Source: Variovorax boronicumulans NBRC 103145 (GTDB lineage Bacteria > Pseudomonadota > Gammaproteobacteria > Burkholderiales > Burkholderiaceae_C). Taken from it: DNA of 64,000 nt. The stretch spans positions 1-64,000 of the forward strand of contig NZ_BCUS01000024.1 of the NCBI RefSeq assembly GCF_001591345.1, given 5' to 3'. Positions within the stretch are counted from its first letter, which is position 1. Every line of letters begins with the position of its first letter. Shown piece by piece: positions 1 through 64,000 of the stretch. Position numbers and translations under genes: made by a program. The notes under the pieces were generated by a model. The model had not been told where the DNA came from and did no database searches. It saw only the letters and a program-made list of their open reading frames with translations.

Positions 1-49
1 CGATGGCGGTCAGGCCGGCCAACTCGTTGGGGATGATGTGGTCTGTCAT
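1..49 (-). CDS. Partial CDS, 5' end only, product unknown
   Basis: Only the first 16 codons are inside the window (reading MTDHIIPNELAGLTAI on the minus strand); the gene continues past the left edge. The ATG has a good AGGAG Shine-Dalgarno 7 to 8 bases upstream, and it starts 14 bases after the stop of the thiolase gene on the same strand. It is therefore probably the next gene of the DUF35-thiolase operon. The fragment is too short to assign a family. Confidence 0.5.
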   Translation of the reverse strand, partial: MTDHIIPNELAGLTAI

Positions 50-63
50 GACGGGCTCCTTCT

Positions 64-1200
64 TCACGCAGCGAGGATGTGAATGGAACACGCGGCATGG
101 TCCACGCCCCAGATGCCGCCGCCCGTCACCTGGCTCAGGCCAAGGCGGGCGCCTTGCACCTGCCGCTTGCCGGCGCGCTGCTGCAGCTGCTCGCACAGCT
201 CGACGATCTGCGCGACACCCGTGGCGCCCGGCGGATGCCCCTTGGCCAGCAAACCGCCGCTCGCGTTCACGGGAATGCGCCCGCCGAGCGCCGTGGCGCC
301 GCTGGCCAGCAATCCCGGCCCTTCCCCAGGCTCACACAGGCCGAGTGCCTCGTAGTACAGCAGCTCGGAAATGGTGAAGGCATCGTGCAGCTCAATCAGG
401 CTGAGATCGCCAGCGCCGACACCGGCCTGCTCGTACGCCAGCCGCGCCGCGCGCCGCGTGATTTCCGCCTCGGTCATGTCCACCTGGTTGATCTCGAACA
501 GGCCCGACTGCACCACCGAGGCCAGCACGCGCACCGGCTTCGCCGTGCCTCGGGAAGGACGTGTGCTGAGCACCAGCGCGGCAGCGCCGTCCACCACACC
601 CGGGCAGCACTGCAGCAGCGTCAGCGGATCGGCCACCATGCGTGAAGCCAACACCTCTTCGCGCGTCACGGGGCGGCAGAAGGTCGCGATGGGGTTGAGC
701 ATGCCGTGGCGTCGGTTCTTCACCGCCACATCCGCCAGCACCTCGGCCGGAACGCCGCGCTCGTGCATGTAGCGCTTCGCGCGCATCGCGTAGAGCGCGG
801 GCATGATCATGCCGCGCCGGTTGTTCCAGTCGCGTTCGTTCATGGGCAGCGCGCCGCCGCCGAGACCGCTCAGGTGGTCCATGCCGAAGACCAGCACCGT
901 CTCGTACTGCCCCGCGCGAAGCGCCTGCAACGCCAGGTGAAACGCGGTGGCCCCGCTCGAGCAGGCGTTGTCGATGTTGTAGACGGCTTCGCCGCCGGTG
1001 CCCAGCTCTCGCAGCGCGCGCTGGCCGGGCAGGTGGCCGCCGAGCGCGTTGCCGCAGTAAAAGGCCTGCACATCGCGCATGCCCACCCCTGCGTCCTTCA
1101 ACGCGGACAGGATGGCGGCCTGCGCGAGCGCCTCTTCGTTGAGATGCGCAAAGCGGCCGAAGTCGGAGATGCCGACACCGATGATCAACGGCTCGTTCAT
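64..1200 (-). CDS. Thiolase-family protein (SCP-x / Ltp2 type)
   Basis: 378 residues with thiolase fold. The nucleophile-position cysteine lies in NACSSGATA (Cys80), and a HDAF motif and NASGGLLAKGHPPGATG (His322 region) follow in the C-terminal half. The second catalytic cysteine of degradative thiolases (C-x-GGG-x-G) is replaced: the sequence reads VTGGGIWG. That pattern is typical of SCP-x-like thiolases and of Ltp2-type retro-aldol lyases. Its start overlaps the end of the upstream DUF35 gene by 4 bases, so the two are translationally coupled. Thiolase/DUF35 pairs are known as heteromeric aldolases or acyl-transferring complexes. Role here: C-C bond cleavage of an acyl-CoA intermediate, inferred. 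The exact substrate is unknown. Confidence 0.82.
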   Translation of the reverse strand: MNEPLIIGVGISDFGRFAHLNEEALAQAAILSALKDAGVGMRDVQAFYCGNALGGHLPGQRALRELGTGGEAVYNIDNACSSGATAFHLALQALRAGQYETVLVFGMDHLSGLGGGALPMNERDWNNRRGMIMPALYAMRAKRYMHERGVPAEVLADVAVKNRRHGMLNPIATFCRPVTREEVLASRMVADPLTLLQCCPGVVDGAAALVLSTRPSRGTAKPVRVLASVVQSGLFEINQVDMTEAEITRRAARLAYEQAGVGAGDLSLIELHDAFTISELLYYEALGLCEPGEGPGLLASGATALGGRIPVNASGGLLAKGHPPGATGVAQIVELCEQLQQRAGKRQVQGARLGLSQVTGGGIWGVDHAACSIHILAA

Positions 1201-1574
1201 GCTGCGGCTCCCTTCAGCGGCGCAAAGGCGTAATCCGGCGTGCCGTCCGGGAGTTCGAACGCGACGGCATGCACCAGGTCACCGATGGCGGGCTCGCTGC
1301 CCTCGGGCCAGGCCAGGCGGCCAAACACCCGCAGGCCGTTGTCGAAGTCGACCATGCCCAGCGCGTACGCGGCCGCCTTGGCGGGATGAACCGTGGTGAA
1401 GGTGTACAGACGCCCGCTGGCGCCCATGGAAACCGGCTCCGCGGCCTCTCCGGCCTGGAGAAACTCGGGGGGTGGGAAGCGCAACTCGCCGGTGTCGCGG
1501 TAGCGCGCCCCCAGCAGCGTCATGCCGTCCGCATCATTGCGGAAGTGCGGTTCAGGGTACTTGGTGATTTCCAT
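1197..1574 (-). CDS. DUF35-type OB-fold protein, thiolase partner
   Basis: 125 residues. The N-terminal segment aligns with the rubredoxin-like zinc ribbon of DUF35 proteins (LLGARYRDTGELRFPPPEF), and the C-terminal OB-fold segment includes RLYTFTTVHPAKAAAYALGM. The protein has no cysteine at all, so the usual four zinc ligands are lost. I chose ATG 1574, with a GAGG ribosome site, rather than the in-frame ATG 63 bases upstream, because family similarity begins at MEITKYPEPHF. DUF35 proteins are obligate partners of thiolase-fold enzymes; the 4-base overlap with the thiolase gene supports a complex. Confidence 0.8.
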   Translation of the reverse strand: MEITKYPEPHFRNDADGMTLLGARYRDTGELRFPPPEFLQAGEAAEPVSMGASGRLYTFTTVHPAKAAAYALGMVDFDNGLRVFGRLAWPEGSEPAIGDLVHAVAFELPDGTPDYAFAPLKGAAA

Positions 1575-1678
1575 GTCTTGCCTCGTCGTTTTAGATTGGC
1601 TAGATTTCAGTTTATGTAGCTGCCCATCCTCAAACAAGGCAGTTTTTTCCCCTGCATCTTTTAGAAGTACTAAATCAA

Positions 1679-2575
1679 ATGAACCGTAGCCGCCTGCCCC
1701 TTCTCGGCCTGCGAGCCTTTGAAGCCACCGCGCGCCATCAAAGCGTCTCGAATGCTGCGGCGGAGTTGTGCGTCACACCCGGCGCGGTGAGCCAGCAAGT
1801 CAAACTGCTCGAGGAAGTCGTGGGCGTGCCGCTGCTGCGGCGCAAGGGCCGCTCGGTCGAACTGACGGACGCGGGCCAAGTGCTGCGGCCCGCGCTCACG
1901 CAGGCATTTCAGACGATCGAACTGACGCTGAACGCCATCGCGCGCGGACCGCGTCACGACACGCTCAAGCTGTGCCTGCTGCCCACGCTCGCAGAGAAGT
2001 GGCTGGTGCCCCGCCTGTCCCGTTTCCACGGGGCGCATCCCGAGCTGGACATCCAGCTCATGACGAGCTTTCGCGAAATCCGCTTTGAAGCCGAGGACGT
2101 GGACATGGCCTCCTTCATGGGAACCGATGTACCTCCAGGCCTTGACGGTCTGAGGTTGTTCGACGACGCCTTCCAACCCGTCTGCAGCCCCGCGTTCCTG
2201 CGCGACACATGCCCGCTCGCGACACCCGCCGACCTGTCGAAGGCGACGCTCCTGCATTCCGTGCGTCGCATGGACGATTGGCAACGCTGGCTCGACCACG
2301 CCGGGTTGGCGAAGCTCAAGCCCAAGCGCCGCTTGTCGTTCGAGAACTCCTCGCTCGCGATCCAGGGGGCTGTCGATGGGCTGGGCGTCGCCATCGTCCA
2401 GCGCGCCTACGCTGTGGAGTTGCTCAAGGTCGGCACACTCGTCGCCCCCTTCGACCTGGTCGCGCGCAGCGACAACGGCTACTACCTCGTGTGGTCTACC
2501 GCGCGCGCGGCAACACCGGCCTTCGGATCCTTTCTTCAATGGATCCGGCAGGAGGTGCGAAACAGCACCACCTGA
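1679..2575 (+). CDS. LysR-family transcriptional regulator, GcvA-like
   Basis: 298 residues. The N-terminal winged helix-turn-helix starts at about residue 5 (LRAFEATARHQSVSNAAAEL), with recognition helix TPGAVSQQVKLLEE. A LysR substrate-binding domain covers about 90 to 295. The wording of the HTH and the LLRRKGRSVELTDAG wing resemble the GcvA subgroup. It is divergent from the DUF35-thiolase operon (105 bases between the starts) and is the likely regulator of that operon. It converges on the iron-ADH gene, leaving only 3 bases between the stops. The ligand is unknown. Confidence 0.88.
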   Translation: MNRSRLPLLGLRAFEATARHQSVSNAAAELCVTPGAVSQQVKLLEEVVGVPLLRRKGRSVELTDAGQVLRPALTQAFQTIELTLNAIARGPRHDTLKLCLLPTLAEKWLVPRLSRFHGAHPELDIQLMTSFREIRFEAEDVDMASFMGTDVPPGLDGLRLFDDAFQPVCSPAFLRDTCPLATPADLSKATLLHSVRRMDDWQRWLDHAGLAKLKPKRRLSFENSSLAIQGAVDGLGVAIVQRAYAVELLKVGTLVAPFDLVARSDNGYYLVWSTARAATPAFGSFLQWIRQEVRNSTT

Positions 2576-2578
2576 GCG

Positions 2579-3814
2579 CTAGGGAGCGATCGTCCTGGTG
2601 ATGGCGGCGAGCATCGCCTCGCGATGGCGATCCAGCAGCCGGTCGTGATTGGCGTTGAAGTTGCGCAGTGCGAGCGCGAGCAGCCGGGGCGCATCGGCGG
2701 CGGGGATTCCACAATCGTGCAAGTCAGTCCGCCACCCTTGCGCCTGGAAGTTGCGTGCCACTTGCGCCGCGACCTGCGCGGCCGTCTCGGTGCCGTTGCC
2801 GCTCGATGGCAGTTCCGTGCCCAGTGCCTCGCCCATCGCGTGCGCCACCTCGGGCACTGCCGCGCCCAGTTCACGGATCATGGCCGGTGCAAAGGCCGCA
2901 TAGCCGCGCGATTGCGTCACCCCTTCGTAGTGGTTGAAGACGCCGACGGCGCACGCGTAGGCCGCGCGCGCCAGCAGCTGGCATGACCAGGGCCGCCCGC
3001 CATCTTCCTCGTCGCGGTTTTGCAGCAACGCAGCGGCGCACAGGTCGATCCGGGCAGCCGCATCGTCCGCTTCGCCCAGCTTCGGATAGGCGTGTCGTGC
3101 CAGTTCCCACGCGTGCCGTCGACTGGCCTGGACCAGCGGGTTGGCTGTGCGCACGGCCCCCATGCACATCAAGGCCCACCAGTAGACCTCGAAGCTCGTG
3201 GAGCGCGCGAGCGCCGCCGGCGCAGTGGCCAGCGCCCTCGTGTCCCAGAACACCGCGCGTGGCCGGGTCTTGGGATCGAAAAATTCCAGGTGATGCGCGG
3301 AACCGCGATAGCGCGCAGCCGAACCGCCACGATTTTGTGCCGAGGTTGGCGAAGTCAGCACATTGAAGATCGGCATCTTCGGCGCATTCAGACGCTGGCT
3401 CACCGGCGGCTCGTCATCGCGATGGACCGTTGCCATTTCCAGCAGGGAACGGTTCTCCCCGAGCAACATGGCAACGATGCGCACGCCCTTGATCACGCTG
3501 CCTGCACCGACAGCAATGAGCGCGTCGGCCTGCACCTCGCGCGCCTTCGCAGCAGCCTCCTCGAGGCACTCCGCAGGCGCGCCTTCGGAGATGCCCGAGA
3601 AGATGCCGACGATGCGGCCACCCGCCAAGGTCTCGATCACTTGCGTGAGCCCGGTGCGCTCACGGACGCTGCGCCCGCACAGGATCAGCGCACGGGAGGC
3701 GCCGGCGCGCTGGAGTTCCCGGGGGAGTTCGATCAGCGCATCCGTCCCCGAGTAAATTCTCAGCGGATAGGTTCGGGCGTGAAAGTCGTGAATGGCCGGT
3801 TCGTCAAAAGACAT
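2579..3814 (-). CDS. Iron-containing alcohol dehydrogenase-fold protein, ligands degenerate
   Basis: 411 residues, the usual length of maleylacetate reductase / iron-ADH proteins. The N-terminal dinucleotide-binding half contains the AVGAGSVIKGVRIVA segment, equivalent to the GGGS motif near residue 100, and a TSPTSAQNRGGSA stretch follows. In the C-terminal half, the helix that normally carries Asp and His of the metal site (D-A-L-x-H) reads RSTSFEVYWWAL. The second pair of histidines is also altered (VFNHYEGVTQSRGYA). The fold is recognisable but classical Fe/Zn coordination looks lost, so catalysis may differ or be absent. It is probably not an ordinary alcohol dehydrogenase. Confidence 0.7.
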   Translation of the reverse strand: MSFDEPAIHDFHARTYPLRIYSGTDALIELPRELQRAGASRALILCGRSVRERTGLTQVIETLAGGRIVGIFSGISEGAPAECLEEAAAKAREVQADALIAVGAGSVIKGVRIVAMLLGENRSLLEMATVHRDDEPPVSQRLNAPKMPIFNVLTSPTSAQNRGGSAARYRGSAHHLEFFDPKTRPRAVFWDTRALATAPAALARSTSFEVYWWALMCMGAVRTANPLVQASRRHAWELARHAYPKLGEADDAAARIDLCAAALLQNRDEEDGGRPWSCQLLARAAYACAVGVFNHYEGVTQSRGYAAFAPAMIRELGAAVPEVAHAMGEALGTELPSSGNGTETAAQVAAQVARNFQAQGWRTDLHDCGIPAADAPRLLALALRNFNANHDRLLDRHREAMLAAITRTIAP

Positions 3815-3951
3815 GTCGAAGCTTTGGGCGGTGGAGGATGTCGCCCAAGGTTAGAGATGGTCATGCCGGTCCACAATGCATATTCCATCGCTTGATCATT
3901 GAGTTCGCCTAAGGATTGCCTGTCGGACGACTGCCGTAGAAGCGAATTGAA

Positions 3952-4142
3952 CCGGGGCTTCATCGTGCCGACTACGGGGCCCATCCGATGCAACGCACCA
4001 AGGCTGCGCTGATCTATCGGTGCACGAAGAATCCGTACGCGGTGCAGCTGCTGCTCGGGTATTCGACACTCGAGTCCACCGTGCGATATCTCGGCATTGA
4101 GGTCGACGACGCGTTGGAGATTTCAGAGCAGACCGAGATCTG
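3952..4142 (+). pseudogene. Tyrosine recombinase (phage integrase) C-terminal remnant
   Basis: From the in-frame stop just upstream (3937-3939), the plus strand reads an integrase C-terminus: residues around HRADYGAHPMQRTKAALIY, then VQLLLGYSTLESTVRYLGI and a VDDALEISEQ tail. The box II pattern H-x-x-R is degraded (HPMQR), and LLGH has become LLGY, while the catalytic tyrosine segment TVRYLG is intact. Everything N-terminal is missing. This family of integrases is common in proteobacterial mobile elements. The fragment marks an old insertion between the iron-ADH and AraC genes. Confidence 0.75.
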
Positions 4143-4337
4143 AAGCGCACGGTCGCTGGCAGCCAACGAATGACTGCTTCCGAGGCAGGCAATCATTTGG
4201 ACTCAAGATCTGAGCGGCTGCAATCAGTCTGGAGCGGCCGCACGCGAAGGACTGCCATGCAACGAATGCCCACGTCGGACTTGCAGCCACCGACGTCAAG
4301 CTCGAGAGCCTGATTGCTTGCTGGGAGCATCGCGCCG
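4143..4337. other. Non-coding remnant next to the integrase fragment
   Basis: No credible gene. The stretch contains two copies of an AACGAATG motif (about 4164 and 4260) in related contexts, typical of the debris that follows this integrase family. It runs up to the end of the AraC gene. Together with 3815-3951, which also carries nothing recognisable, it is probably the residue of a lost mobile element. Confidence 0.35.
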
Positions 4338-5315
4338 TCAGTCCCACGTCCGATTCCCTCCTCGCTGAAATTGCCGCCGGTACGCAGAAGGCGTCGCCCC
4401 GACGATCTGTCCGAAACGGCGCGCGAACTGCGTCGGCTCTCCGAAACCGGTGCTTTCGCCGATCTCCGCCGCAGAGGCGCCTGTAAAGACCAGCAGCGTC
4501 TTGGCGCGCTCGATCCGGCGTTCGGTCACCAGCTCCAGGAAGGTCTTGCCCGTTTCGCTCTTCAGCAGGTGGGCCAGATGCGTGGGCGACACATGGCTCG
4601 CATGCGCCGCGTCGCCCAACGTCAGCTCCTGCGCGAGGTTGCGGCTGATGTAGCGGATGCAGCGCAGCACCGCCGGTCGGTACGACTGCAGGGCCATCCC
4701 CTGCGCCTCGCAGTTGCGAAACTCCTCGCCGTAGCGCCGCCACACCATGCCGATCAGGTGAAGCAGATGGCTGCGAATCAGCAGGTGGCTGGCGGTGTCT
4801 TCGCCCGGCGGCCGCTGCGCTTCCTGCGCCATGTGTTCGCACAGCGCTTGGAGCTGGTGGGTCTCAGTTTCATCGAAGCGGAAATCCAGGCAATGCTGGA
4901 ACCGGAAAGGCGCGAGCTCGGGCGCGCGTGACAACGGCACCTCCGACAGCTCGAACACGTCGAGGTCCAGCGACGGCAGCAGGTAATCCTTGCTGATATT
5001 GATCACATGGAACACGCCGTCGGCCGCGTTCGGGATGTAGTGAACCAGGAAGGGCAGCACGAAGCTCACCGTGCCGGCGCCGATGGCGCGCTGGTTGCCG
5101 CCGATGTAGTGCGTGGTCTCGCCCCGCGTGTTGACGTAGATCTGGAAGTACTCATGCCGGTGCGGCACCGGATTCGGCAGGCAGTTGCTCTGGTCGTGAA
5201 TGCCGAAATAGGCGCGCTGTGCCCGCGCCGCCATCGTGTAGTTGCTGATGGCGGCACGCGCGGCACCGGCGCGGGGCGGCGGCACGAATTCGTCGGGGGA
5301 AGGCGTGGGTGGCAT
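4338..5315 (-). CDS. AraC-family transcriptional regulator with cupin-type sensor
   Basis: 325 residues. The N-terminal half (about 40 to 190) looks like an AraC cupin ligand domain, with PHRHEYFQIYVNTRGETTHY at about 50-70. The C-terminal double helix-turn-helix (about 215 to 315) includes LTLGDAAHASHVSPTHLAHL and the conserved second-HTH segment IGESTGFGEPTQFARRFGQ. It is divergent from the hydrolase/transporter cluster that begins at 5438, with 122 bases between the starts, and is the obvious candidate regulator of it. A TAGACT-like -10 sits near 5393 in that gap. Confidence 0.9.
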   Translation of the reverse strand: MPPTPSPDEFVPPPRAGAARAAISNYTMAARAQRAYFGIHDQSNCLPNPVPHRHEYFQIYVNTRGETTHYIGGNQRAIGAGTVSFVLPFLVHYIPNAADGVFHVINISKDYLLPSLDLDVFELSEVPLSRAPELAPFRFQHCLDFRFDETETHQLQALCEHMAQEAQRPPGEDTASHLLIRSHLLHLIGMVWRRYGEEFRNCEAQGMALQSYRPAVLRCIRYISRNLAQELTLGDAAHASHVSPTHLAHLLKSETGKTFLELVTERRIERAKTLLVFTGASAAEIGESTGFGEPTQFARRFGQIVGATPSAYRRQFQRGGNRTWD

Positions 5316-5437
5316 GAAGAGCTGATCTCAAGATCGCAAGGATTGCATATCTTTGCGCAAGCCTGCGCGTTGAGGTGAGAAGGCCTCGTTCCTAGACTCT
5401 AGCCACTCCTTTCCAAACCTTCCAGAGAGACAAACCC

Positions 5438-6169
5438 ATGTCCCCCCACCCGACGGCCGAGCTCGCGCAAGCGACCGATGTCCCCGCAAATACCGACGCC
5501 CTGCAGGTCCCGCCCGTTTCCATCGACATCGTGGACAGCGACCAACGCTTTCCGGTGCGCCGCGTCTACTGCGTGGGCCGCAACTACCTGGCCCACATCC
5601 GGGAGATGAAGGAAGGCGACGAGCGCGATCCGCCGTTCTTCTTCCAGAAGCCGTCCGACTCGGTGGTGACCGACGGGCGCGTGCCCTACCCCACGCTGAC
5701 GGACGACTTCCAGTTCGAGTTCGAACTCGTCGTGGCCATCGGCACTCATGCGTCGAACGTGACGCCGGAGGAGGCGCTGGATCACGTCTTTGGCTACGCT
5801 GCGGGCCTGGACATGACCCGACGTGACCGCCAGCGCGAATGCAACAAGCGCGGCCTGCCGTGGGAACAGGGCAAGTCTTTCGACCACTCGGCGCCCTGCG
5901 GCCCGATCCATCCGGTAGCGAAGGTCGGGCACATCCGCTCGGGAACACTCAATCTCTCGGTGAACGGCGCGGTGCGGCAAGACTCGGTGCTCGAAAAGAT
6001 GATCTGGAACGTCCACGAGATCGTCAGCGAGCTGTCCAAGCAATACCGCCTGCTGCCCGGCGACCTGATCTTCACCGGCACGCCCGAAGGAGTCGGCCCG
6101 GTGCAGCGCGGCGACAAGCTCACCGGCCGCATCGACGGGCTCGCGCCCCTGCAGGTCGAGATCGTCTGA
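5438..6169 (+). CDS. Fumarylacetoacetate hydrolase family protein (fumarylpyruvate hydrolase-like)
   Basis: 243 residues, single FAH domain. Family signatures are FPVRRVYCVGRNYLAHIREM at about 40, FFFQKPSDSVV, the metal-binding acidic residues in FQFEFELVVAIG, and the YAAGLDMTRRD segment. The wording is close to NagK-type fumarylpyruvate hydrolases of the gentisate pathway, which split a C-C bond in a 1,3-diketo acid in a Mg-dependent reaction. No gentisate dioxygenase or isomerase is next to it, so it may act on another acylpyruvate. First gene of a rightward cluster; the next start lies 25 bases after its stop. Confidence 0.85.
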   Translation: MSPHPTAELAQATDVPANTDALQVPPVSIDIVDSDQRFPVRRVYCVGRNYLAHIREMKEGDERDPPFFFQKPSDSVVTDGRVPYPTLTDDFQFEFELVVAIGTHASNVTPEEALDHVFGYAAGLDMTRRDRQRECNKRGLPWEQGKSFDHSAPCGPIHPVAKVGHIRSGTLNLSVNGAVRQDSVLEKMIWNVHEIVSELSKQYRLLPGDLIFTGTPEGVGPVQRGDKLTGRIDGLAPLQVEIV

Positions 6170-6194
6170 GCCCGCAACAGCACACGGAGACACC

Positions 6195-7073
6195 ATGAAA
6201 CCACTCGAACGCATCTCGTACTCGTCCATCGCGGACCGTCCCGCACTGAAGTTGCCCGGCGGCAAACGACTGGCCGTCTGGGTGATCGTCAACGTCGAGG
6301 AATGGAACATCGACGAGACCATGCCCCGCACCGTGCTGACACCACCGGCCGGCGGTTCGCCGATGCCCGACATCCCGAACTGGGCCTGGCACGAGTACGG
6401 CAACCGCGTCGGCTTCTGGCGCATGCTCGAAGTGATCGACGCGCTCGGCATCAATGCCACGCTCGCCATCAACGGTTCGGCCATCGGCGCCTACGAGCCC
6501 ATCGCCAAGGCGGCGAAGGAACGCCAGTGGGAGTTCATCGGCCACGGCTTCGGGCAGCGCAACATGCAAAAGGTCCCCGACGAGGTCGAGGACATCGCCA
6601 AGACCACCGAGGCCATTCGCGCCTACACCGGCAAGCGCCCGCGCGGCTGGCTCGGCCCGGGGCTCACCGAGACCTGGCACACGCCCGACATCCTGGCCGA
6701 GCAGGGCTACGAGTACGTGTGCGACTGGGTGCTCGACGATCAGCCGGTGCGGCTGAAGACGCGCGACGGCGGCACGATCGTGAACGTGCCCTACACGCAG
6801 GAATGCAACGACGTGGCAATGATGCTGATCCAGCACCACAAGGCCAGCGAGTACCGTGACCGCGCCATCGACCAGTTCGAACAGCTCTATGCCGACGCGA
6901 AAGACTCGGCCCGTGTCATGGCGCTGGTGGTGCACCCGTACATCATGGGCGCGCCGCACCGCCTGCGCTACTTCCGAGAAGCGCTGGCGCACATCCAGAC
7001 GCATGACGGCGTGGCCTTCATGACCGGCGAGCAGATCCTCGACTGGTACGGCGCGGCAAGCCCCGCTGCGTGA
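6195..7073 (+). CDS. Polysaccharide deacetylase family protein (PuuE allantoinase-like)
   Basis: 292 residues with NodB-type carbohydrate esterase 4 fold: VNVEEWNIDE near residue 35, GINATLAINGSAI, EFIGHGFGQRN, a central GWLGPGLTETWHTPDIL, and VMALVVHPYIMGAPHR near the C-terminus. This set matches the PuuE / cyclic-amide hydrolase branch rather than chitin deacetylases. There is no signal peptide, so it is cytoplasmic. In this context it probably hydrolyses a C-N bond in a small cyclic or linear amide, feeding the neighbouring FAH and amidohydrolase. Exact substrate unknown. Confidence 0.8.
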   Translation: MKPLERISYSSIADRPALKLPGGKRLAVWVIVNVEEWNIDETMPRTVLTPPAGGSPMPDIPNWAWHEYGNRVGFWRMLEVIDALGINATLAINGSAIGAYEPIAKAAKERQWEFIGHGFGQRNMQKVPDEVEDIAKTTEAIRAYTGKRPRGWLGPGLTETWHTPDILAEQGYEYVCDWVLDDQPVRLKTRDGGTIVNVPYTQECNDVAMMLIQHHKASEYRDRAIDQFEQLYADAKDSARVMALVVHPYIMGAPHRLRYFREALAHIQTHDGVAFMTGEQILDWYGAASPAA

Positions 7074-7156
7074 ACCCTCGCCGGCACAGCGCCGGCGACC
7101 CCGTGCAACGAACGAACAACAAACAGATTTCTCGCTCGGCGAGAAGGAGACAACAC

Positions 7157-8410
7157 GTGCATTCCTCAACCTCCGTCATTTCACCGGCGGTCGGTGGCGC
7201 GCGCCGCGAGGCGCCCATCACCGCACTGGAGATCGGCATGTTCCTGGTGCTGCTCGCCTCGTACGCGCTCAACGCGATGGACCGACAGATCTTTCCACTC
7301 ATCGCCGCGGACGTGCGCAAGGAGTTCGGCTTCAGTCTGGCAGACACCGGTTTGCTGTCCACCATCTTCACGCTGGGCATGGCCGTGGCCGGCGTCCCGA
7401 CGGGCTACCTGCTGGCGCGGCTGTCGCGCAAGACGGTGTTGCAGATCGGCATTGCGATCTTCTCGCTGGGTACGCTGCTGGCGGCCTACTCGTACGGCTT
7501 CGCCGACATGATCGTCTACCGGGCCGTCACCGGCATCGGCGAAGCGATGCAACTGACGGTGGTGATCGCCATTGCCGCGAGCTACTTCGCGCGCTACCGG
7601 GCCACCGCCGTGGGCGCCATCAACTTCTCTTTCGGCATCGGCGCGATCCTGGGGCCGCTGCTCGGCGGCCACCTGATCGGCGTCGAGCGCGATTGGCGCC
7701 TGCCGCTCATCGTGTTCGGCGTCGCGGGCTTCGCGGCCATGGCGATCATCGCGCTCACCGTGAGCAAGCGCATGACCGAGAACGTGGCGGCCACCGGCGG
7801 GCGCGCCGACCAGCGCGGCGCCACCACGCTGTGGAACCGCAACACGGCTCTGCTGACTGGCATGAGCGTCATCGGTGGGCTCTGCATCTATGGCTACCTG
7901 GGCATGTACCCGACCTTCCTGCGCGAGCACCTGCACTACACGCCGTCGGACACCGGCCGCGTGATGAGCATCTTCGGTTTCGGTGTGTTCGCGTCGATCT
8001 TCGGCGGCTGGCTCGGCGACCGCTTCCATCCCAAGCTCGTGCTCTCGGCGAGCTTCATGGGCACCGGCCTGCTGGGCTTCCTGATGTTCTCGGGCCCCAC
8101 CGACATGGTGGTGCAGTCGGCGCTGTCCTTCGCGTGGGGCTTCGTGGTGAGCGGCGTGCTGTACGTGAACCTGGCGGGGTATCACATCAAGGCGGTGCAT
8201 GCCTCTCTCACGAGCCGCGCCACGGGCGTGTTCGTCACCACGCTGTACGGCGCGGGTGCGGTCGCGGGCTTCGTCATCGGCGGCATCGCCTCGCGCTTCG
8301 GCTGGAGCACGGCCGGACTGGTGCAGATCACGCTGCTGGCGGCTGTCGGCGTGCTGCTCACGCTGCTGCTGCACACCGATCGCATGTCGCTGCCGGCGCG
8401 CAAGCCGTGA
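7157..8410 (+). CDS. MFS transporter
   Basis: 417 residues if started at GTG 7157, which has AAGGAGA 7 bases upstream. A longer frame reaches back to 7070 but has no ribosome site and adds a charged, unconserved leader. About twelve hydrophobic segments are visible, with the MFS loop 2-3 motif GYLLARLSRKTVLQIG. ALNAMDRQIFPLI in the first helix resembles the aromatic-acid/anion symporter type. Likely imports the substrate of the cluster. Its TGA overlaps the next ATG by one base. Confidence 0.85.
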   Translation: MHSSTSVISPAVGGARREAPITALEIGMFLVLLASYALNAMDRQIFPLIAADVRKEFGFSLADTGLLSTIFTLGMAVAGVPTGYLLARLSRKTVLQIGIAIFSLGTLLAAYSYGFADMIVYRAVTGIGEAMQLTVVIAIAASYFARYRATAVGAINFSFGIGAILGPLLGGHLIGVERDWRLPLIVFGVAGFAAMAIIALTVSKRMTENVAATGGRADQRGATTLWNRNTALLTGMSVIGGLCIYGYLGMYPTFLREHLHYTPSDTGRVMSIFGFGVFASIFGGWLGDRFHPKLVLSASFMGTGLLGFLMFSGPTDMVVQSALSFAWGFVVSGVLYVNLAGYHIKAVHASLTSRATGVFVTTLYGAGAVAGFVIGGIASRFGWSTAGLVQITLLAAVGVLLTLLLHTDRMSLPARKP

Positions 8411-9171
8411 TGCTGCTCGACGGGGCGCTGCTCGGCGGCGCCGCGGCCCTGGCCGGCGCACTCAATGCCGTGGCGGGCGGCGGCAGTTTCCTGACGCTGC
8501 CGGCACTGGCGATGGTCGGCGTGCCGCTGGTGTCGGCCAACGCCACCGGAACCGCCGCGCTGCTGCCGGGCTACCTGGCCGGCGCCTGGGCATTGCGCAA
8601 GGAACTGTCTGGGCCGATGTCGCCTTCGCTCCTGCGGTTGGGTGTGCTGTCGGTGCTCGGCGGCGCGGCCGGTGCGGCGCTGTTGCTGTCGACCTCGAAC
8701 CATGCCTTTGCCCGCATCGTGCCGTGGCTGCTGCTGGCCGCGACGCTGCTCTTCGCGATCGGGCCCGGCCTGGTGCGCCGCAGGCTCGCCACGGCCGACA
8801 ACCACAAGCCACGAGGCCGGTGGCTCGCCGACCTGGGCATCGCCGCGGTCGCCGTCTATGGCGGCTACTTCAACGGCGGCCTCGGCATCCTGCTGCTCGC
8901 CGTGCTTGGTGCGCTGGGGCACACGGACATGGGACGCATGAACGGCATCAAGAACTTCGTCTCCGCGATCCTGACGCTGATCGCCGTGGCGATTTACGCG
9001 GCCAGTGGCGCGATCGTCTGGACCTACGCGCTGTGGATGGCCCTCGGTGCCACGGTCGGTGGCTATGCCGGCGGCATGCTCGCACGGCGACTGAAGCCCG
9101 AGGTGGTGCGCGGCTTCGTCGTGTTGACGGGGCTGGCGATGACCGCGGCGTTTCTTCTCAAGGCGTACTGA
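8410..9171 (+). CDS. TSUP family membrane protein (TauE/SafE type)
   Basis: 253 residues, about eight hydrophobic helices. The family motif is GGALLGGAAALAGALNAVAGGG-like at the N-terminus (read in shorter pieces: LNAVAGGGSFLTLPAL), and the repeat-half motif is YGGYFNGGLGILLLA. TSUP proteins export or import small organic anions such as sulfonates or sulfite. ATG 8410 overlaps the MFS stop (TGATG), so translation is coupled. The pairing with an MFS gene suggests import plus product export, an inference. Confidence 0.85.
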   Translation: MLLDGALLGGAAALAGALNAVAGGGSFLTLPALAMVGVPLVSANATGTAALLPGYLAGAWALRKELSGPMSPSLLRLGVLSVLGGAAGAALLLSTSNHAFARIVPWLLLAATLLFAIGPGLVRRRLATADNHKPRGRWLADLGIAAVAVYGGYFNGGLGILLLAVLGALGHTDMGRMNGIKNFVSAILTLIAVAIYAASGAIVWTYALWMALGATVGGYAGGMLARRLKPEVVRGFVVLTGLAMTAAFLLKAY

Positions 9172-9230
9172 GCGGGGCTTTCGTCTCCTCTTTCCATCAC
9201 TTCAATCACTGGCAACTACTGGGTCTGGAC

Positions 9231-10697
9231 ATGCAAACAACCAAAAGAGACTTCACTCGTTTTGCAGGCGCCCTGATGGTCGCCGCCACCGGTGCACCGG
9301 CGCTGGTCGGCTCGGCATCGGTGTCGGCCCGCACGGCGCGTGCGCCCACATCGCCCGGCCTTCGACGCGGCAATTACCTCATCCGCAACGGCGCGGTCAT
9401 CACGGTCGACCGCAGCAAGGGCGTGCTGCCGCGAGCCGACGTGTGGGTCCGCAACGGCGTGATCGAGAAGATCGGGCGCGGCCTGAGCGCACCGGCTGGC
9501 ACGGAGATCATCGATGCGACCGACATGATCGTCATGCCGGGCTTCGTCAATTCGCACTATCACATGTGGAGCGCCATCGGCCGCAGCTTCACCGCGCGCG
9601 ACGGCGGCTTCTCGTACTACCCCGCCAAGAACGCGACCTCGACCCTGTACACGCCCGACGATTTCTACAACAGCGTGATGCTGGGTTGCGCCGAGCTGGC
9701 GAACGGCGGCACGACGACCGTGCACAACTGGTCGCACAACACCCGCTCCCCCGCCCATGCCGATGCCGAGCTGCGTGCGCACCAGCACGCGCTGCTGCGC
9801 GCCCGCTACGCCTACGGCCACGTCGACAAGATGCCCGCCGACGAACTCAACCGCTATGACGACCTGGCGCGCGTGCGGCGCGAGTGGTTCGGCGAGCGTT
9901 CGCCTTTCGACGGACTGGTGCACCTGGGGCTGAACCTGCGCGGCCCGCAGCAAAGCACCGACGCCGTGTTCCACGAAGAGATGAAGTCCGCCAAGGCCAG
10001 CGGATTGCCCGTCGCGATCCACGCACCGCAGGAGGCACCGAACAACGTCGATGCCGTCGACTACGAACGACGCGGCTACCTGGGGCCGGATTTCATGCTC
10101 GCGCACTACGTGCCCGCCAGCACAGCCGACCTGGCGGCCATGGCGCGCACGAAAACGCCGCTGTCCTTTGCCACGCACTCCGAACTGCGGCTCAGCGGTA
10201 CCGGCGACGCGCGTGCCGCGCTCTTCGCGATGCGCAACGCGGGCCTGATCATTTCGTTGTCGAGCGATGCGACCTCCATCGCCCCGCCCGACATGTTCGA
10301 GGCGATGCGCTTCACCTGGAACCTGGGCGTGCCGTGGGCCGGCACGCCCAGCGCGCAGTCGAAGGCGATCGGCGTGCCCGAGGCGATCGAGATGGCGACC
10401 CTCAACGGCGCCATCGCGATGGGGCTGGGCGAGGTCACTGGCTCGATCACCGAAGGCAAGCGCGCCGACCTCATCCTGGTGCGCACACAGGACCTGAACA
10501 TGGGCCCGGTCGGCAACGTCGAGACCGCCATCGTGCAAAGCGGCAGTGCCGCCAACGTCGACACCGTGATGGTCGATGGGCGGATCGTGAAGCGCAACGG
10601 CCGGCTACTGGCCTACGACACGCGCGGCATCATGCGCCGCGCGCGGCAATCGGCGGACCGGATTCGCGCTGCGGCGAGCGAAGCCCTGAAGGCCTGA
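9231..10697 (+). CDS. Exported amidohydrolase (AtzB/TrzN/cytosine deaminase-like superfamily)
   Basis: 488 residues. The N-terminus MQTTKRDFTRFAGALM followed by a hydrophobic stretch ending near ASVSA looks like a Tat-type signal with a KR pair. The metal-dependent amidohydrolase fold then shows FVNSHYHMW (HxH), a VAIHAPQEA histidine, FATHSELR, and the catalytic aspartate region SLSSDATSIAPPD. The C-terminal ITEGKRADLILVRTQDLNM closes the beta-sandwich. It probably deaminates or hydrolyses a C-N bond in a small, perhaps heterocyclic, compound. Last gene of the AraC-linked cluster. The ATG at 9231 has only a weak ribosome site. Confidence 0.82.
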   Translation: MQTTKRDFTRFAGALMVAATGAPALVGSASVSARTARAPTSPGLRRGNYLIRNGAVITVDRSKGVLPRADVWVRNGVIEKIGRGLSAPAGTEIIDATDMIVMPGFVNSHYHMWSAIGRSFTARDGGFSYYPAKNATSTLYTPDDFYNSVMLGCAELANGGTTTVHNWSHNTRSPAHADAELRAHQHALLRARYAYGHVDKMPADELNRYDDLARVRREWFGERSPFDGLVHLGLNLRGPQQSTDAVFHEEMKSAKASGLPVAIHAPQEAPNNVDAVDYERRGYLGPDFMLAHYVPASTADLAAMARTKTPLSFATHSELRLSGTGDARAALFAMRNAGLIISLSSDATSIAPPDMFEAMRFTWNLGVPWAGTPSAQSKAIGVPEAIEMATLNGAIAMGLGEVTGSITEGKRADLILVRTQDLNMGPVGNVETAIVQSGSAANVDTVMVDGRIVKRNGRLLAYDTRGIMRRARQSADRIRAAASEALKA

Positions 10698-10731
10698 AGC
10701 TCCTGCGGCCATTCACACGCGGCGCAGGAAC

Positions 10732-11961
10732 TCAATGCCCGGCGCCGAGCCTCAGCACCTGACCGGTCAGAAACTGCGCGCGCGGGCCGGCCACGTAGTC
10801 GAGCAGAGGCAGGCAGGCCTGTGGCGCCAGGCCGTGCGTCAGCTCCAGCGCGTTGATACGCAGCCCGTGCGCGCCCCATTCGGCGGCCAGCGTGGCCACC
10901 AGCATCCGGACTGCATCGGCGTCGCCGGCCAGTGGCCAATCGAGCTCCGGCTCGGACGCAGGCAGCAGCAGCGTGAGACTGGCCAGCGCAGCGTGGCTCG
11001 ACCGAAAGCAGCGCGCCGCATCGAGCACGGCATCGAGCCGCGTGCCGGGCTGTGCCTCCAGCGCGCGCGCGTCGATGACCGCCGGACAGCCCGCGCGCTC
11101 GAGGTGGCCTGCATGCGCGCGCACCCACACGCCCAGTGCCGCATGCCAGGCCGGCTCGCGCACGGACTCGAGATGCGGGCGCAAGGGCGCATCGAACGGA
11201 AGGGGCGGATGCGCGCCGGCCGGCAGCGGCTGGCTTCCTCCGCACACGGACGAGCCGCCGTCGAGCACCAGCAGTTGTCCGGTGAGCACGCGCGCGCCGG
11301 GACTGGCCAGGAAGCACAACGCGTGCGCCATGTCCTCGGGCTCGGCCATCCGGCCCATGGGGATCTTCGACACCGCCTGCGCCGGGTTCAGCCGGCCGCC
11401 ATCGATCAGGTGCTGCACGAGTTCGGTGCGCACGAAGCCAGGTGCCAGCGTGGTCACCGTCCAGTCGGGCCGGGCTTGCGCCAACGCGCGGCTCTGCGCG
11501 ATCAGTCCAGCCTTGCTGGGGCTGTAGAGACCGCGCCACGGAATGGCGCGCAGGCCTGCGCCGGACGCCACGTTGACGATGCGCGCCCCGGGCCGCAGGT
11601 GCGGCGCACAGGCCTGCACCATGCGCGCCGGCGCGGCCAGGTTGAGCGCAAGAAGGCGATCCGCCGAGCCGTCGTCGTGGCCCGACGTGGCCTCGGCGCC
11701 ACCGGCCGACAGGCCCGCGTTGTTGATCAATGCATCGAGCGGCGGAATCTCGTGCCCCAGGCGCTCGATCCGCGCCGCATCCGTCAGGTCGGCCACGAGG
11801 CTCATCGGTGGCGCGGCGTCGGCCGGCCAGGCGGCTTCGAGGCGCTGCAGCGCCTGCGCATCGGCGTCGACCAGCACGCAGCGCCATCCTGCGCGCGCCA
11901 GGGCCAACGCCGTGGCGCGGCCGATGCCTGCAGCGGCGCCGGTGAGCAGAACGGTGGGCAT
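10732..11961 (-). CDS. Tandem short-chain dehydrogenase/reductase with degenerate second half
   Basis: 409 residues, far longer than a usual 250-residue SDR. Residues 1 to about 235 form a complete classical SDR: TGAAAGIGRA nucleotide motif near residue 6, NNAG, VNVASG with the active serine, and YSPSK with the Tyr/Lys pair. After a proline-rich linker, residues about 265 to 409 look like the C-terminal half of a second SDR (ATLAAEWGAHGLRINALE and FLTGQVLRLGAG). This half lacks a nucleotide-binding glycine motif and a YxxxK. ATG 11961 overlaps the stop of the upstream NTF2-like gene by one base. Last gene of the catabolic operon. Substrate unknown. Confidence 0.82.
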   Translation of the reverse strand: MPTVLLTGAAAGIGRATALALARAGWRCVLVDADAQALQRLEAAWPADAAPPMSLVADLTDAARIERLGHEIPPLDALINNAGLSAGGAEATSGHDDGSADRLLALNLAAPARMVQACAPHLRPGARIVNVASGAGLRAIPWRGLYSPSKAGLIAQSRALAQARPDWTVTTLAPGFVRTELVQHLIDGGRLNPAQAVSKIPMGRMAEPEDMAHALCFLASPGARVLTGQLLVLDGGSSVCGGSQPLPAGAHPPLPFDAPLRPHLESVREPAWHAALGVWVRAHAGHLERAGCPAVIDARALEAQPGTRLDAVLDAARCFRSSHAALASLTLLLPASEPELDWPLAGDADAVRMLVATLAAEWGAHGLRINALELTHGLAPQACLPLLDYVAGPRAQFLTGQVLRLGAGH

Positions 11962-12506
11962 CAGGTGCCGCGCACGTCGCGCAACAGCGCGTACACGGCG
12001 TCGAGCGGCGCTGCCCTGCCGACCGGCTGGCGCGCGCCGAACAGCGTGGCGTCGTCCTGCGTCAGCTCGGGCCGTGTGCGCTCTTCGATCCAGTCGTAGA
12101 CCACGGTGCGCGCGGCCACGCGCCACTCGCCGCCACGACGTTCGAAACGGTCCACGTAACGCCCGCAAAGGAAAGTCTCGAGGTCCGGCCGTGTGGCCGT
12201 GGCCTGCAGCGCGAAGAAGCTGCTTTCCACCGCAGCCACCTCGCCATGCAGTTCGATCAGCACGTTGGTGATCTGGTGGACGCGGCGTCCGCCTTGCCGC
12301 AACCTGGGCAGCGCCTGCGCGATGAAGCCGGCGGCGCTGCCGTTCCACGCGCCGTGGCAGTCCGTGGCGTCCTCCCAGTAAGCCGAACGCAAGGCGGCCT
12401 CGTCGCAGCGGTCGATGCCGCGGCAATAGCGCAGCAGGCAGTCGCGGATCGCCTCGCGGTCCAGCAGCGACTGCAAGGCCGCCGGCATCGGCTCGGGTGT
12501 ACTCAT
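11961..12506 (-). CDS. NTF2-like / SnoaL-type protein
   Basis: 181 residues. The cone-shaped NTF2 fold is recognisable from LLDREAIRDCLLRYCRGIDRC near the N-terminus (quoted in part: REAIRDCLLRYCRGIDR), the AYWEDATDCHGAW segment, and RYVDRFERRGGEWRVAARTV. The family includes dehydratases, isomerases and ring-hydroxylating subunits, often with no fixed catalytic residues. Its start overlaps the VOC gene end by 4 bases and its stop overlaps the SDR start. It probably handles an intermediate of the same pathway. Confidence 0.78.
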   Translation of the reverse strand: MSTPEPMPAALQSLLDREAIRDCLLRYCRGIDRCDEAALRSAYWEDATDCHGAWNGSAAGFIAQALPRLRQGGRRVHQITNVLIELHGEVAAVESSFFALQATATRPDLETFLCGRYVDRFERRGGEWRVAARTVVYDWIEERTRPELTQDDATLFGARQPVGRAAPLDAVYALLRDVRGT

Positions 12507-12883
12507 GCAGCAGTGGGCGCGGCGCGCCGAAAGAGCTGCACCAGGTTGCCCTCGGGATCGCGCAGCGACAGCACGGCCCCGTGGTCGCCCATGTCGCGCA
12601 GGCCCAGGACCTGCCCGCCGGCGGCAACGATGCGTTCCTGCGCGCCCTCGAAGTCGTCCACCTCCAGCACCATCACCAGCCCGCTGGTGGCGGGCGCCGC
12701 TTCTTCAAGGCAGGCCAGGGCCACGTTGGTGTTGCCCACGCCGTACTGGATCCAGCGGTCGCCATCGCGAAACTTCATCGGCAGGCCGAGCGCACCTTCG
12801 TAGAAGGCATGCAGGCGGGCCGGCTCCTTCGCCACGACGAACACGTTCTGCACGCGCTTGGGCGATGCAACGGCGCCGCTCAC
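12503..12883 (-). CDS. VOC family (glyoxalase/bleomycin resistance/dioxygenase) protein
   Basis: 126 residues starting at GTG 12883, which overlaps the SDR stop upstream as GTGA. One VOC module pair is seen: VQNVFVVAKEPARLHAFYEG near residue 10, GVGNTNVALACLE, and GLRDMGDHGAVLSLRDPEGN with the metal-binding segment ending NLVQLF. VOC proteins include lyases, epimerases and dioxygenases. Its position inside a tightly overlapping operon argues for a pathway role, but the reaction cannot be named. Confidence 0.8.
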   Translation of the reverse strand: MSGAVASPKRVQNVFVVAKEPARLHAFYEGALGLPMKFRDGDRWIQYGVGNTNVALACLEEAAPATSGLVMVLEVDDFEGAQERIVAAGGQVLGLRDMGDHGAVLSLRDPEGNLVQLFRRAAPTAA

Positions 12884-13638
12884 AGCGAGGTCTCCGAAGC
12901 GCCGCCGTCCAGGCGCAGCACATCCGCATTGAAGAAGCGCGAGCCGTCGCCGGCCAGGAAGCAGATGGCATCGGCGATGTCCTCCACCGTGCCCAGGCGG
13001 CCCAGCGGTGTGCGCCCGATGCGCCGGGCGTCGAGTTCGGCGTTGCGATGCTTGGCCGTGCCCTCGGTGGGCACGGCACCGGGCGCGACCGCGTTCACGC
13101 GGATGTTGCGCGCGCCCAGGTCGGCCGCCGATGCGCGGGTGATGCCCAGCACGCCGGCCTTGATGCCGCTGTAGACCACCGATCGCATGGGCGACTTGAA
13201 GGCCGCGATGGACGCCACGTTGATGATCGAGCCGCCGCGCTGCGGGTCCATGACTTCCGCTGCGGCCTGGATGCCCCAGATCACCGACTTGAAGCCGATC
13301 TCCACCATGCGGTCCATGACCTCCGGCGTGATCTCGGCGAGCGGCTGGTAGCGCACCCAGGCGGCGTTGTTGACCATGATGTCCAGCCGTCCCGCATCGC
13401 GCACGAACTGCGCCACGGCCTCGCGCATGCCTTCGCGCGTCGATACATCGCAGGGCAGGCCGATGGCCCGGCCGCCCAGCGCGCGGATCTCGGTCACGGC
13501 CTCTTCCACGAACTCGGGCTTCAGGTCGTTGATGCCGACCGTGGCGCCCAGGCGCGCCATGGCGCGTGCGGTGGCGCGACCGATGCCGTGGCCGGCGCCG
13601 CTGATGAAGGCCGCTCGGCCTGAAAGAGACATGGTCAT
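12880..13638 (-). CDS. SDR family oxidoreductase (FabG-like)
   Basis: 252 residues, a complete classical SDR. It has the SGAGHGIGRA nucleotide motif near residue 14, VNNAAW near 88, NVASIAA with the catalytic serine, YSGIK with Tyr and Lys, and a C-terminal FFNADVLRLDGG. It starts as ATGA overlapping the acyl-CoA ligase stop. In this operon the likely job is oxidation of a 3-hydroxyacyl or hydroxy intermediate with NAD(P), an inference from context. Confidence 0.87.
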   Translation of the reverse strand: MTMSLSGRAAFISGAGHGIGRATARAMARLGATVGINDLKPEFVEEAVTEIRALGGRAIGLPCDVSTREGMREAVAQFVRDAGRLDIMVNNAAWVRYQPLAEITPEVMDRMVEIGFKSVIWGIQAAAEVMDPQRGGSIINVASIAAFKSPMRSVVYSGIKAGVLGITRASAADLGARNIRVNAVAPGAVPTEGTAKHRNAELDARRIGRTPLGRLGTVEDIADAICFLAGDGSRFFNADVLRLDGGASETSL

Positions 13639-15767
13639 GGGTGGGCTTTCGTGAGGGGTGGCTCGGGCACCAGCAGGGCGTCCAGCGCATGCGCGCCGCG
13701 CCCCTGGTCCAGCACCACCAAGGGATTGATATCGATCTCGGACACGCTGTCGGCATGGCGCACGGCAAATCGCGACAGCGCCACGATGGCCTTCGCCGCC
13801 GCCGGCACATCGGCCTTGGGCCGGCCGCGCGCGCCGTCGAGCAGCGGGAAGGCCTTGAGCGACTGCAGCATGGCGGTGGCCTGAGCCTCGTCCACGGGCG
13901 CCGGCTGCAGCGCCACGTCCTTGAAGATCTCGGCAAAGATGCCGCCCAGGCCGACCATCACCATCGGACCGAACATCGGGTCCTTCTTGGTGCCCAGGAT
14001 CAGCTCGACGCCGCCCTGCACCATCTGCGCGACGAGCACGCCGGCGATGCGGGCCGCGGGCGCCTTCTGCGCCACGCGCGCAAGCAGGTTCCCGTATTCC
14101 TCAAGCAGCTGCGCCTCGGAACGCACGCCGACGAACACGCCGCCGACCTCGGTCTTGTGGGCGATGTCGGGCGAGACGATCTTGAGCACCAGCGGAAAGC
14201 CCATCGCGCGCGCCGCGGCGAGCGCCTCGTCGCGGTTGGCGGCAATCGCCTCACGCGGCACGGGCAGGCCGGCTTCGGCCAGCACGGCCTTGGCGCTCGC
14301 CTCGGTGGCGAAGGCCTGCGCAGCCAACGGCACGCGCTCGATGGCCGGCGCTGCCGCCCGTGCGGTGTCGCGCGCGCCGAAGCGCAGCAGTGCCGCCACC
14401 GTCGCGCAGGCCGCATCGATGCCTTCGACCACGGGAAAGCCCATGGCGTTGAGCGTGGCCCGCACCTCCTGCGGCGCGCGGGCGCACAGGAGGATCAGGC
14501 GCGAAGGATGGTCCTTGCGCACCTGTTCCAGAGCAGCAAGAAACACATCGCGCAGCCGGGGCACATGGAAGGCATTGGCCGATTGCAGGATCAGCGCATC
14601 GCAACTGTCGTCGCGCGCCACCGCATCGAGCATCTGGGCCAGCACCTCGGGCCGGCTCGACACCTGCGCCGTCATGTCCACCGGATTGGAGGGCGCGGCG
14701 AAGGGCACGACCGACAGGATGCGTTCCTGCGTCTGCGCGGCGAGCTTGGGCAGCGCCAGGCCTTGCGCGCTGGCCGCATCGGCCAGCAGCACGCCGAAGC
14801 CGCCGGAGGCCGTGAGCACGGCCACGCGATGGCCGCCGGACACATGCGCAGGACCGACGACCGACAGCGCATGGCCGACTTCGAGCAACTGCTCGATGCT
14901 GGGCACGCGGATGGCGCCGCCGTTGCGCAGCACGGCATCGAACACCGCGTCGGAACAGGCCAGCGCGCCGGTGTGCGAGGCCGCCGCTTCGCTGCCGGCC
15001 TCCGAGACGCCGACCTTCAACACCACCAGCGGCTTGCCCGCTTCGCGGGCCATCGCCATGGCCTGCGTCAGCTTGGCGCCGTCGCGGCAGGTTTCCATGC
15101 AGCAAAGGATCACGCGCGTGCCGGGGTCGGCCGCCAGCGAGGCGATGGCATCGGCGATGTCCACGTCGCATTCGTTGCCCGTGGTCAGCATGCGGCTGAC
15201 GCCCAGGCCGCGCTCGCCGGCCAGGCGCAGGGTGAAGCTGCCGAGGTTGCCGCTCTGCGAGACGATGCCCACCGGGCCGGCCACGGGAAAGGACGACTCC
15301 AGCGCCACCGAAAAGGTGGCGATGCTCTTGTCGGGCACGCCGATCGCGCCCAGGCAGTTGGGGCCGACCACGCGCAGGCCGGTGGCCCGCGCGACGTCGC
15401 CGATCTGGGCCTGCAGGCGGCTGCCCTCTTCACCCATCTCGGAAAAGCCGGCCGACAGGATGACCGCGGCTTTCACGCCGCGCCGGGCGCAGTCTTTCAC
15501 CGCGTCGAGCACGCCCGCAGGCGGCACGGCGACCACGGCCAATTCGGGCACTTCGGGCACGTCGTCCAGGGTTGCATAGGCCGGCAGCGACTGCACGAGG
15601 CCCGCCTTGCGGTTGATCGGATAGATGTCGCCCGCATAGCCGTACTTCTGCAGGAACTGCAGGGGCCGGCCGCCGATCTTGGTGACGTCGTCCGACGCCC
15701 CGAAGATGGCGATCGAGCGCGGCTCGAACAGCGCGTCCATGCCGCGCCCCACTTCCACGACCGGCAT
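13635..15767 (-). CDS. Acetate--CoA ligase family protein (ADP-forming type acyl-CoA synthetase)
   Basis: 710 residues. The N-terminal CoA-binding domain reads SIAIFGASDDVTKIGGRP near residue 20. The succinyl-CoA ligase-like flavodoxin domains follow, with GIVSQSGNLG at about 170 and ASHTGALACSDAVF containing the phosphorylated histidine. The C-terminal ATP-grasp domain starts near 485, with FPLVLKIVSPDIAHKTEVGG. This single-chain arrangement is the ADP-forming acyl-CoA synthetase family. It begins one base after the enoyl-CoA hydratase stop (TGAGATG). Likely activates an acid substrate or salvages an acyl-CoA of this pathway. Confidence 0.88.
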   Translation of the reverse strand: MPVVEVGRGMDALFEPRSIAIFGASDDVTKIGGRPLQFLQKYGYAGDIYPINRKAGLVQSLPAYATLDDVPEVPELAVVAVPPAGVLDAVKDCARRGVKAAVILSAGFSEMGEEGSRLQAQIGDVARATGLRVVGPNCLGAIGVPDKSIATFSVALESSFPVAGPVGIVSQSGNLGSFTLRLAGERGLGVSRMLTTGNECDVDIADAIASLAADPGTRVILCCMETCRDGAKLTQAMAMAREAGKPLVVLKVGVSEAGSEAAASHTGALACSDAVFDAVLRNGGAIRVPSIEQLLEVGHALSVVGPAHVSGGHRVAVLTASGGFGVLLADAASAQGLALPKLAAQTQERILSVVPFAAPSNPVDMTAQVSSRPEVLAQMLDAVARDDSCDALILQSANAFHVPRLRDVFLAALEQVRKDHPSRLILLCARAPQEVRATLNAMGFPVVEGIDAACATVAALLRFGARDTARAAAPAIERVPLAAQAFATEASAKAVLAEAGLPVPREAIAANRDEALAAARAMGFPLVLKIVSPDIAHKTEVGGVFVGVRSEAQLLEEYGNLLARVAQKAPAARIAGVLVAQMVQGGVELILGTKKDPMFGPMVMVGLGGIFAEIFKDVALQPAPVDEAQATAMLQSLKAFPLLDGARGRPKADVPAAAKAIVALSRFAVRHADSVSEIDINPLVVLDQGRGAHALDALLVPEPPLTKAHP

Positions 15768-15768
15768 C

Positions 15769-16530
15769 TCAGCGCCCCTTGTAGACGGGTTTGCGCTTCT
15801 CGAGGAAGGCCGTGCGGGCTTCCTGCGCGTCTTCGGTGCGGGCCAGCGCCATGGTGAAGTTCTGCTCGAAGCGGTAGCCGTCGCGCTGCGGCATCAGGTC
15901 CATCATGTTGGCGGCCTGCTTGGCATAGGCGATGGCCAGCGGCGCCTTGGAGGCGATCTCCTGCGCGATCTCCAGCGCCAGCGGCATCAGCTGTTCGGCG
16001 GGCACCACCTCGTCGATCACGCCGCGGCGGTACAGCTCGGCGGCCGGCACCTTCATGCCGGTGAAGAACATGCGGCGCGTGAACGAACGCCCGACCATGG
16101 TGCGCAGCATCGAGACACCGCCTGCGAGCCCGACGTTGATCTCGGGCATGGCGAAGGTGGCGTCCTCGCTCGCCAGGAAAATGTCGCAAGCGGCCATGAG
16201 ACCGAAGCCCGCGCCCAGCGCGGGGCCGTTGATGGCCGCGATCACGGGCTTGGCGCATTCGCGGATGGCATTGCCCGTCTCGCGCGTCCAGCGGTTGTGG
16301 TCGAGGAAGTCGCCGGCCTTGTCGGCATTGGGTCGGTCCTTCAGGTCCGCGCCGGAGCAGAAGAACTTGCCCGTGCCCGTGAGGATCGCCACGCGCACGT
16401 CGGAGCGCTCGGAGACTTCATCAAAGATCTCGATCAGGCGGCGACGCGTGGCGCGGTCCAGCGCGTTGACCGGCGGCTTGTCGAGCCGGACGACGGCGAT
16501 GTAGTCGGAAACTTCCAGATTGATGCTCAT
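15769..16530 (-). CDS. Enoyl-CoA hydratase/isomerase family protein
   Basis: 253 residues with crotonase fold. The first oxyanion-hole segment is FFCSGADLKD, the second is AINGPALGAGFGLMAACDI, and the acidic residue region is FAMPEINVGLAGG. The C-terminal trimerisation helix ends FLEKRKPVYKGR. The ATG at 16530 has GGGAG upstream and overlaps the acyl-CoA dehydrogenase stop. It should hydrate the 2-enoyl-CoA made by the two upstream dehydrogenases. The exact acyl chain is not evident. Confidence 0.9.
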   Translation of the reverse strand: MSINLEVSDYIAVVRLDKPPVNALDRATRRRLIEIFDEVSERSDVRVAILTGTGKFFCSGADLKDRPNADKAGDFLDHNRWTRETGNAIRECAKPVIAAINGPALGAGFGLMAACDIFLASEDATFAMPEINVGLAGGVSMLRTMVGRSFTRRMFFTGMKVPAAELYRRGVIDEVVPAEQLMPLALEIAQEIASKAPLAIAYAKQAANMMDLMPQRDGYRFEQNFTMALARTEDAQEARTAFLEKRKPVYKGR

Positions 16531-17636
16531 CGCACACTCCCGGTTTGGTTGGAAAAAGAAACTTGCGGTGCACACGCCTGTGGCGCCAGCAGTTGGGCGA
16601 CATGCAGGAGCCGGTCGCCGTAGCGGAACTCGGAGGCGATGAGGCGCTGCGCCGTGCGTGTGGCCAGCACCTCTTCGCTCACGCCCATGCCCCCGTGCAT
16701 CTGGATGGCCGCTTCCGCACAGGCGCGCGCCGACTCGGCCAGCGACACCTTGGCCAGGCGCAAGGTGCGGCGCAGATCGGGCGCGTCCTGCTCGTATTCG
16801 TTGAAGCAATGGATCACCAGGCCCTTGGCGCCCAGGTACTTCACGTACATGTCGGCCACGCGATGGCGCAGCACCTGGAAGCTCGAGAGCGCCACGCCGA
16901 ACTGGCGCCGCTCCTTCAGGTGAGTGACGGTCTGGCGGATGAGGGTCGCAAGCGCAGCCACCGTGTCGGCGACCGTCAGCAGCAAGGCGGCATCGGTGGC
17001 CTTGGCGCACGCATCGCGTGCAGCAGCGCCACGCGCGATGCAAGCGCTCTCGGGCGCGGCCAGCTGCGCCAGGATGAAGTCCGCGCCCACGCGGGCCTCC
17101 ATCGTCCGGTAGCGGGCCTTCGGTGCGCCGATGCGTTCGGCATCGACCAGGAAGATGGCGTCCTCGCCATCGACTTGCGCAGGCACGAGGTAATGCGTGG
17201 CAGGCAGCGTCGCGTCGACGCCCTGCACAGTTCCGCTCAACTCGTAGCCGATGTCGAGGTGCCTGGCCGTCACGGCATGGACGTCGGGCGTGGCAGACAA
17301 GGCGGTCAAGGGTGCCATCTGCACGCTGCCCTCGGCCACGGCTTCCAGCCAGCGCCGGGCCGTTTCGGCACCCGCGGCCTGCAGCAGCAGCGGCACCACG
17401 GCGCAGGTCTCGACCACCGGCAGTTGAAGGCCATGCGTGGCGAGCCCCTCCACGATGGACGCGAGATCGCTCAGGCTGCCGCCGACACCGCCGGTCTCCT
17501 CGGGCACGAGGGTGGCCGTCCAGCCCAGTTCGCGCACGGGGTCGCCCTGGATCGCGACGGCGATATGGTCTTCGGCATAGCGGCTCGCCGCGTCCAGCAG
17601 CATGCCGGGAAAGAGCGACGGGAAAGAGGTGGACAT
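16527..17636 (-). CDS. Acyl-CoA dehydrogenase family protein, short subunit
   Basis: 369 residues. ACAD fold with an N-terminal helical domain (EETGGVGGSLSDLASIVEG near residue 45). The middle beta domain is divergent, and the C-terminal helical domain contains RRQFGVALSSFQVLRHRVAD and AAIQMHGGMGVSEE. The C-terminal half is well conserved while the FAD-contacting middle is poor, as in the non-catalytic partner of heteromeric acyl-CoA dehydrogenases. It lies 3 bases after the other dehydrogenase, so a heteromeric complex is plausible. Confidence 0.85.
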   Translation of the reverse strand: MSTSFPSLFPGMLLDAASRYAEDHIAVAIQGDPVRELGWTATLVPEETGGVGGSLSDLASIVEGLATHGLQLPVVETCAVVPLLLQAAGAETARRWLEAVAEGSVQMAPLTALSATPDVHAVTARHLDIGYELSGTVQGVDATLPATHYLVPAQVDGEDAIFLVDAERIGAPKARYRTMEARVGADFILAQLAAPESACIARGAAARDACAKATDAALLLTVADTVAALATLIRQTVTHLKERRQFGVALSSFQVLRHRVADMYVKYLGAKGLVIHCFNEYEQDAPDLRRTLRLAKVSLAESARACAEAAIQMHGGMGVSEEVLATRTAQRLIASEFRYGDRLLHVAQLLAPQACAPQVSFSNQTGSVR

Positions 17637-17639
17637 GGC

Positions 17640-18800
17640 TCAGGCTCCCAGGAGTTCGTTGGCGACCACGTTGCGCTGCACCTCGGAGGTGCCGCCGGCG
17701 ATGGTGCGGGCGCGCGTGAACATGTAGTTCTGGATCCAGGTGGCGTCGGGCACGTCGTCCCCCGCCTCGGCGAGAAAGCGATGCGCGGCATCGGGACCGA
17801 CCGCATCGAGGGCGATGGTCGTCAGGCGTTGTGCGACGTCGGCGCAGGTCATCTTGATGACCGAGGGCTGCACGCCCAGCGGGCGCTGGTGGATCAGATC
17901 GTCGGTGGCCTGCGCCATCATCACGCGCGCCCCCTTCACGTCGGCCTCGCACAGCAGCAGCTTGTGGTGCAGGCCGCTGAAGTCGCGCAACCCTGCGGCG
18001 GCGCGGCTCGCCACGTCCACCAGCTGCGTGACCTGGCGGCGCATGAGTTCCAGCCGCGCCACGTTGGCCGGCGGAAGGCGTTCACGCTCGAGCAGGAACT
18101 TGGCGCAGGTCCAGCCCTTGCCGACTTCGCCGACGAGGTTGTCGGCGCGCACGCGCACCTCGTCGAAGAACACCTCGTTCAGGTGATGCCAGCCGTCGAT
18201 GGTCTGGATCGGGCGCACGGTGATGCCCGGGGTGTCCATGGGCACCAGCAGCAACGAGATGCCTTCCTGCTTCTTCGCTTCCTTCGACGTGCGCACCAGC
18301 ATGTAGATCATGCTGGCCTCGTGGGCATGCGAGGTCCAGATCTTCTGGCCGTTGACGACCCACTCGTCGCCGTCTCGCCGTGCGCTGGTGGACAGCGAGG
18401 CCAGGTCGGAACCCGAGCCGGGCTCCGAATAGCCCTGGCACCACCAGTCCGAACCGTCGAGGATGCGCGGCAGGAACCGCGCCTTCTGCTCGGGTGTGCC
18501 GAAACGGATGATCACCGGACCGATGTGGCCCAGCCCGTGGTGGTACAGGGGCGGACAGTCTTTCTCGGCCATCACCTCCTCGAAGATGAGGCGCTGGCGA
18601 ATGTCCCAGCCCGTGCCGCCGGCTTCGCGCGGCCAGCTCGGCGCACCCCAGCCCTGGGCGTTGAGGATCTTCTGCCAGGCCTGGTATTCGCGCTTCGTGA
18701 TCTTCTGGCCGGCCGCGACGACGGCGCGGATCTCTGGCGGGCAGGCGCTGCGCACGAACGATTCGAGTTCGCGCCGGAAGCCGGCGTAGTCGATGGACAT
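17640..18800 (-). CDS. Acyl-CoA dehydrogenase family protein, long subunit
   Basis: 386 residues with full ACAD architecture: GWGAPSWPREAGGTGWD near residue 50, QGYSEPGSGSDLASLSTSA for the FAD/substrate loop near 125-145, GQKIWTSHAHEAS, and RTIAGGTSEVQRNVVANEL at the C-terminus. The usual YEGT glutamate position reads AGGT, as in dehydrogenases that use a glutamate elsewhere. The start has AGGAGA upstream. Paired with the shorter dehydrogenase that follows at once; probably an alpha/beta pair for a branched or cyclic acyl-CoA. Confidence 0.88.
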   Translation of the reverse strand: MSIDYAGFRRELESFVRSACPPEIRAVVAAGQKITKREYQAWQKILNAQGWGAPSWPREAGGTGWDIRQRLIFEEVMAEKDCPPLYHHGLGHIGPVIIRFGTPEQKARFLPRILDGSDWWCQGYSEPGSGSDLASLSTSARRDGDEWVVNGQKIWTSHAHEASMIYMLVRTSKEAKKQEGISLLLVPMDTPGITVRPIQTIDGWHHLNEVFFDEVRVRADNLVGEVGKGWTCAKFLLERERLPPANVARLELMRRQVTQLVDVASRAAAGLRDFSGLHHKLLLCEADVKGARVMMAQATDDLIHQRPLGVQPSVIKMTCADVAQRLTTIALDAVGPDAAHRFLAEAGDDVPDATWIQNYMFTRARTIAGGTSEVQRNVVANELLGA

Positions 18801-18828
18801 CTTGTCTCCTGTGGAATTTCGGAAAGGC

Positions 18829-19770
18829 TCAACCCTTGCGCAGCTGCGTGATCAGCTCGTCCAGGGCGGCGGTGGCACCGGCGGCGTCGCGCCGGCGCAG
18901 GTTGTGCGCCACCTTGCGACGCAGCGGAAACAGGTCGGGACGCGGGCGCACCGAGAGCACATGCGTCATGCGCTCGCGCAGCACGCTGGTCATGGTCTGC
19001 GCCATCAGCGTGAGCGCTTCGTTGTGGCCGGCCGTGGCGATCGAAGAGAAGAACGCACTGGCGGAGGCGATGCGCTCCTTGAGCGGCGCGTCGTCGGGGT
19101 GGGCCTCAATGGCACCGGCGGCTTCATGCACGGCGTCGAGCTCGGCCTCGGTGGCGCGTTCGCTGGCCAGGCGCAGCAACGTGCCATAGAGCGTGCGATA
19201 GGCCTCGTCGATGTCGGCGTCTCCCAGCCGCCCTTCCACGACCAGCTTGCGCAGCGACTCGGCCAGCTTCATGTAGGCGCCCTTGTAGAACACCAGCGCC
19301 TGGTCGGCCGCTCCGGCGCTCAGGTGCCGAACCTCGCCGATGAAGATGGTGTGGTCGCCGGCTTCGTGAGCCGCATGCACGCGGCATTCGAAGCTCGCCA
19401 GGCAATCGTCGATCAGCGGCATGCCCAGCGCGCCGGCGCGCCACGGCACGCCCTCGAACTTGTCCTCGATCTTGCTTGAGGCGAACCGGCCCGACAGCGC
19501 ATCCTGCTGCTCGGAGAGGATGTTGATGACAAAGCCGTCCGCCGCCTGGAACGTGCCCAGCAATCGGCTCGCATTGCGCAGGCTGAACAGCACCAGCGGC
19601 GGGTCCAGCGAGACCGAACTGAAGGAGTTGCAGGTCAGGCCGGCCGGCTGGCCGTCCGGCGTGCAGGTGGTGATGACCGCCACGCCGGTCGGAAAGCACC
19701 CGAGCAGCTGACGGAACTGGGCAGGCTCGATGGCGCCGCGGGTGCTTTCTTCTTCAGCGACTTCGGACAT
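18829..19770 (-). CDS. Flavin reductase domain fused to an FCD-like (GntR effector) domain
   Basis: 313 residues. Residues about 15 to 175 are a flavin reductase (FMN-binding split barrel): LGCFPTGVAVITTCTPDG, LTCNSFSSVSLDPPLVLFSL and DHTIFIGEVRHL. Residues about 185 to 310 are all-helical and resemble the FCD ligand domain of GntR regulators (ERATEAELDAVHEAAG, SAFFSSIATAGHNEAL). No DNA-binding winged helix is present. It lies 21 bases downstream of the luciferase-like monooxygenase, so it probably supplies reduced flavin to it. The C-terminal domain could make reductase activity effector-dependent, by analogy with reductases carrying C-terminal MarR-type domains. Confidence 0.8.
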   Translation of the reverse strand: MSEVAEEESTRGAIEPAQFRQLLGCFPTGVAVITTCTPDGQPAGLTCNSFSSVSLDPPLVLFSLRNASRLLGTFQAADGFVINILSEQQDALSGRFASSKIEDKFEGVPWRAGALGMPLIDDCLASFECRVHAAHEAGDHTIFIGEVRHLSAGAADQALVFYKGAYMKLAESLRKLVVEGRLGDADIDEAYRTLYGTLLRLASERATEAELDAVHEAAGAIEAHPDDAPLKERIASASAFFSSIATAGHNEALTLMAQTMTSVLRERMTHVLSVRPRPDLFPLRRKVAHNLRRRDAAGATAALDELITQLRKG

Positions 19771-19791
19771 GGCGTCTCCTGGCGCTCGGCC

Positions 19792-20883
19792 TCAGGCCGC
19801 AGCGAGTTCGCTCTGGACCGCGGGCCGATGCGGCGGATCGTTGGCGATCTCCTGCTGCACCGTCGGAATGATGACCTTGCCCCAGACCTCGAGCTGGCGC
19901 AGCATCGTGGCGTGATCGAAATCGCCCATCTGCGTCTGGAAGCAGTAGTGCACCGGCTTGAGCGTGCGGATTTCGTTGACCACGCGCTCGATCACGGTGT
20001 CGATGTCGCCCACGGGCAGCAGCGCGCGCATCTCGTCCAGCGTGGGCTCGCCCTCGACGATGCCTTCTTCGACCTGGTAGTCGTCGGCGATCTGCGCGGT
20101 GCGGCGCTTCAGGCTGACGGCGATGCGGCGCTGGTAGCGGGCGCACTCGAGGTAACTCTCCACCTCATCCTTGTTGTTGCTGGCATAGGCCGCGCGCAAC
20201 AGGCCGACCTGCACGCCGGCCGGGTCCTTGCCCTCTGCCGTGGCCACCTTGTCGATGAGGGCCCGGGTGCTGGCCAGCTTCTCCAGGCCGCCGTCGCCGC
20301 CGGAGACGAACACGTGGTGGTCGGACTTCACGGCGCGCGACAGGAAGGCCGGGTCGACGCTGGTGATCCACATCGGCGGCATGGGTCGCTGCACCGCGCG
20401 CTGGCTGATGGCGCTCATCGGCTGCTGATAGTACGCGCCGTCGTAGCTGAACTTCGGCTCCCGCAGGCCCGCCTCGAGCATGTCGAGCATCTCGAAGGTG
20501 CGGCCCTTTGCGGATTCGAGCGACACGCCGAAACGCTCGAACTCGAACTGCTGGTAGCCCGAGCCGATGCCCAGGTTCAAACGGCCGTTCGACAACTGGT
20601 CGACCATCGCCACATCGGCGATCAGGCGGGCCGGTGTGTACAGCGGAGCGACGACAATGCCGGTTCCCAGCCGGATGTTGCGGGTGACCGCGGCGCAGTG
20701 CGCGATCATGGTCAACGGCGACGAGCACATGCCGTAGTTGCTGAAGTGGTGCTCGGCGTACCACGCGGCCCCGAAACCCAGTTCGTCCGCCAGACGCGTC
20801 TGCTCGATGGCGTCGCGCAGGATCTGGTGGGAGGTCTTATGCTTGTTCCGCTGCTGCATCAAAATGAAGATTCCGAAATCCAT
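19792..20883 (-). CDS. LLM-class flavin-dependent monooxygenase
   Basis: 363 residues, bacterial luciferase-like TIM barrel. It begins MDFGIFILMQQRNKHKTSHQ; AWYAEHHFSNYGM near 45, RLGTGIVVAPLYTPARLIAD and LNLGIGSGYQQFEFERFG follow. ATG 20883 has AGGAG upstream; a longer open frame exists but lacks support. First gene of the leftward catabolic operon. With the reductase that follows it should form a two-component FMNH2-dependent monooxygenase that inserts oxygen (hydroxylation or Baeyer-Villiger) into the pathway substrate. Substrate unknown. Confidence 0.87.
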   Translation of the reverse strand: MDFGIFILMQQRNKHKTSHQILRDAIEQTRLADELGFGAAWYAEHHFSNYGMCSSPLTMIAHCAAVTRNIRLGTGIVVAPLYTPARLIADVAMVDQLSNGRLNLGIGSGYQQFEFERFGVSLESAKGRTFEMLDMLEAGLREPKFSYDGAYYQQPMSAISQRAVQRPMPPMWITSVDPAFLSRAVKSDHHVFVSGGDGGLEKLASTRALIDKVATAEGKDPAGVQVGLLRAAYASNNKDEVESYLECARYQRRIAVSLKRRTAQIADDYQVEEGIVEGEPTLDEMRALLPVGDIDTVIERVVNEIRTLKPVHYCFQTQMGDFDHATMLRQLEVWGKVIIPTVQQEIANDPPHRPAVQSELAAA

Positions 20884-20985
20884 CGCTGTTGCTCCTGGTT
20901 GGCTGGTGTTGATCGAGGTCCATCGTAGGAACTCAATGCCTGCGTGGATCACCAGCGAACGCACAGCTTCTTTGCGTCTTTCGAA

Positions 20986-21894
20986 ATGAAGGCCCTCGAC
21001 TCGCTGCGCATCTTTGTGGCCACCCAGCGCAAAGGCAGCCTCTCGGCCGCGGCCCGCAGCCTCAGCCTTTCGCCCGCGACCATCTCTAGGCGCATCAGCG
21101 CACTGGAAGAAGAACTGGGCGTGCAACTGGTGGATCGCACCAGCCGCAACCTCAAGGTGACGGAAGCAGGCCAGGCCTTCCTGGAGCGGGCCGAGGCGAT
21201 GCTGGAACTCATGAGCGAGGCCGAGCAGGCCGTGCACAACGCGCGCCAGCGACCAGAAGGCCGCCTGCGCGTGCATTCGCGCACGCACATCGGCCTGCGC
21301 GTGCTGGCACCGCTGCTGCCGCGCTTCGCGGAGCTCTACCCCGACATCCGGGTCGAGCTCGAGCTCTCCGAGCATCCGATCAACCTGGTGGAGCACGACT
21401 TCGACGTCGACATCCGCACCGGAGAGTCCAACGATTCAGGCTTCGTCATCAAGCGGCTGCAGTCCAGCGACGAGGTGCTGGTGGCCAGCCCAGCCTTCGT
21501 GAAGACCTACTCGCGCATCCGGCATCCCAGCGACCTGCCGCACGTGCGCTGCCTCACCTACCGGCGCGAGCGCGAAGTCATCACCTGGAAGTACATCGAC
21601 CCGGCGGGTGAACAGCAGGAGCTGGCCATCCAGGGCGTGCTCAGCGCCAACAACGGCGAGCTGCTGCGGCTGGCTGCCATCGGCGGCATGGGCGTGGCGC
21701 TGCTGTCCGAGGCCACCGTGCGCGACGACCTGCGCGACGGCACGCTGGTGCGGCTGCTGCCCGAATACCGCTTTGCCGTGCGGGCGTTCTCCAACGGTGT
21801 CTTCGCCGTCTTCCGGCAGAGCCGCGTGCTGCCGCTGAAGGTGCGTGCCTTCGTGGACTACGTGGCAGACGCACTCAGAAGCGAGACCCGCTAG
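20986..21894 (+). CDS. LysR-family transcriptional regulator
   Basis: 302 residues from ATG 20986, where homology begins (MKALDSLRIFVATQRKGSLS). An upstream in-frame ATG at 20944 adds 14 unlikely residues. HTH: AAARSLSLSPATISRRISAL. The substrate domain covers about 90 to 295, with GRLRVHSRTHIGLRVLAPLL. It is divergent from the monooxygenase/acyl-CoA operon, with 102 bases between starts, and is its likely regulator. Its end overlaps the convergent SMP-30 gene by 4 bases. Confidence 0.88.
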   Translation: MKALDSLRIFVATQRKGSLSAAARSLSLSPATISRRISALEEELGVQLVDRTSRNLKVTEAGQAFLERAEAMLELMSEAEQAVHNARQRPEGRLRVHSRTHIGLRVLAPLLPRFAELYPDIRVELELSEHPINLVEHDFDVDIRTGESNDSGFVIKRLQSSDEVLVASPAFVKTYSRIRHPSDLPHVRCLTYRREREVITWKYIDPAGEQQELAIQGVLSANNGELLRLAAIGGMGVALLSEATVRDDLRDGTLVRLLPEYRFAVRAFSNGVFAVFRQSRVLPLKVRAFVDYVADALRSETR

Positions 21895-22772
21895 ACGTCG
21901 GCGAAGTGATGGGGCAGACGCCCCGTGGCGGGCAGGCCGGTGATCACGAACAGCCCGCCATCCTGCGCCTGGTTGCCCTCCAGCCGCGCGCTGCGTGAAA
22001 TGGTGGTCAGGTACATGTGCTCCAGGCGGGGCCCACCGAAGCAGATGCTCGTGGGGTAGCTCACCGGCAACTCGACCAAGCGCTCCAGCGTGCCGTCCGG
22101 GGCATAGCGCGCCAGCTTGGCGGCGCGGGTCAACACCGTCCAGAGGAACCCTTGTGAGTCGACCGTCGCCCCGTCGGGCCCGGAGTCGAACGCGTGCGTC
22201 TTCGCGAACTCGCGCTTGTTGCGCAGGGGACCGCTCGGATCGTAGTCATAGGCCCAGAGGGTTCTCTCCAGGCTGTCGGCCAGGTACAGCACGCGGCCGT
22301 CGGGGCTGAAGCAAGGCCCGTTGGCAAAACCGATGTCGTCGGCCAGGTGCTCCACGCGAAGGTCGGGGCGCAGCCGGTAGAGCCCGCCCTTCACCGCCTC
22401 GCCGGCCTGGCGATCGACGTGCATGGTGCCCGCCAGGAAGTTGCCCGCCGGATCGCATTTGCCATCGTTGAAGCGGACCTTCGGATCGTCCACGGGAATG
22501 CGGGCCAGGTGCGCCAGTGTCCGCGTGGCGAAGTCATAGCGCGCAAAGGTGTGGCGCAGCGCCACCACGACGGCCTCGCTGCGGCACGGCGCGATCGAAC
22601 CCACGGGCGCGGGCAACGGGTGCCGCTCGGGCAGCCCGGTCTCGGTGTTCAACCGCCACAGCGTGCCGGCCAGCGCGTCGATCCAGCTCAGCGCCTGTGC
22701 ATCGGCATCCCAGCAGGGGCTCTCGCCCAGTTGATCTTTGGTCGTCCCGACCCGGGTGATCTTCACGGTCAT
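21891..22772 (-). CDS. SMP-30/gluconolactonase/LRE family protein
   Basis: 293 residues from ATG 22772, where family similarity starts (MTVKITRVGTTKDQLGESPCW); an ATG 48 bases upstream is in frame but adds unconserved residues. Six-bladed beta-propeller with metal ligands in LGESPCWDAD (Glu), RFNDGKCDPAGNF (Asn/Asp), and LYLADSLERTLWAYDYD near 180. A calcium- or zinc-dependent lactonase that could open a lactone made by Baeyer-Villiger oxidation; this link to the monooxygenase is an inference. It is divergent from the Bug receptor at 22910. Confidence 0.85.
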   Translation of the reverse strand: MTVKITRVGTTKDQLGESPCWDADAQALSWIDALAGTLWRLNTETGLPERHPLPAPVGSIAPCRSEAVVVALRHTFARYDFATRTLAHLARIPVDDPKVRFNDGKCDPAGNFLAGTMHVDRQAGEAVKGGLYRLRPDLRVEHLADDIGFANGPCFSPDGRVLYLADSLERTLWAYDYDPSGPLRNKREFAKTHAFDSGPDGATVDSQGFLWTVLTRAAKLARYAPDGTLERLVELPVSYPTSICFGGPRLEHMYLTTISRSARLEGNQAQDGGLFVITGLPATGRLPHHFADV

Positions 22773-22909
22773 CGGGCAAGTGTGCGGGCGCGCTGGCGCC
22801 CCTGTCGGCGCATCCCGCAAAGCTGCTTTTCATTCCTTGCAGATCACTGCTGGGAGCTGCGCCCTAGACTGAATCCAGCGTTCGATTCGAACCAGAACAG
22901 GAGACAAGA

Positions 22910-23872
22910 ATGAGCTATCGAAAACTCGTCATGGGGTTGGCGCTGGGTGCCTGCGCGCTCGCCCCGGCCCTCGCCCTTGCCCAACAGGTGACCCGCCTCG
23001 TCGTGCCCTTTGCGGCCGGCGGCGGCACCGACCAGTACTGCCGCATCCTGGCCCAGGAACTCGGCAAACAAGGGCTGAACGTCATCATCGAGAACAAGCC
23101 CGGCGCCAGCGGCATCCTGGCCGCCGACTACGTGGCGCGCGCCAAGCCGGACGGCCAGACCGTGCTCGTGTCGTCGCTGGGCACGCTCGCGAACAACAGC
23201 GTGCTCTACGAGAAGCTGCCCTACGACCCCGTGAAGGACTTCGCGCCGGTCACGCAGATCGCCTACCAGCCCGCCATCGTCGTGGGCCGCACCGACCTGC
23301 CCTACAAGAACATCAAGGAAATGGTGGCCTACGCCAAGCAGAACCCCGGCAAGATCAACCGCGGTTCGCCCGGCGCGGCCATCCTGACCAACCTGGCACC
23401 CATCGCTTTCGAAAAGGAACAAGGCTTCAGCACCTTGCACATTCCTTTCAACGGAGACGCCCCCGCGCTGCAGGCCCTGCTGGGCAACCAGATCGACATT
23501 CACGGCACGTCCATCACGGGATCGCTTCCCTACGTGAAATCGGGCAAGTTGCGCGTGCTCGGCGTGATGGATTCACAGCGCCTGCCGCAGGTGCCCGACG
23601 CCCCCACGTTCAAGGAACAGGGCTTCGACATGGAAGCCACGCTCTGGTACTCGCTCTCGGTGCCTACCGGCACGCCCAAGCCGGCGATCGACCGGCTGAA
23701 CAAGGCCGTGAACCAGGTGATCGCCGACCCCGACTTCGTGGCCCGCGCCCGCGCCATCGGCATGGAGCCCCGCGGCGGCACGCCCGAAGAGCTGGCCCGG
23801 TTCATCAAGGTCGAGGCGGACCGCTGGCTTCCGATTTTGCGCAGTTTGAATCTGCCGAAGCAATCGCACTGA
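22910..23872 (+). CDS. Bug/TctC-family periplasmic solute-binding protein (paralogue A)
   Basis: 320 residues. The signal peptide covers about 1-25 (MSYRKLVMGLALGACALAP, cleavage near ALA-QQ). The TctC fold follows: LVVPFAAGGGTDQYCRILAQ near 30 with the ligand loop, KPGASGILAADYVA near 62, KLPYDPVKDFAPVTQIAY near 105, and HIPFNGDAPALQALLGNQID. It binds a carboxylate-type ligand in the periplasm. No TctA/TctB membrane partners are nearby, which is usual for Bug proteins in Burkholderiales. It is strikingly similar to the receptor at 27055-28014. A TAGACT-like -10 is seen near 22865. Confidence 0.9.
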   Translation: MSYRKLVMGLALGACALAPALALAQQVTRLVVPFAAGGGTDQYCRILAQELGKQGLNVIIENKPGASGILAADYVARAKPDGQTVLVSSLGTLANNSVLYEKLPYDPVKDFAPVTQIAYQPAIVVGRTDLPYKNIKEMVAYAKQNPGKINRGSPGAAILTNLAPIAFEKEQGFSTLHIPFNGDAPALQALLGNQIDIHGTSITGSLPYVKSGKLRVLGVMDSQRLPQVPDAPTFKEQGFDMEATLWYSLSVPTGTPKPAIDRLNKAVNQVIADPDFVARARAIGMEPRGGTPEELARFIKVEADRWLPILRSLNLPKQSH

Positions 23873-23889
23873 TCCTCAGGGTCCCATGC

Positions 23890-23940
23890 ACAACGCCCCG
23901 GAACTCAAGCCCCAAAGGGCTTCGGGTTCCGGGGCGTTGT
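23890..23940. terminator. Strong bidirectional hairpin between convergent receptor genes
   Basis: A perfect 15-bp inverted repeat, ACAACGCCCCGGAAC at 23890-23904 and its complement at 23926-23940. Inside it is a second short stem (AAGCCC at 23907 with GGGCTT at 23917). It sits 18 bases after the stop of the left receptor and 38 bases from the stop of the convergent one. There is no long T run, so it may act as a rho-assisted terminator or a processing barrier. Confidence 0.65.
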
Positions 23941-23977
23941 TGCGAGGGCGTCGGCACCCGAGGGTGCCAACCCCAAA

Positions 23978-24997
23978 TCAGATCGAGATGTCCTTCTCCG
24001 ACGCCACCTTGTTCCAGCGCTCGAACTCGCTGGCCATTCGCCGCTTCATGACTTCGGGCGGCTGGTAGGCGCTGAGCGCGCCGATGTTTTCGAGCCCGCG
24101 CTTCGTGTCCGCTTCGGCCAGGATGCGGCGCAGTTCCGAGTCGAGCCGGGTCACCACGCCGGCCGGCGTGCCGTTCGGCACGATCAGGCCGCTCCAGCTG
24201 CTCACATTGAAGCCAGCGAAGCCTTGCTGCGCGATGGACGGCACCTCGGGCAGGAAGGCCCGGGCATCGGCGGAGCCGAGCGCCAGCGCCTTGAGGCGTC
24301 CGCTGCGGATGTGCGGCATGGCCGCGACCAGGTCGACGAACATGGCGCCGATCTGCCCACCCAGCAGATCGGTGATGGCCGGCGCACTGCCCTTGTAGCC
24401 CACGTGCTGCATGGGAAAGCCGCCCATGTCCTTGAGCTGCTCCATCGCCAGGTGGCCGATGCTCCCCGACCCCGCGGTGGAGTAATTGACCGGCTGCGCC
24501 TTGGCGGCCGCGATGAAGCCCTTGAGATCGTTCACGCCCGGCAGCACCAGCGGGTTGATCATCAAGACCAGCGGCAAATCGTAGACCGACGCCACGCAGG
24601 TGAAGTCCTTGCGCACGTCGTACTGGTTGTTCCTGTAGACGATCGGTGCCACCAGCGCGGGCATGCCGAACATCGACACCGTGTAGCCGTCGGGCGCCGA
24701 CTTGATCAGCGACGTGGTGCCGATGGACCCCGAGGCGCCGGGACGGTTGTCCACGATGACAGGCTGGCCGAGCGCGCTGGCCAGCTTCTGCGCGACCAGG
24801 CGCGCGGTCGCATCGGTCGGGCCGCCGGCCGGAAAGGCCACGACCATGCGAACGGTTTTTTCGGGCCAGCGGCTCGCCGCGTTGGCGCCGGCGGACAGCG
24901 ACGCCAGCCAGGGCGCTGCGCCGGCCGCGAGGCACGACTTCAGCAGGAGCCGGCGCGGGGCGGCTGGTTCGGTTTCGCGCATGCGGTGTTCGTTCAT
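23978..24997 (-). CDS. Bug/TctC-family periplasmic solute-binding protein with Tat-like signal
   Basis: 339 residues. The N-terminus contains PRRLLLKSCLAAGAAPWLAS, a twin-arginine signal of RRxLLK type, ending near GANA. The mature domain includes VRMVVAFPAGGPTDATARLV, NRPGASGSIGTTSLIKSAPD and HVGYKGSAPAITDLLGGQI. It is only distantly related to the two flanking Bug proteins. Its start overlaps the CaiB gene end by 4 bases, so this receptor is co-translated with a CoA-transferase, which hints at uptake of a carboxylic acid that is then activated. Confidence 0.88.
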   Translation of the reverse strand: MNEHRMRETEPAAPRRLLLKSCLAAGAAPWLASLSAGANAASRWPEKTVRMVVAFPAGGPTDATARLVAQKLASALGQPVIVDNRPGASGSIGTTSLIKSAPDGYTVSMFGMPALVAPIVYRNNQYDVRKDFTCVASVYDLPLVLMINPLVLPGVNDLKGFIAAAKAQPVNYSTAGSGSIGHLAMEQLKDMGGFPMQHVGYKGSAPAITDLLGGQIGAMFVDLVAAMPHIRSGRLKALALGSADARAFLPEVPSIAQQGFAGFNVSSWSGLIVPNGTPAGVVTRLDSELRRILAEADTKRGLENIGALSAYQPPEVMKRRMASEFERWNKVASEKDISI

Positions 24998-26202
24998 TTG
25001 ATGACGCTTCTTTGGCTCAGGGAATCAAGTTGGCCGTCGCCCATGTCGAGCAGCTCACGCAGCACTTCGGCCGTGTGCTCCCCCAGGTGCGGCGGGTGGT
25101 GGCGCACGCCCGCGCGTGCGCCGTCGATGATGTAGGGCGGCGCGTGCACGGCCTGCGGCCCCGCCTGCGTGTCTTCGAAGCGGTGCCAGACCTGTGTCTG
25201 CGCCGTGCGGTCGGACTGCAGCGCGTCGTAGAGACCGAGCACCTCCCCGCAGGGAATGCCCGCCGTGTTCATGCGTGCGATGAGATCGGCGCGCGAGAAC
25301 TGCCCGATCTTCGCGAGCAGCAGCGGCAGCAACTCGTGCCGGTGCTTCGAGCGTTCGGTGTTGGTGGCGAACTTCGGATCGACCGGCAGCTCGGGGCAAA
25401 AAATCACTTCGTCGCAGAACTTCCTGAACTGGCCGTTGTTGCCGACCGCGATCACCACCGGACCGTCCGCGGCCTCGAACACGCCGTAGGGCACGATCGA
25501 CGGGTGCGAGTTGCCGAACTTGGCGGGGTCGCCCTTGTTGAGCCAGGCGGTGAGCCCGTAGTACGAGGTGATCATCATCCCGCTGTCGTACAGCGACATC
25601 TGGATGTGGCGGCCCTCGCCGGTGCGCGTGCGTTCGTAGAGCACGGCCAGGATGGCCTGGGCTGAGTACATGCCGGTGAACATGTCGACCGCGGCAATGC
25701 CGAACTTCAGCGGGCCCTGGCCTTCTTCGCCATTCATGGCCATCAGGCCCGTCTCGCCCTGGATCACGAGGTCGTAGCCCGGCCGCGCTTTTTCCTGGCT
25801 CAGCACCGAGTAGCCGGAGATCGAGCAGTAGATGAGCTTCGGGTTGAGCTTGCGCAGGTCGTCGTAGCCCAGTCCCATCTTCTGCGCGCCGCCGTACTTG
25901 AAGTTCTGGATGACCACGTCGCACTGCGCGGCGAGCTGGCGCACGATGTCCTGGCCTTCCTTGTCCTGCAGGTCCACGCAGATGGAGCGCTTGTTGCGGT
26001 TGCAGCTGTTGAAGTAGGACGTGTTGTGGCTGCCGATGCGCACGCCCCAGTCGCGCGTGTCGTCGCCGCGTTCAGGATGTTCGACCTTGATCACGTCGGC
26101 GCCCAGGTCGGCCAGCGCCATGCCGCACAGAGGGCCGGCCATGACGCGTGACAGGTCCAGCACGCGCACGCCTGCAAGGGGTTGCATGAAAGTTGGGTTC
26201 AT
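24994..26202 (-). CDS. CaiB/BaiF family CoA-transferase (class III)
   Basis: 402 residues from ATG 26202. Class III signatures: LAGVRVLDLSRVMAGPLCGM at the N-terminus, ADLGADVIKVEHPERGDDTR near 40, and GYDLVIQGETGLMAMNG with the catalytic aspartate near 165. The C-terminal PPYIIDGARAGVRHHPPHLG closes the fold. It moves CoA between carboxylic acids, e.g. from succinyl-CoA or an acyl-CoA. Alternative start: ATG 26187 (MQPLAGV). It sits between an SDR and a Bug receptor on the same strand, an uptake-and-activation set. Confidence 0.88.
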   Translation of the reverse strand: MNPTFMQPLAGVRVLDLSRVMAGPLCGMALADLGADVIKVEHPERGDDTRDWGVRIGSHNTSYFNSCNRNKRSICVDLQDKEGQDIVRQLAAQCDVVIQNFKYGGAQKMGLGYDDLRKLNPKLIYCSISGYSVLSQEKARPGYDLVIQGETGLMAMNGEEGQGPLKFGIAAVDMFTGMYSAQAILAVLYERTRTGEGRHIQMSLYDSGMMITSYYGLTAWLNKGDPAKFGNSHPSIVPYGVFEAADGPVVIAVGNNGQFRKFCDEVIFCPELPVDPKFATNTERSKHRHELLPLLLAKIGQFSRADLIARMNTAGIPCGEVLGLYDALQSDRTAQTQVWHRFEDTQAGPQAVHAPPYIIDGARAGVRHHPPHLGEHTAEVLRELLDMGDGQLDSLSQRSVIK

Positions 26203-26295
26203 TCGATGGTTCTCGGGTCTTGTCTTCGATGCGGTTCGCCTGTTCGCCCGGGCGATCGCCGGACGACCGCGCACGGCGCAGCCGCGCGGCCTCCA

Positions 26296-27054
26296 TCAGT
26301 TGGCGGTGTAGCCGCCGTCGACCGGCAGGATGGTTCCGGTGACGTAGCGCGCCTGCTCCGAGGCCAGGAACACCACGGGGCCCGCGATGTCCTGCGGGTC
26401 GCCCACGCGGCGCAGGAACGTGCGGCGCACCATCCGCTCGCGACGCTCCGCGTCGTCCGCGATGTGGGCGGTCATCGGCGTCATGACCAGCCCGGGTGCG
26501 ACGGCATTGACGCGCACGCCATGCGGACCGAAGTCGCGCGCCAGGAATTTCGTGAGCTGACCGACCGCCCCCTTCGACGCGCCATAGGCCATGTGGGCCG
26601 AGGTCGCCACGAGCGAGGTGATGGACGCCACATTGACGATGGTGCCCCGCGTCTTGCGCAGGCCTTCGGTGCAGGCCACGGTGAGGTTGAGCACGCCCTT
26701 GACGTTCACCGCCATCACGTGGTCGATGTCATCCGAGAGCGACTGCGCCTCGAACGCCGCGCTGCGGCCGCCGACGCCCGCGTTGTTCACGAGCACGCCC
26801 ACGGGGCCCCAGGCTTGCTGCAGGTCGGCGACCACGGCCTCGCATTGCGCGGCGTCGCGCACGTCCAGCGCGTACGGGCGCACGCGGTCCGCCGCATGGC
26901 CCGTGCGCGCGGCGGCCTCGCGCGTTTTGTCGGCGTCGATGTCGGTCAACGCGACGCGACAGCCGGCCTCCAGCAGGCGGGTCGCAATGGCGAAGCCGAT
27001 GCCCTGGCTCGCCCCGCTGACCAAGGCCACCGTGTCATCGAACAACGGACGCAT
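26296..27054 (-). CDS. SDR family oxidoreductase
   Basis: 252 residues: VSGASQGIGFAIATRLLEAG near residue 14, LVNNAGVGG near 90, NVASITSLVA with the serine, and YGASKGAVGQL with Tyr and Lys. The C-terminal YVTGTILPVDGGYTAN is standard. ATG 27054 directly follows the stop of the Bug gene (27055), with an AGGGG upstream. Probably an alcohol or 3-hydroxyacyl dehydrogenase of the receptor/CoA-transferase operon. Confidence 0.88.
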   Translation of the reverse strand: MRPLFDDTVALVSGASQGIGFAIATRLLEAGCRVALTDIDADKTREAAARTGHAADRVRPYALDVRDAAQCEAVVADLQQAWGPVGVLVNNAGVGGRSAAFEAQSLSDDIDHVMAVNVKGVLNLTVACTEGLRKTRGTIVNVASITSLVATSAHMAYGASKGAVGQLTKFLARDFGPHGVRVNAVAPGLVMTPMTAHIADDAERRERMVRRTFLRRVGDPQDIAGPVVFLASEQARYVTGTILPVDGGYTAN

Positions 27055-28014
27055 TCAATGCCCCTGCTTGGGCAGATCCAGGCGCTGAAGCAATGGAACC
27101 CAGCGCTCGGTCTCGGCCTTCACATAGGCGGCCAGCGCCTGCGGCGTTCCGCCTCGCGGCTCCATGCCGATCGCCTGGGAGCGCGCGATGAAGTCCGGAT
27201 CGACCAGCACCTGGTTGACGGCGCGATTGAGCTTGTCGATGGTGTCCGTGGGCGTGGCGGCCGGCGCGGACAGCGCGTACCACAGCAGTGCCTCGATGTC
27301 GTAGCCCTGCTCCTTGAACGTGGGCGCATCGGGCACCTGGGGCAGGCGCTTGGCGTCCATGACGCCCAGCACGCGCATCTTGCCCGCCTTGACGTGCTGC
27401 AGCGGCCCGGTGATGGAGGTCCCCTGGATGTCGATCTGGCTGCCCAGCAGCGCCTGCAAGCCGGGCGAATCGCCATTGAACGGAATGTGCGTCGTGCGAA
27501 TGCCGGCCATGCCCTCGAAGGCCAGCGGCGCCAGGTTGGTCAGGATGGAGGCTCCCGGCGAGCCGCGGTTGATCTTGTCCGGATGGGCCTTGGCATAGGC
27601 CACCATTTCCTTGATGCTCTTGTAAGGCAGGTCCGCGCGCCCCACGATGATGGTCGGCTGGTAGGCGATCTGCGTGACTGGCGCGAAGCTCTTCACCGGG
27701 TCGTAAGGCAGCTTCTCGTACATCACGGTGTTGCTGGCCAGAATGCTCAGCGAGCTCATGAGCACGGTGGTGCCATCGGGCTTGGAGCGCGCGACGTTGT
27801 CGGCGGCCACGATGCCGCTGGCGCCTGGCTTGTTGTCGACGATGGTCTGGGTGCCGCGCTTGGTGAGTTCAGCGGCCAGCAGCCGCGCGTACTGGTCGGT
27901 GCCGCCGCCGGCCGCAAAGGGCACGACGATGCGAAGGGGTTGCTGGGCCTGCGCCGTGCCGACGGCGAGGACGAGGCCGAGCAGAAAGCCGCCGAGGCGC
28001 TTCCGGGATTGCAT
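27055..28014 (-). CDS. Bug/TctC-family periplasmic solute-binding protein (paralogue B)
   Basis: 319 residues from ATG 28014 (AGGAGA upstream); the longer open frame to 28140 is not supported. The signal peptide is MQSRKRLGGFLLGLVLAVG, cleaved near AQA-QQ. It matches the receptor at 22910 over its whole length, including FAAGGGTDQY, KLPYDPVKSFAPVTQIAYQP, SPGASILTNLAPLAFE, and a shared ending LPKQ-x-H. By eye about 70 percent of residues agree, so this is a recent duplication. First gene of the operon with SDR, CoA-transferase and another receptor. Confidence 0.9.
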   Translation of the reverse strand: MQSRKRLGGFLLGLVLAVGTAQAQQPLRIVVPFAAGGGTDQYARLLAAELTKRGTQTIVDNKPGASGIVAADNVARSKPDGTTVLMSSLSILASNTVMYEKLPYDPVKSFAPVTQIAYQPTIIVGRADLPYKSIKEMVAYAKAHPDKINRGSPGASILTNLAPLAFEGMAGIRTTHIPFNGDSPGLQALLGSQIDIQGTSITGPLQHVKAGKMRVLGVMDAKRLPQVPDAPTFKEQGYDIEALLWYALSAPAATPTDTIDKLNRAVNQVLVDPDFIARSQAIGMEPRGGTPQALAAYVKAETERWVPLLQRLDLPKQGH

Positions 28015-28263
28015 GGCGATGTCTCCTGAATGGGGTGCCGAGATGGCTTTCCTCAGTTTAGGAGCGCGGGCTCGGCGGCATGCATCAAGGGATGAAAAGG
28101 TGCTTTGTAGTTTCGGGAGGAACGTCCGAGAGGTGTCCACCTACAGTGAACCGCCCTCGGAAGCTGGATGTCAGCTGGCCACCGGCGCTGCACGGGGACG
28201 AAACGCAGCTTCATCTTCGCAAGATTTCACAACCTCACATCCATCAGAAGGAAAAACGACATC

Positions 28264-29604
28264 GTGAACGTCCTGAAACCACTCCTGTGTGCAGCGGCAA
28301 TCGCCATTCAAATGGCCATCGCTTCCGCGGCGACACCGCAGCCCTTGCTTGAACGCGCGCTCGCCTTGTCCGATGCAGCCGAGCCCGACGTCATCGCATG
28401 GCGTCGTCATCTCCATCAGCATCCAGAACTTGCGTACGCAGAAGTCGAGACGGCCAAGTACATTGCTGCCGCATTGGGCAAGATCCCAGGTGTCGAAGTC
28501 CAGACCGGCATTGCCAAGACTGGCATCAAGGCCGTATTGCGTGGCGGCAAGCCCGGCCCGGTGGTTGCGTTGCGCGCCGACATGGACGCCCTGCCTGTCG
28601 AGGAGCGCAACGACCTGCCGTTCCGTTCAACGGCCAAGGCTCTGTGGCGTGGCCAGGAAGTTTCGGTGTCGCATGTCTGCGGCCACGACACACACGTAGC
28701 CATGTTGCTGGGCGCGGCTCAAGCCCTTTCGGCCATGCGAGAGGATCTGCCCGGCACGGTGGTCTTCCTGTTCCAACCGGCCGAAGAGATCGGCCCCGGC
28801 GCCGAAAACCCCAGCGGCGCGCTGGCAATGGTCAAGGCCGGCGCTCTGGACAATCCCAAGGTCGATGTCGTGTTGGGCCAGCACATCGGCGCACAAGCGC
28901 CCAAGGGCTCCATCTCCTATCGACCTGGTGCCATGCTGGCCAGCATCGACGTGTTCAACATCAAGCTCAACGGCGCTGGTGGGCACGGTGCCGCGCCATG
29001 GGCGGCCAACTCTCCCATGTTGGCGGCGGCGGAAATTGCCCTGGGCTTGCAGAACATCGTCAGCCACCGCACCAACCCGACGATCGATGGAGGCGCCACC
29101 GTGGTGACGGTGGGCATGCTGCAAAGTGGCAACCGCTTCAACATCCTGCCCGAGACCGCAGAACTCTCGGGCACGGTACGCGCGCTGTCGGCGCAGAACC
29201 AGAAGGTCGCCCACGAGCAGATTCGCATGAAAGCCGAGCACATCGCGGCCAGCTACGGCGTCAAGGCCAATGTGCGCATCGATACCGGTGGGGGCTACGG
29301 CGTGCTTGTCAACGATGCGCCGACCACGATGACGCTCGTCGATGCATTGAAGGCTGCAGCAGGAAAAGACAAGGTCACGGAGATCTTGCCGTCAATGGGA
29401 TCGGAAGACTTTGGCGCCTTCGGCGGCACGGGCGTTCCGGTGGTGTTCTGGATTTTGAACGCCTCGCCGTACCCCGATCGCGCTGGCCCGACAAATCATT
29501 CGCCGTTGTTCACCGTCGATGAGTCCGCGATGCGCATCGGGGTGAGAGCCTTGACCAGTGCGACCCTGGCGCAAATGACACGTGCAAGGACAGGCACGCC
29601 CTGA
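28264..29604 (+). CDS. Exported M20-family amidohydrolase/aminoacylase
   Basis: 446 residues from GTG 28264, chosen because AGAAGGA precedes it and a signal peptide follows at once (VNVLKPLLCAAAIAIQMAIA, cleavage near ASA). M20D motifs: WRRHLHQHPELAYAEVETAK near residue 42, ALRADMDALPVEE, SHVCGHDTHVAMLLGAAQAL with the metal ligands, FQPAEEIGPGAENP with the catalytic glutamates, and the dimerisation domain with GAGGHGAAPWAA. It removes an acyl group from N-acyl amino acids or related amides in the periplasm. Codon use is a little less GC-skewed than its left neighbours. No operon partner. Confidence 0.88.
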   Translation: MNVLKPLLCAAAIAIQMAIASAATPQPLLERALALSDAAEPDVIAWRRHLHQHPELAYAEVETAKYIAAALGKIPGVEVQTGIAKTGIKAVLRGGKPGPVVALRADMDALPVEERNDLPFRSTAKALWRGQEVSVSHVCGHDTHVAMLLGAAQALSAMREDLPGTVVFLFQPAEEIGPGAENPSGALAMVKAGALDNPKVDVVLGQHIGAQAPKGSISYRPGAMLASIDVFNIKLNGAGGHGAAPWAANSPMLAAAEIALGLQNIVSHRTNPTIDGGATVVTVGMLQSGNRFNILPETAELSGTVRALSAQNQKVAHEQIRMKAEHIAASYGVKANVRIDTGGGYGVLVNDAPTTMTLVDALKAAAGKDKVTEILPSMGSEDFGAFGGTGVPVVFWILNASPYPDRAGPTNHSPLFTVDESAMRIGVRALTSATLAQMTRARTGTP

Positions 29605-29860
29605 TGAATCGGATGGTGCAAGCCGCGCGGCACATGCCCTTGAAACTTCGCCCACAACTCGCGGAAGGGTCCGTGGTCAAGTATGCGCGCACTGCGGACC
29701 TCGCCGAGAGAAGCTCGCCGCCGTGCTCCGAATAAAGGTCGAGGCTGGTCCCGAGCCCCCGCAGATTCGCCTCCCGCAGCGGTGCGGCGCTGAGTGGGCT
29801 GATGCCTTCCTCCGTCTCGTGCGTCTCGTCGGCCTGGTGCAGCGCACGTAGCTGCCGCGC

Positions 29861-30034
29861 CTAGGTTCGCATCCGAGCGCACTGCCTCGTGACGATATAG
29901 ACCACGCCCTCCACCTCTTCCAGCGCCTCGTCATCGTCCCAGGCCACGGGCGTCACCACGTCGGGGTAGATCGGATCGATCGGCTTGGTCAGCCGAAGAA
30001 ACAGAGGGTGGCGACGGCTGCGAGGTTCAGGCAT
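29861..30034 (-). CDS. Small hypothetical protein, 57 residues
   Basis: Starts MPEPRSRRHPLFLRLTKPID and ends with an acidic stretch (WDDDEALEEVEG) then VVYIVTRQCARMRT. It lies on the same strand as, and downstream of, the OLD-family gene (stop 30126). No family is recognised and the ribosome site is weak. It could be a real small protein of the island or a chance frame. Confidence 0.25.
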   Translation of the reverse strand: MPEPRSRRHPLFLRLTKPIDPIYPDVVTPVAWDDDEALEEVEGVVYIVTRQCARMRT

Positions 30035-30042
30035 ACGCTTTT

Positions 30043-30102
30043 CTAGCGCGGATCTCCGAAAAGCTTGAACACGGGTTTTTCGAGCGTGATTCGATAGTTC
30101 AT
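30043..30102 (-). CDS. Very small frame with strong ribosome site, 19 residues
   Basis: Reads MNYRITLEKPVFKLFGDPR then TAG. Its value is the ribosome site: GGAGG ends 5 bases before the ATG, and the ATG lies 24 bases after the OLD-family stop on the same strand. It may be a micro-protein or the 5' end of a gene broken by a point mutation. No family assignment. Confidence 0.25.
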   Translation of the reverse strand: MNYRITLEKPVFKLFGDPR

Positions 30103-30125
30103 CGTCGCCTCCGCCGAATCGCGAA

Positions 30126-32027
30126 CTATCCGAAATCGTACTCCGCTACATATTGAGCGAGCTGGTCAACCTCGTCGCAAAGATCACCACGCGCGAGATC
30201 TCGATAAAGATAGTTTTTAAAATTATGCAATTGCTGATCGGGCTTAACCCCCTTTAAATTCGATTTAACAATCCAATTCTGAATTATTGGCCATCGAGAT
30301 TGCTTTGGAGCAAATTCTTCGAGGGCCAAGTGAGGGAGCCCTCCAACCGAATCAGCAAACTCATTTGCTCTTCGAATCAAAGCCACCAAGGAAAAAAGAT
30401 CTTCGCCGCTCTCAAAGCCTTCTCCAAGAATGTCTTTGAGGGTGACCCATTCGCCCCACGCGCGCGCATCCTCATAATCTTTTTTCTTTTCAAGGGCAGG
30501 CTTGTCTGAATCACTTATTATTAAACACTTTCTCGACGCCAACTCAAGTATCCGAGAAACATGCTTTATGTCTTTTACACCCTCTGCAAACACTGCACCC
30601 AAATTTTTCGTTTTTTCTCGAAAAGAGTCATCGCGTTTTTGCAGATCCTCCAGCGCAACCCGAAATATCTCCTTATCTCGCCACCCTTCAAATATTACAT
30701 TATGCAGCTTCAAACTCTCAAAGATTGAATACCCAATTGCAGCATAAAGAACCTCCTCATCTTGCATTTTTGATTTTTCTGCCGCCACCGCTGTGGTTAC
30801 TTCCTTTTTCTTCTCCACAATTAAATGCCGTCCGACATTTTCCTTATCGATCATGAAAATTGAATGGGTTGAATAAACAACGGTATTTGCGGCACCAATT
30901 TTAATCAGTTCTTTAGCCAGGCTTTTGGCGCCACTTGGGTGCAATGCAATTTCCGGCTCGTCCACCAAAATCAATACACCCTTAATCTCCTCCGTTCGAA
31001 CGCGTGCCGAAATCATCAACAGAAAGCTCACAAATCGCTTGAAGCCGTCGCTGCGACTCGCCATATCAAGTTGTACTTCATGGTCAGTTACAAGGGGGAC
31101 AATCAATTCACCATCAGGCGTCAGATCAATCCGAATGCTCTTATAGTCATGCCATAGGCTACGCACATGCTGTGTCGCCGCATTAGAAACTCTTTTAAGC
31201 AGCTTGGTATATCGATAATGCGATTGAGATCTTACGGCCTCGATCGTCGATCCAATATCGGCGCTTTTTATTCCTGCCAACTCAAACATGCTTCGCATGG
31301 GTATGCAGCAACTCGGATCGTCAGAAAATTCGGCAATTTTTACATGCGAAGGCAGCAAATAATTTTCACCGTATTTCCAAAAAATACATTTAGGAAGTGC
31401 CGCATCCACTCGCTTAGTAATGAGAGGGGAAACTAGCGCATCAAGCTGCTCAATTGACAGATGGGCGAGATTCGCATTGCTCGCATTCTTCGGACTGTAT
31501 GCCACCAATGCCGGGGGGACATTCACCGTGCCAACATTAAGTTCAATTTGGAGAAAGCTTGAATCATTCCTGAACCACCCGGGAATAACCGAATAATCAT
31601 CAGAATTCGACCAAGTTAATGTGTGCCGACTGCCTGTATGTAGCCAAGCCTCATGAGAGGCAGTCGAAACACGAGAGCAGTACTCTCGGAGCGTAAGATC
31701 TCCATCCGCACTCTTGACAATCGCGGCATCCAAGCATGGGCCATAAAAGAAATTCGCCAACTTTTTGAATATCGCTTCAATTTCATCTTCTTCGAGGTTG
31801 AAATGAAACTCAACAAACCCCTTAGACACAGCCTCTTCATTTTGCCGCTCCACCCTCAAATCAGCAGTCGTGATTGGCACGCTTAAATCGAGAAACTGAA
31901 GCGCTCGCAAGATGTTCGATTTACCGGCTTCATTAATCCCAACAAGAACCACACAGCCATGGTTGAACTCTATTGTCAGGTCTTCAATCGATCTGAAGTT
32001 TTTTATCTTTGCACGTTTAAGTTTCAT
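30126..32027 (-). CDS. OLD-family ATP-dependent endonuclease-like protein (AAA ATPase + TOPRIM)
   Basis: 633 residues. The N-terminal ABC/SMC-type ATPase starts KLKRAKIKNFRSIEDLTIEF, and Walker A is GINEAGKSN at residues 30-38. A long insert follows. The signature-like SRSDGFKRFVSFL, Walker B ILVDEPEIALHPSG and the YSTHSIFMID H-loop lie at about 330-410. The C-terminal TOPRIM-like part has VIFEGWRDKEIFR (acidic Glu) and CLIISDSDKPALEKKK (DxD). This domain order is that of OLD nucleases, several of which are anti-phage. No GajB-like helicase, AriB-like or reverse-transcriptase partner is adjacent, so a stand-alone class 1 OLD is the best guess. Base composition is clearly lower in GC than the neighbours, indicating transfer. 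Confidence 0.82.
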   Translation of the reverse strand: MKLKRAKIKNFRSIEDLTIEFNHGCVVLVGINEAGKSNILRALQFLDLSVPITTADLRVERQNEEAVSKGFVEFHFNLEEDEIEAIFKKLANFFYGPCLDAAIVKSADGDLTLREYCSRVSTASHEAWLHTGSRHTLTWSNSDDYSVIPGWFRNDSSFLQIELNVGTVNVPPALVAYSPKNASNANLAHLSIEQLDALVSPLITKRVDAALPKCIFWKYGENYLLPSHVKIAEFSDDPSCCIPMRSMFELAGIKSADIGSTIEAVRSQSHYRYTKLLKRVSNAATQHVRSLWHDYKSIRIDLTPDGELIVPLVTDHEVQLDMASRSDGFKRFVSFLLMISARVRTEEIKGVLILVDEPEIALHPSGAKSLAKELIKIGAANTVVYSTHSIFMIDKENVGRHLIVEKKKEVTTAVAAEKSKMQDEEVLYAAIGYSIFESLKLHNVIFEGWRDKEIFRVALEDLQKRDDSFREKTKNLGAVFAEGVKDIKHVSRILELASRKCLIISDSDKPALEKKKDYEDARAWGEWVTLKDILGEGFESGEDLFSLVALIRRANEFADSVGGLPHLALEEFAPKQSRWPIIQNWIVKSNLKGVKPDQQLHNFKNYLYRDLARGDLCDEVDQLAQYVAEYDFG

Positions 32028-32154
32028 ATTACTTTCCCACCGATAGATTAGCTGAATCGCCGAACGCCGCCGCGAATTAACACGTTTGCATCAAATTGTG
32101 CATGAGTCCTAAGGGATTCCGGGAGTTTTTGGGTTAGGGTAGATCCCAGCAGAC

Positions 32155-32181
32155 GCGGGCTCTCAGAGCCCCGGAGCCCGC
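32155..32181. repeat. GC-rich hairpin in the intergenic region right of the OLD gene
   Basis: Perfect 8-bp stem GCGGGCTC (32155-32162) and GAGCCCGC (32174-32181) around an 11-base loop. An overlapping alternative palindrome GGGCTCTCAGAGCCC also exists. It lies between the start of the leftward OLD gene and the rightward gene at 32257. Function unknown; could separate two transcription units or belong to a lost gene. Confidence 0.4.
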
Positions 32182-32256
32182 CGCAGGAAAGAAGTCGCGC
32201 TCCCCCTTCCCTCGTGTTGATGGCAATATCACGGGTGTGATTGATTCCACCCCGCT

Positions 32257-32892
32257 ATGACCAACGAACCAGAAGCTAGAGAACTGCAGCGATTCACTAC
32301 TAATCCGATCGCTGAAGCTGGCGCCACGCTGGGCACATTGATAGATATGTGGGATGGCTGGTTCGAAGGCAGAGACTTCATCCAAGAAATCTTCAAGCCG
32401 ATGTGGGACGACGAAAACACATCGGGGTATGACCAGGCAGCGCAGCTTGTGGAAATCGAGACGATGCCCGACTGGATGGGGCGAGAGCCGATCACCCCGG
32501 ATGGCAGGAATGCCGTCATGAAAATTGGACTTGTGCTGACGGCATGCGCATACGCGGTGCAGGCGATGAAGGCAAAGAAGCGATCTGCTGAGGCGTGGTC
32601 CTATGCCGTCGATGCAGCCCGCTGGCTGGGGATCCTTCAAGGGTTTCACTCAAACGTCGGCCACAAGCAGGCAGCGTCCGATTTCGCCCGTGCTGGAGCA
32701 CATGCTGCACATGCGGAGAACCGTGCCATGAAAGCCCTCGTGATGAATTGGTGCGACTCCAACATGTCTGAGTTCAAGAGCATGGACTCTGCCGCTGAGG
32801 CGATTGCGGGAAAGCTGGTGCCGGTCAAATTCCGTACTGCTCGCGGCTGGATTGGGGAATGGAAAAAACTGCAGTCTGCTGGCAGACCGTAG
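32257..32892 (+). CDS. Hypothetical protein of the island, 211 residues
   Basis: I do not recognise a named family. The protein is mostly helical by eye. It begins MTNEPEARELQRFTTNPIAE, with WDGWFEGRDFIQEIFKPMWD near 32-50. The C-terminal end, SMDSAAEAIAGKLVPVKFRT then ARGWIGEWKKLQ, looks like the helix-turn-helix-like tail seen in small phage or plasmid proteins. No signal peptide or membrane segment. It is the first rightward gene of the AlpA/antirepressor/integrase side of the island. Codon choice is intermediate between island and core. Confidence 0.6.
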   Translation: MTNEPEARELQRFTTNPIAEAGATLGTLIDMWDGWFEGRDFIQEIFKPMWDDENTSGYDQAAQLVEIETMPDWMGREPITPDGRNAVMKIGLVLTACAYAVQAMKAKKRSAEAWSYAVDAARWLGILQGFHSNVGHKQAASDFARAGAHAAHAENRAMKALVMNWCDSNMSEFKSMDSAAEAIAGKLVPVKFRTARGWIGEWKKLQSAGRP

Positions 32893-33502
32893 GCTCTGCT
32901 GGGAGCGCGTAAGGCGTCCCAGCGCGCTGGATTCAGCTCGCCGCAGGAAACCGCGATATTCCCCGCATACCGCAGCACATCAGATGCAACGCGGGCGAAA
33001 CCACTGGGGAGATAACCGTGACGGTCTACGGCCTGTGCTGGGCGAGCAAGGCTACAAGGTTCGGATCGGCGACGACAACGACGACTTCGACATCAAGGAT
33101 CTCGACGTTCAAGATCGCCAACAAGGACAGCAATGAAGTTGCGATTGCATCCGCAAGCGGGCCCGCCGCATCAGCACCACGCTCTCGCTCAAGGGCTTGC
33201 AGATCTACGGTGGTTATCCACGGACAAAGGACTTTCCCTGCGCGCTGCACCGGAAGTTCACTGCTTATTAACAACCTTGTCCACACACGCTGCGGTTTTC
33301 GCGCGTTAGCATTCTCAGCACCGATTTGGACTACTGGTTACCTAAACAGCATTACCGGCGTCCAAAAGGCAAGGGCCGCGAGTGATGGAACACAAGCGGC
33401 CCTCTTGAGCACCCGAACCCGAGAGAACTGGCACCCGTCTGCGGAGACGAAGAAAAGTTTAACCGGGTCCGGGGATTTTTTGGCTTCGAACTGAAAGCGC
33501 CC
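32893..33502 (+). other. Decayed coding remnants, no intact gene
   Basis: 610 bases without an acceptable gene. Two stretches have strongly codon-biased third positions but lie in different frames. One around 33050-33136 reads GYKVRIGDDNDDFDIKDLD; the other, 33143-33271, reads IRKRARRISTTLSLKGLQIY and ends at TAA 33269. This looks like one or two phage/plasmid-type genes broken by frameshifts. A longer frame from GTG 33018 to 33494 with a GGGGAG ribosome site cuts across both and has poor codon bias. DnaA-box-like nonamers TTATCCACG (33214) and TTGTCCACA (33277) are present. Confidence 0.45.
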
Positions 33503-33700
33503 ATGACCTGTGACAGCGATCCCACTCCACCAGCCGACAAGCTGCTGCGCCTCCCTGATGTCCTCACCAAAGTCCCGGTCGGCCGGGCGTCCTGGTGGAA
33601 GGGCGTCAAGGATGGCCGCTACCCCGCGGCCATCAAGCTCAGCCCGCGCACGAGTGCCTGGCGAGCCTCTGACATCGACAAGCTGATCGCGTCCCTTTAA
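33503..33700 (+). CDS. AlpA-family transcriptional regulator
   Basis: 65 residues. Excisionase-like winged helix: DKLLRLPDVLTKVPVGRASW, GRYPAAIKLSPRTSAWRASD and IDKLIASL at the end. This is the usual AlpA pattern (select helix, then aromatic/Arg wing, then xxDIxxWI-like end). AlpA proteins control integrase and excision genes of P4-like satellites and integrative elements. It lies between decayed sequence and the antirepressor gene, 15 bases before the next start. Confidence 0.8.
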   Translation: MTCDSDPTPPADKLLRLPDVLTKVPVGRASWWKGVKDGRYPAAIKLSPRTSAWRASDIDKLIASL

Positions 33701-33715
33701 GCAGGGAGATCGACC

Positions 33716-34459
33716 ATGAACACGATCATGACGGGACACCGTCGGCGGAGCGCTGGGCGCCTAGCCGTGACCATCAACATCGCCATCAACTCGCGCCAGG
33801 TCGGTGACGAGCTCACTCCCACTATCAACGGCCGCGACTTGCATCGCGAACTCGGCGTGGGCAAGGACTACACGTCTTGGGCAAAGGCGCAGATCAAGCG
33901 CGCTCACTTCGAAGAGAACCGCGATTTCGTGCTGCTCACCCAGAAGGGGGAGCAGCTCGCCAGCGGCGCGAAGTGGAGCACCGAGTACCACTTCACCGTC
34001 GAGGCCGGCAAGCACATCGGCATGCTCTCGGGTACGACCAAGGGCCGTGAGGTACGGGAGTACTTCCTGGAGTGCGAGCGCCGCGTGAAGTCTGCGGCGG
34101 TCCCGGCGGTCCGCGACGCACGCACCGCCGCGCTGATCGATGCTTTGGTCCGTCAGGATGCGCTCGAGCAGGAGCAGGCCCGACAAGCCACCGAGCTCGC
34201 GCGCCTGCAGGAGAACGTCGCCGTGATCGAGGCACGCACGCAGCCCGAGAACAAGCATTTCACGGTGATGGGCTATTCAAACCTCATAGGGCGGCAACTC
34301 GATGTGCGTACCGCGGCCACGCTTGGGCGGAAGTGCGCTGCACTGTCGCGTGAAAAGGGCATGGTCATCGGTGACGTGAGCGACGCGCGTTTCGGTGCCG
34401 TTCACAGCTACCACGAGTCCATCCTCCAGGAGGTGCTGGCACCCGCGACCACCAATTGA
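33716..34459 (+). CDS. AntA/AntB-type phage antirepressor
   Basis: 247 residues; GGGAG ribosome site 7 bases before ATG 33716. The AntA/AntB domain spans about 22 to 115: NSRQVGDELTPTINGRDLHR, ELGVGKDYTSWAKAQIKR, FTVEAGKHIGMLSGTTKGRE and VREYFLECERRV. A coiled-coil-like linker (about 135-170) leads to a C-terminal KilA/ANT-type part (FTVMGYSNLIGRQLDVRTAA). The family counteracts phage repressors. A clear phage-derived gene that supports a satellite or prophage origin of the island. Confidence 0.82.
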   Translation: MNTIMTGHRRRSAGRLAVTINIAINSRQVGDELTPTINGRDLHRELGVGKDYTSWAKAQIKRAHFEENRDFVLLTQKGEQLASGAKWSTEYHFTVEAGKHIGMLSGTTKGREVREYFLECERRVKSAAVPAVRDARTAALIDALVRQDALEQEQARQATELARLQENVAVIEARTQPENKHFTVMGYSNLIGRQLDVRTAATLGRKCAALSREKGMVIGDVSDARFGAVHSYHESILQEVLAPATTN

Positions 34460-34498
34460 ACCCAGAAACGGCGAAAGCCCAACGGCGGCAACCGTTGA

Positions 34499-35386
34499 GC
34501 TTTCTGTGAGGCGTTTCGCACGAAGCGCTACCCGAAGACCGAACTGCAGGCCCTGCTGCCGGGCTACCTGAGCGCGGTGACCATCACGCAGCACCTGCAC
34601 GCCAACCGTGCGCGCGGCTCGTCCGCAAACAAGGACATCCAGCTGCTGTCGCGCATGTTCCGCCTGGCGCGGGTGCGCTGGGGCCTGACCACCTTCAACC
34701 CGTGCGGGGGGATCGAGTACTTGCCGGAAACACCACGCGACCAGTACGTCAGCGACCAGCGCTACGGCCAGATCTACGAAGCGGCGAGTCCGGTGCTGCA
34801 GTGCATGCTCGAGATCAGCACCCAGACCGGCGCGCGGGCCGGCATGATCTTCGACATCAGGATCGGCGACTTCAACGAAGACCGCATCGAACTGCGCGTG
34901 ACGAAGAAGCGCAACGAGAAGGGCCACGTGACGAAGACCTACGCCATGACGCCCGACCTCTGGCGGGCGCTGACACGCGCGCTCGAGCTGCGAAAGAAGA
35001 ACCGCGGGGGCGCGGCCAGTCTGCCCAGCGACTACCTGTTCATCACGAAGCAGGGCAACCCGTACGGCAAGGAAGCGTTCAAGAGCCTATGGCGCGTGGT
35101 GCGCACGAAGCTCGGCTTGGCGGCCCGGGAGATCACGTTCCACGACATGCGTGCGAAGGCGGCCTCAGACGCTGACTCGGACGTTGCTGCGCAGGAGCTG
35201 CTGCACCACGAAGACGTCAAGGTGACGAAGCGCGTGTACCGGCGCAAGGTGCCTGTCGGAACCCCCCTTGCCATCCGCAATTGGGGGGCGTGGAGAGGGC
35301 TGAAAACCTGCTGGTTTGTCAGAACACCCCCTCATTTGTCAGACGCAAAGAAAAACGGGTCAGAGCTTTTGGCCCTAACCCGTTGA
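34499..35386 (+). pseudogene. Tyrosine integrase, 5'-truncated
   Basis: The open frame begins after a stop at 34496-34498 with no ATG; a GTG at 34577 would give 269 residues. The core-binding domain is only partly present (SSANKDIQLLSRMFRLARVR). The catalytic domain is intact: STQTGARAGMIFDIRI (Arg I), TFHDMRAKAASD (His-x-x-Arg), LLHHEDVKVTKRVYRRK (His and Tyr). The N-terminal arm/SAM-like region, about 70 to 100 residues in relatives, is missing. The C-terminal tail after KVPVGTPL runs through a homopolymer region and is unlike relatives. It ends 16 bases from the CCA end of tRNA-Pro, the expected position for an integrase at its attachment site. Possibly inactive. Confidence 0.75.
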
Positions 35387-35401
35387 TCTATCTACTGATT
35401 T

Positions 35402-35478
35402 TGGTCGGTGTGAAAGGATTCGAACCTTCGACCCCTTGCACCCCATGCAAGTGCGCTACCAGGCTGCGCCACACACCG
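35402..35478 (-). tRNA. tRNA-Pro (GGG anticodon)
   Basis: 77 bases on the minus strand. Acceptor stem CGGTGTG/CACACCG, D-arm with AGCCTGGTA, anticodon stem CTTGC/GCAAG around loop ATGGGGT giving anticodon GGG, T-arm with GGTTCGAAT, discriminator A and an encoded CCA (35402-35404). The 3' end points at the truncated integrase, making this gene the attachment site of the island. Confidence 0.96.
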
Positions 35479-35504
35479 AAGCTCTCGATTATAGCGGGCT
35501 AAAT

Positions 35505-35963
35505 TCAGTGTCCGACAGTCAACAGCTCACGAATTTCAAAGAGTTCGCGGCGAAGGTGCAACAACTGCGACAGGTCGACGGTCTGCGTGGCCGCGGCGGG
35601 CCCAGGTTCGTCCTGCACGGCGGCATCGAATTCTTCCTGGCCGATCTCGATGGCCTCCAGGCCTTCGAGCGGCACTTCACCTGCCTTGCGACGGTCGCGC
35701 TCGCCCTGCGTGAGTTCCTGCAGCTTGTTGCGCGCACCGCTGATGGTGAAGCCCTGGTCGTAGAGCAGGTCGCGGATGCGGCGGATCATCAGCACCTCGT
35801 GGTGCTGGTAGTAGCGACGATTGCCGCGCCGCTTCATCGGGCGCAGCTGCGTGAACTCCTGCTCCCAATAGCGCAGCACGTGCGGCTTCACGCCACAGAG
35901 TTCGCCGACCTCACCGATGGTGAAGTAGCGTTTGACGGGAATCGGCGGGAGCGTTTTCTCCAT
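35505..35963 (-). CDS. MerR-family transcriptional regulator
   Basis: 152 residues from ATG 35963; a TTG three codons upstream is an alternative. The winged helix is IGEVGELCGVKPHVLRYWE near residue 16, then LRPMKRRGNRRYYQHHEV and RIRDLLYDQGFTISGARNKL. No cysteine-rich metal site follows; the C-terminal part is acidic and helical. A MerR gene at the end of the thrS-ihfA operon, before a tRNA-Pro, is a conserved arrangement in beta- and gamma-proteobacteria. Target genes unknown. Confidence 0.88.
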   Translation of the reverse strand: MEKTLPPIPVKRYFTIGEVGELCGVKPHVLRYWEQEFTQLRPMKRRGNRRYYQHHEVLMIRRIRDLLYDQGFTISGARNKLQELTQGERDRRKAGEVPLEGLEAIEIGQEEFDAAVQDEPGPAAATQTVDLSQLLHLRRELFEIRELLTVGH

Positions 35964-36027
35964 TGAAATCAAGACTGTGCGCGGGAAACCTCATAGATTA
36001 CTCTACGCGGCCGCACAGCACCAAGCA

Positions 36028-36402
36028 CTATTCCGCGCCCAGGCTCCACTCGACTTCGGAAGTGCCGCCCTGCGGCTCGATGCTGCCCTGGATCTGCTCC
36101 TTGAGCTTGGCGCTCGCATGGAAGGTGGCCACGCGGCGTTCGCCGATCGGAATGGCTTCGCCGGTGCGCGGGTTGCGCCCGGGACGCGGCGCCTTCACGC
36201 GGATCTGGAAATTGCCGAAGCCCGAGATCTTCACGTCCGTGCCTTCGATCAGGCTGCTGGCCACGAGCTCGAAGAACGCCTCCACCATGTCCTTCGATTC
36301 ACGCTTGTTCAGGCCGATCTGCTCGAACAGCAGGTCGGCCAGGTGCGCCTTGGTGAGCGCCGGCGTTTCGAGGGCTTCGAGCGTGAATTCGGCGGCGTTC
36401 AT
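36028..36402 (-). CDS. ihfA: Integration host factor subunit alpha
   Basis: 124 residues. HU/IHF fold: ALTKAHLADLLFEQIGLNKR near 18, DMVEAFFELVASSLIEG, VKISGFGNFQIRVKAPRPGR with the DNA-clamping beta-arm, and NPRTGEAIPIGERRVATFHA. IhfA pairs with IhfB to bend DNA. ATG 36402 has GAGAGG six bases upstream, which overlaps the pheT stop region; the ATG at 36408 is too close to that site. The N- and C-termini are somewhat extended, as is common in Comamonadaceae. Part of the thrS operon. Confidence 0.95.
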   Translation of the reverse strand: MNAAEFTLEALETPALTKAHLADLLFEQIGLNKRESKDMVEAFFELVASSLIEGTDVKISGFGNFQIRVKAPRPGRNPRTGEAIPIGERRVATFHASAKLKEQIQGSIEPQGGTSEVEWSLGAE

Positions 36403-36404
36403 CT

Positions 36405-38846
36405 TCATCCTCTCAAGCGGCCGCCCAGGGTGGCGCCCAGTTGTTCGACGATTGCACGGACAGCGGGTTCGACCTGCTCGTCCGTCAGCGTGGCGGCATC
36501 GCTCTGGAAGGTCAGGCGCACGGCCATGCTCTTCTCGCCCGGTGCCAGCGCACCCGGCGCCGCCACGGCGCCTTCGCGCAACGGCTGCGGACGGTAGATG
36601 TCGAACAGCGTCGCATCGCGCAGCAGGCCCGAGGCGGACGCGCCCGCGCGGATGGCCTGCATCAGCGCGTCGTGCGACACCGCTTCGGCCACGACCACCG
36701 CGATGTCGCGTTCGACGGCCTGGTGCTTGGGCACCGGCTGCGCCACGGGCACGGGCCGCGCCGTGACGGCGTCGAGGTCGAGTTCGAACAGCACGGGCGC
36801 CTGGGTGAAGTCCCACTTCTGGCGCCAGCGCGGATGCAGTTCGCCGATGAAGCCGATGGCCTGGCCGTCGAGCAGCACACGGGCCGAACGACCGGGGTGC
36901 AACGCGGGGTGCTCGGCCGCTTCGAAGGTCGGCACGCGCGGTGCGAGCAGCGCTTCGACATCACCCTTGACGTCGTAGAAGTCAACACGCTGCGGCTTGC
37001 CGTCCCAGCGCGACGCCTCGGCATCGCCCCAGGCCAGGCCGGCCACGCGCATGGGCTGGTTCACGCCGCGCACGGTGCTGTCGGTGGTGACAACGCTGTC
37101 GTCGCGCAGGAACACGCGGCCCAGCTCGAACACGCGCACGCGCGGTGCCTTGCGGTCGAGGTTGAACTTGAGCACCTGCAGCAGCGAACCGAGCAGCGAC
37201 GAGCGCATCACGCTCATCTGGCTGGCGATGGGGTTCAGCAGCTTGACCGGATTGGCGTTGCCCGCCAGGTCCTGCTCCCAATGCGCCTCGACAAAGCTGA
37301 AGTTGATGGTTTCCTGGTAACCCAGCGCTGCAACGCTGCGACGCACCGCGAAGCGGCTGCGCTGCGCTTCGGGACGAACGCGGGCAGTGATGGGCGCGAG
37401 CGGCGCGGTGGTCGGCAGGTTGTTGAAGCCGATCAGGCGCGCCACTTCTTCGATGAGGTCTTCCTCGATCAGCAGGTCGAAGCGGTGCGGCGGCGGCGTG
37501 ACTGTCAGCGTGCCTTCGCCTTCGGTGATCGCGAAACCGAGGCGGTGGAGCGCATCGGCGCATTGCGCCTGCGTCAGCGGCATGCCGATGACACGTGCGG
37601 CGCGGGCCACGCGCAGCGTGACGGGCGCGGCTTCGGGCAGGCGCAGCGTCTGGTCGTCCATCTTGCCGGCTTCGCCGCCGCAGATCTCGATGACCAGTTG
37701 CGTGATGCGCTCGATGATCTGCACCGTGCGGCTCGGGTCAACGCCGCGCTCGTAGCGGTGGCCGGCGTCGGTCGAGAAGTTGAAGCGGCGCGAACGGCCT
37801 TGCACGGCCTCGGGCCACCAGAACGCGGCCTCGACGTAGATGTTGCGCGTGTCGTCGGTCACCGAGGTGGCGTCGCCGCCCATGATGCCGGCGAGCGATT
37901 CGACTTCGCGGTCGTCGGCGATCACGCCGACCTTTTCGTCGACGGTGATCGTCGTGCCGTTGAGCAGCTTGAGCTGTTCGCCCGCCTTGCCCCAGCGCAC
38001 CGTGAGGCCGCCGTGGATCTTGTCGAGGTCGAAGATGTGGCTGGGCTGGCCGTACTCGAACATCACGTAGTTCGAGATGTCGACCAGCGGCGTCACGCTG
38101 CGCTGGCCGCAGCGCGCGAGGCGCTCGACCATCCACGCGGGCGTGGCGACCTTGGTGTTCACGCCGCGCACGATGCGACCCGAGAAGCGGCCGCACAGGT
38201 CGGGTGCCTCGACCTTGACGGGCAGCACATCGGAGAACGACGTGGCCACGGCCGCGATGGCCGGCGTCTTCAGCGGTGCGCCGGTGAGTGCGGCGAGTTC
38301 GCGCGCCACACCGTACACGCTCAGGCCGTGCGCCAGGTTCGGCGTGAGCTTGAGCGTGAGCAGCGCGTCGTCGAGCTTGAGCACGTCGCGCACGTCGGCA
38401 CCGAGGGGCGCGTCGGCGTCGAGTTCAAGCAGACCGCCGTGGTCTTCGCTCAGCTTCAGCTCGCGCGCCGAGCACAGCATGCCCTGGCTCTCGACGCCGC
38501 GCAGCTTGCCCAGCTTGATGAGGAAGGGCTTGCCGTCTTCACCCGGCGGCAGTTCGGCGCCGACGAGGGCGCACGGCACCTTGATGCCGACGCGCGCATT
38601 GGGCGCGCCGCACACGATGTTCAGTAAAGCGCCCTGCCCCACGTCGACCTGGCACACGCGCAGGCGATCGGCATTCGGGTGCTGCTCGGCTTCCTTGATT
38701 TCGCCGACCACGATGCGCGTGAAAGGCGGGGCCACCGGACGGCGCTCTTCGACCTCGAAGCCACCCATGGTGAGCGTTTCGGCCAGTGCGGCGCTGTCGA
38801 GGGGCGGGTTGCAGAACTCGCGCAGCCAGGATTCCGGGAATTGCAT
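36405..38846 (-). CDS. pheT: Phenylalanyl-tRNA synthetase beta subunit
   Basis: 813 residues. It begins MQFPESWLREFCNPPLDSAA. The EMAP-like tRNA-binding domain is at about 40-150 (VVGEIKEAEQHPNADRLRVC, VCGAPNARVGIKVPCALVG). B3/B4, B5 and the core domain follow, with EDLIEEVARLIGFNNLPTT near 460-480. The C-terminal anticodon-binding FDX-ACB domain spans about 720-813 (KHQAVERDIAVVVAEAVSH). Forms an alpha2-beta2 enzyme with PheS and carries the editing function. Ends two bases before the ihfA start. Confidence 0.97.
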   Translation of the reverse strand: MQFPESWLREFCNPPLDSAALAETLTMGGFEVEERRPVAPPFTRIVVGEIKEAEQHPNADRLRVCQVDVGQGALLNIVCGAPNARVGIKVPCALVGAELPPGEDGKPFLIKLGKLRGVESQGMLCSARELKLSEDHGGLLELDADAPLGADVRDVLKLDDALLTLKLTPNLAHGLSVYGVARELAALTGAPLKTPAIAAVATSFSDVLPVKVEAPDLCGRFSGRIVRGVNTKVATPAWMVERLARCGQRSVTPLVDISNYVMFEYGQPSHIFDLDKIHGGLTVRWGKAGEQLKLLNGTTITVDEKVGVIADDREVESLAGIMGGDATSVTDDTRNIYVEAAFWWPEAVQGRSRRFNFSTDAGHRYERGVDPSRTVQIIERITQLVIEICGGEAGKMDDQTLRLPEAAPVTLRVARAARVIGMPLTQAQCADALHRLGFAITEGEGTLTVTPPPHRFDLLIEEDLIEEVARLIGFNNLPTTAPLAPITARVRPEAQRSRFAVRRSVAALGYQETINFSFVEAHWEQDLAGNANPVKLLNPIASQMSVMRSSLLGSLLQVLKFNLDRKAPRVRVFELGRVFLRDDSVVTTDSTVRGVNQPMRVAGLAWGDAEASRWDGKPQRVDFYDVKGDVEALLAPRVPTFEAAEHPALHPGRSARVLLDGQAIGFIGELHPRWRQKWDFTQAPVLFELDLDAVTARPVPVAQPVPKHQAVERDIAVVVAEAVSHDALMQAIRAGASASGLLRDATLFDIYRPQPLREGAVAAPGALAPGEKSMAVRLTFQSDAATLTDEQVEPAVRAIVEQLGATLGGRLRG

Positions 38847-38891
38847 CTCTTCGATCTCGATCTGGTTTTTCTATCTGTGGAGGGGGCGTGC

Positions 38892-39968
38892 TTACTGGAA
38901 CTGCGAGAGAAAACGCAGGTCGCCGTCGAAGAACAGGCGCAGGTCGTTCACGCCGTAGCGCAGCATGGTGAGCCGGTCGGGGCCCATGCCGAAGGCGAAG
39001 CCGATGTAGCGCTCGGGGTCGAGGCCCATGTTGCGCACGACGTTCGGGTGCACCTGGCCCGAGCCGGCGACTTCGAGCCAGCGGCCGGCCAGCGGGCCGC
39101 TCGCGAACTGGATGTCGATCTCGGCGCTCGGCTCGGTGAACGGGAAGAAGCTGGGGCGGAAGCGCAGCACGAGGTCGTCGCGCTCGAAGAAAGTGCGGCA
39201 GAAGTCGGTGAAGACAACCTTCAGGTCCTTGAAGCTGACGTTCTCGCCGAGCCACAGGCCTTCGCACTGGTGGAACATGGGCGAATGGGTGGCGTCGCTG
39301 TCGACACGGTAGGTGCGGCCGGGCGCGATCACGCGGATCTCGGGCGCCTTCACGGTGCCGGTGGTGTCGGCAGCAGCAGCGGCGAACTCGGCCGCGTACT
39401 TCTTGGTGTGCTGGTGGGCGTAGCGCACCTGCATCGGGCTGGTGTGCGGACGCAGGTTGTAGGGAATGCCGTCGTCGCCCTTGAGGTCGACGTAGAAGGT
39501 GTCCTGCATCGAACGCGCCGGGTGGTTCGGCGGGTTGTTGAGCGAGGTGAAGCTGTGCCAGTCGCTCTCGATCTCGGGGCCGTCGGCCACGTCGAAGCCC
39601 ATGCTCGAGAAGATCTCTTCGATGCGCTCCAGCGTGCGGCTCACGGGGTGCAGTCCGCCGCCGGCGCGATGGCGGCCGGGCAGGCTCACGTCGAGCGCTT
39701 CGGCGCGCAGCTGCAGCGAGAGTTCTTCATCGGCGAGTTGCTGGCGGCGATCGGTCAGTGCAGCCTCGATGGCCTGCTTGCCGACGTTGATCGCGGCACC
39801 GCGGGACTTCTTCTCTTCGACACTCAGCGCAGCCATGCCCTTCATCAGCTCGGTGATGCGGCCCGACTTGCCGAGGAACTGGGCCTTGGCGTTTTCGAGC
39901 TCTGCGGGCGTTTTCGCTTCGGCGAAGGCGGCGCGTGCGGTGTCGACCAGGGAGTCCAACTCGTTCAT
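38892..39968 (-). CDS. pheS: Phenylalanyl-tRNA synthetase alpha subunit
   Basis: 358 residues from ATG 39968 ([20 protein letters not shown]). An N-terminal coiled coil covers about 1-90, followed by the class II core with motif 2 ([17 protein letters not shown]) and motif 3 ([17 protein letters not shown]). It charges tRNA-Phe. The rplT-pheS gap of 112 bases contains a U-tailed hairpin, annotated separately. 45 bases separate its stop from the pheT start. Confidence 0.97.
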
Positions 39969-39990
39969 AGCAACAAAAATCTTCGAGGGG

Positions 39991-40028
39991 AAATAAAAAA
40001 GAGCTGGAGCCTTTTCAAGCGCCAGCCC
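39991..40028 (-). terminator. Hairpin with U-tract between rplT and pheS (attenuator or partial terminator)
   Basis: On the minus strand GGGCTGG (40028-40022) pairs with CCAGCTC (40007-40001), and is followed by TTTTTTATTT (40000-39991). It is a rho-independent terminator shape inside the operon, 22 bases before the pheS start. A second small hairpin CCGTC-TCCG-GACGG lies just upstream (40050-40063). Enterobacteria have the pheM attenuator at the same place, but no Phe-rich leader frame is seen here. It may reduce read-through into pheST or mark an mRNA processing site. Confidence 0.65.
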
Positions 40029-40080
40029 TTGAGCCGTGGGCGCAAGAAGCCGTCCGGAGACGGCGACCTGCTGTGCAAAA

Positions 40081-40440
40081 TCAAGCAGCCAGCTTGGCCT
40101 TGACCTGCTCCACGATGCCGGCAAAAGCGGCCTTGTCGTGCACGGCGATGTCCGCAAGCATCTTGCGGTCGATCTCGATACCGGCCTTGCGGATGCCGTT
40201 GGCGAACTGGCTGTAGGTCAGGCCCAGTTCACGCGAGGCGGCGTTGATACGCGCGATCCACAGCTGACGGAACACGCGCTTCTTGGTACGGCGGTCACGG
40301 TAGGCATATTGCCCAGCCTTCATCACCGCCTGTTTGGCGACGCGGAAGACATTGCCGCGGCGACCGCGGAAACCCTTGGCGAGTGCGAGAACTTTCTTGT
40401 GGCGGGCGCGAGCCGTTACACCACGTTTGACGCGAGGCAT
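40081..40440 (-). CDS. rplT: 50S ribosomal protein L20
   Basis: 119 residues, standard length: [60 protein letters not shown] and the C-terminal globular part ending EQVKAKLAA. It binds 23S rRNA early in assembly and in enterobacteria also represses rpmI-rplT translation. It follows rpmI by 24 bases with an AAGGAG ribosome site. Confidence 0.98.
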
Positions 40441-40464
40441 GTGTGTACTCCTTGTTCGTCTGAG

Positions 40465-40668
40465 TTAAATGCCACGACCGGGCAGCATGGCGGCGACAGA
40501 AACCATGTTGGTCTCATGCACTGCGACTGCACCACGCAGGTGACGCTTGTTCTTGGTGGTCTTCTTCGTCAAGATGTGACGCTTGAAGGCTTGACCGCGC
40601 TTGACGGTGCCACCGGGACGAACGCGGAAACGTTTTTTCGCGCTGCTCTTGGTCTTCATTTTGGGCAT
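40465..40668 (-). CDS. rpmI: 50S ribosomal protein L35
   Basis: 67 residues: [20 protein letters not shown] at the start, then [20 protein letters not shown], and the end MLPGRGI. Standard L35. It is preceded by a 153-base untranslated gap after infC, the region where L20 autoregulates the mRNA in E. coli; an equivalent pseudoknot here is possible but not demonstrated by eye. Confidence 0.98.
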
Positions 40669-40821
40669 GTGAATGCTCCTTTAGTTTGTGCTCGTGAGGC
40701 GCCGCGGATACTCCACGGACTTGTTGGCCCCGAGACACTTCTTTATCTCGCCCCCGCCTGCACTTCTTTCGAAATGCGGGCCAGGGCGAAATCCCTTCAA
40801 AACCCGTCTACTGCAAATGCC

Positions 40822-41436
40822 TCAGGCGGTTGCCGTGGGCGCTGCTGCCGGCGCAGCATCTGCTGCCGGCTTCGGCGCCGCGCCGCCAACCTTCTTGCGG
40901 CCCGGAGCGATCATCATGATCATCTGACGGCCTTCCAGCTTCGGGAACTGCTCGACCATGATCGTGTCGCCCAGCTCGTCGCGAATGCGCTGCAGCAGAG
41001 CCAGACCGAGCTCCTGGTGCGTGATCTCGCGGCCGCGGAAGCGCAGCGTGATCTTGCATTTGTCGCCCTCTTCAAGAAAGCGCCTGATGTTGCGCATCTT
41101 GATGTTGTAGTCGCCATCGTCGGTACCGGGCCGGAACTTGATTTCCTTGACCTCGATGACCTTCTGCTTCGACTTCGCCTCGGCTGCCTTCTTCTGCTCG
41201 TGGTACTTGAACTTTCCGTACTCGATCAGGCGGCACACGGGCGGATTTGCCGCAGCAACGACCTCCACCAGATCCACGTCGGCCTCACCCGCAAGGCGCA
41301 AGGCTTCGGAAAGGCTCATGACACCCAATGGCTCGTTTTCCGGGCCGACCAGGCGGACTTCCGGGGCCATGATTTCCCGGTTCAGGCGGTGTTGGCGTTC
41401 CTCGCGGTGGCGGCGGTCGCGAAATGCAGTAGCGAT
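40822..41436 (-). CDS. infC: Translation initiation factor IF-3, rare ATC start
   Basis: 204 residues if read from ATC at 41436, with AAGGA eight bases upstream. This gives the N-terminus [20 protein letters not shown] before [20 protein letters not shown], which matches the full-length factor. Starting at ATG 41370 would drop 22 residues that are part of the conserved N-domain. infC of other bacteria uses rare codons (ATT) for autoregulation by IF-3 proofreading, so ATC fits. N-domain about 1-95, C-domain with [19 protein letters not shown]. The tail (about 185-204) is rich in Ala and Pro. Confidence 0.9.
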
Positions 41437-41546
41437 GGTCAGAATCCTTCAAAGTTTGCTACAAAATCTGTAGCGATCGCCGCTCAGTCTTCGCGGACAG
41501 GCGGCACGATGTGGCAGAGAAACATATGGGGTGTTTCAGAGACAAA

Positions 41547-43454
41547 TCAACGCTTGTCAGCAACGTCCTGGACGAGCCGTTGCGTGAACGATTCGAGGGA
41601 CATTGCACCGAGGTCTTGATTGCCCCGGGCGCGCACTGCGACGGCACCTGCTTCCTTTTCCTTGTCACCCACGACGAGGATGTAAGGGAGCTTTTGCAAC
41701 GAATGCTTCCGTATTTTATACGTAATCTTTTCGTTGTGCAGATCCAGCTGAACTCTAAGCCCTTGATTTTGCAGCGTTTTCGCAACTTGCGCCGCGTAGT
41801 CGGCCTGTCCTTCGCTGATATTGAGCACCGCCACCTGCACCGGAGCGAGCCATGCGGGCATGGCGCCGGAGTGGTGTTCGATCAGCATGCCGATGAAGCG
41901 CTCGAGGCTGCCGACGATGGCGCGGTGCAGCATCACCGGGTGGGCGCGGCCGCTCGATTCCGTGACGTACTCGCCGCCCAGGCGCTCCGCCGTGTTGAAG
42001 TCGACCTGCATCGTGCCGCACTGCCAGTGACGGCCAATGGCGTCGCGCAGCGTGTACTCGATCTTCGGGCCGTAGAAGGCGCCGTCGCCGGGCGAAATGA
42101 CGAAGTCCACGCCCGAGCGGCGCAGCGATTCCATCACCGCGTGCTCGGCCTTGTCCCACAGTTCGTCGGAGCCGACGCGGTTCTCGGGCCGCGTCGCGAC
42201 CTTGTAGAGAATGTCCGTGAAGCCGAAGTCGGCGTAGACCTTCTGCAGCTGTGCCGTGTAGGCGATACATTCGTCGAGGATCTGGTCTTCCGTGCAGAAG
42301 ATGTGGCCGTCGTCCTGCGTGAAGCCGCGCACGCGCATGATGCCGTGCAGCGCACCGCTGGGTTCGTTGCGGTGGCACTGGCCGAACTCGCCATAGCGCA
42401 GCGGCAGGTCGCGATAGCTGCGCAGGTCGCTCTTGAAGATCAGCACGTGGCCCGGGCAGTTCATCGGCTTGAGCGCGTACTCGCGCTTCTCCGACTCCGT
42501 CGTGAACATGTTGTCGCGGTAGTTCTGCCAGTGGCCCGTCTTCTCCCACAGGCTCTTGTCCAGGATCTGCGGGCCCTTCACTTCCCAGTAGCCCGTGTCG
42601 CGGTAGATGCCGCGCATGTACTGCTCGACCTGCTGCCAGACCGCCCAGCCCTTGGGGTGCCAGAACACCACGCCCGGCGCCACTTCGTCGATGTGGAACA
42701 GGTCGAGTTCCTTGCCCAGCTTGCGGTGGTCGCGCTTCTCGGCTTCCTCGATGCGCTGGATGTACTGGTCCAGCTGCTTCTTGTCGGCCCAGGCCGTGCC
42801 GTAGATGCGCTGCAGCTGCTCGTTCTTGGCGTCGCCGCGCCAGTAGGCGCCGGCCAGCTTCGTGAGCTTGAAGACCTTCAGGAAGCGCGTGTTCGGCACG
42901 TGCGGGCCGCGGCACATGTCGACGTATTCCTGATGGTAGTACAGGCCCATGGCCTGCTCGTCGGGCATGTCTTCGACCAGGCGCAGCTTGTAGTCCTCGC
43001 CGCGCGACTTGAAGACCTCGATGACTTCCGCACGCGGCGTCATCTTCTTGATCACGTCGTAGTCCTGCGCGATCAGCTCGCGCATGCGCGCCTCGATGGC
43101 GGCCATGTCCTCGGGCGTGAACGGGCGCTCGAACGAGATGTCGTAGTAGAAGCCTTCGTCGATCACCGGCCCGATGACCATCTTGGCCGTCGGGTACAGC
43201 TGCTTCACCGCATGGCCGACCAGGTGGGCCGTCGAGTGGCGGATGATCTCCAGGCCCTCGTCGTCCTTGGGCGTGATGATCTGCAGCCTGGCGTCGCGGT
43301 CGATGACGTCGCTGGCATCGACGAGCTTGCCGTCGATCTTGCCGGCCACCGTCATCTTGGCGAGGCCGGGGCCGATGGACTGGGCCACTTCGGCCACCGA
43401 AACCGGGCCGGGGAACTCGCGGCGCGAGTTGTCGGGGAGCGTGATCTGGATCAT
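41547..43454 (-). CDS. thrS: Threonyl-tRNA synthetase
   Basis: 635 residues. The N-terminal TGS domain is 1-60 ([20 protein letters not shown]), then the editing domain ([20 protein letters not shown]), and the class II core with zinc ligands including [10 protein letters not shown] and motif 2 [14 protein letters not shown]. The anticodon-binding domain follows at the C-terminus, with [20 protein letters not shown]. First gene of the operon thrS-infC-rpmI-rplT-pheS-pheT-ihfA-merR. Its 5' leader carries an attenuator-like structure. Confidence 0.97.
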
Positions 43455-43470
43455 GTGAAAACCTCGGGGA

Positions 43471-43504
43471 GAAAAACAAAAAAGCGCGGTGGATGCCGCG
43501 CTTT
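43471..43504 (-). terminator. Leader terminator (attenuator) ahead of thrS
   Basis: On the minus strand AAAGCGCGG (43504-43496), loop CATCCA and CCGCGCTTT (43489-43481) form a perfect 9-bp stem followed by TTTGTTTTTC. It lies upstream of the thrS start on the same strand, 27 bases from the stem end, so it would stop transcription before thrS. An upstream segment CCGCGCT (43540-43534) can pair with the 5' arm AGCGCGG and would form the anti-terminator. A separate hairpin CGCTGG-TTTTT-CCAGCG (43533-43517) lies between. Confidence 0.75.
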
Positions 43505-43542
43505 GCTTGGTTGGTGCGCTGGAAAAACCAGCGAGCGCGGGG

Positions 43543-43608
43543 CTACCGGCCCTTTCCTTCGAAGAAGAAAAAGCCGCCGAATCCTTGCGGGGTAGTTCGC
43601 GGTGTCAT
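43543..43608 (-). CDS. Leader peptide of the thrS operon, Phe/Thr-rich, 21 residues
   Basis: ATG 43608 to TAG 43543. The peptide starts MTPRTTPQ (three Thr) and continues GFGGFFFF (five Phe, four in a row, codons TTT TTC TTC TTC) before a short charged end. AAAGG lies about 10 bases upstream of ATG. The stop codon is immediately followed by the anti-terminator segment CCGCGCT, so a ribosome finishing the peptide would cover it. A ribosome stalled at the Phe codons would leave it free. This is the classical layout of amino-acid attenuation. Confidence 0.7.
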
Positions 43609-43651
43609 AACCAAGGTGCCTTTCTCGCTCTTGTTGAGTGCAGAGTGGGCG

Positions 43652-43657
43652 ATTCTA
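43652..43657 (-). promoter_or_regulatory. Candidate -10 element of the thrS operon
   Basis: TAGAAT on the minus strand, 44 bases before the leader-peptide ATG. No convincing -35 hexamer is found 16 to 18 bases upstream, where the sequence is GC-rich and overlaps the end of the thioesterase gene. The position is right for the leader transcript. Confidence 0.4.
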
Positions 43658-43670
43658 GCCGCTGCCTGCT

Positions 43671-44489
43671 TCAGCCGCGCGCCTCGAACAGGAGGCTGGA
43701 AACGCACTGCCCGACCAGCCCGCCGCGGTCATGCAACTGCCCGACGGCATAGCCCGTGCCCATCGGGCCCGCAAGCGTGAGGGCATCGACCAGCATCCAG
43801 TCGCCGCGCGGCGCGCGCCGCAGGTTGATCGTCAGGTCGGCATTGACGAAGCCCAGCCGCGCCGGATGCGCCCACTGCGAGATGCCCGCCACGAGATCGG
43901 CCGCCGAGGCCACCTGGGCCAGCGGCGACGCGGCCTCGTCGTCGACCAGCGGCCGGCCCAGGCGCAACCACGCGGCCGCCGGGCCGGGCTCTAGGATCTG
44001 CCCGCGTGCCATGCGCACGTCCACGCCGGCAAAGAACGGGCTCATGCGGGACGCCACCGCGGGAATGGGCGCGCCCTCTTCCGGCGGCGCGAATGTCACA
44101 GCGGCGAAGGCGTCGGCGGCCGGCAGCGCGGGCGTCTGCCCGCTGCGCAGCAGCAAGGCGGTGCAACGCAGCACGGACTTGCCGTCCTGGACCATGTCGA
44201 ACGCCACCGTGCGCGCCTTGGCGCCGTCGCGCAGCAGCGTGAATTCGAGCGTGATCGGCGCCCGGCTCGCCGGGCGCCAGAAATCGAAGCTCAACCGCGC
44301 CACCTCGCGGCCGCGGCTCGCCTCGTGCGCCTGGAGCGCGCGCACAAGCAAGGCGGCGGTCGCGCTGCCCTGCAGGGCGTCGGCGGACCACGGGCCGATG
44401 GCCGCCTCGGTGGGCACGAAGCGTTCGCCATCGCTGACGAACACCGGGTCGCCGATAGGTGTCGTCATGGGCTGCACCTGCACGCTCAC
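43671..44489 (-). CDS. Thioesterase-superfamily (TesB-like hot-dog) protein
   Basis: 272 residues. Double hot-dog layout: the first half carries GPWSADALQGSATAALLVRA and ARLSFDFWRPASRAPITLEF, the second half WAHPARLGFVNADLTINLRR and ending TGYAVGQLHDRGGLVGQCVS. These match the thioesterase family of TesB-like proteins with a conserved GQLHD-R-G end. GTG 44489 overlaps the upstream stop (GTGA); ATG 44468 is an alternative start. Probably hydrolyses an acyl-CoA. Co-transcribed with the ABM protein. Confidence 0.82.
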   Translation of the reverse strand: MSVQVQPMTTPIGDPVFVSDGERFVPTEAAIGPWSADALQGSATAALLVRALQAHEASRGREVARLSFDFWRPASRAPITLEFTLLRDGAKARTVAFDMVQDGKSVLRCTALLLRSGQTPALPAADAFAAVTFAPPEEGAPIPAVASRMSPFFAGVDVRMARGQILEPGPAAAWLRLGRPLVDDEAASPLAQVASAADLVAGISQWAHPARLGFVNADLTINLRRAPRGDWMLVDALTLAGPMGTGYAVGQLHDRGGLVGQCVSSLLFEARG

Positions 44490-44800
44490 GACGCCGCGGC
44501 CGCCACGTTCTTAAGGCCCAGCACTTCGATCGGCTCGATCGAGGGCGGTCCAGCGAACAGCTCGGGCGCCTGCGCCATCAGGGCCTGGGCGATCGGGCCG
44601 GTCAGGTGGGCCTGGCGGCCGGCTTCGTCCTCGAACGCATCGAACACGCCGAAGGTGCTGGGCGACAGCCGCAGCGCAAACCAGATCGGCGTGGTCTTTT
44701 CCTCGCGCGCCATGGCCAGGCCGGCCTCGAGGAATTGCTGGACGGCGACCTCCTTGCCGGGCTTGGCTTCAAGGCGGGCAAACAGTGCGAACTTGATCAT
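44486..44800 (-). CDS. Antibiotic biosynthesis monooxygenase (ABM/YgiN-like) protein
   Basis: 104 residues from ATG 44800 with AGGAGA upstream. The dimeric ferredoxin-like fold is visible in MIKFALFARLEAKPGKEVAV, TTPIWFALRLSPSTFGVFDA, and FEDEAGRQAHLTGPIAQAL. Such proteins include quinol monooxygenases and small heme or polyketide oxygenases. The function here is not defined. Its stop overlaps the start of the thioesterase gene. Confidence 0.82.
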   Translation of the reverse strand: MIKFALFARLEAKPGKEVAVQQFLEAGLAMAREEKTTPIWFALRLSPSTFGVFDAFEDEAGRQAHLTGPIAQALMAQAPELFAGPPSIEPIEVLGLKNVAAAAS

Positions 44801-44920
44801 GAGACATCTCCTGGGTGGACAACAACGGCGCACGGGATTGCGCAGCGCTGGCATGGACTCTAGGCAAGCCCCGCCCTCTGGACCATTGGCTTTTTTGACA
44901 TCTTTGGTATCGTTATTGCC

Positions 44921-45889
44921 ATGAAACTCGATGTCCTCGCCCTCGACGGCGTGTTCGATTCCGGCTTGGCCACGGTGCTCGACGTCTTCACCACCGCGAA
45001 CGAAGTCACCGCCATGTTGCAGCTCAACGTGGCACCTTTCGAGGTCACCATCGTGGGCACCCGCAAGCGCGTGCGCACCGCCCAGGGTTTCACCGTGCCG
45101 GTGACGCACACGCTGGCCGACACCGGCGCCGCCACCGACTGGCTCATCGTCCCGGCGCTCGGCTGCAAGATGCCCGAGACGCTGGAGCCCGCCCTGCAAC
45201 GCGCCGACGTCCGCGATGCCTGCGCGGCACTGCGCGCGCGCGCCGACGACGGCGGCTGCATCGCCGCCGCGTGCATCGGCACTTTCGTGCTGGCGGAAGC
45301 CGGCGTGCTCGCGGGCCACAAGGCGACCACCACCTGGTGGCTAGCCACCCTCTTCCGGCAGCGCTACCCGGCGGTGCTGCTCGACGATTCGCGCATGCTG
45401 GTCAGCTCGGGGCCGCTCGTCACGGCGGGCGCGGCGCTGAGCCACGTCGACATGGCGCTGTGGCTGGTGCGCCAGGCCAGCCCCGAACTCGCGGCGCTGG
45501 TCGCGCGCTACCTCATCGTGGACTCGCGCCCCTCGCAGTCGGCCTACGCGATCTCCGACCACCTCTCGCACGCCGACCCGCTGGTGGAGCGCTTCGAGCG
45601 CTGGGCGCGCGGGCGGCTGGCCGAGGGTTTCTCGCTCGACGAAGCGGCGCAGGCCGCGGGCACCAGCAAGCGCACGCTGGCGCGGCGCATGCAGCAGGTG
45701 CTGGGCAAGAGCCCGTTGTCGTACGTGCAGGACCTGCGCGTCGAACGCGCCGTGCACCTGCTCAAGACCAGCAACAAGAGCCTCGAGCAGATCGCGGGCA
45801 TGGTCGGCTACGCGGACGGCGTCACCTTGCGCACGCTGCTGCGCCAGCGGCTGGGGCGCGGCGTGCGCGAGGTGCGGCTCGAGGCCTGA
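44921..45889 (+). CDS. GlxA-family transcriptional regulator (DJ-1/PfpI + AraC HTH)
   Basis: 322 residues. The N-terminal class I amidotransferase-like domain is 1-190: MKLDVLALDGVFDSGLATVL, and IAAACIGTFVLAEAGVLAGH with the nucleophile-elbow cysteine near 113. The C-terminal AraC HTH is at about 220-318: LDEAAQAAGTSKRTLARRMQ and LEQIAGMVGYADGVTLRTLL. It is divergent from the ABM/thioesterase pair, with 120 bases between starts, and is the likely regulator of that pair. It converges on aceA across a terminator. Confidence 0.9.
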   Translation: MKLDVLALDGVFDSGLATVLDVFTTANEVTAMLQLNVAPFEVTIVGTRKRVRTAQGFTVPVTHTLADTGAATDWLIVPALGCKMPETLEPALQRADVRDACAALRARADDGGCIAAACIGTFVLAEAGVLAGHKATTTWWLATLFRQRYPAVLLDDSRMLVSSGPLVTAGAALSHVDMALWLVRQASPELAALVARYLIVDSRPSQSAYAISDHLSHADPLVERFERWARGRLAEGFSLDEAAQAAGTSKRTLARRMQQVLGKSPLSYVQDLRVERAVHLLKTSNKSLEQIAGMVGYADGVTLRTLLRQRLGRGVREVRLEA

Positions 45890-45912
45890 GCCCGGCCCGT
45901 CGGGCGCCCACG

Positions 45913-45938
45913 AAAAAGCCCGGCACGAGGCCGGGCTT
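45913..45938 (-). terminator. Terminator of aceA, shared with the convergent GlxA-type gene
   Basis: Stem AAGCCCGGC (45916-45924) and GCCGGGCTT (45930-45938) with a 5-base loop. On the minus strand it is followed by TTTC (CCGGGCTTTTTCG), a good rho-independent signal for aceA, whose stop is at 45987. On the plus strand the T run is weak. Confidence 0.8.
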
Positions 45939-45986
45939 GGGGGCGACAGCGCAACGCGCCGTCACTCAGCGATCAACGAAGGCAGC

Positions 45987-47318
45987 TCAGTGGAACTGTT
46001 CTTCTTCGGTCGAACCGGTCAGCGCCTTCACGCTGGACGAGCCGCCCTGGATCACGGTGGTCACGTCGTCGAAGTAGCCGGCGCCGACTTCCTGCTGGTG
46101 CGACACGAAGGTGTAGCCCTTGTCGCGTGCGGCGAACTCGGGTTCCTGCACCATGTTCACGTAGTGCTTCATGCCTTCGCCGTTGGCATACGCGTGGGCG
46201 AACTGGAAGGTGTTGAACCAGTTGATGTGGATGCCGGCCAGCGTGATGAACTGGTACTTGTAGCCCAGCGCCGACAGGTCTTCCTGGAACGAGGCGATCT
46301 GCTTGTCGTCCAGGTTCTTCTTCCAGTTGAACGACGGCGAGCAGTTGTACGACAGCAGCTTGCCGGGGCAGGCGGCGTGCACGGCTTGCGCGAATTCACG
46401 GGCGAAGCCGATGTCCGGCACGCCGGTTTCGCACCACACCAGGTCGGCGTACGGAGCGTAGGCCACGCCGCGGCTGATGGCTTGCTCCAGGCCGTTCTTG
46501 ACGCGGTAGAAGCCTTCTTGCGTGCGCTCGCCGGTCAGGAAAGGCTTGTCGTTGGCGTCGTGGTCCGACGTGATCAGGTTCGCGGCTTCCGCATCGGTGC
46601 GGGCCAGGACGATGGTCGACACGCCCATGACGTCGGCGGCGAAACGCGCCGAGATCAGCTTCTCGCAGGCTTCCTGCGTCGGCACGAGCACCTTGCCGCC
46701 CATGTGACCGCACTTCTTGACGGCCGCCAGCTGGTCTTCGAAGTGCACGCCGGCAGCGCCCGACGCGATCATGTTCTTCATCAGTTCGAAGGCGTTCAGC
46801 ACGCCGCCGAAGCCGGCTTCCGCGTCCGCGACGATCGGCAGGAAGTAGTCGATGAATTCCTTGTCGCCCGGGTTGATGCCGCGGCCCCACTGGATTTCGT
46901 CGGCGCGCTTGAAGGTGTTGTTGATGCGACGGACCATCGTCGGCACCGAGTCGTAGGCGTACAGCGACTGGTCGGGGTACATCGTTTCCGAGGTGTTGCC
47001 GTCGGCGGCGACCTGCCAGCCCGACAGGTACACGGCTTCGAGGCCGGCCTTGGCCTGCTGCATGGCCTGGCCGGCGGAGATCGCGCCGAAGGCGTTCACG
47101 TAGCCCTTCTTGGCACCGCCGTTGATCTTGGCCCAGAGCTTCTCGGCGCCGCGCTTGGCCAGCGTGTGCTCGATGGGGAGCGAACCGCGCAGGCGAACCA
47201 CGTCGGCTGCGCTGTAGCCGCGCTTCACGCCCTTCCAGCGCGGGTTGGTGGCCCAGTCCTTTTCGAGGGCGGCAATTTGCTGTTCGCGGCTCAGTTGTTC
47301 GTTCAGGGTCTGGGGCAT
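45987..47318 (-). CDS. aceA: Isocitrate lyase
   Basis: 443 residues from ATG 47318 with GGAGTG upstream; the open frame beyond it is not coding. Key motifs: [20 protein letters not shown] near 28, [40 protein letters not shown], and the active-site loop KKCGHMGGK with the catalytic cysteine. [20 protein letters not shown] follows near the C-terminus. It splits isocitrate to glyoxylate and succinate in the glyoxylate shunt, needed when acetyl-CoA from catabolism is the carbon source. No malate synthase is adjacent. Confidence 0.97.
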
Positions 47319-47390
47319 GGTCACTCCGTGAGGTTGATTGAAGGTTGGCGTTGCGGCCGTGGGGTTACTGTAATCCGATTGCGGACTCTT

Positions 47391-47482
47391 ATGTCTTATA
47401 GAAGACATATTTTTGAACCAACAAAATCAACAACTTACAGAGATATTTCTCAATGAGAAATTATTTTTCTCATATCGAGAAA
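47391..47482. promoter_or_regulatory. Three dyad operators upstream of aceA
   Basis: Site 1: ATGTCTT-ATAG-AAGACAT at 47391-47408, a perfect 7-bp dyad, 73 bases before the aceA start. Sites 2 and 3: TTTCTC-AAT-GAGAAA at 47446-47460 and TTTCTC-ATATC-GAGAAA at 47466-47482, sharing identical half-sites with 3- and 5-base spacers, 20 bases apart (two helical turns). The region is the most AT-rich non-coding stretch of this part of the window. Probably binds one or two regulators of the glyoxylate shunt; their identity is unknown. Confidence 0.6.
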
Positions 47483-47550
47483 AAATATTGCGGCGCAGCA
47501 GTTCGGATTTTCGCGATGCGGAATCACTCTTTCGGTTGTGAAAACCACGC

Positions 47551-47940
47551 CTATCCCGCGGCGCCCGCCGCATGTGCGATCCAGTCGCCGCTGTCGATCA
47601 CATGGTGGCCCGCGATGCGCGTCGGATGGATCTCGTAGACCAGGCAGTCGATCGATTGCCCGCCCACCGCCACACGCACGCGGCGCCGGATGTACTCGCC
47701 CGAATCGTCGTCGGCCACTTCCTCGAGCCGGTCGAGTTCGCGCTCGACCTGCGGCGCGATGCGGTAGACCTCGCCCTTCACACGCCCCGCACCGCCGAGC
47801 ACCACGCCCGGGTACGCGCCCAGGTCGTACAGCGTGCCCGCGATGACGGCCTCGCCGACGAACACCGGCGCCGGCCGGTAGCGCGCGATGTCGTTGCGCC
47901 CGCCGCGCCGCAGCGTGCCGTAGACAAGAACGTGGGGCAT
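47551..47940 (-). CDS. Gamma-glutamylcyclotransferase-family protein (AIG2-like)
   Basis: 129 residues. VLVYGTLRRGGRNDIARYRP contains the YGTLR substrate loop of the family; GTLYDLGAYPGVVLGG and VYRIAPQVERELDRLEEV with the catalytic Glu follow. The C-terminal half has CLVYEI. ATG 47940 is chosen; ATGs at 47943 and 47952 are possible. Likely a small gamma-glutamylamine cyclotransferase-like enzyme of unknown target. It is divergent from the EamA gene. Confidence 0.85.
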   Translation of the reverse strand: MPHVLVYGTLRRGGRNDIARYRPAPVFVGEAVIAGTLYDLGAYPGVVLGGAGRVKGEVYRIAPQVERELDRLEEVADDDSGEYIRRRVRVAVGGQSIDCLVYEIHPTRIAGHHVIDSGDWIAHAAGAAG

Positions 47941-47978
47941 CATCGAATCCATCCGATCAACAACCAGCGCCCAGTCTA

Positions 47979-48908
47979 TTGAACCCCGCCGCTTCCACCT
48001 CCGGCCGCCTCGTGGCCTACGGCTGCCTGGCCTTGAGCATGTCGCTCGTCGGCATCTACGTCGCCCTCTCCAAGCCGCTGGTGGCCGCCTTCCCCGTGCT
48101 GCTGCTGGCGTGGCTGCGTTTCGGCATCGCGGCGCTCGCCATGCCGCATTGGCTCCAACCCACGCCCGACGAGCCGCCCATGAGCGCACGCACGCGCGGG
48201 CTCGTGTTCCTCGAGTCCTTCCTCGGCAACTTCCTGTTCTCGATCTGCATGCTGTTCGGCGTGAGCCTCACCAGCGCGGTGTCGGCGGGCGTGATCATGG
48301 CGTCGATCCCCGCGGTGGTTGCCGTGGCCAGCTGGCTCTTCCTGCGCGAGCGCATCACGGTGCGCATCGGCCTGGCCATTGCCTGCGCAGCACTGGGCAT
48401 CGGCCTGCTCGCGTTCACGCCGGCGCATGCACCAACCTCCACCAGCAGCACGGCCGGTGCGCCGTCGATGCCCTGGCTGGGCAACCTGCTCGTGTTCTGC
48501 GCGGTGCTCTGCGAGGCCGCCTATGCGGTGATCGGCAAGTCGCTCACCGGCAAGCTGGGGCCCAAGCGCATCGCGTCGCTCATCAACCTGTGGGGCTTCG
48601 TGCTGTCGATGCCCTTCGGCATCTGGTTCGCGCTGCAGTTCGACTTCACCGCCGTGCGCTTCGGCACCTGGGCGCTGCTGGTCGCCTACGCACTGGCCGC
48701 CAGCATCTGGACCGTGTGGCTGTGGATGACCGGACTTCGCCACGTACCAGCGGCACAAGCGGGTGTCTTCACCGTGCTGCTGCCCGTCAGCGCGGCCCTC
48801 GTGGGCGTGCTCGTGCTCGGGGAAAACCTCACTTCGCCGCAGCTGCTTGCGTTCGCAATCGCCCTCGTGGGCGTGGTGCTGGCGACGTGGCCGGGGCGAC
48901 GAACGTGA
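47979..48908 (+). CDS. EamA/DMT-family transporter
   Basis: 309 residues from TTG 47979. Ten hydrophobic segments in two EamA repeats: YGCLALSMSLVGIYVALSKP, VSLTSAVSAGVIMASIPAVV, and in the second half NLLVFCAVLCEAAYAVIGKS and VPAAQAGVFTVLLPVSAALV. Likely an inner-membrane exporter of amino acids or other metabolites. Only 38 bases separate its start from the divergent cyclotransferase gene. Confidence 0.88.
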   Translation: MNPAASTSGRLVAYGCLALSMSLVGIYVALSKPLVAAFPVLLLAWLRFGIAALAMPHWLQPTPDEPPMSARTRGLVFLESFLGNFLFSICMLFGVSLTSAVSAGVIMASIPAVVAVASWLFLRERITVRIGLAIACAALGIGLLAFTPAHAPTSTSSTAGAPSMPWLGNLLVFCAVLCEAAYAVIGKSLTGKLGPKRIASLINLWGFVLSMPFGIWFALQFDFTAVRFGTWALLVAYALAASIWTVWLWMTGLRHVPAAQAGVFTVLLPVSAALVGVLVLGENLTSPQLLAFAIALVGVVLATWPGRRT

Positions 48909-48950
48909 ACAACGTCCCTTCTCCCCTCTGAAAAAACAACAGCTCCCAAT

Positions 48951-48987
48951 GAAAAAAGCGCTTTTTCCCTTGGAAACGCGTTTTTTC
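48951..48987. repeat. Imperfect inverted repeat with two palindromic cores upstream of the H1/SWIB gene
   Basis: AAAAAGCGCTTTTT (48953-48966) and AAACGCGTTT (48974-48983) are palindromes, and the outer GAAAAAAGCG (48951) pairs with CGCGTTTTTTC (48977-48987) apart from one bulged base. It can act as a terminator for the EamA gene (stop 48908) or as a regulatory site for the gene at 49064. Confidence 0.45.
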
Positions 48988-49063
48988 TCATTTAGCATCC
49001 GCATTGCCACTGGAGACGCAAGTTTTTCATTGGTGAACGTTCAACCAAAAAAGGAAATCAACC

Positions 49064-49507
49064 ATGGCAACTGCAAAGAAGGCTCCGGCCAAGAAAGCTC
49101 CGGCAAAGAAGGCCGCTCCCGCAAAGAAGGCTGCGGCTCCTGCAAAGAAGGCCGCACCGGCCAAGAAGGCAGCGGCGCCCGCCAAGAAGGCTGCTCCTGC
49201 AAAGAAGGCTGCACCGGCGAAGAAGGCTCCTGCAAAGAAGGCCGCTCCCGCCAAGAAGCGCACCCCCAACGCTGCGTTCATGAAGGCCCTGACCCCCAGC
49301 CCGGCACTGGCCGCTGTGGTCGGTTCGACGCCTCTGCCGCGCACCGCTGTGGTGAGCAAGCTGTGGGACTACATCAAGAAGAACAACCTGCAAGACAAGG
49401 CCAACAAGCGCAACATCAACGCCGACGCCAAGCTGAAGGAAATCTTCGGCAAGGCCCAGGTTTCGATGTTCGAACTGGCTGCGCTGATTGGCAAGCACGT
49501 CAAGTAA
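49064..49507 (+). CDS. Histone H1-like tail fused to a SWIB/MDM2 domain
   Basis: 147 residues. Residues 1 to about 66 are an almost pure Lys/Ala/Pro repeat (units such as APAKKA, AAPAKK), as in histone H1-like bacterial proteins. Residues about 68 to 147 are a SWIB domain: AFMKALTPSPALAAVVG, LPRTAVVSKLWDYIKKNNLQ and FGKAQVSMFELAALIGKHVK. SWIB domains are rare in bacteria (also in chlamydial topoisomerase). Probably an abundant DNA-binding, nucleoid-associated protein. The ribosome site AAAAGGA is good, and a strong terminator follows 30 bases after the stop. Confidence 0.88.
   Translation: MATAKKAPAKKAPAKKAAPAKKAAAPAKKAAPAKKAAAPAKKAAPAKKAAPAKKAPAKKAAPAKKRTPNAAFMKALTPSPALAAVVGSTPLPRTAVVSKLWDYIKKNNLQDKANKRNINADAKLKEIFGKAQVSMFELAALIGKHVK
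49076..49260 (+). repeat. In-frame low-complexity repeat coding (A/P)AKK units
   Basis: About twelve degenerate copies of a 12- to 18-base unit around GCAAAGAAGGC and GCCAAGAAGG, in frame within the H1/SWIB gene. Copy number in such tails often varies between strains through slippage. Confidence 0.75.
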
Positions 49508-49536
49508 GCGTTCGGGGGCCTCGTGCTCCTGAGTCA

Positions 49537-49565
49537 AAAAGCCCGCGTCATGCGGGCTTTTTTTT
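49537..49565. terminator. Bidirectional terminator
   Basis: GCCCGC (49541-49546), loop GTCAT and GCGGGC (49552-49557), preceded by AAAA and followed by a run of eight or nine T. It ends the H1/SWIB gene on the plus strand. On the minus strand the stop codon of the AraC gene (49548) falls inside it. Confidence 0.88.
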
Positions 49566-50327
49566 CGCCTGCAGCAAGCCCTCACCCGCCTCGAAGAAGC
49601 GCGCGGGCGTGCAGCCGAAGTGCTTGCGGAAGGCCTCGATGAAGGCACTCACCGAGCTGTAGCCCACCGTCAGCGCCACCGCCGTCACCGGCTCGCGCAG
49701 GCTCAGCAGTTCCACCGCCTTCAGCAGACGCGCCTGCTGGCGCCATTGCGTGAAGCTCAGCCCGGTCTCGGCAGCGAAGCGGCGCGTGAGCGTGCGACGG
49801 GCCATGGCGATGCGATCGGCCCAGTCGTCGATGCCGCCGGACAACGCCGGATCGTCCGCCAGCGCACGCGCCATCGCCACCAGCCGCGGGTCCTGCGGCA
49901 TGGGCAGGTGCAGCGACTCTCGCCCGCCGGCCGCCAGTTCGTCGACCAGCACGCCCACCAATCGCGCGCGGCGGGGCTCCTGCAGTACGTCGGATGGGTC
50001 CAGCGACATCAGCCGCGCCACCAGCTCTCGCACCAGTGGCGTGGCGGCAAAGACGTGAGGCCCGTCCGGCAGCGCCGCCGCGGCCGATGCATCGATGTGC
50101 AGGCTCCACCCCGACGTGGCACCAAAGCTCTGTGCGGCATGGGCGCAGCGCGGCGCGATCCAGCCGATCCATCCCGGCGGCTGCACCCAGCGGCCCGCGG
50201 GCGTCTCGATGACCTGCAGGCCTTCGCGCAGCGCGAACAGCTGGCCGGTCTCATGCGCGTGGTAGCCGGTGATGCGCGGTGCTTCGTGCGCATAGCGCCA
50301 GAGCGTCGCGGGCGATTCAGCCGCCAT
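49548..50327 (-). CDS. AraC-family transcriptional regulator, NimR-like
   Basis: 259 residues. The N-terminal cupin (RITGYHAHETGQLFALREGL near 18, GWIGWIAPRCAHAAQSFGAT near 52) is followed by an AraC HTH at about 160-250: DRIAMARRTLTRRFAAETGL, FTQWRQQARLLKAVELLSLR and VTAVALTVGYSSVSAFIEAF. This arrangement is that of NimR/YdhF-like regulators, which usually control an adjacent efflux gene; no efflux gene is next to it here. The final Lys-rich residues lie inside the terminator stem. Confidence 0.88.
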   Translation of the reverse strand: MAAESPATLWRYAHEAPRITGYHAHETGQLFALREGLQVIETPAGRWVQPPGWIGWIAPRCAHAAQSFGATSGWSLHIDASAAAALPDGPHVFAATPLVRELVARLMSLDPSDVLQEPRRARLVGVLVDELAAGGRESLHLPMPQDPRLVAMARALADDPALSGGIDDWADRIAMARRTLTRRFAAETGLSFTQWRQQARLLKAVELLSLREPVTAVALTVGYSSVSAFIEAFRKHFGCTPARFFEAGEGLLQAKKKPA

Positions 50328-50421
50328 GGCTGGCCCGCACGCGGTATCGATTGGCCCCGCGCCGCAAGCCGGGGACCGCCCCGCTGCCTAGCATCGAAGG
50401 CATCTCCACCAAGGAATCCCC

Positions 50422-50715
50422 ATGAAAGCGCAAGACATCATTCCCGACGGACAGGACTTCACCGTCATCGACGGCCACACCGTGCGCAAGGGCTCGGTCG
50501 GCGCCTTCCTCGCCAATGCGCGCGTGCTCGAAGACCCGAACGCCACGGCCGACGAACGCCGCGTCGCCCGCGACGACCTCGCGGCGCTGATTCCCACGCT
50601 CGACGCGCTCGGCCTGTTCGACGTCTTCGAACTGCGCTCGCCCGCGCTGCGCGACGAGGTGGCCCGCCATCGCGTGACGCTCAGCCCTGCGCCTGCTGCT
50701 TCGCCGCGCGCGTGA
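50422..50715 (+). CDS. Conserved hypothetical protein, 97 residues
   Basis: Begins MKAQDIIPDGQDFTVIDGHT, then VRKGSVGAFLANARVLEDPN and an LIPTLDALGLFDVFEL segment. Good AAGGAA ribosome site. No signal peptide or membrane segment. I recognise it only as a small protein that recurs in Comamonadaceae genomes; no function is known to me. It is divergent from the AraC gene and its last 35 bases overlap the end of the convergent ThDP enzyme gene. Confidence 0.7.
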   Translation: MKAQDIIPDGQDFTVIDGHTVRKGSVGAFLANARVLEDPNATADERRVARDDLAALIPTLDALGLFDVFELRSPALRDEVARHRVTLSPAPAASPRA

Positions 50716-52405
50716 TCGACGCCAGCGTGCCGCGCGTGGTGATCACCTCGGGGTCGAGCGGGATCTCGATCAGCGTGCCGGTGTCGGCCGCCAGCGCGCG
50801 CAGCAGCGCGGCCTCGAACTGCGACGTCTCGGTGACGCGCTCGGCCGCGTAGCCGTAGGCGCGCGCCAGGCCGCAGAAGTCGGGGTTGCGCAGCGCGGTG
50901 CCGCTGGTGCGCTCGGGGTACTCGCGCTCCTGGTGCATGCGGATCGTGCCGAACATGCCGTTGTTGAGCAGCACGACGATGCTCTTGCCGCCGTGCTGCG
51001 AGGCCGTTGCCAGCTCCTGCCCGTTCATCAGGAAGTCGCCGTCGCCCGCGATGGTGAAAGCCACGCGCCCGGTGGCGATGCTCGCGGCAATGCCCGCTGG
51101 CACGCCATAGCCCATCGCGCCGCTGGTGGGCGCCAGCTGCGTCTTGGCGCCCTTGGCGAGCCCGTGGTAGCGGAAGTAGCGGTGCACCCAGCTCGCGAAG
51201 TTGCCGGCGCCGTTGGTGATGGCCGCATCCGCCGGCAGGTGCTTCTGCAGCAGCGCCACCACGGCCGCCATGTCGACCGCGCCGCGCGGCGTCTCGGCCG
51301 GCATGCCGGCGAGCGCCTGCGGCTGCAGCCAGGCTTCGTAGTCGGCATGCAGCTGCTGCGTCCAGGCTTCCCACGGCAGCGAGGGCGGCGCGCTCAGCAC
51401 CTCGAGGCTGCGCGCCGCGGCGCTCATGCCGGCGTTGATTGCCAGGTCGGCCTGGTAGACGCGGTTCAGCTCCTCGGCGCTCGCATGGATGTGGACCAGC
51501 GTCTGCTTCGCCTTCGGCGCTTCGAGCAGCGTGTAGCCGCCGGTCGTCATCTCGCCCAGGCGCGGGCCGATGGCCAGGACCAGGTCGGCGTCCTTCACGT
51601 GCTGCGCGAGCTTCGGGTTGATGGCGATGCCCACGTCGCCCGCGTACTGCGGGTGGTGGTTGTCGAAGGTGTCCTGGAAGCGGAAGGCGTTTGCCACCGG
51701 CAGGCGCCAGTTCTCGGCGAAGCGCTGCAGCGCCTGCGCGGCCTGCGGCGTCCAGCCGCCACCACCGGCGATCAGCAGCGGGCGCTGCGACTTCAGCAGC
51801 AGCTCGCGCAGCGTGCGCAGCGCGCCCGGGTCGCTCCACGGCTGGACCGCCTCCACGCGCGCCAGCGGCCGTGCCGCCGTCTCGGTGCGCAGCATGTCCT
51901 CGGGCAGCACCAGCACGACCGGGCCCGGGCGGCCGTTCATCGCGGTGGCGAAGGCGCGCGCGATGTACTCGGGGATGCGGTCGGCGTCGTCGATGCGCTC
52001 CACGCGCTTGGCGAAGCCCTTGGTACTCGGCCCGAAGAAGCTGGCGTAGTCCACTTCCTGGAAGGCCTCGCGGTCGCGGAAGTCGCTGCCGACATCGCCC
52101 ACGAACAGCACCATCGGCGTCGAATCCTGGAACGCGTTGTGCACGCCGATCGAGGCATTGGTCGCGCCCGGCCCGCGGGTCACGAAGCACACGCCCGGGC
52201 GCCCCGTGAGCTTGCCGTGCGCCTCGGCCATGAAGGCCGCACCGCCCTCCTGCCGGTTCACCACGAAACGCGCGCGGTCGCGGTAGGCATGGAAGCCATC
52301 GAGCACCGCCAGGAAGCTCTCGCCCGGCACGCCGAAGGCGAGTTGCATGCCTTGTTCGACCAGGCACTCGACGATCAGGTGGCCCGCGGGTTGTGATGTA
52401 CTCAT
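50681..52405 (-). CDS. Thiamine diphosphate-dependent enzyme, acetolactate synthase-like
   Basis: 574 residues from ATG 52405. Three-domain ThDP fold: the Pyr domain has the catalytic glutamate in NRQEGGAAFMAEAHGKLTG near residue 52 and FVTRGPGATNASIGVHNAFQ. The central domain is next (LLIAGGGGWTPQAAQALQRF), and the PP domain has ITNGAGNFASWVHRY and the GDG motif GDGDFLMNGQEL ending in LLNNG. Biosynthetic ALS usually pairs with a small regulatory subunit, which is absent. A catabolic lyase, decarboxylase or carboligase is thus as likely. It is divergent from the TetR gene. Confidence 0.86.
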   Translation of the reverse strand: MSTSQPAGHLIVECLVEQGMQLAFGVPGESFLAVLDGFHAYRDRARFVVNRQEGGAAFMAEAHGKLTGRPGVCFVTRGPGATNASIGVHNAFQDSTPMVLFVGDVGSDFRDREAFQEVDYASFFGPSTKGFAKRVERIDDADRIPEYIARAFATAMNGRPGPVVLVLPEDMLRTETAARPLARVEAVQPWSDPGALRTLRELLLKSQRPLLIAGGGGWTPQAAQALQRFAENWRLPVANAFRFQDTFDNHHPQYAGDVGIAINPKLAQHVKDADLVLAIGPRLGEMTTGGYTLLEAPKAKQTLVHIHASAEELNRVYQADLAINAGMSAAARSLEVLSAPPSLPWEAWTQQLHADYEAWLQPQALAGMPAETPRGAVDMAAVVALLQKHLPADAAITNGAGNFASWVHRYFRYHGLAKGAKTQLAPTSGAMGYGVPAGIAASIATGRVAFTIAGDGDFLMNGQELATASQHGGKSIVVLLNNGMFGTIRMHQEREYPERTSGTALRNPDFCGLARAYGYAAERVTETSQFEAALLRALAADTGTLIEIPLDPEVITTRGTLASITRAAKQQAQG

Positions 52406-52500
52406 GGAAAGTTCGAACCTCAGTTGCAAATATCTCCGGCGATTATGTGTGCCTGCCTTCCACGCCTTGTCTTAATTCCCCAATTGGTTAAATTCGCGTC

Positions 52501-53157
52501 ATGAAGGCCCTCAAGGACTCTTTGCCCGAAACGCTCGAGCCGCGCTCGCGCGACGCCGACCGCTCGCAACTGGCCATCCTCGCGTCGGCGCGCGACGAGT
52601 TCGCCGCACGCGGCCTGGCCGGTGCGCGCATGGACAGCATCGCCGAGCGCGCAGGCCTGAACAAGCGCCTCATCTACTACTACTTCGGCAGCAAGGACGA
52701 CCTGTTCCTGGCCGTGCTGGAGCGCGTGTACGCCGACATCCGCGCCGCCGAGCAGCGCCTGCACCTGGACGAGATCGAGCCCGTCGAGGCGATCCGCCAG
52801 CTGGTGTCGTTCACCTGGCACTACTACCTGGAGCATCCCGAGTTCATCACGCTGCTCAATAGCGAGAACCTGCACGGCGCGGCGCACCTGAAGCGCTCCG
52901 ACCGCATCCAGGAGATGAACTCGCCGCTGGTGCAGCTGCTCGACACCGTGCTGGAGCGCGGCAAGAAGGACAACCTCTTTCGCGCCGGCGTCGACCCGGT
53001 GCAGCTGTACATCTCGATCGCCTCGCTGTGCTATTTCTACCTCTCGAACAACCACACGCTGTCGGCCATCTTCGGGCGTGACCTGCGTGCGCCCAAGGCG
53101 ATGGCGCAACGCCTCTCGCACATGACCGATCTCGTGCTGGGCTACGTCCTGCACTGA
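52501..53157 (+). CDS. TetR-family transcriptional regulator
   Basis: 218 residues. HTH at about 25-70: ILASARDEFAARGLAGARMD, SIAERAGLNKRLIYYYFGSK and DDLFLAVLERVYADI. The C-terminal ligand domain is all-helical (LVSFTWHYYLEHPEFITLLN). It lies between the ThDP enzyme (divergent) and the Bug receptor gene, and a terminator follows its stop. It probably represses the 53274-57692 cluster and perhaps the divergent gene. The 95-base divergent gap contains a CCAATTGG palindrome. Confidence 0.9.
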   Translation: MKALKDSLPETLEPRSRDADRSQLAILASARDEFAARGLAGARMDSIAERAGLNKRLIYYYFGSKDDLFLAVLERVYADIRAAEQRLHLDEIEPVEAIRQLVSFTWHYYLEHPEFITLLNSENLHGAAHLKRSDRIQEMNSPLVQLLDTVLERGKKDNLFRAGVDPVQLYISIASLCYFYLSNNHTLSAIFGRDLRAPKAMAQRLSHMTDLVLGYVLH

Positions 53158-53163
53158 GCCTTC

Positions 53164-53184
53164 GGGCGCTGCAGGCGCCCTTTT
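53164..53184 (+). terminator. Terminator of the TetR gene
   Basis: GGGCGC (53164-53169), loop TGCAG, GCGCCC (53175-53180) followed by TTTT. It starts 6 bases after the TetR stop. Confidence 0.75.
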
Positions 53185-53217
53185 CCACGCCCCCGGGTTT
53201 TCACCAAGCAGCGTCGG

Positions 53218-53272
53218 TTGACGCTGCGGCGCAGCCGTTCCTACAATTCACTAATTCACTCAATGGTGAATT
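53218..53272 (+). promoter_or_regulatory. Promoter and dyad operator in front of the Bug/Gfo-Idh cluster
   Basis: A -35 TTGACG (53218-53223) and -10 TACAAT (53242-53247) are separated by 18 bases. Directly downstream is a perfect dyad AATTCAC-N6-GTGAATT (53253-53272), and an extra AATTCAC half-site repeats at 53245-53251. The dyad covers the expected transcription start and ends just before ATG 53274. A repressor bound here would block transcription. The TetR protein encoded next door is the best candidate. Confidence 0.65.
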
Positions 53273-53273
53273 G

Positions 53274-54296
53274 ATGACTCAAGAACTGCGGCCCGACCGC
53301 GCGGAGACAACCTTGAAGCAACTTGCACGCACCACCCTCCTGGCCTCGCTGACCTGCCTGGCCGCCCTGCTGCCGGGTCTGGCGGCCGCGCAGAACGGCT
53401 ACCCCACCAAGCCGATCCGCGTGATCGTTCCGTTCGCCGCCGGCAGCACGACGGACATCATTGCCCGCGCCATCGCCGACAAGATGGGCACCAGCATGGG
53501 CCAGGCGCTGATCATCGAGAACCGCGGCGGCGCCAGCGGCACCATCGGCCAGCAGGCGGTGGCCACCGCCGCGCCCGACGGCTACACGGTGATGATCCAT
53601 TCGTCGTCGCACACGGTGAGCCCCTCGACCTTCGCCAAGCTGCCCTTCGACACGGTGCACGACTTCGCGGGCGTCACGCCGATCTCGTCGCTGCCCAACG
53701 CGCTCGTCATCTCGCCCAGCAAGAACATCAAGACCCTGCCGCAGCTGCTGGCCGCCGCGCGCGCCAAGCCCGGCAGCATGAACTTCGCCTCGGCCGGCCA
53801 GGGCAGCGCCACGCACCTGAACGCCGAGAAGTTCAAGATGGCCGCGAAGATCGATGCGACCAACATCCCGTTCAAGGGATCGGGTGAGGCCGTCACCGAG
53901 GTGCTCTCGGGCCGCGTCGACTACTACTTCTCGCCCATCGCGCCCGTCATCGGCCAGATCAAGGAAGGCCAGTTGCTCGCACTGGCCGTGGGCTCGCCCA
54001 AGCGCGCCGCCGCCCTGCCCGATGTGCCCACCACCACCGAAGCCGGCGTGCCCGGCTCCGAGTTCAACTTCTGGATCGGCATGATGGCGCCCGCCAAGAC
54101 GCCGCGCGACATCGTCAACCGCCTGCACGACGAGGTGGTCAAGGCCCTGGCCACGCCCGAGGTAAAGGAGCGTTTTCTCAAGCTGGGCGCCGACGCCTGG
54201 ACGCTCAAGCCCGAGCAGTTCGACGCCTACATCAAGGACGAGATCACCAGCAACGCGCAACTCGTGAAGGCCGCCGGCCTCGCGGTCCAGCAGTAA
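53274..54296 (+). CDS. Bug/TctC-family periplasmic solute-binding protein
   Basis: 340 residues from ATG 53274; a TTG at 53313 with GGAGA upstream would give a more typical signal peptide (KQLARTTLLASLTCLAALLP). Mature domain: IRVIVPFAAGSTTDIIARAI, IIENRGGASGTIGQQAVATA, KLPFDTVHDFAGVTPISSLP and NIPFKGSGEAVTEVLSGRVD. It binds a small, probably carboxylated or sugar-acid, ligand in the periplasm. It precedes three catabolic genes that probably act on that ligand. No transporter membrane subunits are in the window. Confidence 0.88.
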   Translation: MTQELRPDRAETTLKQLARTTLLASLTCLAALLPGLAAAQNGYPTKPIRVIVPFAAGSTTDIIARAIADKMGTSMGQALIIENRGGASGTIGQQAVATAAPDGYTVMIHSSSHTVSPSTFAKLPFDTVHDFAGVTPISSLPNALVISPSKNIKTLPQLLAAARAKPGSMNFASAGQGSATHLNAEKFKMAAKIDATNIPFKGSGEAVTEVLSGRVDYYFSPIAPVIGQIKEGQLLALAVGSPKRAAALPDVPTTTEAGVPGSEFNFWIGMMAPAKTPRDIVNRLHDEVVKALATPEVKERFLKLGADAWTLKPEQFDAYIKDEITSNAQLVKAAGLAVQQ

Positions 54297-54425
54297 CAGC
54301 AGACACACCGAGGTCTCGCACCGCGTCGTGCACGCGGGGCAGCCCGGCCTGCCCCGGCGTTGCCACGCGCCACGCCGATCGAAGCCCCTTTCTCTTTTCC
54401 CCTGCATCTCCCCAAGGAACCCACG

Positions 54426-55601
54426 ATGGCAATCCAACGTCTCGGAATCATCATGCACGGCGTCACCGGACGCATGGGCATGAACCAGCACCTGATCCGC
54501 TCCATCTGCGCCATCCGCGCCCAGGGCGGCGTGACGCTGTCCAACGGCGACAAGGTCATGCCCGACCCGATCCTCATCGGCCGCAACGCCGAGAAGATGG
54601 AAGCGCTCGCCAAGGCCCACAACATCCCGCGCTGGGGCACCGACCTCGACCAGGCGCTCGCGAACAAGGACGACACCGTCTTCTTCGACGCCGGCACCAC
54701 GCAGATGCGCCCCACGCTGCTGGCCAAGGCCATCCGCGCCGGCAAGCACGTGTACTGCGAGAAGCCGATCGCCACCAACCTCAACGAAGCCGTCGAGATC
54801 GCCCGCCTGGCCGACGAAGCCGGCAAGGCCACGGGCCTGAAGCACGGCGCGGTGCAGGACAAGCTCTTCCTGCCCGGCCTGCGCAAGCTCGACATGCTGC
54901 GCCGCGCGGGCTTCTTCGGCCGCATGCTCAGCGTGCGCCTGGAGTTCGGCTACTGGGTGTTCGAGGGCGACCTGCAGCCCATCCAGCGCCCGAGCTGGAA
55001 CTACCGCAAGGAAGACGGCGGCGGCATGATCCTGGACATGATGTGCCACTGGCGCTACGTGCTGGACAACCTGTTCGGCGAGGTGAAATCGGTGTCGTGC
55101 ATCGGTGCCACCCACATCCCCACGCGCTGGGACGAAGCCGGCAAGCCCTACGAGGCCACCGCCGACGACGCGGCCTACGCCACCTGCGAACTCACGGGCC
55201 ACAACGGCGAGCCGGTGATCGCGCAGCTCAACATGAGCTGGGCCACGCGCGTGCGCCGCGACGACCTCGTGACCTTCCACGTCGACGGCACCGACGGCTC
55301 GGCCGTGGCGGGCCTGTCGAGCTGCCGCGCCCAGTCGCGCGTGGCCACGCCGCGCCCGGTGTGGAACCCCGACGAGAAGCAGACGATGAACTTCTTCGAC
55401 CAGTGGCAGGAAATTCCGGACTCGCAGGCCTACGACAACGGTTTCAAGATCCAGTGGGAACACTTCATCCGCCACGTGGTGGAAGACGCGCCCTACAAGT
55501 GGACGCTGCCCGAAGGCGCCAAGGGCGTGCAGCTGGTCGAGGCCGCGCTCGCCTCGTGGCAGGAGCGCCGCTGGATCGACGTGCCCACGCTGAAGGTCTG
55601 A
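54426..55601 (+). CDS. Gfo/Idh/MocA-family oxidoreductase
   Basis: 391 residues from ATG 54426 with AAGGAA upstream. N-terminal Rossmann domain: RLGIIMHGVTGRMGMNQHLI with the nucleotide-binding glycines, KHVYCEKPIATNLNEAVEIA with the family EKP motif near 118. The C-terminal domain contains GGMILDMMCHWRYVLDNLFG with the D-x-x-x-H catalytic pair. It oxidises a hydroxyl of a sugar or cyclitol with NAD(P). First of three tightly linked enzyme genes. Substrate unknown. Confidence 0.9.
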   Translation: MAIQRLGIIMHGVTGRMGMNQHLIRSICAIRAQGGVTLSNGDKVMPDPILIGRNAEKMEALAKAHNIPRWGTDLDQALANKDDTVFFDAGTTQMRPTLLAKAIRAGKHVYCEKPIATNLNEAVEIARLADEAGKATGLKHGAVQDKLFLPGLRKLDMLRRAGFFGRMLSVRLEFGYWVFEGDLQPIQRPSWNYRKEDGGGMILDMMCHWRYVLDNLFGEVKSVSCIGATHIPTRWDEAGKPYEATADDAAYATCELTGHNGEPVIAQLNMSWATRVRRDDLVTFHVDGTDGSAVAGLSSCRAQSRVATPRPVWNPDEKQTMNFFDQWQEIPDSQAYDNGFKIQWEHFIRHVVEDAPYKWTLPEGAKGVQLVEAALASWQERRWIDVPTLKV

Positions 55602-55617
55602 AGAAGAAGACAAAGCC

Positions 55618-56805
55618 ATGGCACTGTCGCTGACCCTCCCCACCGCGAGCGGCGCGCTCGCGCCCTACGCCCTGCGCGGCACCGCGCCGGTGAAGCCCGA
55701 CGCGGGTGTCAAGTTCAACCGCATCGCCTACTCGGCCGCGCACGTCGTGGCCGACCCGCTCGCGGCCGTCGACCCGTGGCTGCAATGTGCGGTCGACTGG
55801 GACACCACCATCGCCTACCGCCGCCACCTGTTCTCCCTGGGCCTGGGCGTGGCCGAGGCGATGGACACCGCGCAGCGGGGCATGGGCCTCGACTGGCCCA
55901 CGTCGCTCGAACTGATCCGCCGCTCGCTCGACGCCGCGAAGGACATGCCCGGCGCGCTCGTCGCCTCGGGCTGCGGCACCGACCACCTCAACATCGACGA
56001 CGTGAAGAGCGTCGACGACGTGATCCGCGGCTACGAAGAACAGATGGCCGCCATCGAGGCGCTCGGCGGCAAGCTGATCGTGATGGCCAGCCGCGCACTG
56101 GCCCGCGTGGCCAAGAGCCCCGCGGACTACGAGCGCGTGTACGACCGCATCCTGAGCCAGGCGAAGCAACCCGTGGTGCTGCACTGGCTGGGCGACATGT
56201 TCGACCCGGCGCTCGCAGGCTACTGGGGCACGAAGGATGTCGACGCGGCGATGGACACCGCCGTGGGCATCATCGCGGCGCATCCAGAGAAGGTCGACGG
56301 CATCAAGATCTCGCTGCTCGACAAGGACAAGGAAATCGCGATGCGCCGCCGCCTGCCGAAGGGTGTGCGCATGTACACGGGCGACGACTTCAACTACGCC
56401 GAACTGATCGCCGGCGACGGCTTCGGCAGCGAGCCGACGCACGGCAAGAGCGATGCGCTGCTGGGCATCTTCGACGCCATCGCGCCGGCTGCGAGTGCCG
56501 CGCTCGGCGCACTGGCGCAAGGCAACAGCGAGAAGTTCCACGCGATCCTCGGCCCCACGGTGCCGCTGTCGCGCCACATCTTTGCGGCGCCCACGCGCTT
56601 CTACAAGACGGGCGTGGTGTTCATGGCCTGGCTCAACGGCCACCAGAAGCACTTCACGATGGTGGGTGGGCAGCAGAGCACGCGCTCGCTGCAGCACTTC
56701 GCCGAGCTCTTCCGTCTCGCGGATGCGGCCAACCTGCTGGAGCAGCCGGAACTCGCGGTGCGGCGCATGAAGACGCTGCTGGCGCTGCACGGCGTGGAAG
56801 GCTGA
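55618..56805 (+). CDS. DUF993 family protein, aldolase-like TIM barrel
   Basis: 395 residues. The family is recognised by FNRIAYSAAHVVADPLAAVD near 33, ASGCGTDHLNIDDVKSVDDV, and LHWLGDMFDPALAGYWGTKD near 190. HPEKVDGIKISLLDKDKEIA carries Lys230 in the GIK context of dihydrodipicolinate-synthase-type Schiff-base aldolases. That makes a class I aldolase or dehydratase mechanism likely, an inference. It starts 16 bases after the Gfo/Idh stop and overlaps the next gene by one base. DUF993 proteins have no established reaction that I know of. Confidence 0.8.
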   Translation: MALSLTLPTASGALAPYALRGTAPVKPDAGVKFNRIAYSAAHVVADPLAAVDPWLQCAVDWDTTIAYRRHLFSLGLGVAEAMDTAQRGMGLDWPTSLELIRRSLDAAKDMPGALVASGCGTDHLNIDDVKSVDDVIRGYEEQMAAIEALGGKLIVMASRALARVAKSPADYERVYDRILSQAKQPVVLHWLGDMFDPALAGYWGTKDVDAAMDTAVGIIAAHPEKVDGIKISLLDKDKEIAMRRRLPKGVRMYTGDDFNYAELIAGDGFGSEPTHGKSDALLGIFDAIAPAASAALGALAQGNSEKFHAILGPTVPLSRHIFAAPTRFYKTGVVFMAWLNGHQKHFTMVGGQQSTRSLQHFAELFRLADAANLLEQPELAVRRMKTLLALHGVEG

Positions 56806-57692
56806 TGGCGACCATGCGCGATTTCTCGCAGAACCACGACTGGCTGTCGATCAACACGGCGACCATCCGCAAGCAGTCGGGCGCCGAGGTGCCGCTGGAC
56901 CGCCTCATCGACCAGTGCGCCGAACGCGGCATCCGCGCCATCAGCCCATGGCGCGACCAGGTTGCGGCCGTCGGGCTCGACAAGGTGGCCAAGCAGTTGA
57001 AGGCGCACGGCATCGGCCTCTCGGGCTACTGCCGCGGCGGCTTCTTTCCCGCGCCCGACGCGGCCGGCCTGACGGCCGCGCTCGACGACAACCGCCGCGC
57101 CATCGACGAAGCGAAGACGCTGGACGCGCCCTGTCTTGTGCTCGTGGTCGGCGCCCTGCCCGGTGCGCTCGACGGCAAGGCGGCGTACAAGGACATCAGC
57201 CGCGCGCGCAATGAAGTGCGCGACGGCATCGCCGCATCGCTCGACTACGCGCGCGAGGTCGGCATGCCGCTGGCCATCGAGCCCCTGCACCCGATGCAAG
57301 CGGCCGACCGCGCCTGCATCAACACGCTCGAGCATGCGCTCGATCTGTGCGACGAACTCGATGCGGGCAAGACCGGCATGCTCGGCGTGGCGCTCGACAT
57401 CTACCACGTGTGGTGGGACCCGAAGCTGCAACAGCAGATCGCCCGCGCCGGCCGCGAACGGCTGCTGGCGTACCACGTCTGCGACTGGCTCACGCCGACG
57501 CGCGACCTGCTCTCCGATCGCGGGATGATGGGTGACGGCGTTGTCGAGCTGAAGAAGATCCGCGGCTGGGTCGAGGACGCGGGGTTTGCGGGGTTCAGCG
57601 AGGTCGAGATCTTTTCGAACCTGGACTGGTGGCAACGGACTGGGGCCGAGACGCTCGACGTCTGCATCGAACGACACCGCAGCGCGGTCTGA
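56805..57692 (+). CDS. Sugar phosphate isomerase/epimerase family protein (AP endonuclease 2-like TIM barrel)
   Basis: 295 residues; ATG 56805 overlaps the DUF993 stop (TGATG). Motifs: AERGIRAISPWRDQVAAVGL near 40, MPLAIEPLHPMQAADRACIN with the metal-binding Glu, GVALDIYHVWWDPKLQQQIA with Asp and His, and GFSEVEIFSNLDWWQR at the end. Family members isomerise or epimerise keto-sugars and inosose-type compounds using a divalent metal. Together with the preceding two genes it suggests oxidation, isomerisation and cleavage of a sugar-like molecule. Confidence 0.87.
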   Translation: MATMRDFSQNHDWLSINTATIRKQSGAEVPLDRLIDQCAERGIRAISPWRDQVAAVGLDKVAKQLKAHGIGLSGYCRGGFFPAPDAAGLTAALDDNRRAIDEAKTLDAPCLVLVVGALPGALDGKAAYKDISRARNEVRDGIAASLDYAREVGMPLAIEPLHPMQAADRACINTLEHALDLCDELDAGKTGMLGVALDIYHVWWDPKLQQQIARAGRERLLAYHVCDWLTPTRDLLSDRGMMGDGVVELKKIRGWVEDAGFAGFSEVEIFSNLDWWQRTGAETLDVCIERHRSAV

Positions 57693-57740
57693 TCGATCCG
57701 GCCGAAGCGAAAGGCAGCCGCTTGTGCTGCAATCCGCCCC

Positions 57741-58835
57741 ATGGCTGACCCCACCCTCGACGACCTGCGCCGCTACGCCGTCGCGCGCACCCTCTTCACG
57801 CCCACGACGCTGCCCGCCGCCATCCGCAAGCTCGGCTTCGTGCAGGCCGACCCGATCCGCGCGCCGGCGCGGGCGCAAGACCTCACGCTGCGCCATCGCG
57901 TGAAGGACTACCGCGCGGGCGATCTCGAAAGCCGCTACGCGCGGCTGGCGATCGAGGAAGACTGCCTCGTCAACTACGGCTTCCTGCCGCGCGAACACCT
58001 GGCGCTGATGCATCCGCGCGAGGCCAAGAAAGCCTGGGACGCCGACACGCGCCGCAAGGCCGCCGACGTGCTGGCCTATGTGCGCGAGCACGGCCCGGTG
58101 CATCCGCGCCAGGTCGAGCAGCACTTTGCGCATGGCCGCATCCAGAACTACTGGGGCGGCTCCAGCAACGCCACCACGCACCTGCTCGACGGCATGCACT
58201 ACCGCGGCCTGCTGCGCGTGGTGCGGCGCGACAGCGGCACACGGGTGTACGAAGCGGTGAGCCATCCGCCCGCCGACGACAGCCCCGCCGGGCGCGCGCA
58301 GCGTGCGGCGGCGCTCATCGAACTGGTGGTGCGCAAGTACGCGCCGCTGCCAGCCACGAGCCTGACCTACCTCGTGCGCCTGCTCGGCTACGGCGCACCG
58401 CACCTGGCTGCGCAGACGCAAGCGGCGTTGCGGCTGGCGCGCGAGGAACTGGCCAGTTGCCGCATCGACGGCACGACGTGGTACTGGCCCGCCGACGAGA
58501 ACCCCGCCTCGCGCCGCCATGCGCCCGACGACGCGGTGCGCCTGCTCGCGCCCTTCGACCCGGTGGTGTGGGACCGCCGCCGCTTCGAGCTGCTGTGGGG
58601 CTGGACGTACAAGTTCGAGGCCTACACGCCCGCGCCGAAACGGCAGTTCGGCTACTACGCGCTGCCGATGCTGTGGCACGACCGCGTGATCGGCTGGGCC
58701 AACGTGAGTGCGTCGGAAGGTCGGTTGCAGCCGGCCTTCGGCTACGCCGACGCGAAGAAGCCGCACGGCGCGGCCTTCCGTGCGGGCCTCGACGAAGAAC
58801 TGCACCGCATGACGCAGTTCCTCGCAGGCCGTTGA
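57741..58835 (+). CDS. YcaQ/AlkX-like winged-helix DNA glycosylase family protein
   Basis: 364 residues. The family signature FVQADPIRAPARAQDLTLRH near residue 33 includes the Q-x-D catalytic motif of AlkZ/AlkX-type glycosylases. CLVNYGFLPREHLALMHPRE, the winged-helix repeats (AYVREHGPVHPRQVEQHF) and the C-terminal RFELLWGWTYKFEAYTPAPK follow. Relatives unhook interstrand DNA crosslinks or remove bulky alkylated purines. It is a single gene downstream of the sugar cluster with 48 bases between, perhaps separately expressed. Confidence 0.85.
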   Translation: MADPTLDDLRRYAVARTLFTPTTLPAAIRKLGFVQADPIRAPARAQDLTLRHRVKDYRAGDLESRYARLAIEEDCLVNYGFLPREHLALMHPREAKKAWDADTRRKAADVLAYVREHGPVHPRQVEQHFAHGRIQNYWGGSSNATTHLLDGMHYRGLLRVVRRDSGTRVYEAVSHPPADDSPAGRAQRAAALIELVVRKYAPLPATSLTYLVRLLGYGAPHLAAQTQAALRLAREELASCRIDGTTWYWPADENPASRRHAPDDAVRLLAPFDPVVWDRRRFELLWGWTYKFEAYTPAPKRQFGYYALPMLWHDRVIGWANVSASEGRLQPAFGYADAKKPHGAAFRAGLDEELHRMTQFLAGR

Positions 58836-59149
58836 CGCCGCCTTTTATAATCGCCCGCCTCAGCCAGCCGCCCGCGCCCGCCGCGAGCCCGCCAGCCGTC
58901 TTCGAAGGAACGAAGACGCAGCAGCCCGAGCGACGACACATCCCGTCGTCGCCCCCGGCCACTGCCCCCACGACGCCGTAGACACACAACACCAGCCGGA
59001 TGCGCTTTCCTTTCGGAATGCGCCACGGCACGCGCTCGTTCGTTTCCGTTTTTTTCGATCGCACCCGAGAAGCCATGGCGCGCCTGACCGCGCCGCAGCC
59101 ACTCCCCCGCCCTAGACACGTCCGAAGCAGGACACAGGAGAAGCTGCAC
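58836..59149 (+). promoter_or_regulatory. Leader region of the TonB-dependent receptor with a -10 element
   Basis: 314 bases without a gene. TATAAT at 58846-58851 is a perfect -10 hexamer; no matching -35 at the right distance (a TTGACG at 58832 is too near). The transcript leader would be near 290 bases, which is long. I see no clear Fur box or hairpin with U-tract. The ribosome site ACAGGAGAAG lies just before ATG 59150. Confidence 0.4.
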
Positions 59150-61330
59150 ATGACACTCAAGAATCGCCGCCCCGGAACGCCGCGCACGCGGCGGGGCTAT
59201 GCCACGCTCGCGGTCACCGCCGTGGCGCTCGCCGCCAGCGCACATGCCCACGCGCAAGAAACCGCCGCTGCCGAAACGCGGCAGGCGCTGCCCACCGTCA
59301 CCGTCTCGGGCGATGCCGGCGAGACCGCCACCGGCCCCGTGACGGGCTTCGTCGCCAGGCGCGGCAGCACCGCCACCAAGACCGACACGCCGCTGATCGA
59401 GACGCCGCAGGCCATCTCGGTCGTCACGCGTGACCAGATCGAAGCCCAGGGCGCGCTCACCCTGCGCGAGACCACCAACTACACGGCCGGCGTGGTGTCG
59501 AGCTACTTCGACAGCCGCGTGGATTCGTTCAAGGCCCGCGGCGGCGACGCCGTGCAGTACCTCGACGGCCTGCAACGCACCTACGGCACCTACAACGCCA
59601 GCCGGCCCGACCCGTACATGCTCGAACGCGTCGAGCTGCTGCGCGGCCCTTCGTCGGTGCTCTACGGCCAGGGCGGCATCGGCGGCGTGCTCAACCTCGT
59701 GTCGAAGCGTCCGCAGGCCGAGACGCAGCGCGAGGTGCAGCTGCAGCTGGGCAACAACGCGCGCAAGCAGATCGCCGCCGATTTCACCGGCTCGCTCGAT
59801 CCCGAGAGCAAGTGGATGTACCGCCTCGTGGCCGTGAACCGCGACAGCGGTACGCAGGTCGACCACGTGTCGGACGACCGCATCGCGATCGCGCCCTCGC
59901 TCACCTGGCGCCCGAACGCCGACACCTCGCTCACGCTGCAGGCGTCCTACCAGAAGGACAAGAGCGGTTCGCTGATCGGCTTCTTCCCGTGGCAGGGCAC
60001 GCTGCTGCCCTCGCTGTACGGCCGCATCCCGACCTCGACCTTCACCGGCGAACCGGGCTTCGACCGCTTCGACACGCGCAGCACCTCGCTGGGCTACCTG
60101 TTCAGCCACCGCATCAACGACACCTGGACGGTGCGCCAGAACCTGCGCTCGACCGAGAGCAAGGTCTGGTACAACACCTCGTACACCAGCTTCACGGCCA
60201 ACCGCCTCACGGGCCGTCCGGCGCGCCCGGTGTTCAACGCCGACCAGCGCACCATCGAGCGCGACCTGAGCAGCGACATCAACGGCGGCAAGATGCTGCT
60301 GCTCGACAACCAGGCCGAGGCGCACTTCAGGACCGGCGAGGTCGAGCACACGCTGCTGCTGGGCGCCGACTTCCAGCGCAACACCACCTCCAAACTCTCG
60401 GGCCGCGGCCGTGCGGGCGCGCTCGACGTGTACGCGCCGGTGTACGGCAACTACACGGCCCCCACCAGCTACACGCGCGCACCCGAGGTGGTGCAGAAGC
60501 AGGCGGGCCTGTACGTGCAGGACCAGGTCAAGTACGGCCGCTGGATCGGCCTGCTGGGCCTGCGCCACGACAAGGCCACCACCGACACCGAAGGCCGCCC
60601 CTCCGCGGCGGCCGACGACAAGGCCACCACCAAGCGCGCCGGCCTGGTCTACCTGGCCGACGGCGGCTGGGCACCGTACCTGAGCTACGCCGAATCGTTC
60701 CTGCCGCTGGGCGGCGTCGACACATCGAACAACCCCTTCAAGCCGCAGCGCGGCAAGCAGTGGGAAGCCGGCGTGAAGTGGGAGCCCGCGGGCCAGCGCA
60801 CCTCGTTCCTGGCGGCCGTGTACGACCTGCGCGACACCAACCGCAAGACCACCGACCCGACCAACCCGCTCAACAGCGTGCAGCTCGGCGAAGTGCACGT
60901 GAAGGGCCTGGAGCTCGAGTACAAGGGCAGCATCGCGCGCGACTGGGACTGGATCGCCTCGTACGCCTACACCGACGCGCGCGTGTCGAAGAGCAACGGC
61001 TCCGACCTGGGCAAGCGCATCTCGGGCGTGCCCAAGCACACGGCCTCGGCCTGGGTGACCAAGCGCTTCTCGATCGGCGGCCTGCACGGCTTCTCGGCCG
61101 GCGGCGGCGTGCGCTACCTGGGCAAGTCGTACGACGGCATGGACAGCAACCCCGCGCCCGCGGTCACGCTGTTCGACGCGATGTTCGCGTGGGACAACGG
61201 CCCGCTGCGCCTGGCGCTCAACGTGGCCAACCTGACCGACAAGGTGCAGATCACCACCTGCCTGGCGCGCGGCGACTGCTTCTACGGCCAGCGCCGTACC
61301 CTGACCGCGAGCGCGACGTACCGCTTCTGA
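59150..61330 (+). CDS. TonB-dependent siderophore receptor
   Basis: 726 residues. Signal peptide 1-36 (YATLAVTAVALAASAHAHAQ). The plug domain is at about 70-215: TDTPLIETPQAISVVTRDQI, and RVELLRGPSSVLYGQGGIGG with the conserved LRGPSSVLYG. The beta-barrel fills the remainder and ends in an aromatic residue (SATYRF). The wording fits ferric hydroxamate/coprogen-type receptors (FhuE/FoxA branch). It has no extra N-terminal signalling domain, so it is not part of a FecIR surface-signalling set. Outer membrane. Confidence 0.92.
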   Translation: MTLKNRRPGTPRTRRGYATLAVTAVALAASAHAHAQETAAAETRQALPTVTVSGDAGETATGPVTGFVARRGSTATKTDTPLIETPQAISVVTRDQIEAQGALTLRETTNYTAGVVSSYFDSRVDSFKARGGDAVQYLDGLQRTYGTYNASRPDPYMLERVELLRGPSSVLYGQGGIGGVLNLVSKRPQAETQREVQLQLGNNARKQIAADFTGSLDPESKWMYRLVAVNRDSGTQVDHVSDDRIAIAPSLTWRPNADTSLTLQASYQKDKSGSLIGFFPWQGTLLPSLYGRIPTSTFTGEPGFDRFDTRSTSLGYLFSHRINDTWTVRQNLRSTESKVWYNTSYTSFTANRLTGRPARPVFNADQRTIERDLSSDINGGKMLLLDNQAEAHFRTGEVEHTLLLGADFQRNTTSKLSGRGRAGALDVYAPVYGNYTAPTSYTRAPEVVQKQAGLYVQDQVKYGRWIGLLGLRHDKATTDTEGRPSAAADDKATTKRAGLVYLADGGWAPYLSYAESFLPLGGVDTSNNPFKPQRGKQWEAGVKWEPAGQRTSFLAAVYDLRDTNRKTTDPTNPLNSVQLGEVHVKGLELEYKGSIARDWDWIASYAYTDARVSKSNGSDLGKRISGVPKHTASAWVTKRFSIGGLHGFSAGGGVRYLGKSYDGMDSNPAPAVTLFDAMFAWDNGPLRLALNVANLTDKVQITTCLARGDCFYGQRRTLTASATYRF

Positions 61331-61430
61331 AGAAAATCCCCGCGCGGGCGAAGGTCTGGCGCGCGGGTGACAACCCCGCGCTGCACGGGGCTTCTAGAAT
61401 CGCGCCGTCGTCCGGTTCGCCGGACGGCAA

Positions 61431-61585
61431 GCGTTCTCAGGGCGGGGTGCAATTCCCCACCGGCGGTGATGGCAACGAAAGTTGCACAAGCCCGCGAGCG
61501 CCTCGGACCTGCCACAGGTTCGAGGGTCAGCAGATTTCGGTGCGATTCCGAAGCCGACGGTCACAGTCCGGATGAAAGAGAGCGC
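61431..61585 (+). ncRNA. FMN riboswitch (RFN element)
   Basis: Conserved core visible in order: GGGCGGGGTGCAATTCCCCA (61440-61459), CCGGCGGTGAT, AGCCCGCGAGCG, CAGATTTCGGTGCGATTCCG, AAGCCGACGGTCACAGTCCG and GATGAAAGAGAG. P1 pairs GCGTTCTC (61431) with GAGAGCGC (61578-61585). Downstream, GCGGGCATGCCCGC (61591-61604) and a T-run at about 61619-61626 form a candidate expression platform. FMN binding should lower expression of the lumazine synthase gene that follows. Confidence 0.96.
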
Positions 61586-61700
61586 GAAATGCGGGCATGC
61601 CCGCGCGCCTTGCTTTGCTCTTTTTTGGCAGACCGGCGCGCGAGCGGGCCTGTGGTTTCGTGCGCCCTGATTCAGGAAACCTGCTTTCAAGAGGCACACC

Positions 61701-62213
61701 ATGAGTCAGATCAACGACCTTCCCCTTTCTGCCGTCACCGCGTCGGGTTCGCCGCGCGGCCAGCGCATCGCATTCGTCGAGGCGCAATGGCATTCCGACA
61801 TCGTCCACCAGGCACGTGACGCCTTTCTCGAAGAGATGGCGCGGCTCGGCGTGGCGCGCGAGCTCATCGACATCTTCGATGTGCCCGGCGCCTTCGAGAT
61901 CCCGCTGCACGCCAAGCGCCTGGCCAACTCGGGCAAGTACGCGGCCATCATCGGCTGCGCGCTGGTGGTGGACGGCGGCATCTACCGCCACGAATTCGTC
62001 GCCAACACCGTCGTCAGCACGCTGATGTCGCTGCAGCTGGAGACCGACGTGCCGATCTTCTCGGCCGTGCTCACGCCGCACCACTTCCACGAGCACGTGG
62101 AGCACCGCAAGTACTTCCACCGCCACTTCGCGGTCAAGGGCACGGAAGTGGCCGAGGCCTGCTTCAAGACGCTCGAGGCGCTGGACAAGGTCGACGCGCT
62201 GCTGGCCGCCTGA
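61701..62213 (+). CDS. ribH: 6,7-dimethyl-8-ribityllumazine synthase, type II (RibH2-like)
   Basis: 170 residues. QRIAFVEAQWHSDIVHQARD near 22, DVPGAFEIPLHAKRLANSGK near 60, GCALVVDGGIYRHEFVANTV, and VLTPHHFHEHVEHRKYFHRH with the catalytic histidine region. The GGIYRH and HHFHEH pattern is the type II enzyme of Brucella and Rhizobiales (decameric, RibH2), not the usual icosahedral type I. It condenses aminouracil and dihydroxybutanone phosphate in riboflavin synthesis. An FMN riboswitch precedes it; no other rib gene is adjacent. Confidence 0.92.
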   Translation: MSQINDLPLSAVTASGSPRGQRIAFVEAQWHSDIVHQARDAFLEEMARLGVARELIDIFDVPGAFEIPLHAKRLANSGKYAAIIGCALVVDGGIYRHEFVANTVVSTLMSLQLETDVPIFSAVLTPHHFHEHVEHRKYFHRHFAVKGTEVAEACFKTLEALDKVDALLAA

Positions 62214-62254
62214 GCGGGTTGGCAAGAGGCGCACGCCTGCAGTACCCTGCGCGG

Positions 62255-62956
62255 ATGGCCTCTCCATCCGCCCCGGCGGTCGCAGCAGCAGCTGCCGACC
62301 GCTACACCCTCTATGGGGCGCCCGGCTCGGGCGCCACGCCCATCCACGCCGCGCTGACGCTGATCGGCGCGCAGGTCGACACGGTCGACATCGCCCCCTG
62401 GGAGGGCGAGTCCGAACGCGAGCGGCTGACCGGCGTCAACCCGATGCAGCAGGTGCCCGCGCTCGTGCTGCCTTCGGGCGAAGTCATGACCGAGAGCGCG
62501 GCCATCCTCATCTGGCTCGGCGACCGCTACCCCGAGGCCGGGCTCTGCCCCGCGCCCGGCGATCCGCGCCGCGCGCAGTACCTGCGCTGGATGGTCTACC
62601 TGCCGGCCTCGATCTATTCGATGTTCTGGGTGCGCGACGAGCCTTCGCGCCTCGCGGCCGATGCCGCCGCGCAGGCCGTGGTGCTCGAGCGCACGGCCGC
62701 GCGCATCGCGCACTGCTGGCACCTCATGGACACGCAGATCGACGAACCGTCGCCCTACCTGCTCGGCGACAAGCTCAGCATGCTCGACCTGTACGTGACC
62801 GTGGTGTCGCGCTGGACGCCGACCCGCCGGCGCTTCTACCGCGTGGCGCCGCGCATGGCGCGCGTGGTGCGGCGCGTGGACGCCGACCCGCGGCTGGCCG
62901 CGTTCTGGGCGGCGCGCTTTCCGTTCTCGATGGATGCGGACGAAGAGACAAGCTGA
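62255..62956 (+). CDS. Glutathione S-transferase family protein
   Basis: 233 residues from ATG 62255. N-terminal thioredoxin-like domain: RYTLYGAPGSGATPIHAALT, NPMQQVPALVLPSGEVMTES with the cis-Pro and the glutathione-binding E-S pair, then AAILIWLGDRYPE. The C-terminal helical domain is about 95-230, with LLGDKLSMLDLYVTVVSRWT. Possible role in detoxification; no special substrate clue. The ribosome site is weak. Confidence 0.86.
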   Translation: MASPSAPAVAAAAADRYTLYGAPGSGATPIHAALTLIGAQVDTVDIAPWEGESERERLTGVNPMQQVPALVLPSGEVMTESAAILIWLGDRYPEAGLCPAPGDPRRAQYLRWMVYLPASIYSMFWVRDEPSRLAADAAAQAVVLERTAARIAHCWHLMDTQIDEPSPYLLGDKLSMLDLYVTVVSRWTPTRRRFYRVAPRMARVVRRVDADPRLAAFWAARFPFSMDADEETS

Positions 62957-62987
62957 GGCCCGTTCTTCTCTTCTCATAATCGACGCC

Positions 62988-63368
62988 ATGACCGCACGCA
63001 CACCGACCACCGCCTACCCGATGACGATCTATCACAAGCCCAACTGCAGCACGTCGCGCAACGTGCTGGGCTTGATCCGCGAAAGCGGCGTGGAGCCCGA
63101 GATCGTCCTGTACCTGGAAACGCCGCCCTCGAAGAAGAAGCTGCGCGAACTGGCGAAGGCCATGGGCCTGACGGCGCGCGACCTGCTGCGCACGAAGGAA
63201 GCGCCTTACGAAGAGCTGAAGCTGGCGGACGAGAAATTGACCGACGACCAGCTGTTCGACGCGATCGTCGAGCACCCGATCCTGCTGCAACGCCCGATCG
63301 TGGTGTCGCCGCGCGGCACGCTCATGTGCCGGCCGTGGGAACGCGTGCGCGAGATTCTTCCCGCTTAA
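62988..63368 (+). CDS. arsC: ArsC-family arsenate reductase (glutaredoxin-dependent type)
   Basis: 126 residues from ATG 62988; ATG 63021 is a possible later start. Family motifs: TIYHKPNCSTSRNVLGLIRE with the active-site cysteine (residue 20), LRELAKAMGLTARDLLRTKE, and HPILLQRPIVVSPRGTLMCR with the arginines that bind the oxyanion. No arsR, arsB or acr3 is nearby, so it may be a housekeeping ArsC/Spx-like protein rather than part of an arsenic operon. Its last 4 bases overlap the convergent queG end. Confidence 0.87.
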   Translation: MTARTPTTAYPMTIYHKPNCSTSRNVLGLIRESGVEPEIVLYLETPPSKKKLRELAKAMGLTARDLLRTKEAPYEELKLADEKLTDDQLFDAIVEHPILLQRPIVVSPRGTLMCRPWERVREILPA

Positions 63369-64000
63369 ATCGGTTGATCTTCGGGCTGCTGCGCCAGCCC
63401 CCACGCGACATGCTCGCGCACCAGTTCGCTCGGATGTCCGGCGCGCGTGGCCAGCGCTTCCTTCGCGCCGCCCTCGCCTGAGCGCACCGCATTGCCCAGC
63501 GCCACCGCGATGTTGCGCAGCCAGCGCTCGTGGCCGATGCGGCGGATCGGGCTGCCTTCGGTGCGGCGCAGGAAGTCTTCCTCGCTCCACGCGAACAGCT
63601 CGGCCAGCGTGCGGCCCGTGAGCCCCTCGCGCGCGTCGAAGTCGGGCAGCGTGCTCTTCTTCGCGAACTTGTTCCAGGGGCAGATCAGCTGGCAGTCGTC
63701 GCAGCCGTAGATGCGGTTGGCCATGAGCGGGCGCAGCTCCACCGGAATGGCGCCGGCGTGCTCGATCGTCAGGTACGAGATGCAGCGGCGCGCATCGAGC
63801 CGCTGCGGCGCGACGATGGCGCGCGTCGGGCACACATCGATGCAGGCGCTGCAGCTGCCGCAGTGCGCGCTGACGGGCTCGCTCGGCGGCAGGGCCATGT
63901 CGACGTAGATTTCGCCCAGGAAGAACATCGAGCCCGCGTCGCGGTCGAGCACCAGCGTGTGCTTGCCGCGCCAGCCCTGGCCGCTGCGCGAGGCGAGCTC
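63365..64000 (-). CDS. queG: Epoxyqueuosine reductase, C-terminal part (runs off the right edge)
   Basis: About 211 residues are in the window, with the N-terminus beyond position 64000. Two 4Fe-4S motifs are seen: HCGSCSACIDVCPTRAIVAP and YGCDDCQLICPWNKFA. The C-terminal HEAT-like part includes RIGHERWLRNIAVALGNAVR. The set is diagnostic of QueG, the cobalamin-dependent enzyme that makes queuosine from epoxyqueuosine in tRNA. The upstream residues read LASRSGQGWRGKHTLVLDRD, matching the family. Confidence 0.93.
   Translation of the reverse strand, partial: ELASRSGQGWRGKHTLVLDRDAGSMFFLGEIYVDMALPPSEPVSAHCGSCSACIDVCPTRAIVAPQRLDARRCISYLTIEHAGAIPVELRPLMANRIYGCDDCQLICPWNKFAKKSTLPDFDAREGLTGRTLAELFAWSEEDFLRRTEGSPIRRIGHERWLRNIAVALGNAVRSGEGGAKEALATRAGHPSELVREHVAWGLAQQPEDQPI

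Follow-up and report, generated by a model that had tools for sequence, protein, structure and literature searches.

The minus-strand leader directly upstream of thrS in Variovorax boronicumulans NBRC 103145 is probably an attenuator of transcription through which a translating ribosome adjusts the thrS-infC-rpmI-rplT-pheST-ihfA operon to the supply of threonyl-tRNA, a reading to which we give a probability of roughly 0.72. RNA polymerase would start near position 43645 of the window (the whole 64,000-nucleotide stretch of DNA analysed here), and a ribosome would begin translating a leader peptide that opens with MTPRTT. When charged tRNA-Thr is ample, the ribosome would reach the stop codon and cover a segment termed strand 2, strand 3 would pair with strand 4, and transcription would end. 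When charged tRNA-Thr is short, the ribosome would wait at the rare codons ACA and ACU (and at codon 6), and strand 2, left free, would pair with strand 3 and let polymerase read through into thrS. Comparison with related leaders supports the reading frame, the in-frame selection of Thr codons, the complementarity of strands 2 and 3, and the terminator; we infer which amino acid is sensed, in which direction the system responds, and that the promoter is used, the leader translated, and the ribosome stalled. We set our confidence no higher because of a control with slid structures and the modest size of the strand 2-3 effect.

If this reading is correct, many related bacteria would control IF-3, L35, L20, IHF, and both synthetases through one amino-acid switch. 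An earlier note on this DNA had described a Phe-rich attenuator sensing Phe (or Thr) supply, an interpretation that our comparison supports in part: the Thr half gains from frame-specific codons and is the likelier signal, and the Phe half fails as a general signal. The case also warns against taking a run of a single amino acid in a leader ORF as the sensor by default; here, comparison indicates that the run is a hairpin arm.

Anatomy of the leader

Every part that the earlier note had placed in the interval 43471-43660 is present on the minus strand where it had been located, from the -10 hexamer and the ORF to CCGCGCT, a hairpin, and the terminator. The -10 hexamer TAGAAT (43652-43657), which lacks a good -35 element, probably marks the leader promoter; 58 of 60 genus leaders have a TANAAT 25-75 nt 5' of their ATG, and no sigma-70-type promoter was called between 36000 and 44600, TAGAAT included. 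A Shine-Dalgarno-like GAAAGG (43619-43624) lies within the conserved stretch CAAGAGCGAGAAAGGCA and precedes an ORF of 21 codons plus TAG (43543-43608), in which five codons are for Phe, four of them consecutive, and three, codons 2, 5, and 6, are for Thr. A near-invariant 18-mer, GGTTATGACACCGCGAAC (43595-43612), covers the start codon and codons 2-5 and includes the putative strand 1, CGCGAAC (43595-43601, codons 3-5). Strand 2, CCGCGCT (CCGCGCU in the RNA; 43534-43540), stands directly 3' of the stop codon as the candidate 5' half of an anti-terminator, which would enclose hairpin B (CGCUGG-UUUUU-CCAGCG, 43517-43533; 97.5% of cells paired in the genus alignment, one pair with two-sided changes). 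The intrinsic terminator AAAGCGCGG-CATCCA-CCGCGCTTT (43481-43504) has a perfect 9-bp stem formed by strand 3 (43504-43496) and strand 4 (43489-43481), followed by a U-rich tail (43472-43480).

The first gene of the operon, thrS (41547-43454, minus strand; NCBIfam TIGR00418, 722 bits), begins with an ATG at 43454. NCBIfam identifies the genes of the operon, in order, as thrS, infC, rpmI, rplT, pheS, pheT, and ihfA, extending to 36028. The region 36000-44600 contains nine terminator-like sites, of which the one in the leader is richest in pairs (9, six of them G-C). Shuffles of the same region yield a mean of 6.5 such sites of any strength, so the count by itself tells us little. Folding of the whole leader is slightly better than that of shuffles (z -1.7; 11 of 200 shuffles equal or better), and the case for the leader beyond chance rests on its conservation.

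A near-invariant translation start

Searches for ThrS matched 59 of 61 genomes of the genus Variovorax and 290 of 299 of the family, and we compared the regions upstream of 97 thrS loci, window included: 60 from the genus and 37 from other genera, mostly those with the most similar ThrS. The 18-mer block occurs upstream of thrS at every one of the 60 genus loci, 59 times exactly and once with 1-3 mismatches, and at 32 of the 37 others (30 exact), or 92 of 97 in total, 89 of them exact; the five without it are L038, for which just 205 nt of upstream sequence is present, L053, L056, L058, and L088. What relatives share is the translation start, MTPRT, which had gone unremarked before. In the 92 family leaders, chosen by at most 2 mismatches to the 18-mer, conservation is almost complete in the columns from -4 to +13 relative to the ATG and falls sharply at +17. 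These leaders use ACA in 92 cases, CGA in 90, and ACU in 86, codons that are rare in the thrS genes of the family (ACA and ACU, 19 and 27 of 1429 Thr codons; CGA, 46 of 2419 Arg codons). The V. boronicumulans genome itself holds one exact copy of the 18-mer and three others with 3 mismatches.

The block extends beyond this family. A pattern scan of named genomes, with a pattern that presupposes the block, found at least 119 stretches, whose titles are mostly Comamonadaceae and Oxalobacteraceae; among the matches listed, a ThrS start lies within 500 nt of the stretch in 117 of 119, and in the remaining two the available sequence ends 333 and 29 nt downstream. A sequence-model search of 399 genomes of the order (E 0.01), with filters that lose weak matches, matched 59 with one match per genome, and all 50 of those that we fetched have both the block, with up to three mismatches in 17, and a downstream ThrS. 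The same kind of search in 229 genomes of the class, our own included, gave three strong matches, all from the family of the window. Four weak class-level matches outside the family were rejected: three lack the block, and the fourth (L253) has it with two mismatches, without a downstream ThrS and without a terminator by our rule. Across 60 thrS upstream regions from 48 other families of the order, represented by one or two each and chosen irrespective of the block, it is present in 4 (two of family f3, one each of f23 and f47) and absent from 56, and families f10, f32, f35, and f39 are mixed, some members having the block and others lacking it. Some families of the order thus carry the block widely, and in most others sampled it was not seen.

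Just before the start codon, GGTT is replaced by CGTT in some families (GCGTTATG; L248, L258, L262, L266, and others). GGU and CGU are both Thr anticodons and the preceding base is not a conserved U; mimicry of an anticodon is only a thought.

Threonine codons in the leader frame

A comparison of reading frames supports a Thr signal. After removal of 19 duplicates, 266 block-bearing loci gave 247 distinct sequences; we set aside three without a terminator, kept 244, left out one 48-codon frame, and reduced the tails after codon 5 to 85 dissimilar ones outside the genus and 10 in or next to it, the latter group including L033-L036 of neighbouring genera. Outside the genus, 156 of 741 in-frame codons are for Thr, versus 22 and 27 of 741 in the other two frames (p 1e-39); for Phe, the counts are 42 versus 32 and 39 of 741 (p 0.41). 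In or next to the genus, Thr codons number 18 of 148 in frame versus 2 and 2, and Phe codons 18 of 148 versus 7 and 7 (p 0.006, from 10 tails); all these p values are too sharp, as the tails are mutually related. The local Phe excess leaves room for an added Phe response. An apparent Phe excess outside the genus over mononucleotide shuffles (z 5.9) was not borne out by the frame control.

Two tRNA-Thr species found in the genome, with anticodons UGU and GGU, would read ACA and ACU, and CGA would be read by the ACG (inosine) Arg tRNA. Two observations count against a plain Thr switch. Near-universal Thr codons are just two, codons 2 and 5, and tails such as MTPRTCFFLR and MTPRTRSLPR hold no more; moreover, the constancy of the 18-mer, at synonymous sites and at bases before the ATG, exceeds what sensing of Thr needs. 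Even where strand 2 and the terminator differ between leaders, the 18-mer is conserved. In favour of a Thr signal, other Thr-rich ORFs (at least 3 Thr at 25% density) occur in some families that lack the block, in 8 of the 60 regions sampled, among them MQRTSTKTITYLG, MIMQLNRTTTTS, MFKRTTTTRISR, and MAVRTTTTHP, and the same rule applied to Phe finds one in 60; each of the eight has p of at most 0.05 against its own shuffles, uncorrected for 60 tests.

The constancy of the block admits two other readings. In one, which we regard as possible though rather improbable, the 18-nt block would itself be the sensor: a start-proximal stall or a bound factor would hold the ribosome within the first five codons, AUG-ACA-CCG-CGA-ACU with its rare codons, and the tail would drift freely, in Variovorax into a hairpin that resembles a Phe sensor. 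A regulator found across several families would then act through a near-invariant translation start rather than a codon run. In the other, the block would serve as a structured element or be bound by a partner such as ThrRS, some other protein, or an RNA, with the peptide of minor importance. Constancy at synonymous positions and 5' of the ATG speaks for this reading, but we consider it unlikely, for in-frame selection of Thr codons extends past the block, and the only structure predicted there is a hairpin of 4 bp that shows no two-sided changes. Matched to the genome's own 16S and 23S loci, flanks included, the 18-mer is no more complementary than 20 shuffles, and tRNA-Thr is not the best partner among the 29 tRNA types found, for a typing that covered 30 of 50 tRNA loci. 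A candidate contact of a 35-nt stretch of the window with rRNA was also rejected: it scores -32.2 on the 16S locus versus a minimum of -30.9 in 20 shuffles, and -30.9 on the 23S locus versus a shuffle minimum of -35.2, and the stretch varies in part between species.

The phenylalanine run as a hairpin arm

The four consecutive Phe codons of the window coincide with a pairing that the earlier note did not mention. In hairpin A (43547-43576), CGGCUUUUUCU, which encodes the Phe codons, pairs with GGAAAGGGCCG, which encodes EGKGR, positions 43576-43566 facing 43557-43547. We aligned 57 distinct sequences, 54 from the genus and 3 from a neighbouring genus, with L036 and L064 left out; 92.4% of cells in the 11 pairs are paired and 7 of the 11 pairs show two-sided changes. 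The whole structure beats 500 of 500 shuffles in both cells paired and covariation score. When structures are slid by 1-3 columns, two-sided changes still appear at 6 to 8 pairs versus 8 observed, so that count alone does not discriminate; what does are the cells paired (96% versus 46-59%) and the covariation score (0.166 versus 0.064-0.122). Hairpin A is kept where the peptide reads LFPEG, ASHEG, or QVQEG and, in the neighbouring genus, PLPQG. The Phe run looks like a local side effect of RNA folding: in Variovorax, part of the ORF tail forms a hairpin, and in certain species the 5' arm of that hairpin reads by chance as Phe codons.

Frame and hairpin bear directly on the proposal that stalling at the Phe run is the main signal. 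Such an attenuator would be in keeping with the four consecutive Phe codons, the presence of pheST within the operon, and the in-frame Phe excess in or next to the genus, and a ribosome stalled at the run would likewise leave strand 2 free. A run of at least 3 Phe codons within the first 26 codons is nonetheless patchy, occurring in 32 of 60 genus leaders (33 if L064, whose frame reads into the terminator, is included), namely all 31 nearest the window and 1 of the 29 less close; there is no in-frame excess outside the genus; and the run is an arm of a hairpin that persists without Phe. On these grounds we reject Phe attenuation as a general mechanism, and we judge it highly improbable that stalling at the run is the main signal. 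The comparison does not support Phe as a conserved signal, and conserved Phe codons of the pheM type are not found in the leader.

A dual sensor in part of Variovorax, in which Thr would be the older signal and the Phe run would add a response linking both synthetases, fares somewhat better, and we still think it doubtful. The geometry would permit anti-termination from a stall at either site, and the run is in frame in all 31 loci nearest the window despite tails of variable length; against this, hairpin A explains the run without selection on codons.

One genus member (L064) has a leader frame of 48 codons that runs through the terminator, with a stop codon that overlaps the thrS start; both the block and the terminator remain.

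Terminator and mutually exclusive pairing

The putatively translated leader, the terminator, and the mutually exclusive pairing of strands 2 and 3 put forward in the earlier note are each supported by comparison. A terminator by our rule is present in 244 of the 247 distinct block-bearing sequences; of the three without, one ends with its contig, one is degenerate, and one is a chance match from another order. In 80 representatives, strand 2 begins at a median of +4 from the stop codon and at or before +11, the assumed edge of the ribosome, in 90%. All of strand 2 lies within +11 in 46% of them, and the segment of the window, 43540-43534, is wholly inside.

The duplex of strands 2 and 3 has a mean rank of 17.6% against dinucleotide shuffles (243 leaders). 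Paired with their own partners, the arms of the 80 representatives reach a mean of -13.4 versus -12.1 for permuted arms, and none of 5000 permutations is as low, in a test where shared ancestry stays in the comparison. The effect is modest: the own arm beats the mean of foreign arms in 70% of the 80 representatives, with a mean rank of 34%. Examples include CUAGUCG with arms of the CGGCUAG type and GUUCGCGC with GCGCGGAC; in L249, UCGAGG and CCUCGA match on inspection by eye. Weak duplexes occur in L095, L161, and L258 (-2 to -3 kcal/mol) and in L262 and L269 (about -4 kcal/mol). Within the genus, six pairs, CCGCGC:GCGCGG, are kept in 55-57 of 57 sequences and a seventh in 21 of 57, and no covariation between strands 2 and 3 was found there, as the pairing barely varies.

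Pairing of strands 1 and 2 is weaker than that of strands 2 and 3. A GUUCGCG that follows the stop codon in many relatives complements strand 1, a match that is poorer in the window, and the mean rank of the 1:2 duplex against shuffles is 28% overall, 19% in or next to the genus, and 43% in other families. Folding with a ribosome placed at each codon gave no clean switch on a Thr stall. A hairpin around the stop codon was not found as a general pause site by folding of a fixed 42 nt (mean z -0.15 in or next to the genus, -0.53 in 64 others, 0.16 in 21 from other families).

By itself, the terminator could simply end transcription of the upstream gene, or the leader could yield a trans-acting small RNA, with no attenuation in either case. 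Such an account seems extremely unlikely, in that the terminator is preceded by an anti-terminator segment that matches it and by an ORF whose Thr codons are under selection, and the unit adjoins thrS in 167 of 167 listed loci with enough sequence (117 from the pattern scan and 50 from the order search).

Relation to known systems

In Escherichia coli, the pheM/pheST attenuator consists of a leader before pheS that senses Phe. Attenuation in V. boronicumulans would resemble it in combining a leader peptide, a terminator, and an anti-terminator before a tRNA-synthetase gene, and would differ in its position before thrS and in having Thr as the signal that is conserved. Between rplT and pheS in the window, no Phe-run leader was seen, and the sole nearby terminator-like site on the same strand is a weak, 5-bp one (40099-40087). 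E. coli also controls thrS through an operator on its own mRNA, to which ThrRS binds in feedback with no known attenuator peptide; the target gene is shared, whereas the operator works by enzyme binding and the leader described here would work by an attenuator peptide. Threonine leaders of the RF00506 type likewise precede a terminator. Our leader differs from these, as no Rfam 15 family reached its gathering score in the leader of the window or in 12 related loci searched.

Part of this background is touched on in the literature. The available text of PMC2659441 names the Thr leader RF00506 of thrABC-type operons, and that of PMC2965389 mentions autoregulation by E. coli ThrRS. In Streptomyces lividans (Actinobacteria), a proposed thrL before thrS encodes a leader peptide with Thr codons, MKRVRPFLETTPGFVPAR, with a leaderless start and a hairpin that has no U-rich stretch and so forms no clear terminator, according to the available part of PMC8079986. 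To that extent, the two systems are alike in placing a Thr-codon leader peptide before thrS and unlike in the peptide itself. The best sub-threshold match of Rfam to the minus strand of the leader, the Burkholderia small RNA ncS025, was rejected at 13.9 bits versus a threshold of 46; PMC5688073, in its available text, gives coordinates for ncS25 and no link to thrS. Our literature search found no description of a thrS leader in this order, with supplementary tables and most subscription papers outside its scope and an earlier description possible. The logic of attenuation is known; for this group, neither a leader before thrS nor a start block of such constancy appears to have been described in the literature covered.

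Other features of the locus

In 40 of the 60 thrS upstream regions from other families (L276-L335), ARAGORN calls a tRNA-Val(GAC) gene in the same orientation as thrS and no more than 450 nt ahead of it, so that one transcript may span the tRNA and the thrS operon. In E. coli, infC starts on the non-standard codon AUU, and infC of the window probably also has a non-standard start, an ATC at 41434-41436 of the minus strand (ATC GCT ACT GCA TTT...), in frame with an ATG at 41370 and with an SD-like GAAGGA upstream. Elsewhere in the window, an FMN riboswitch is present on the plus strand at 61429-61587 (107 bits).
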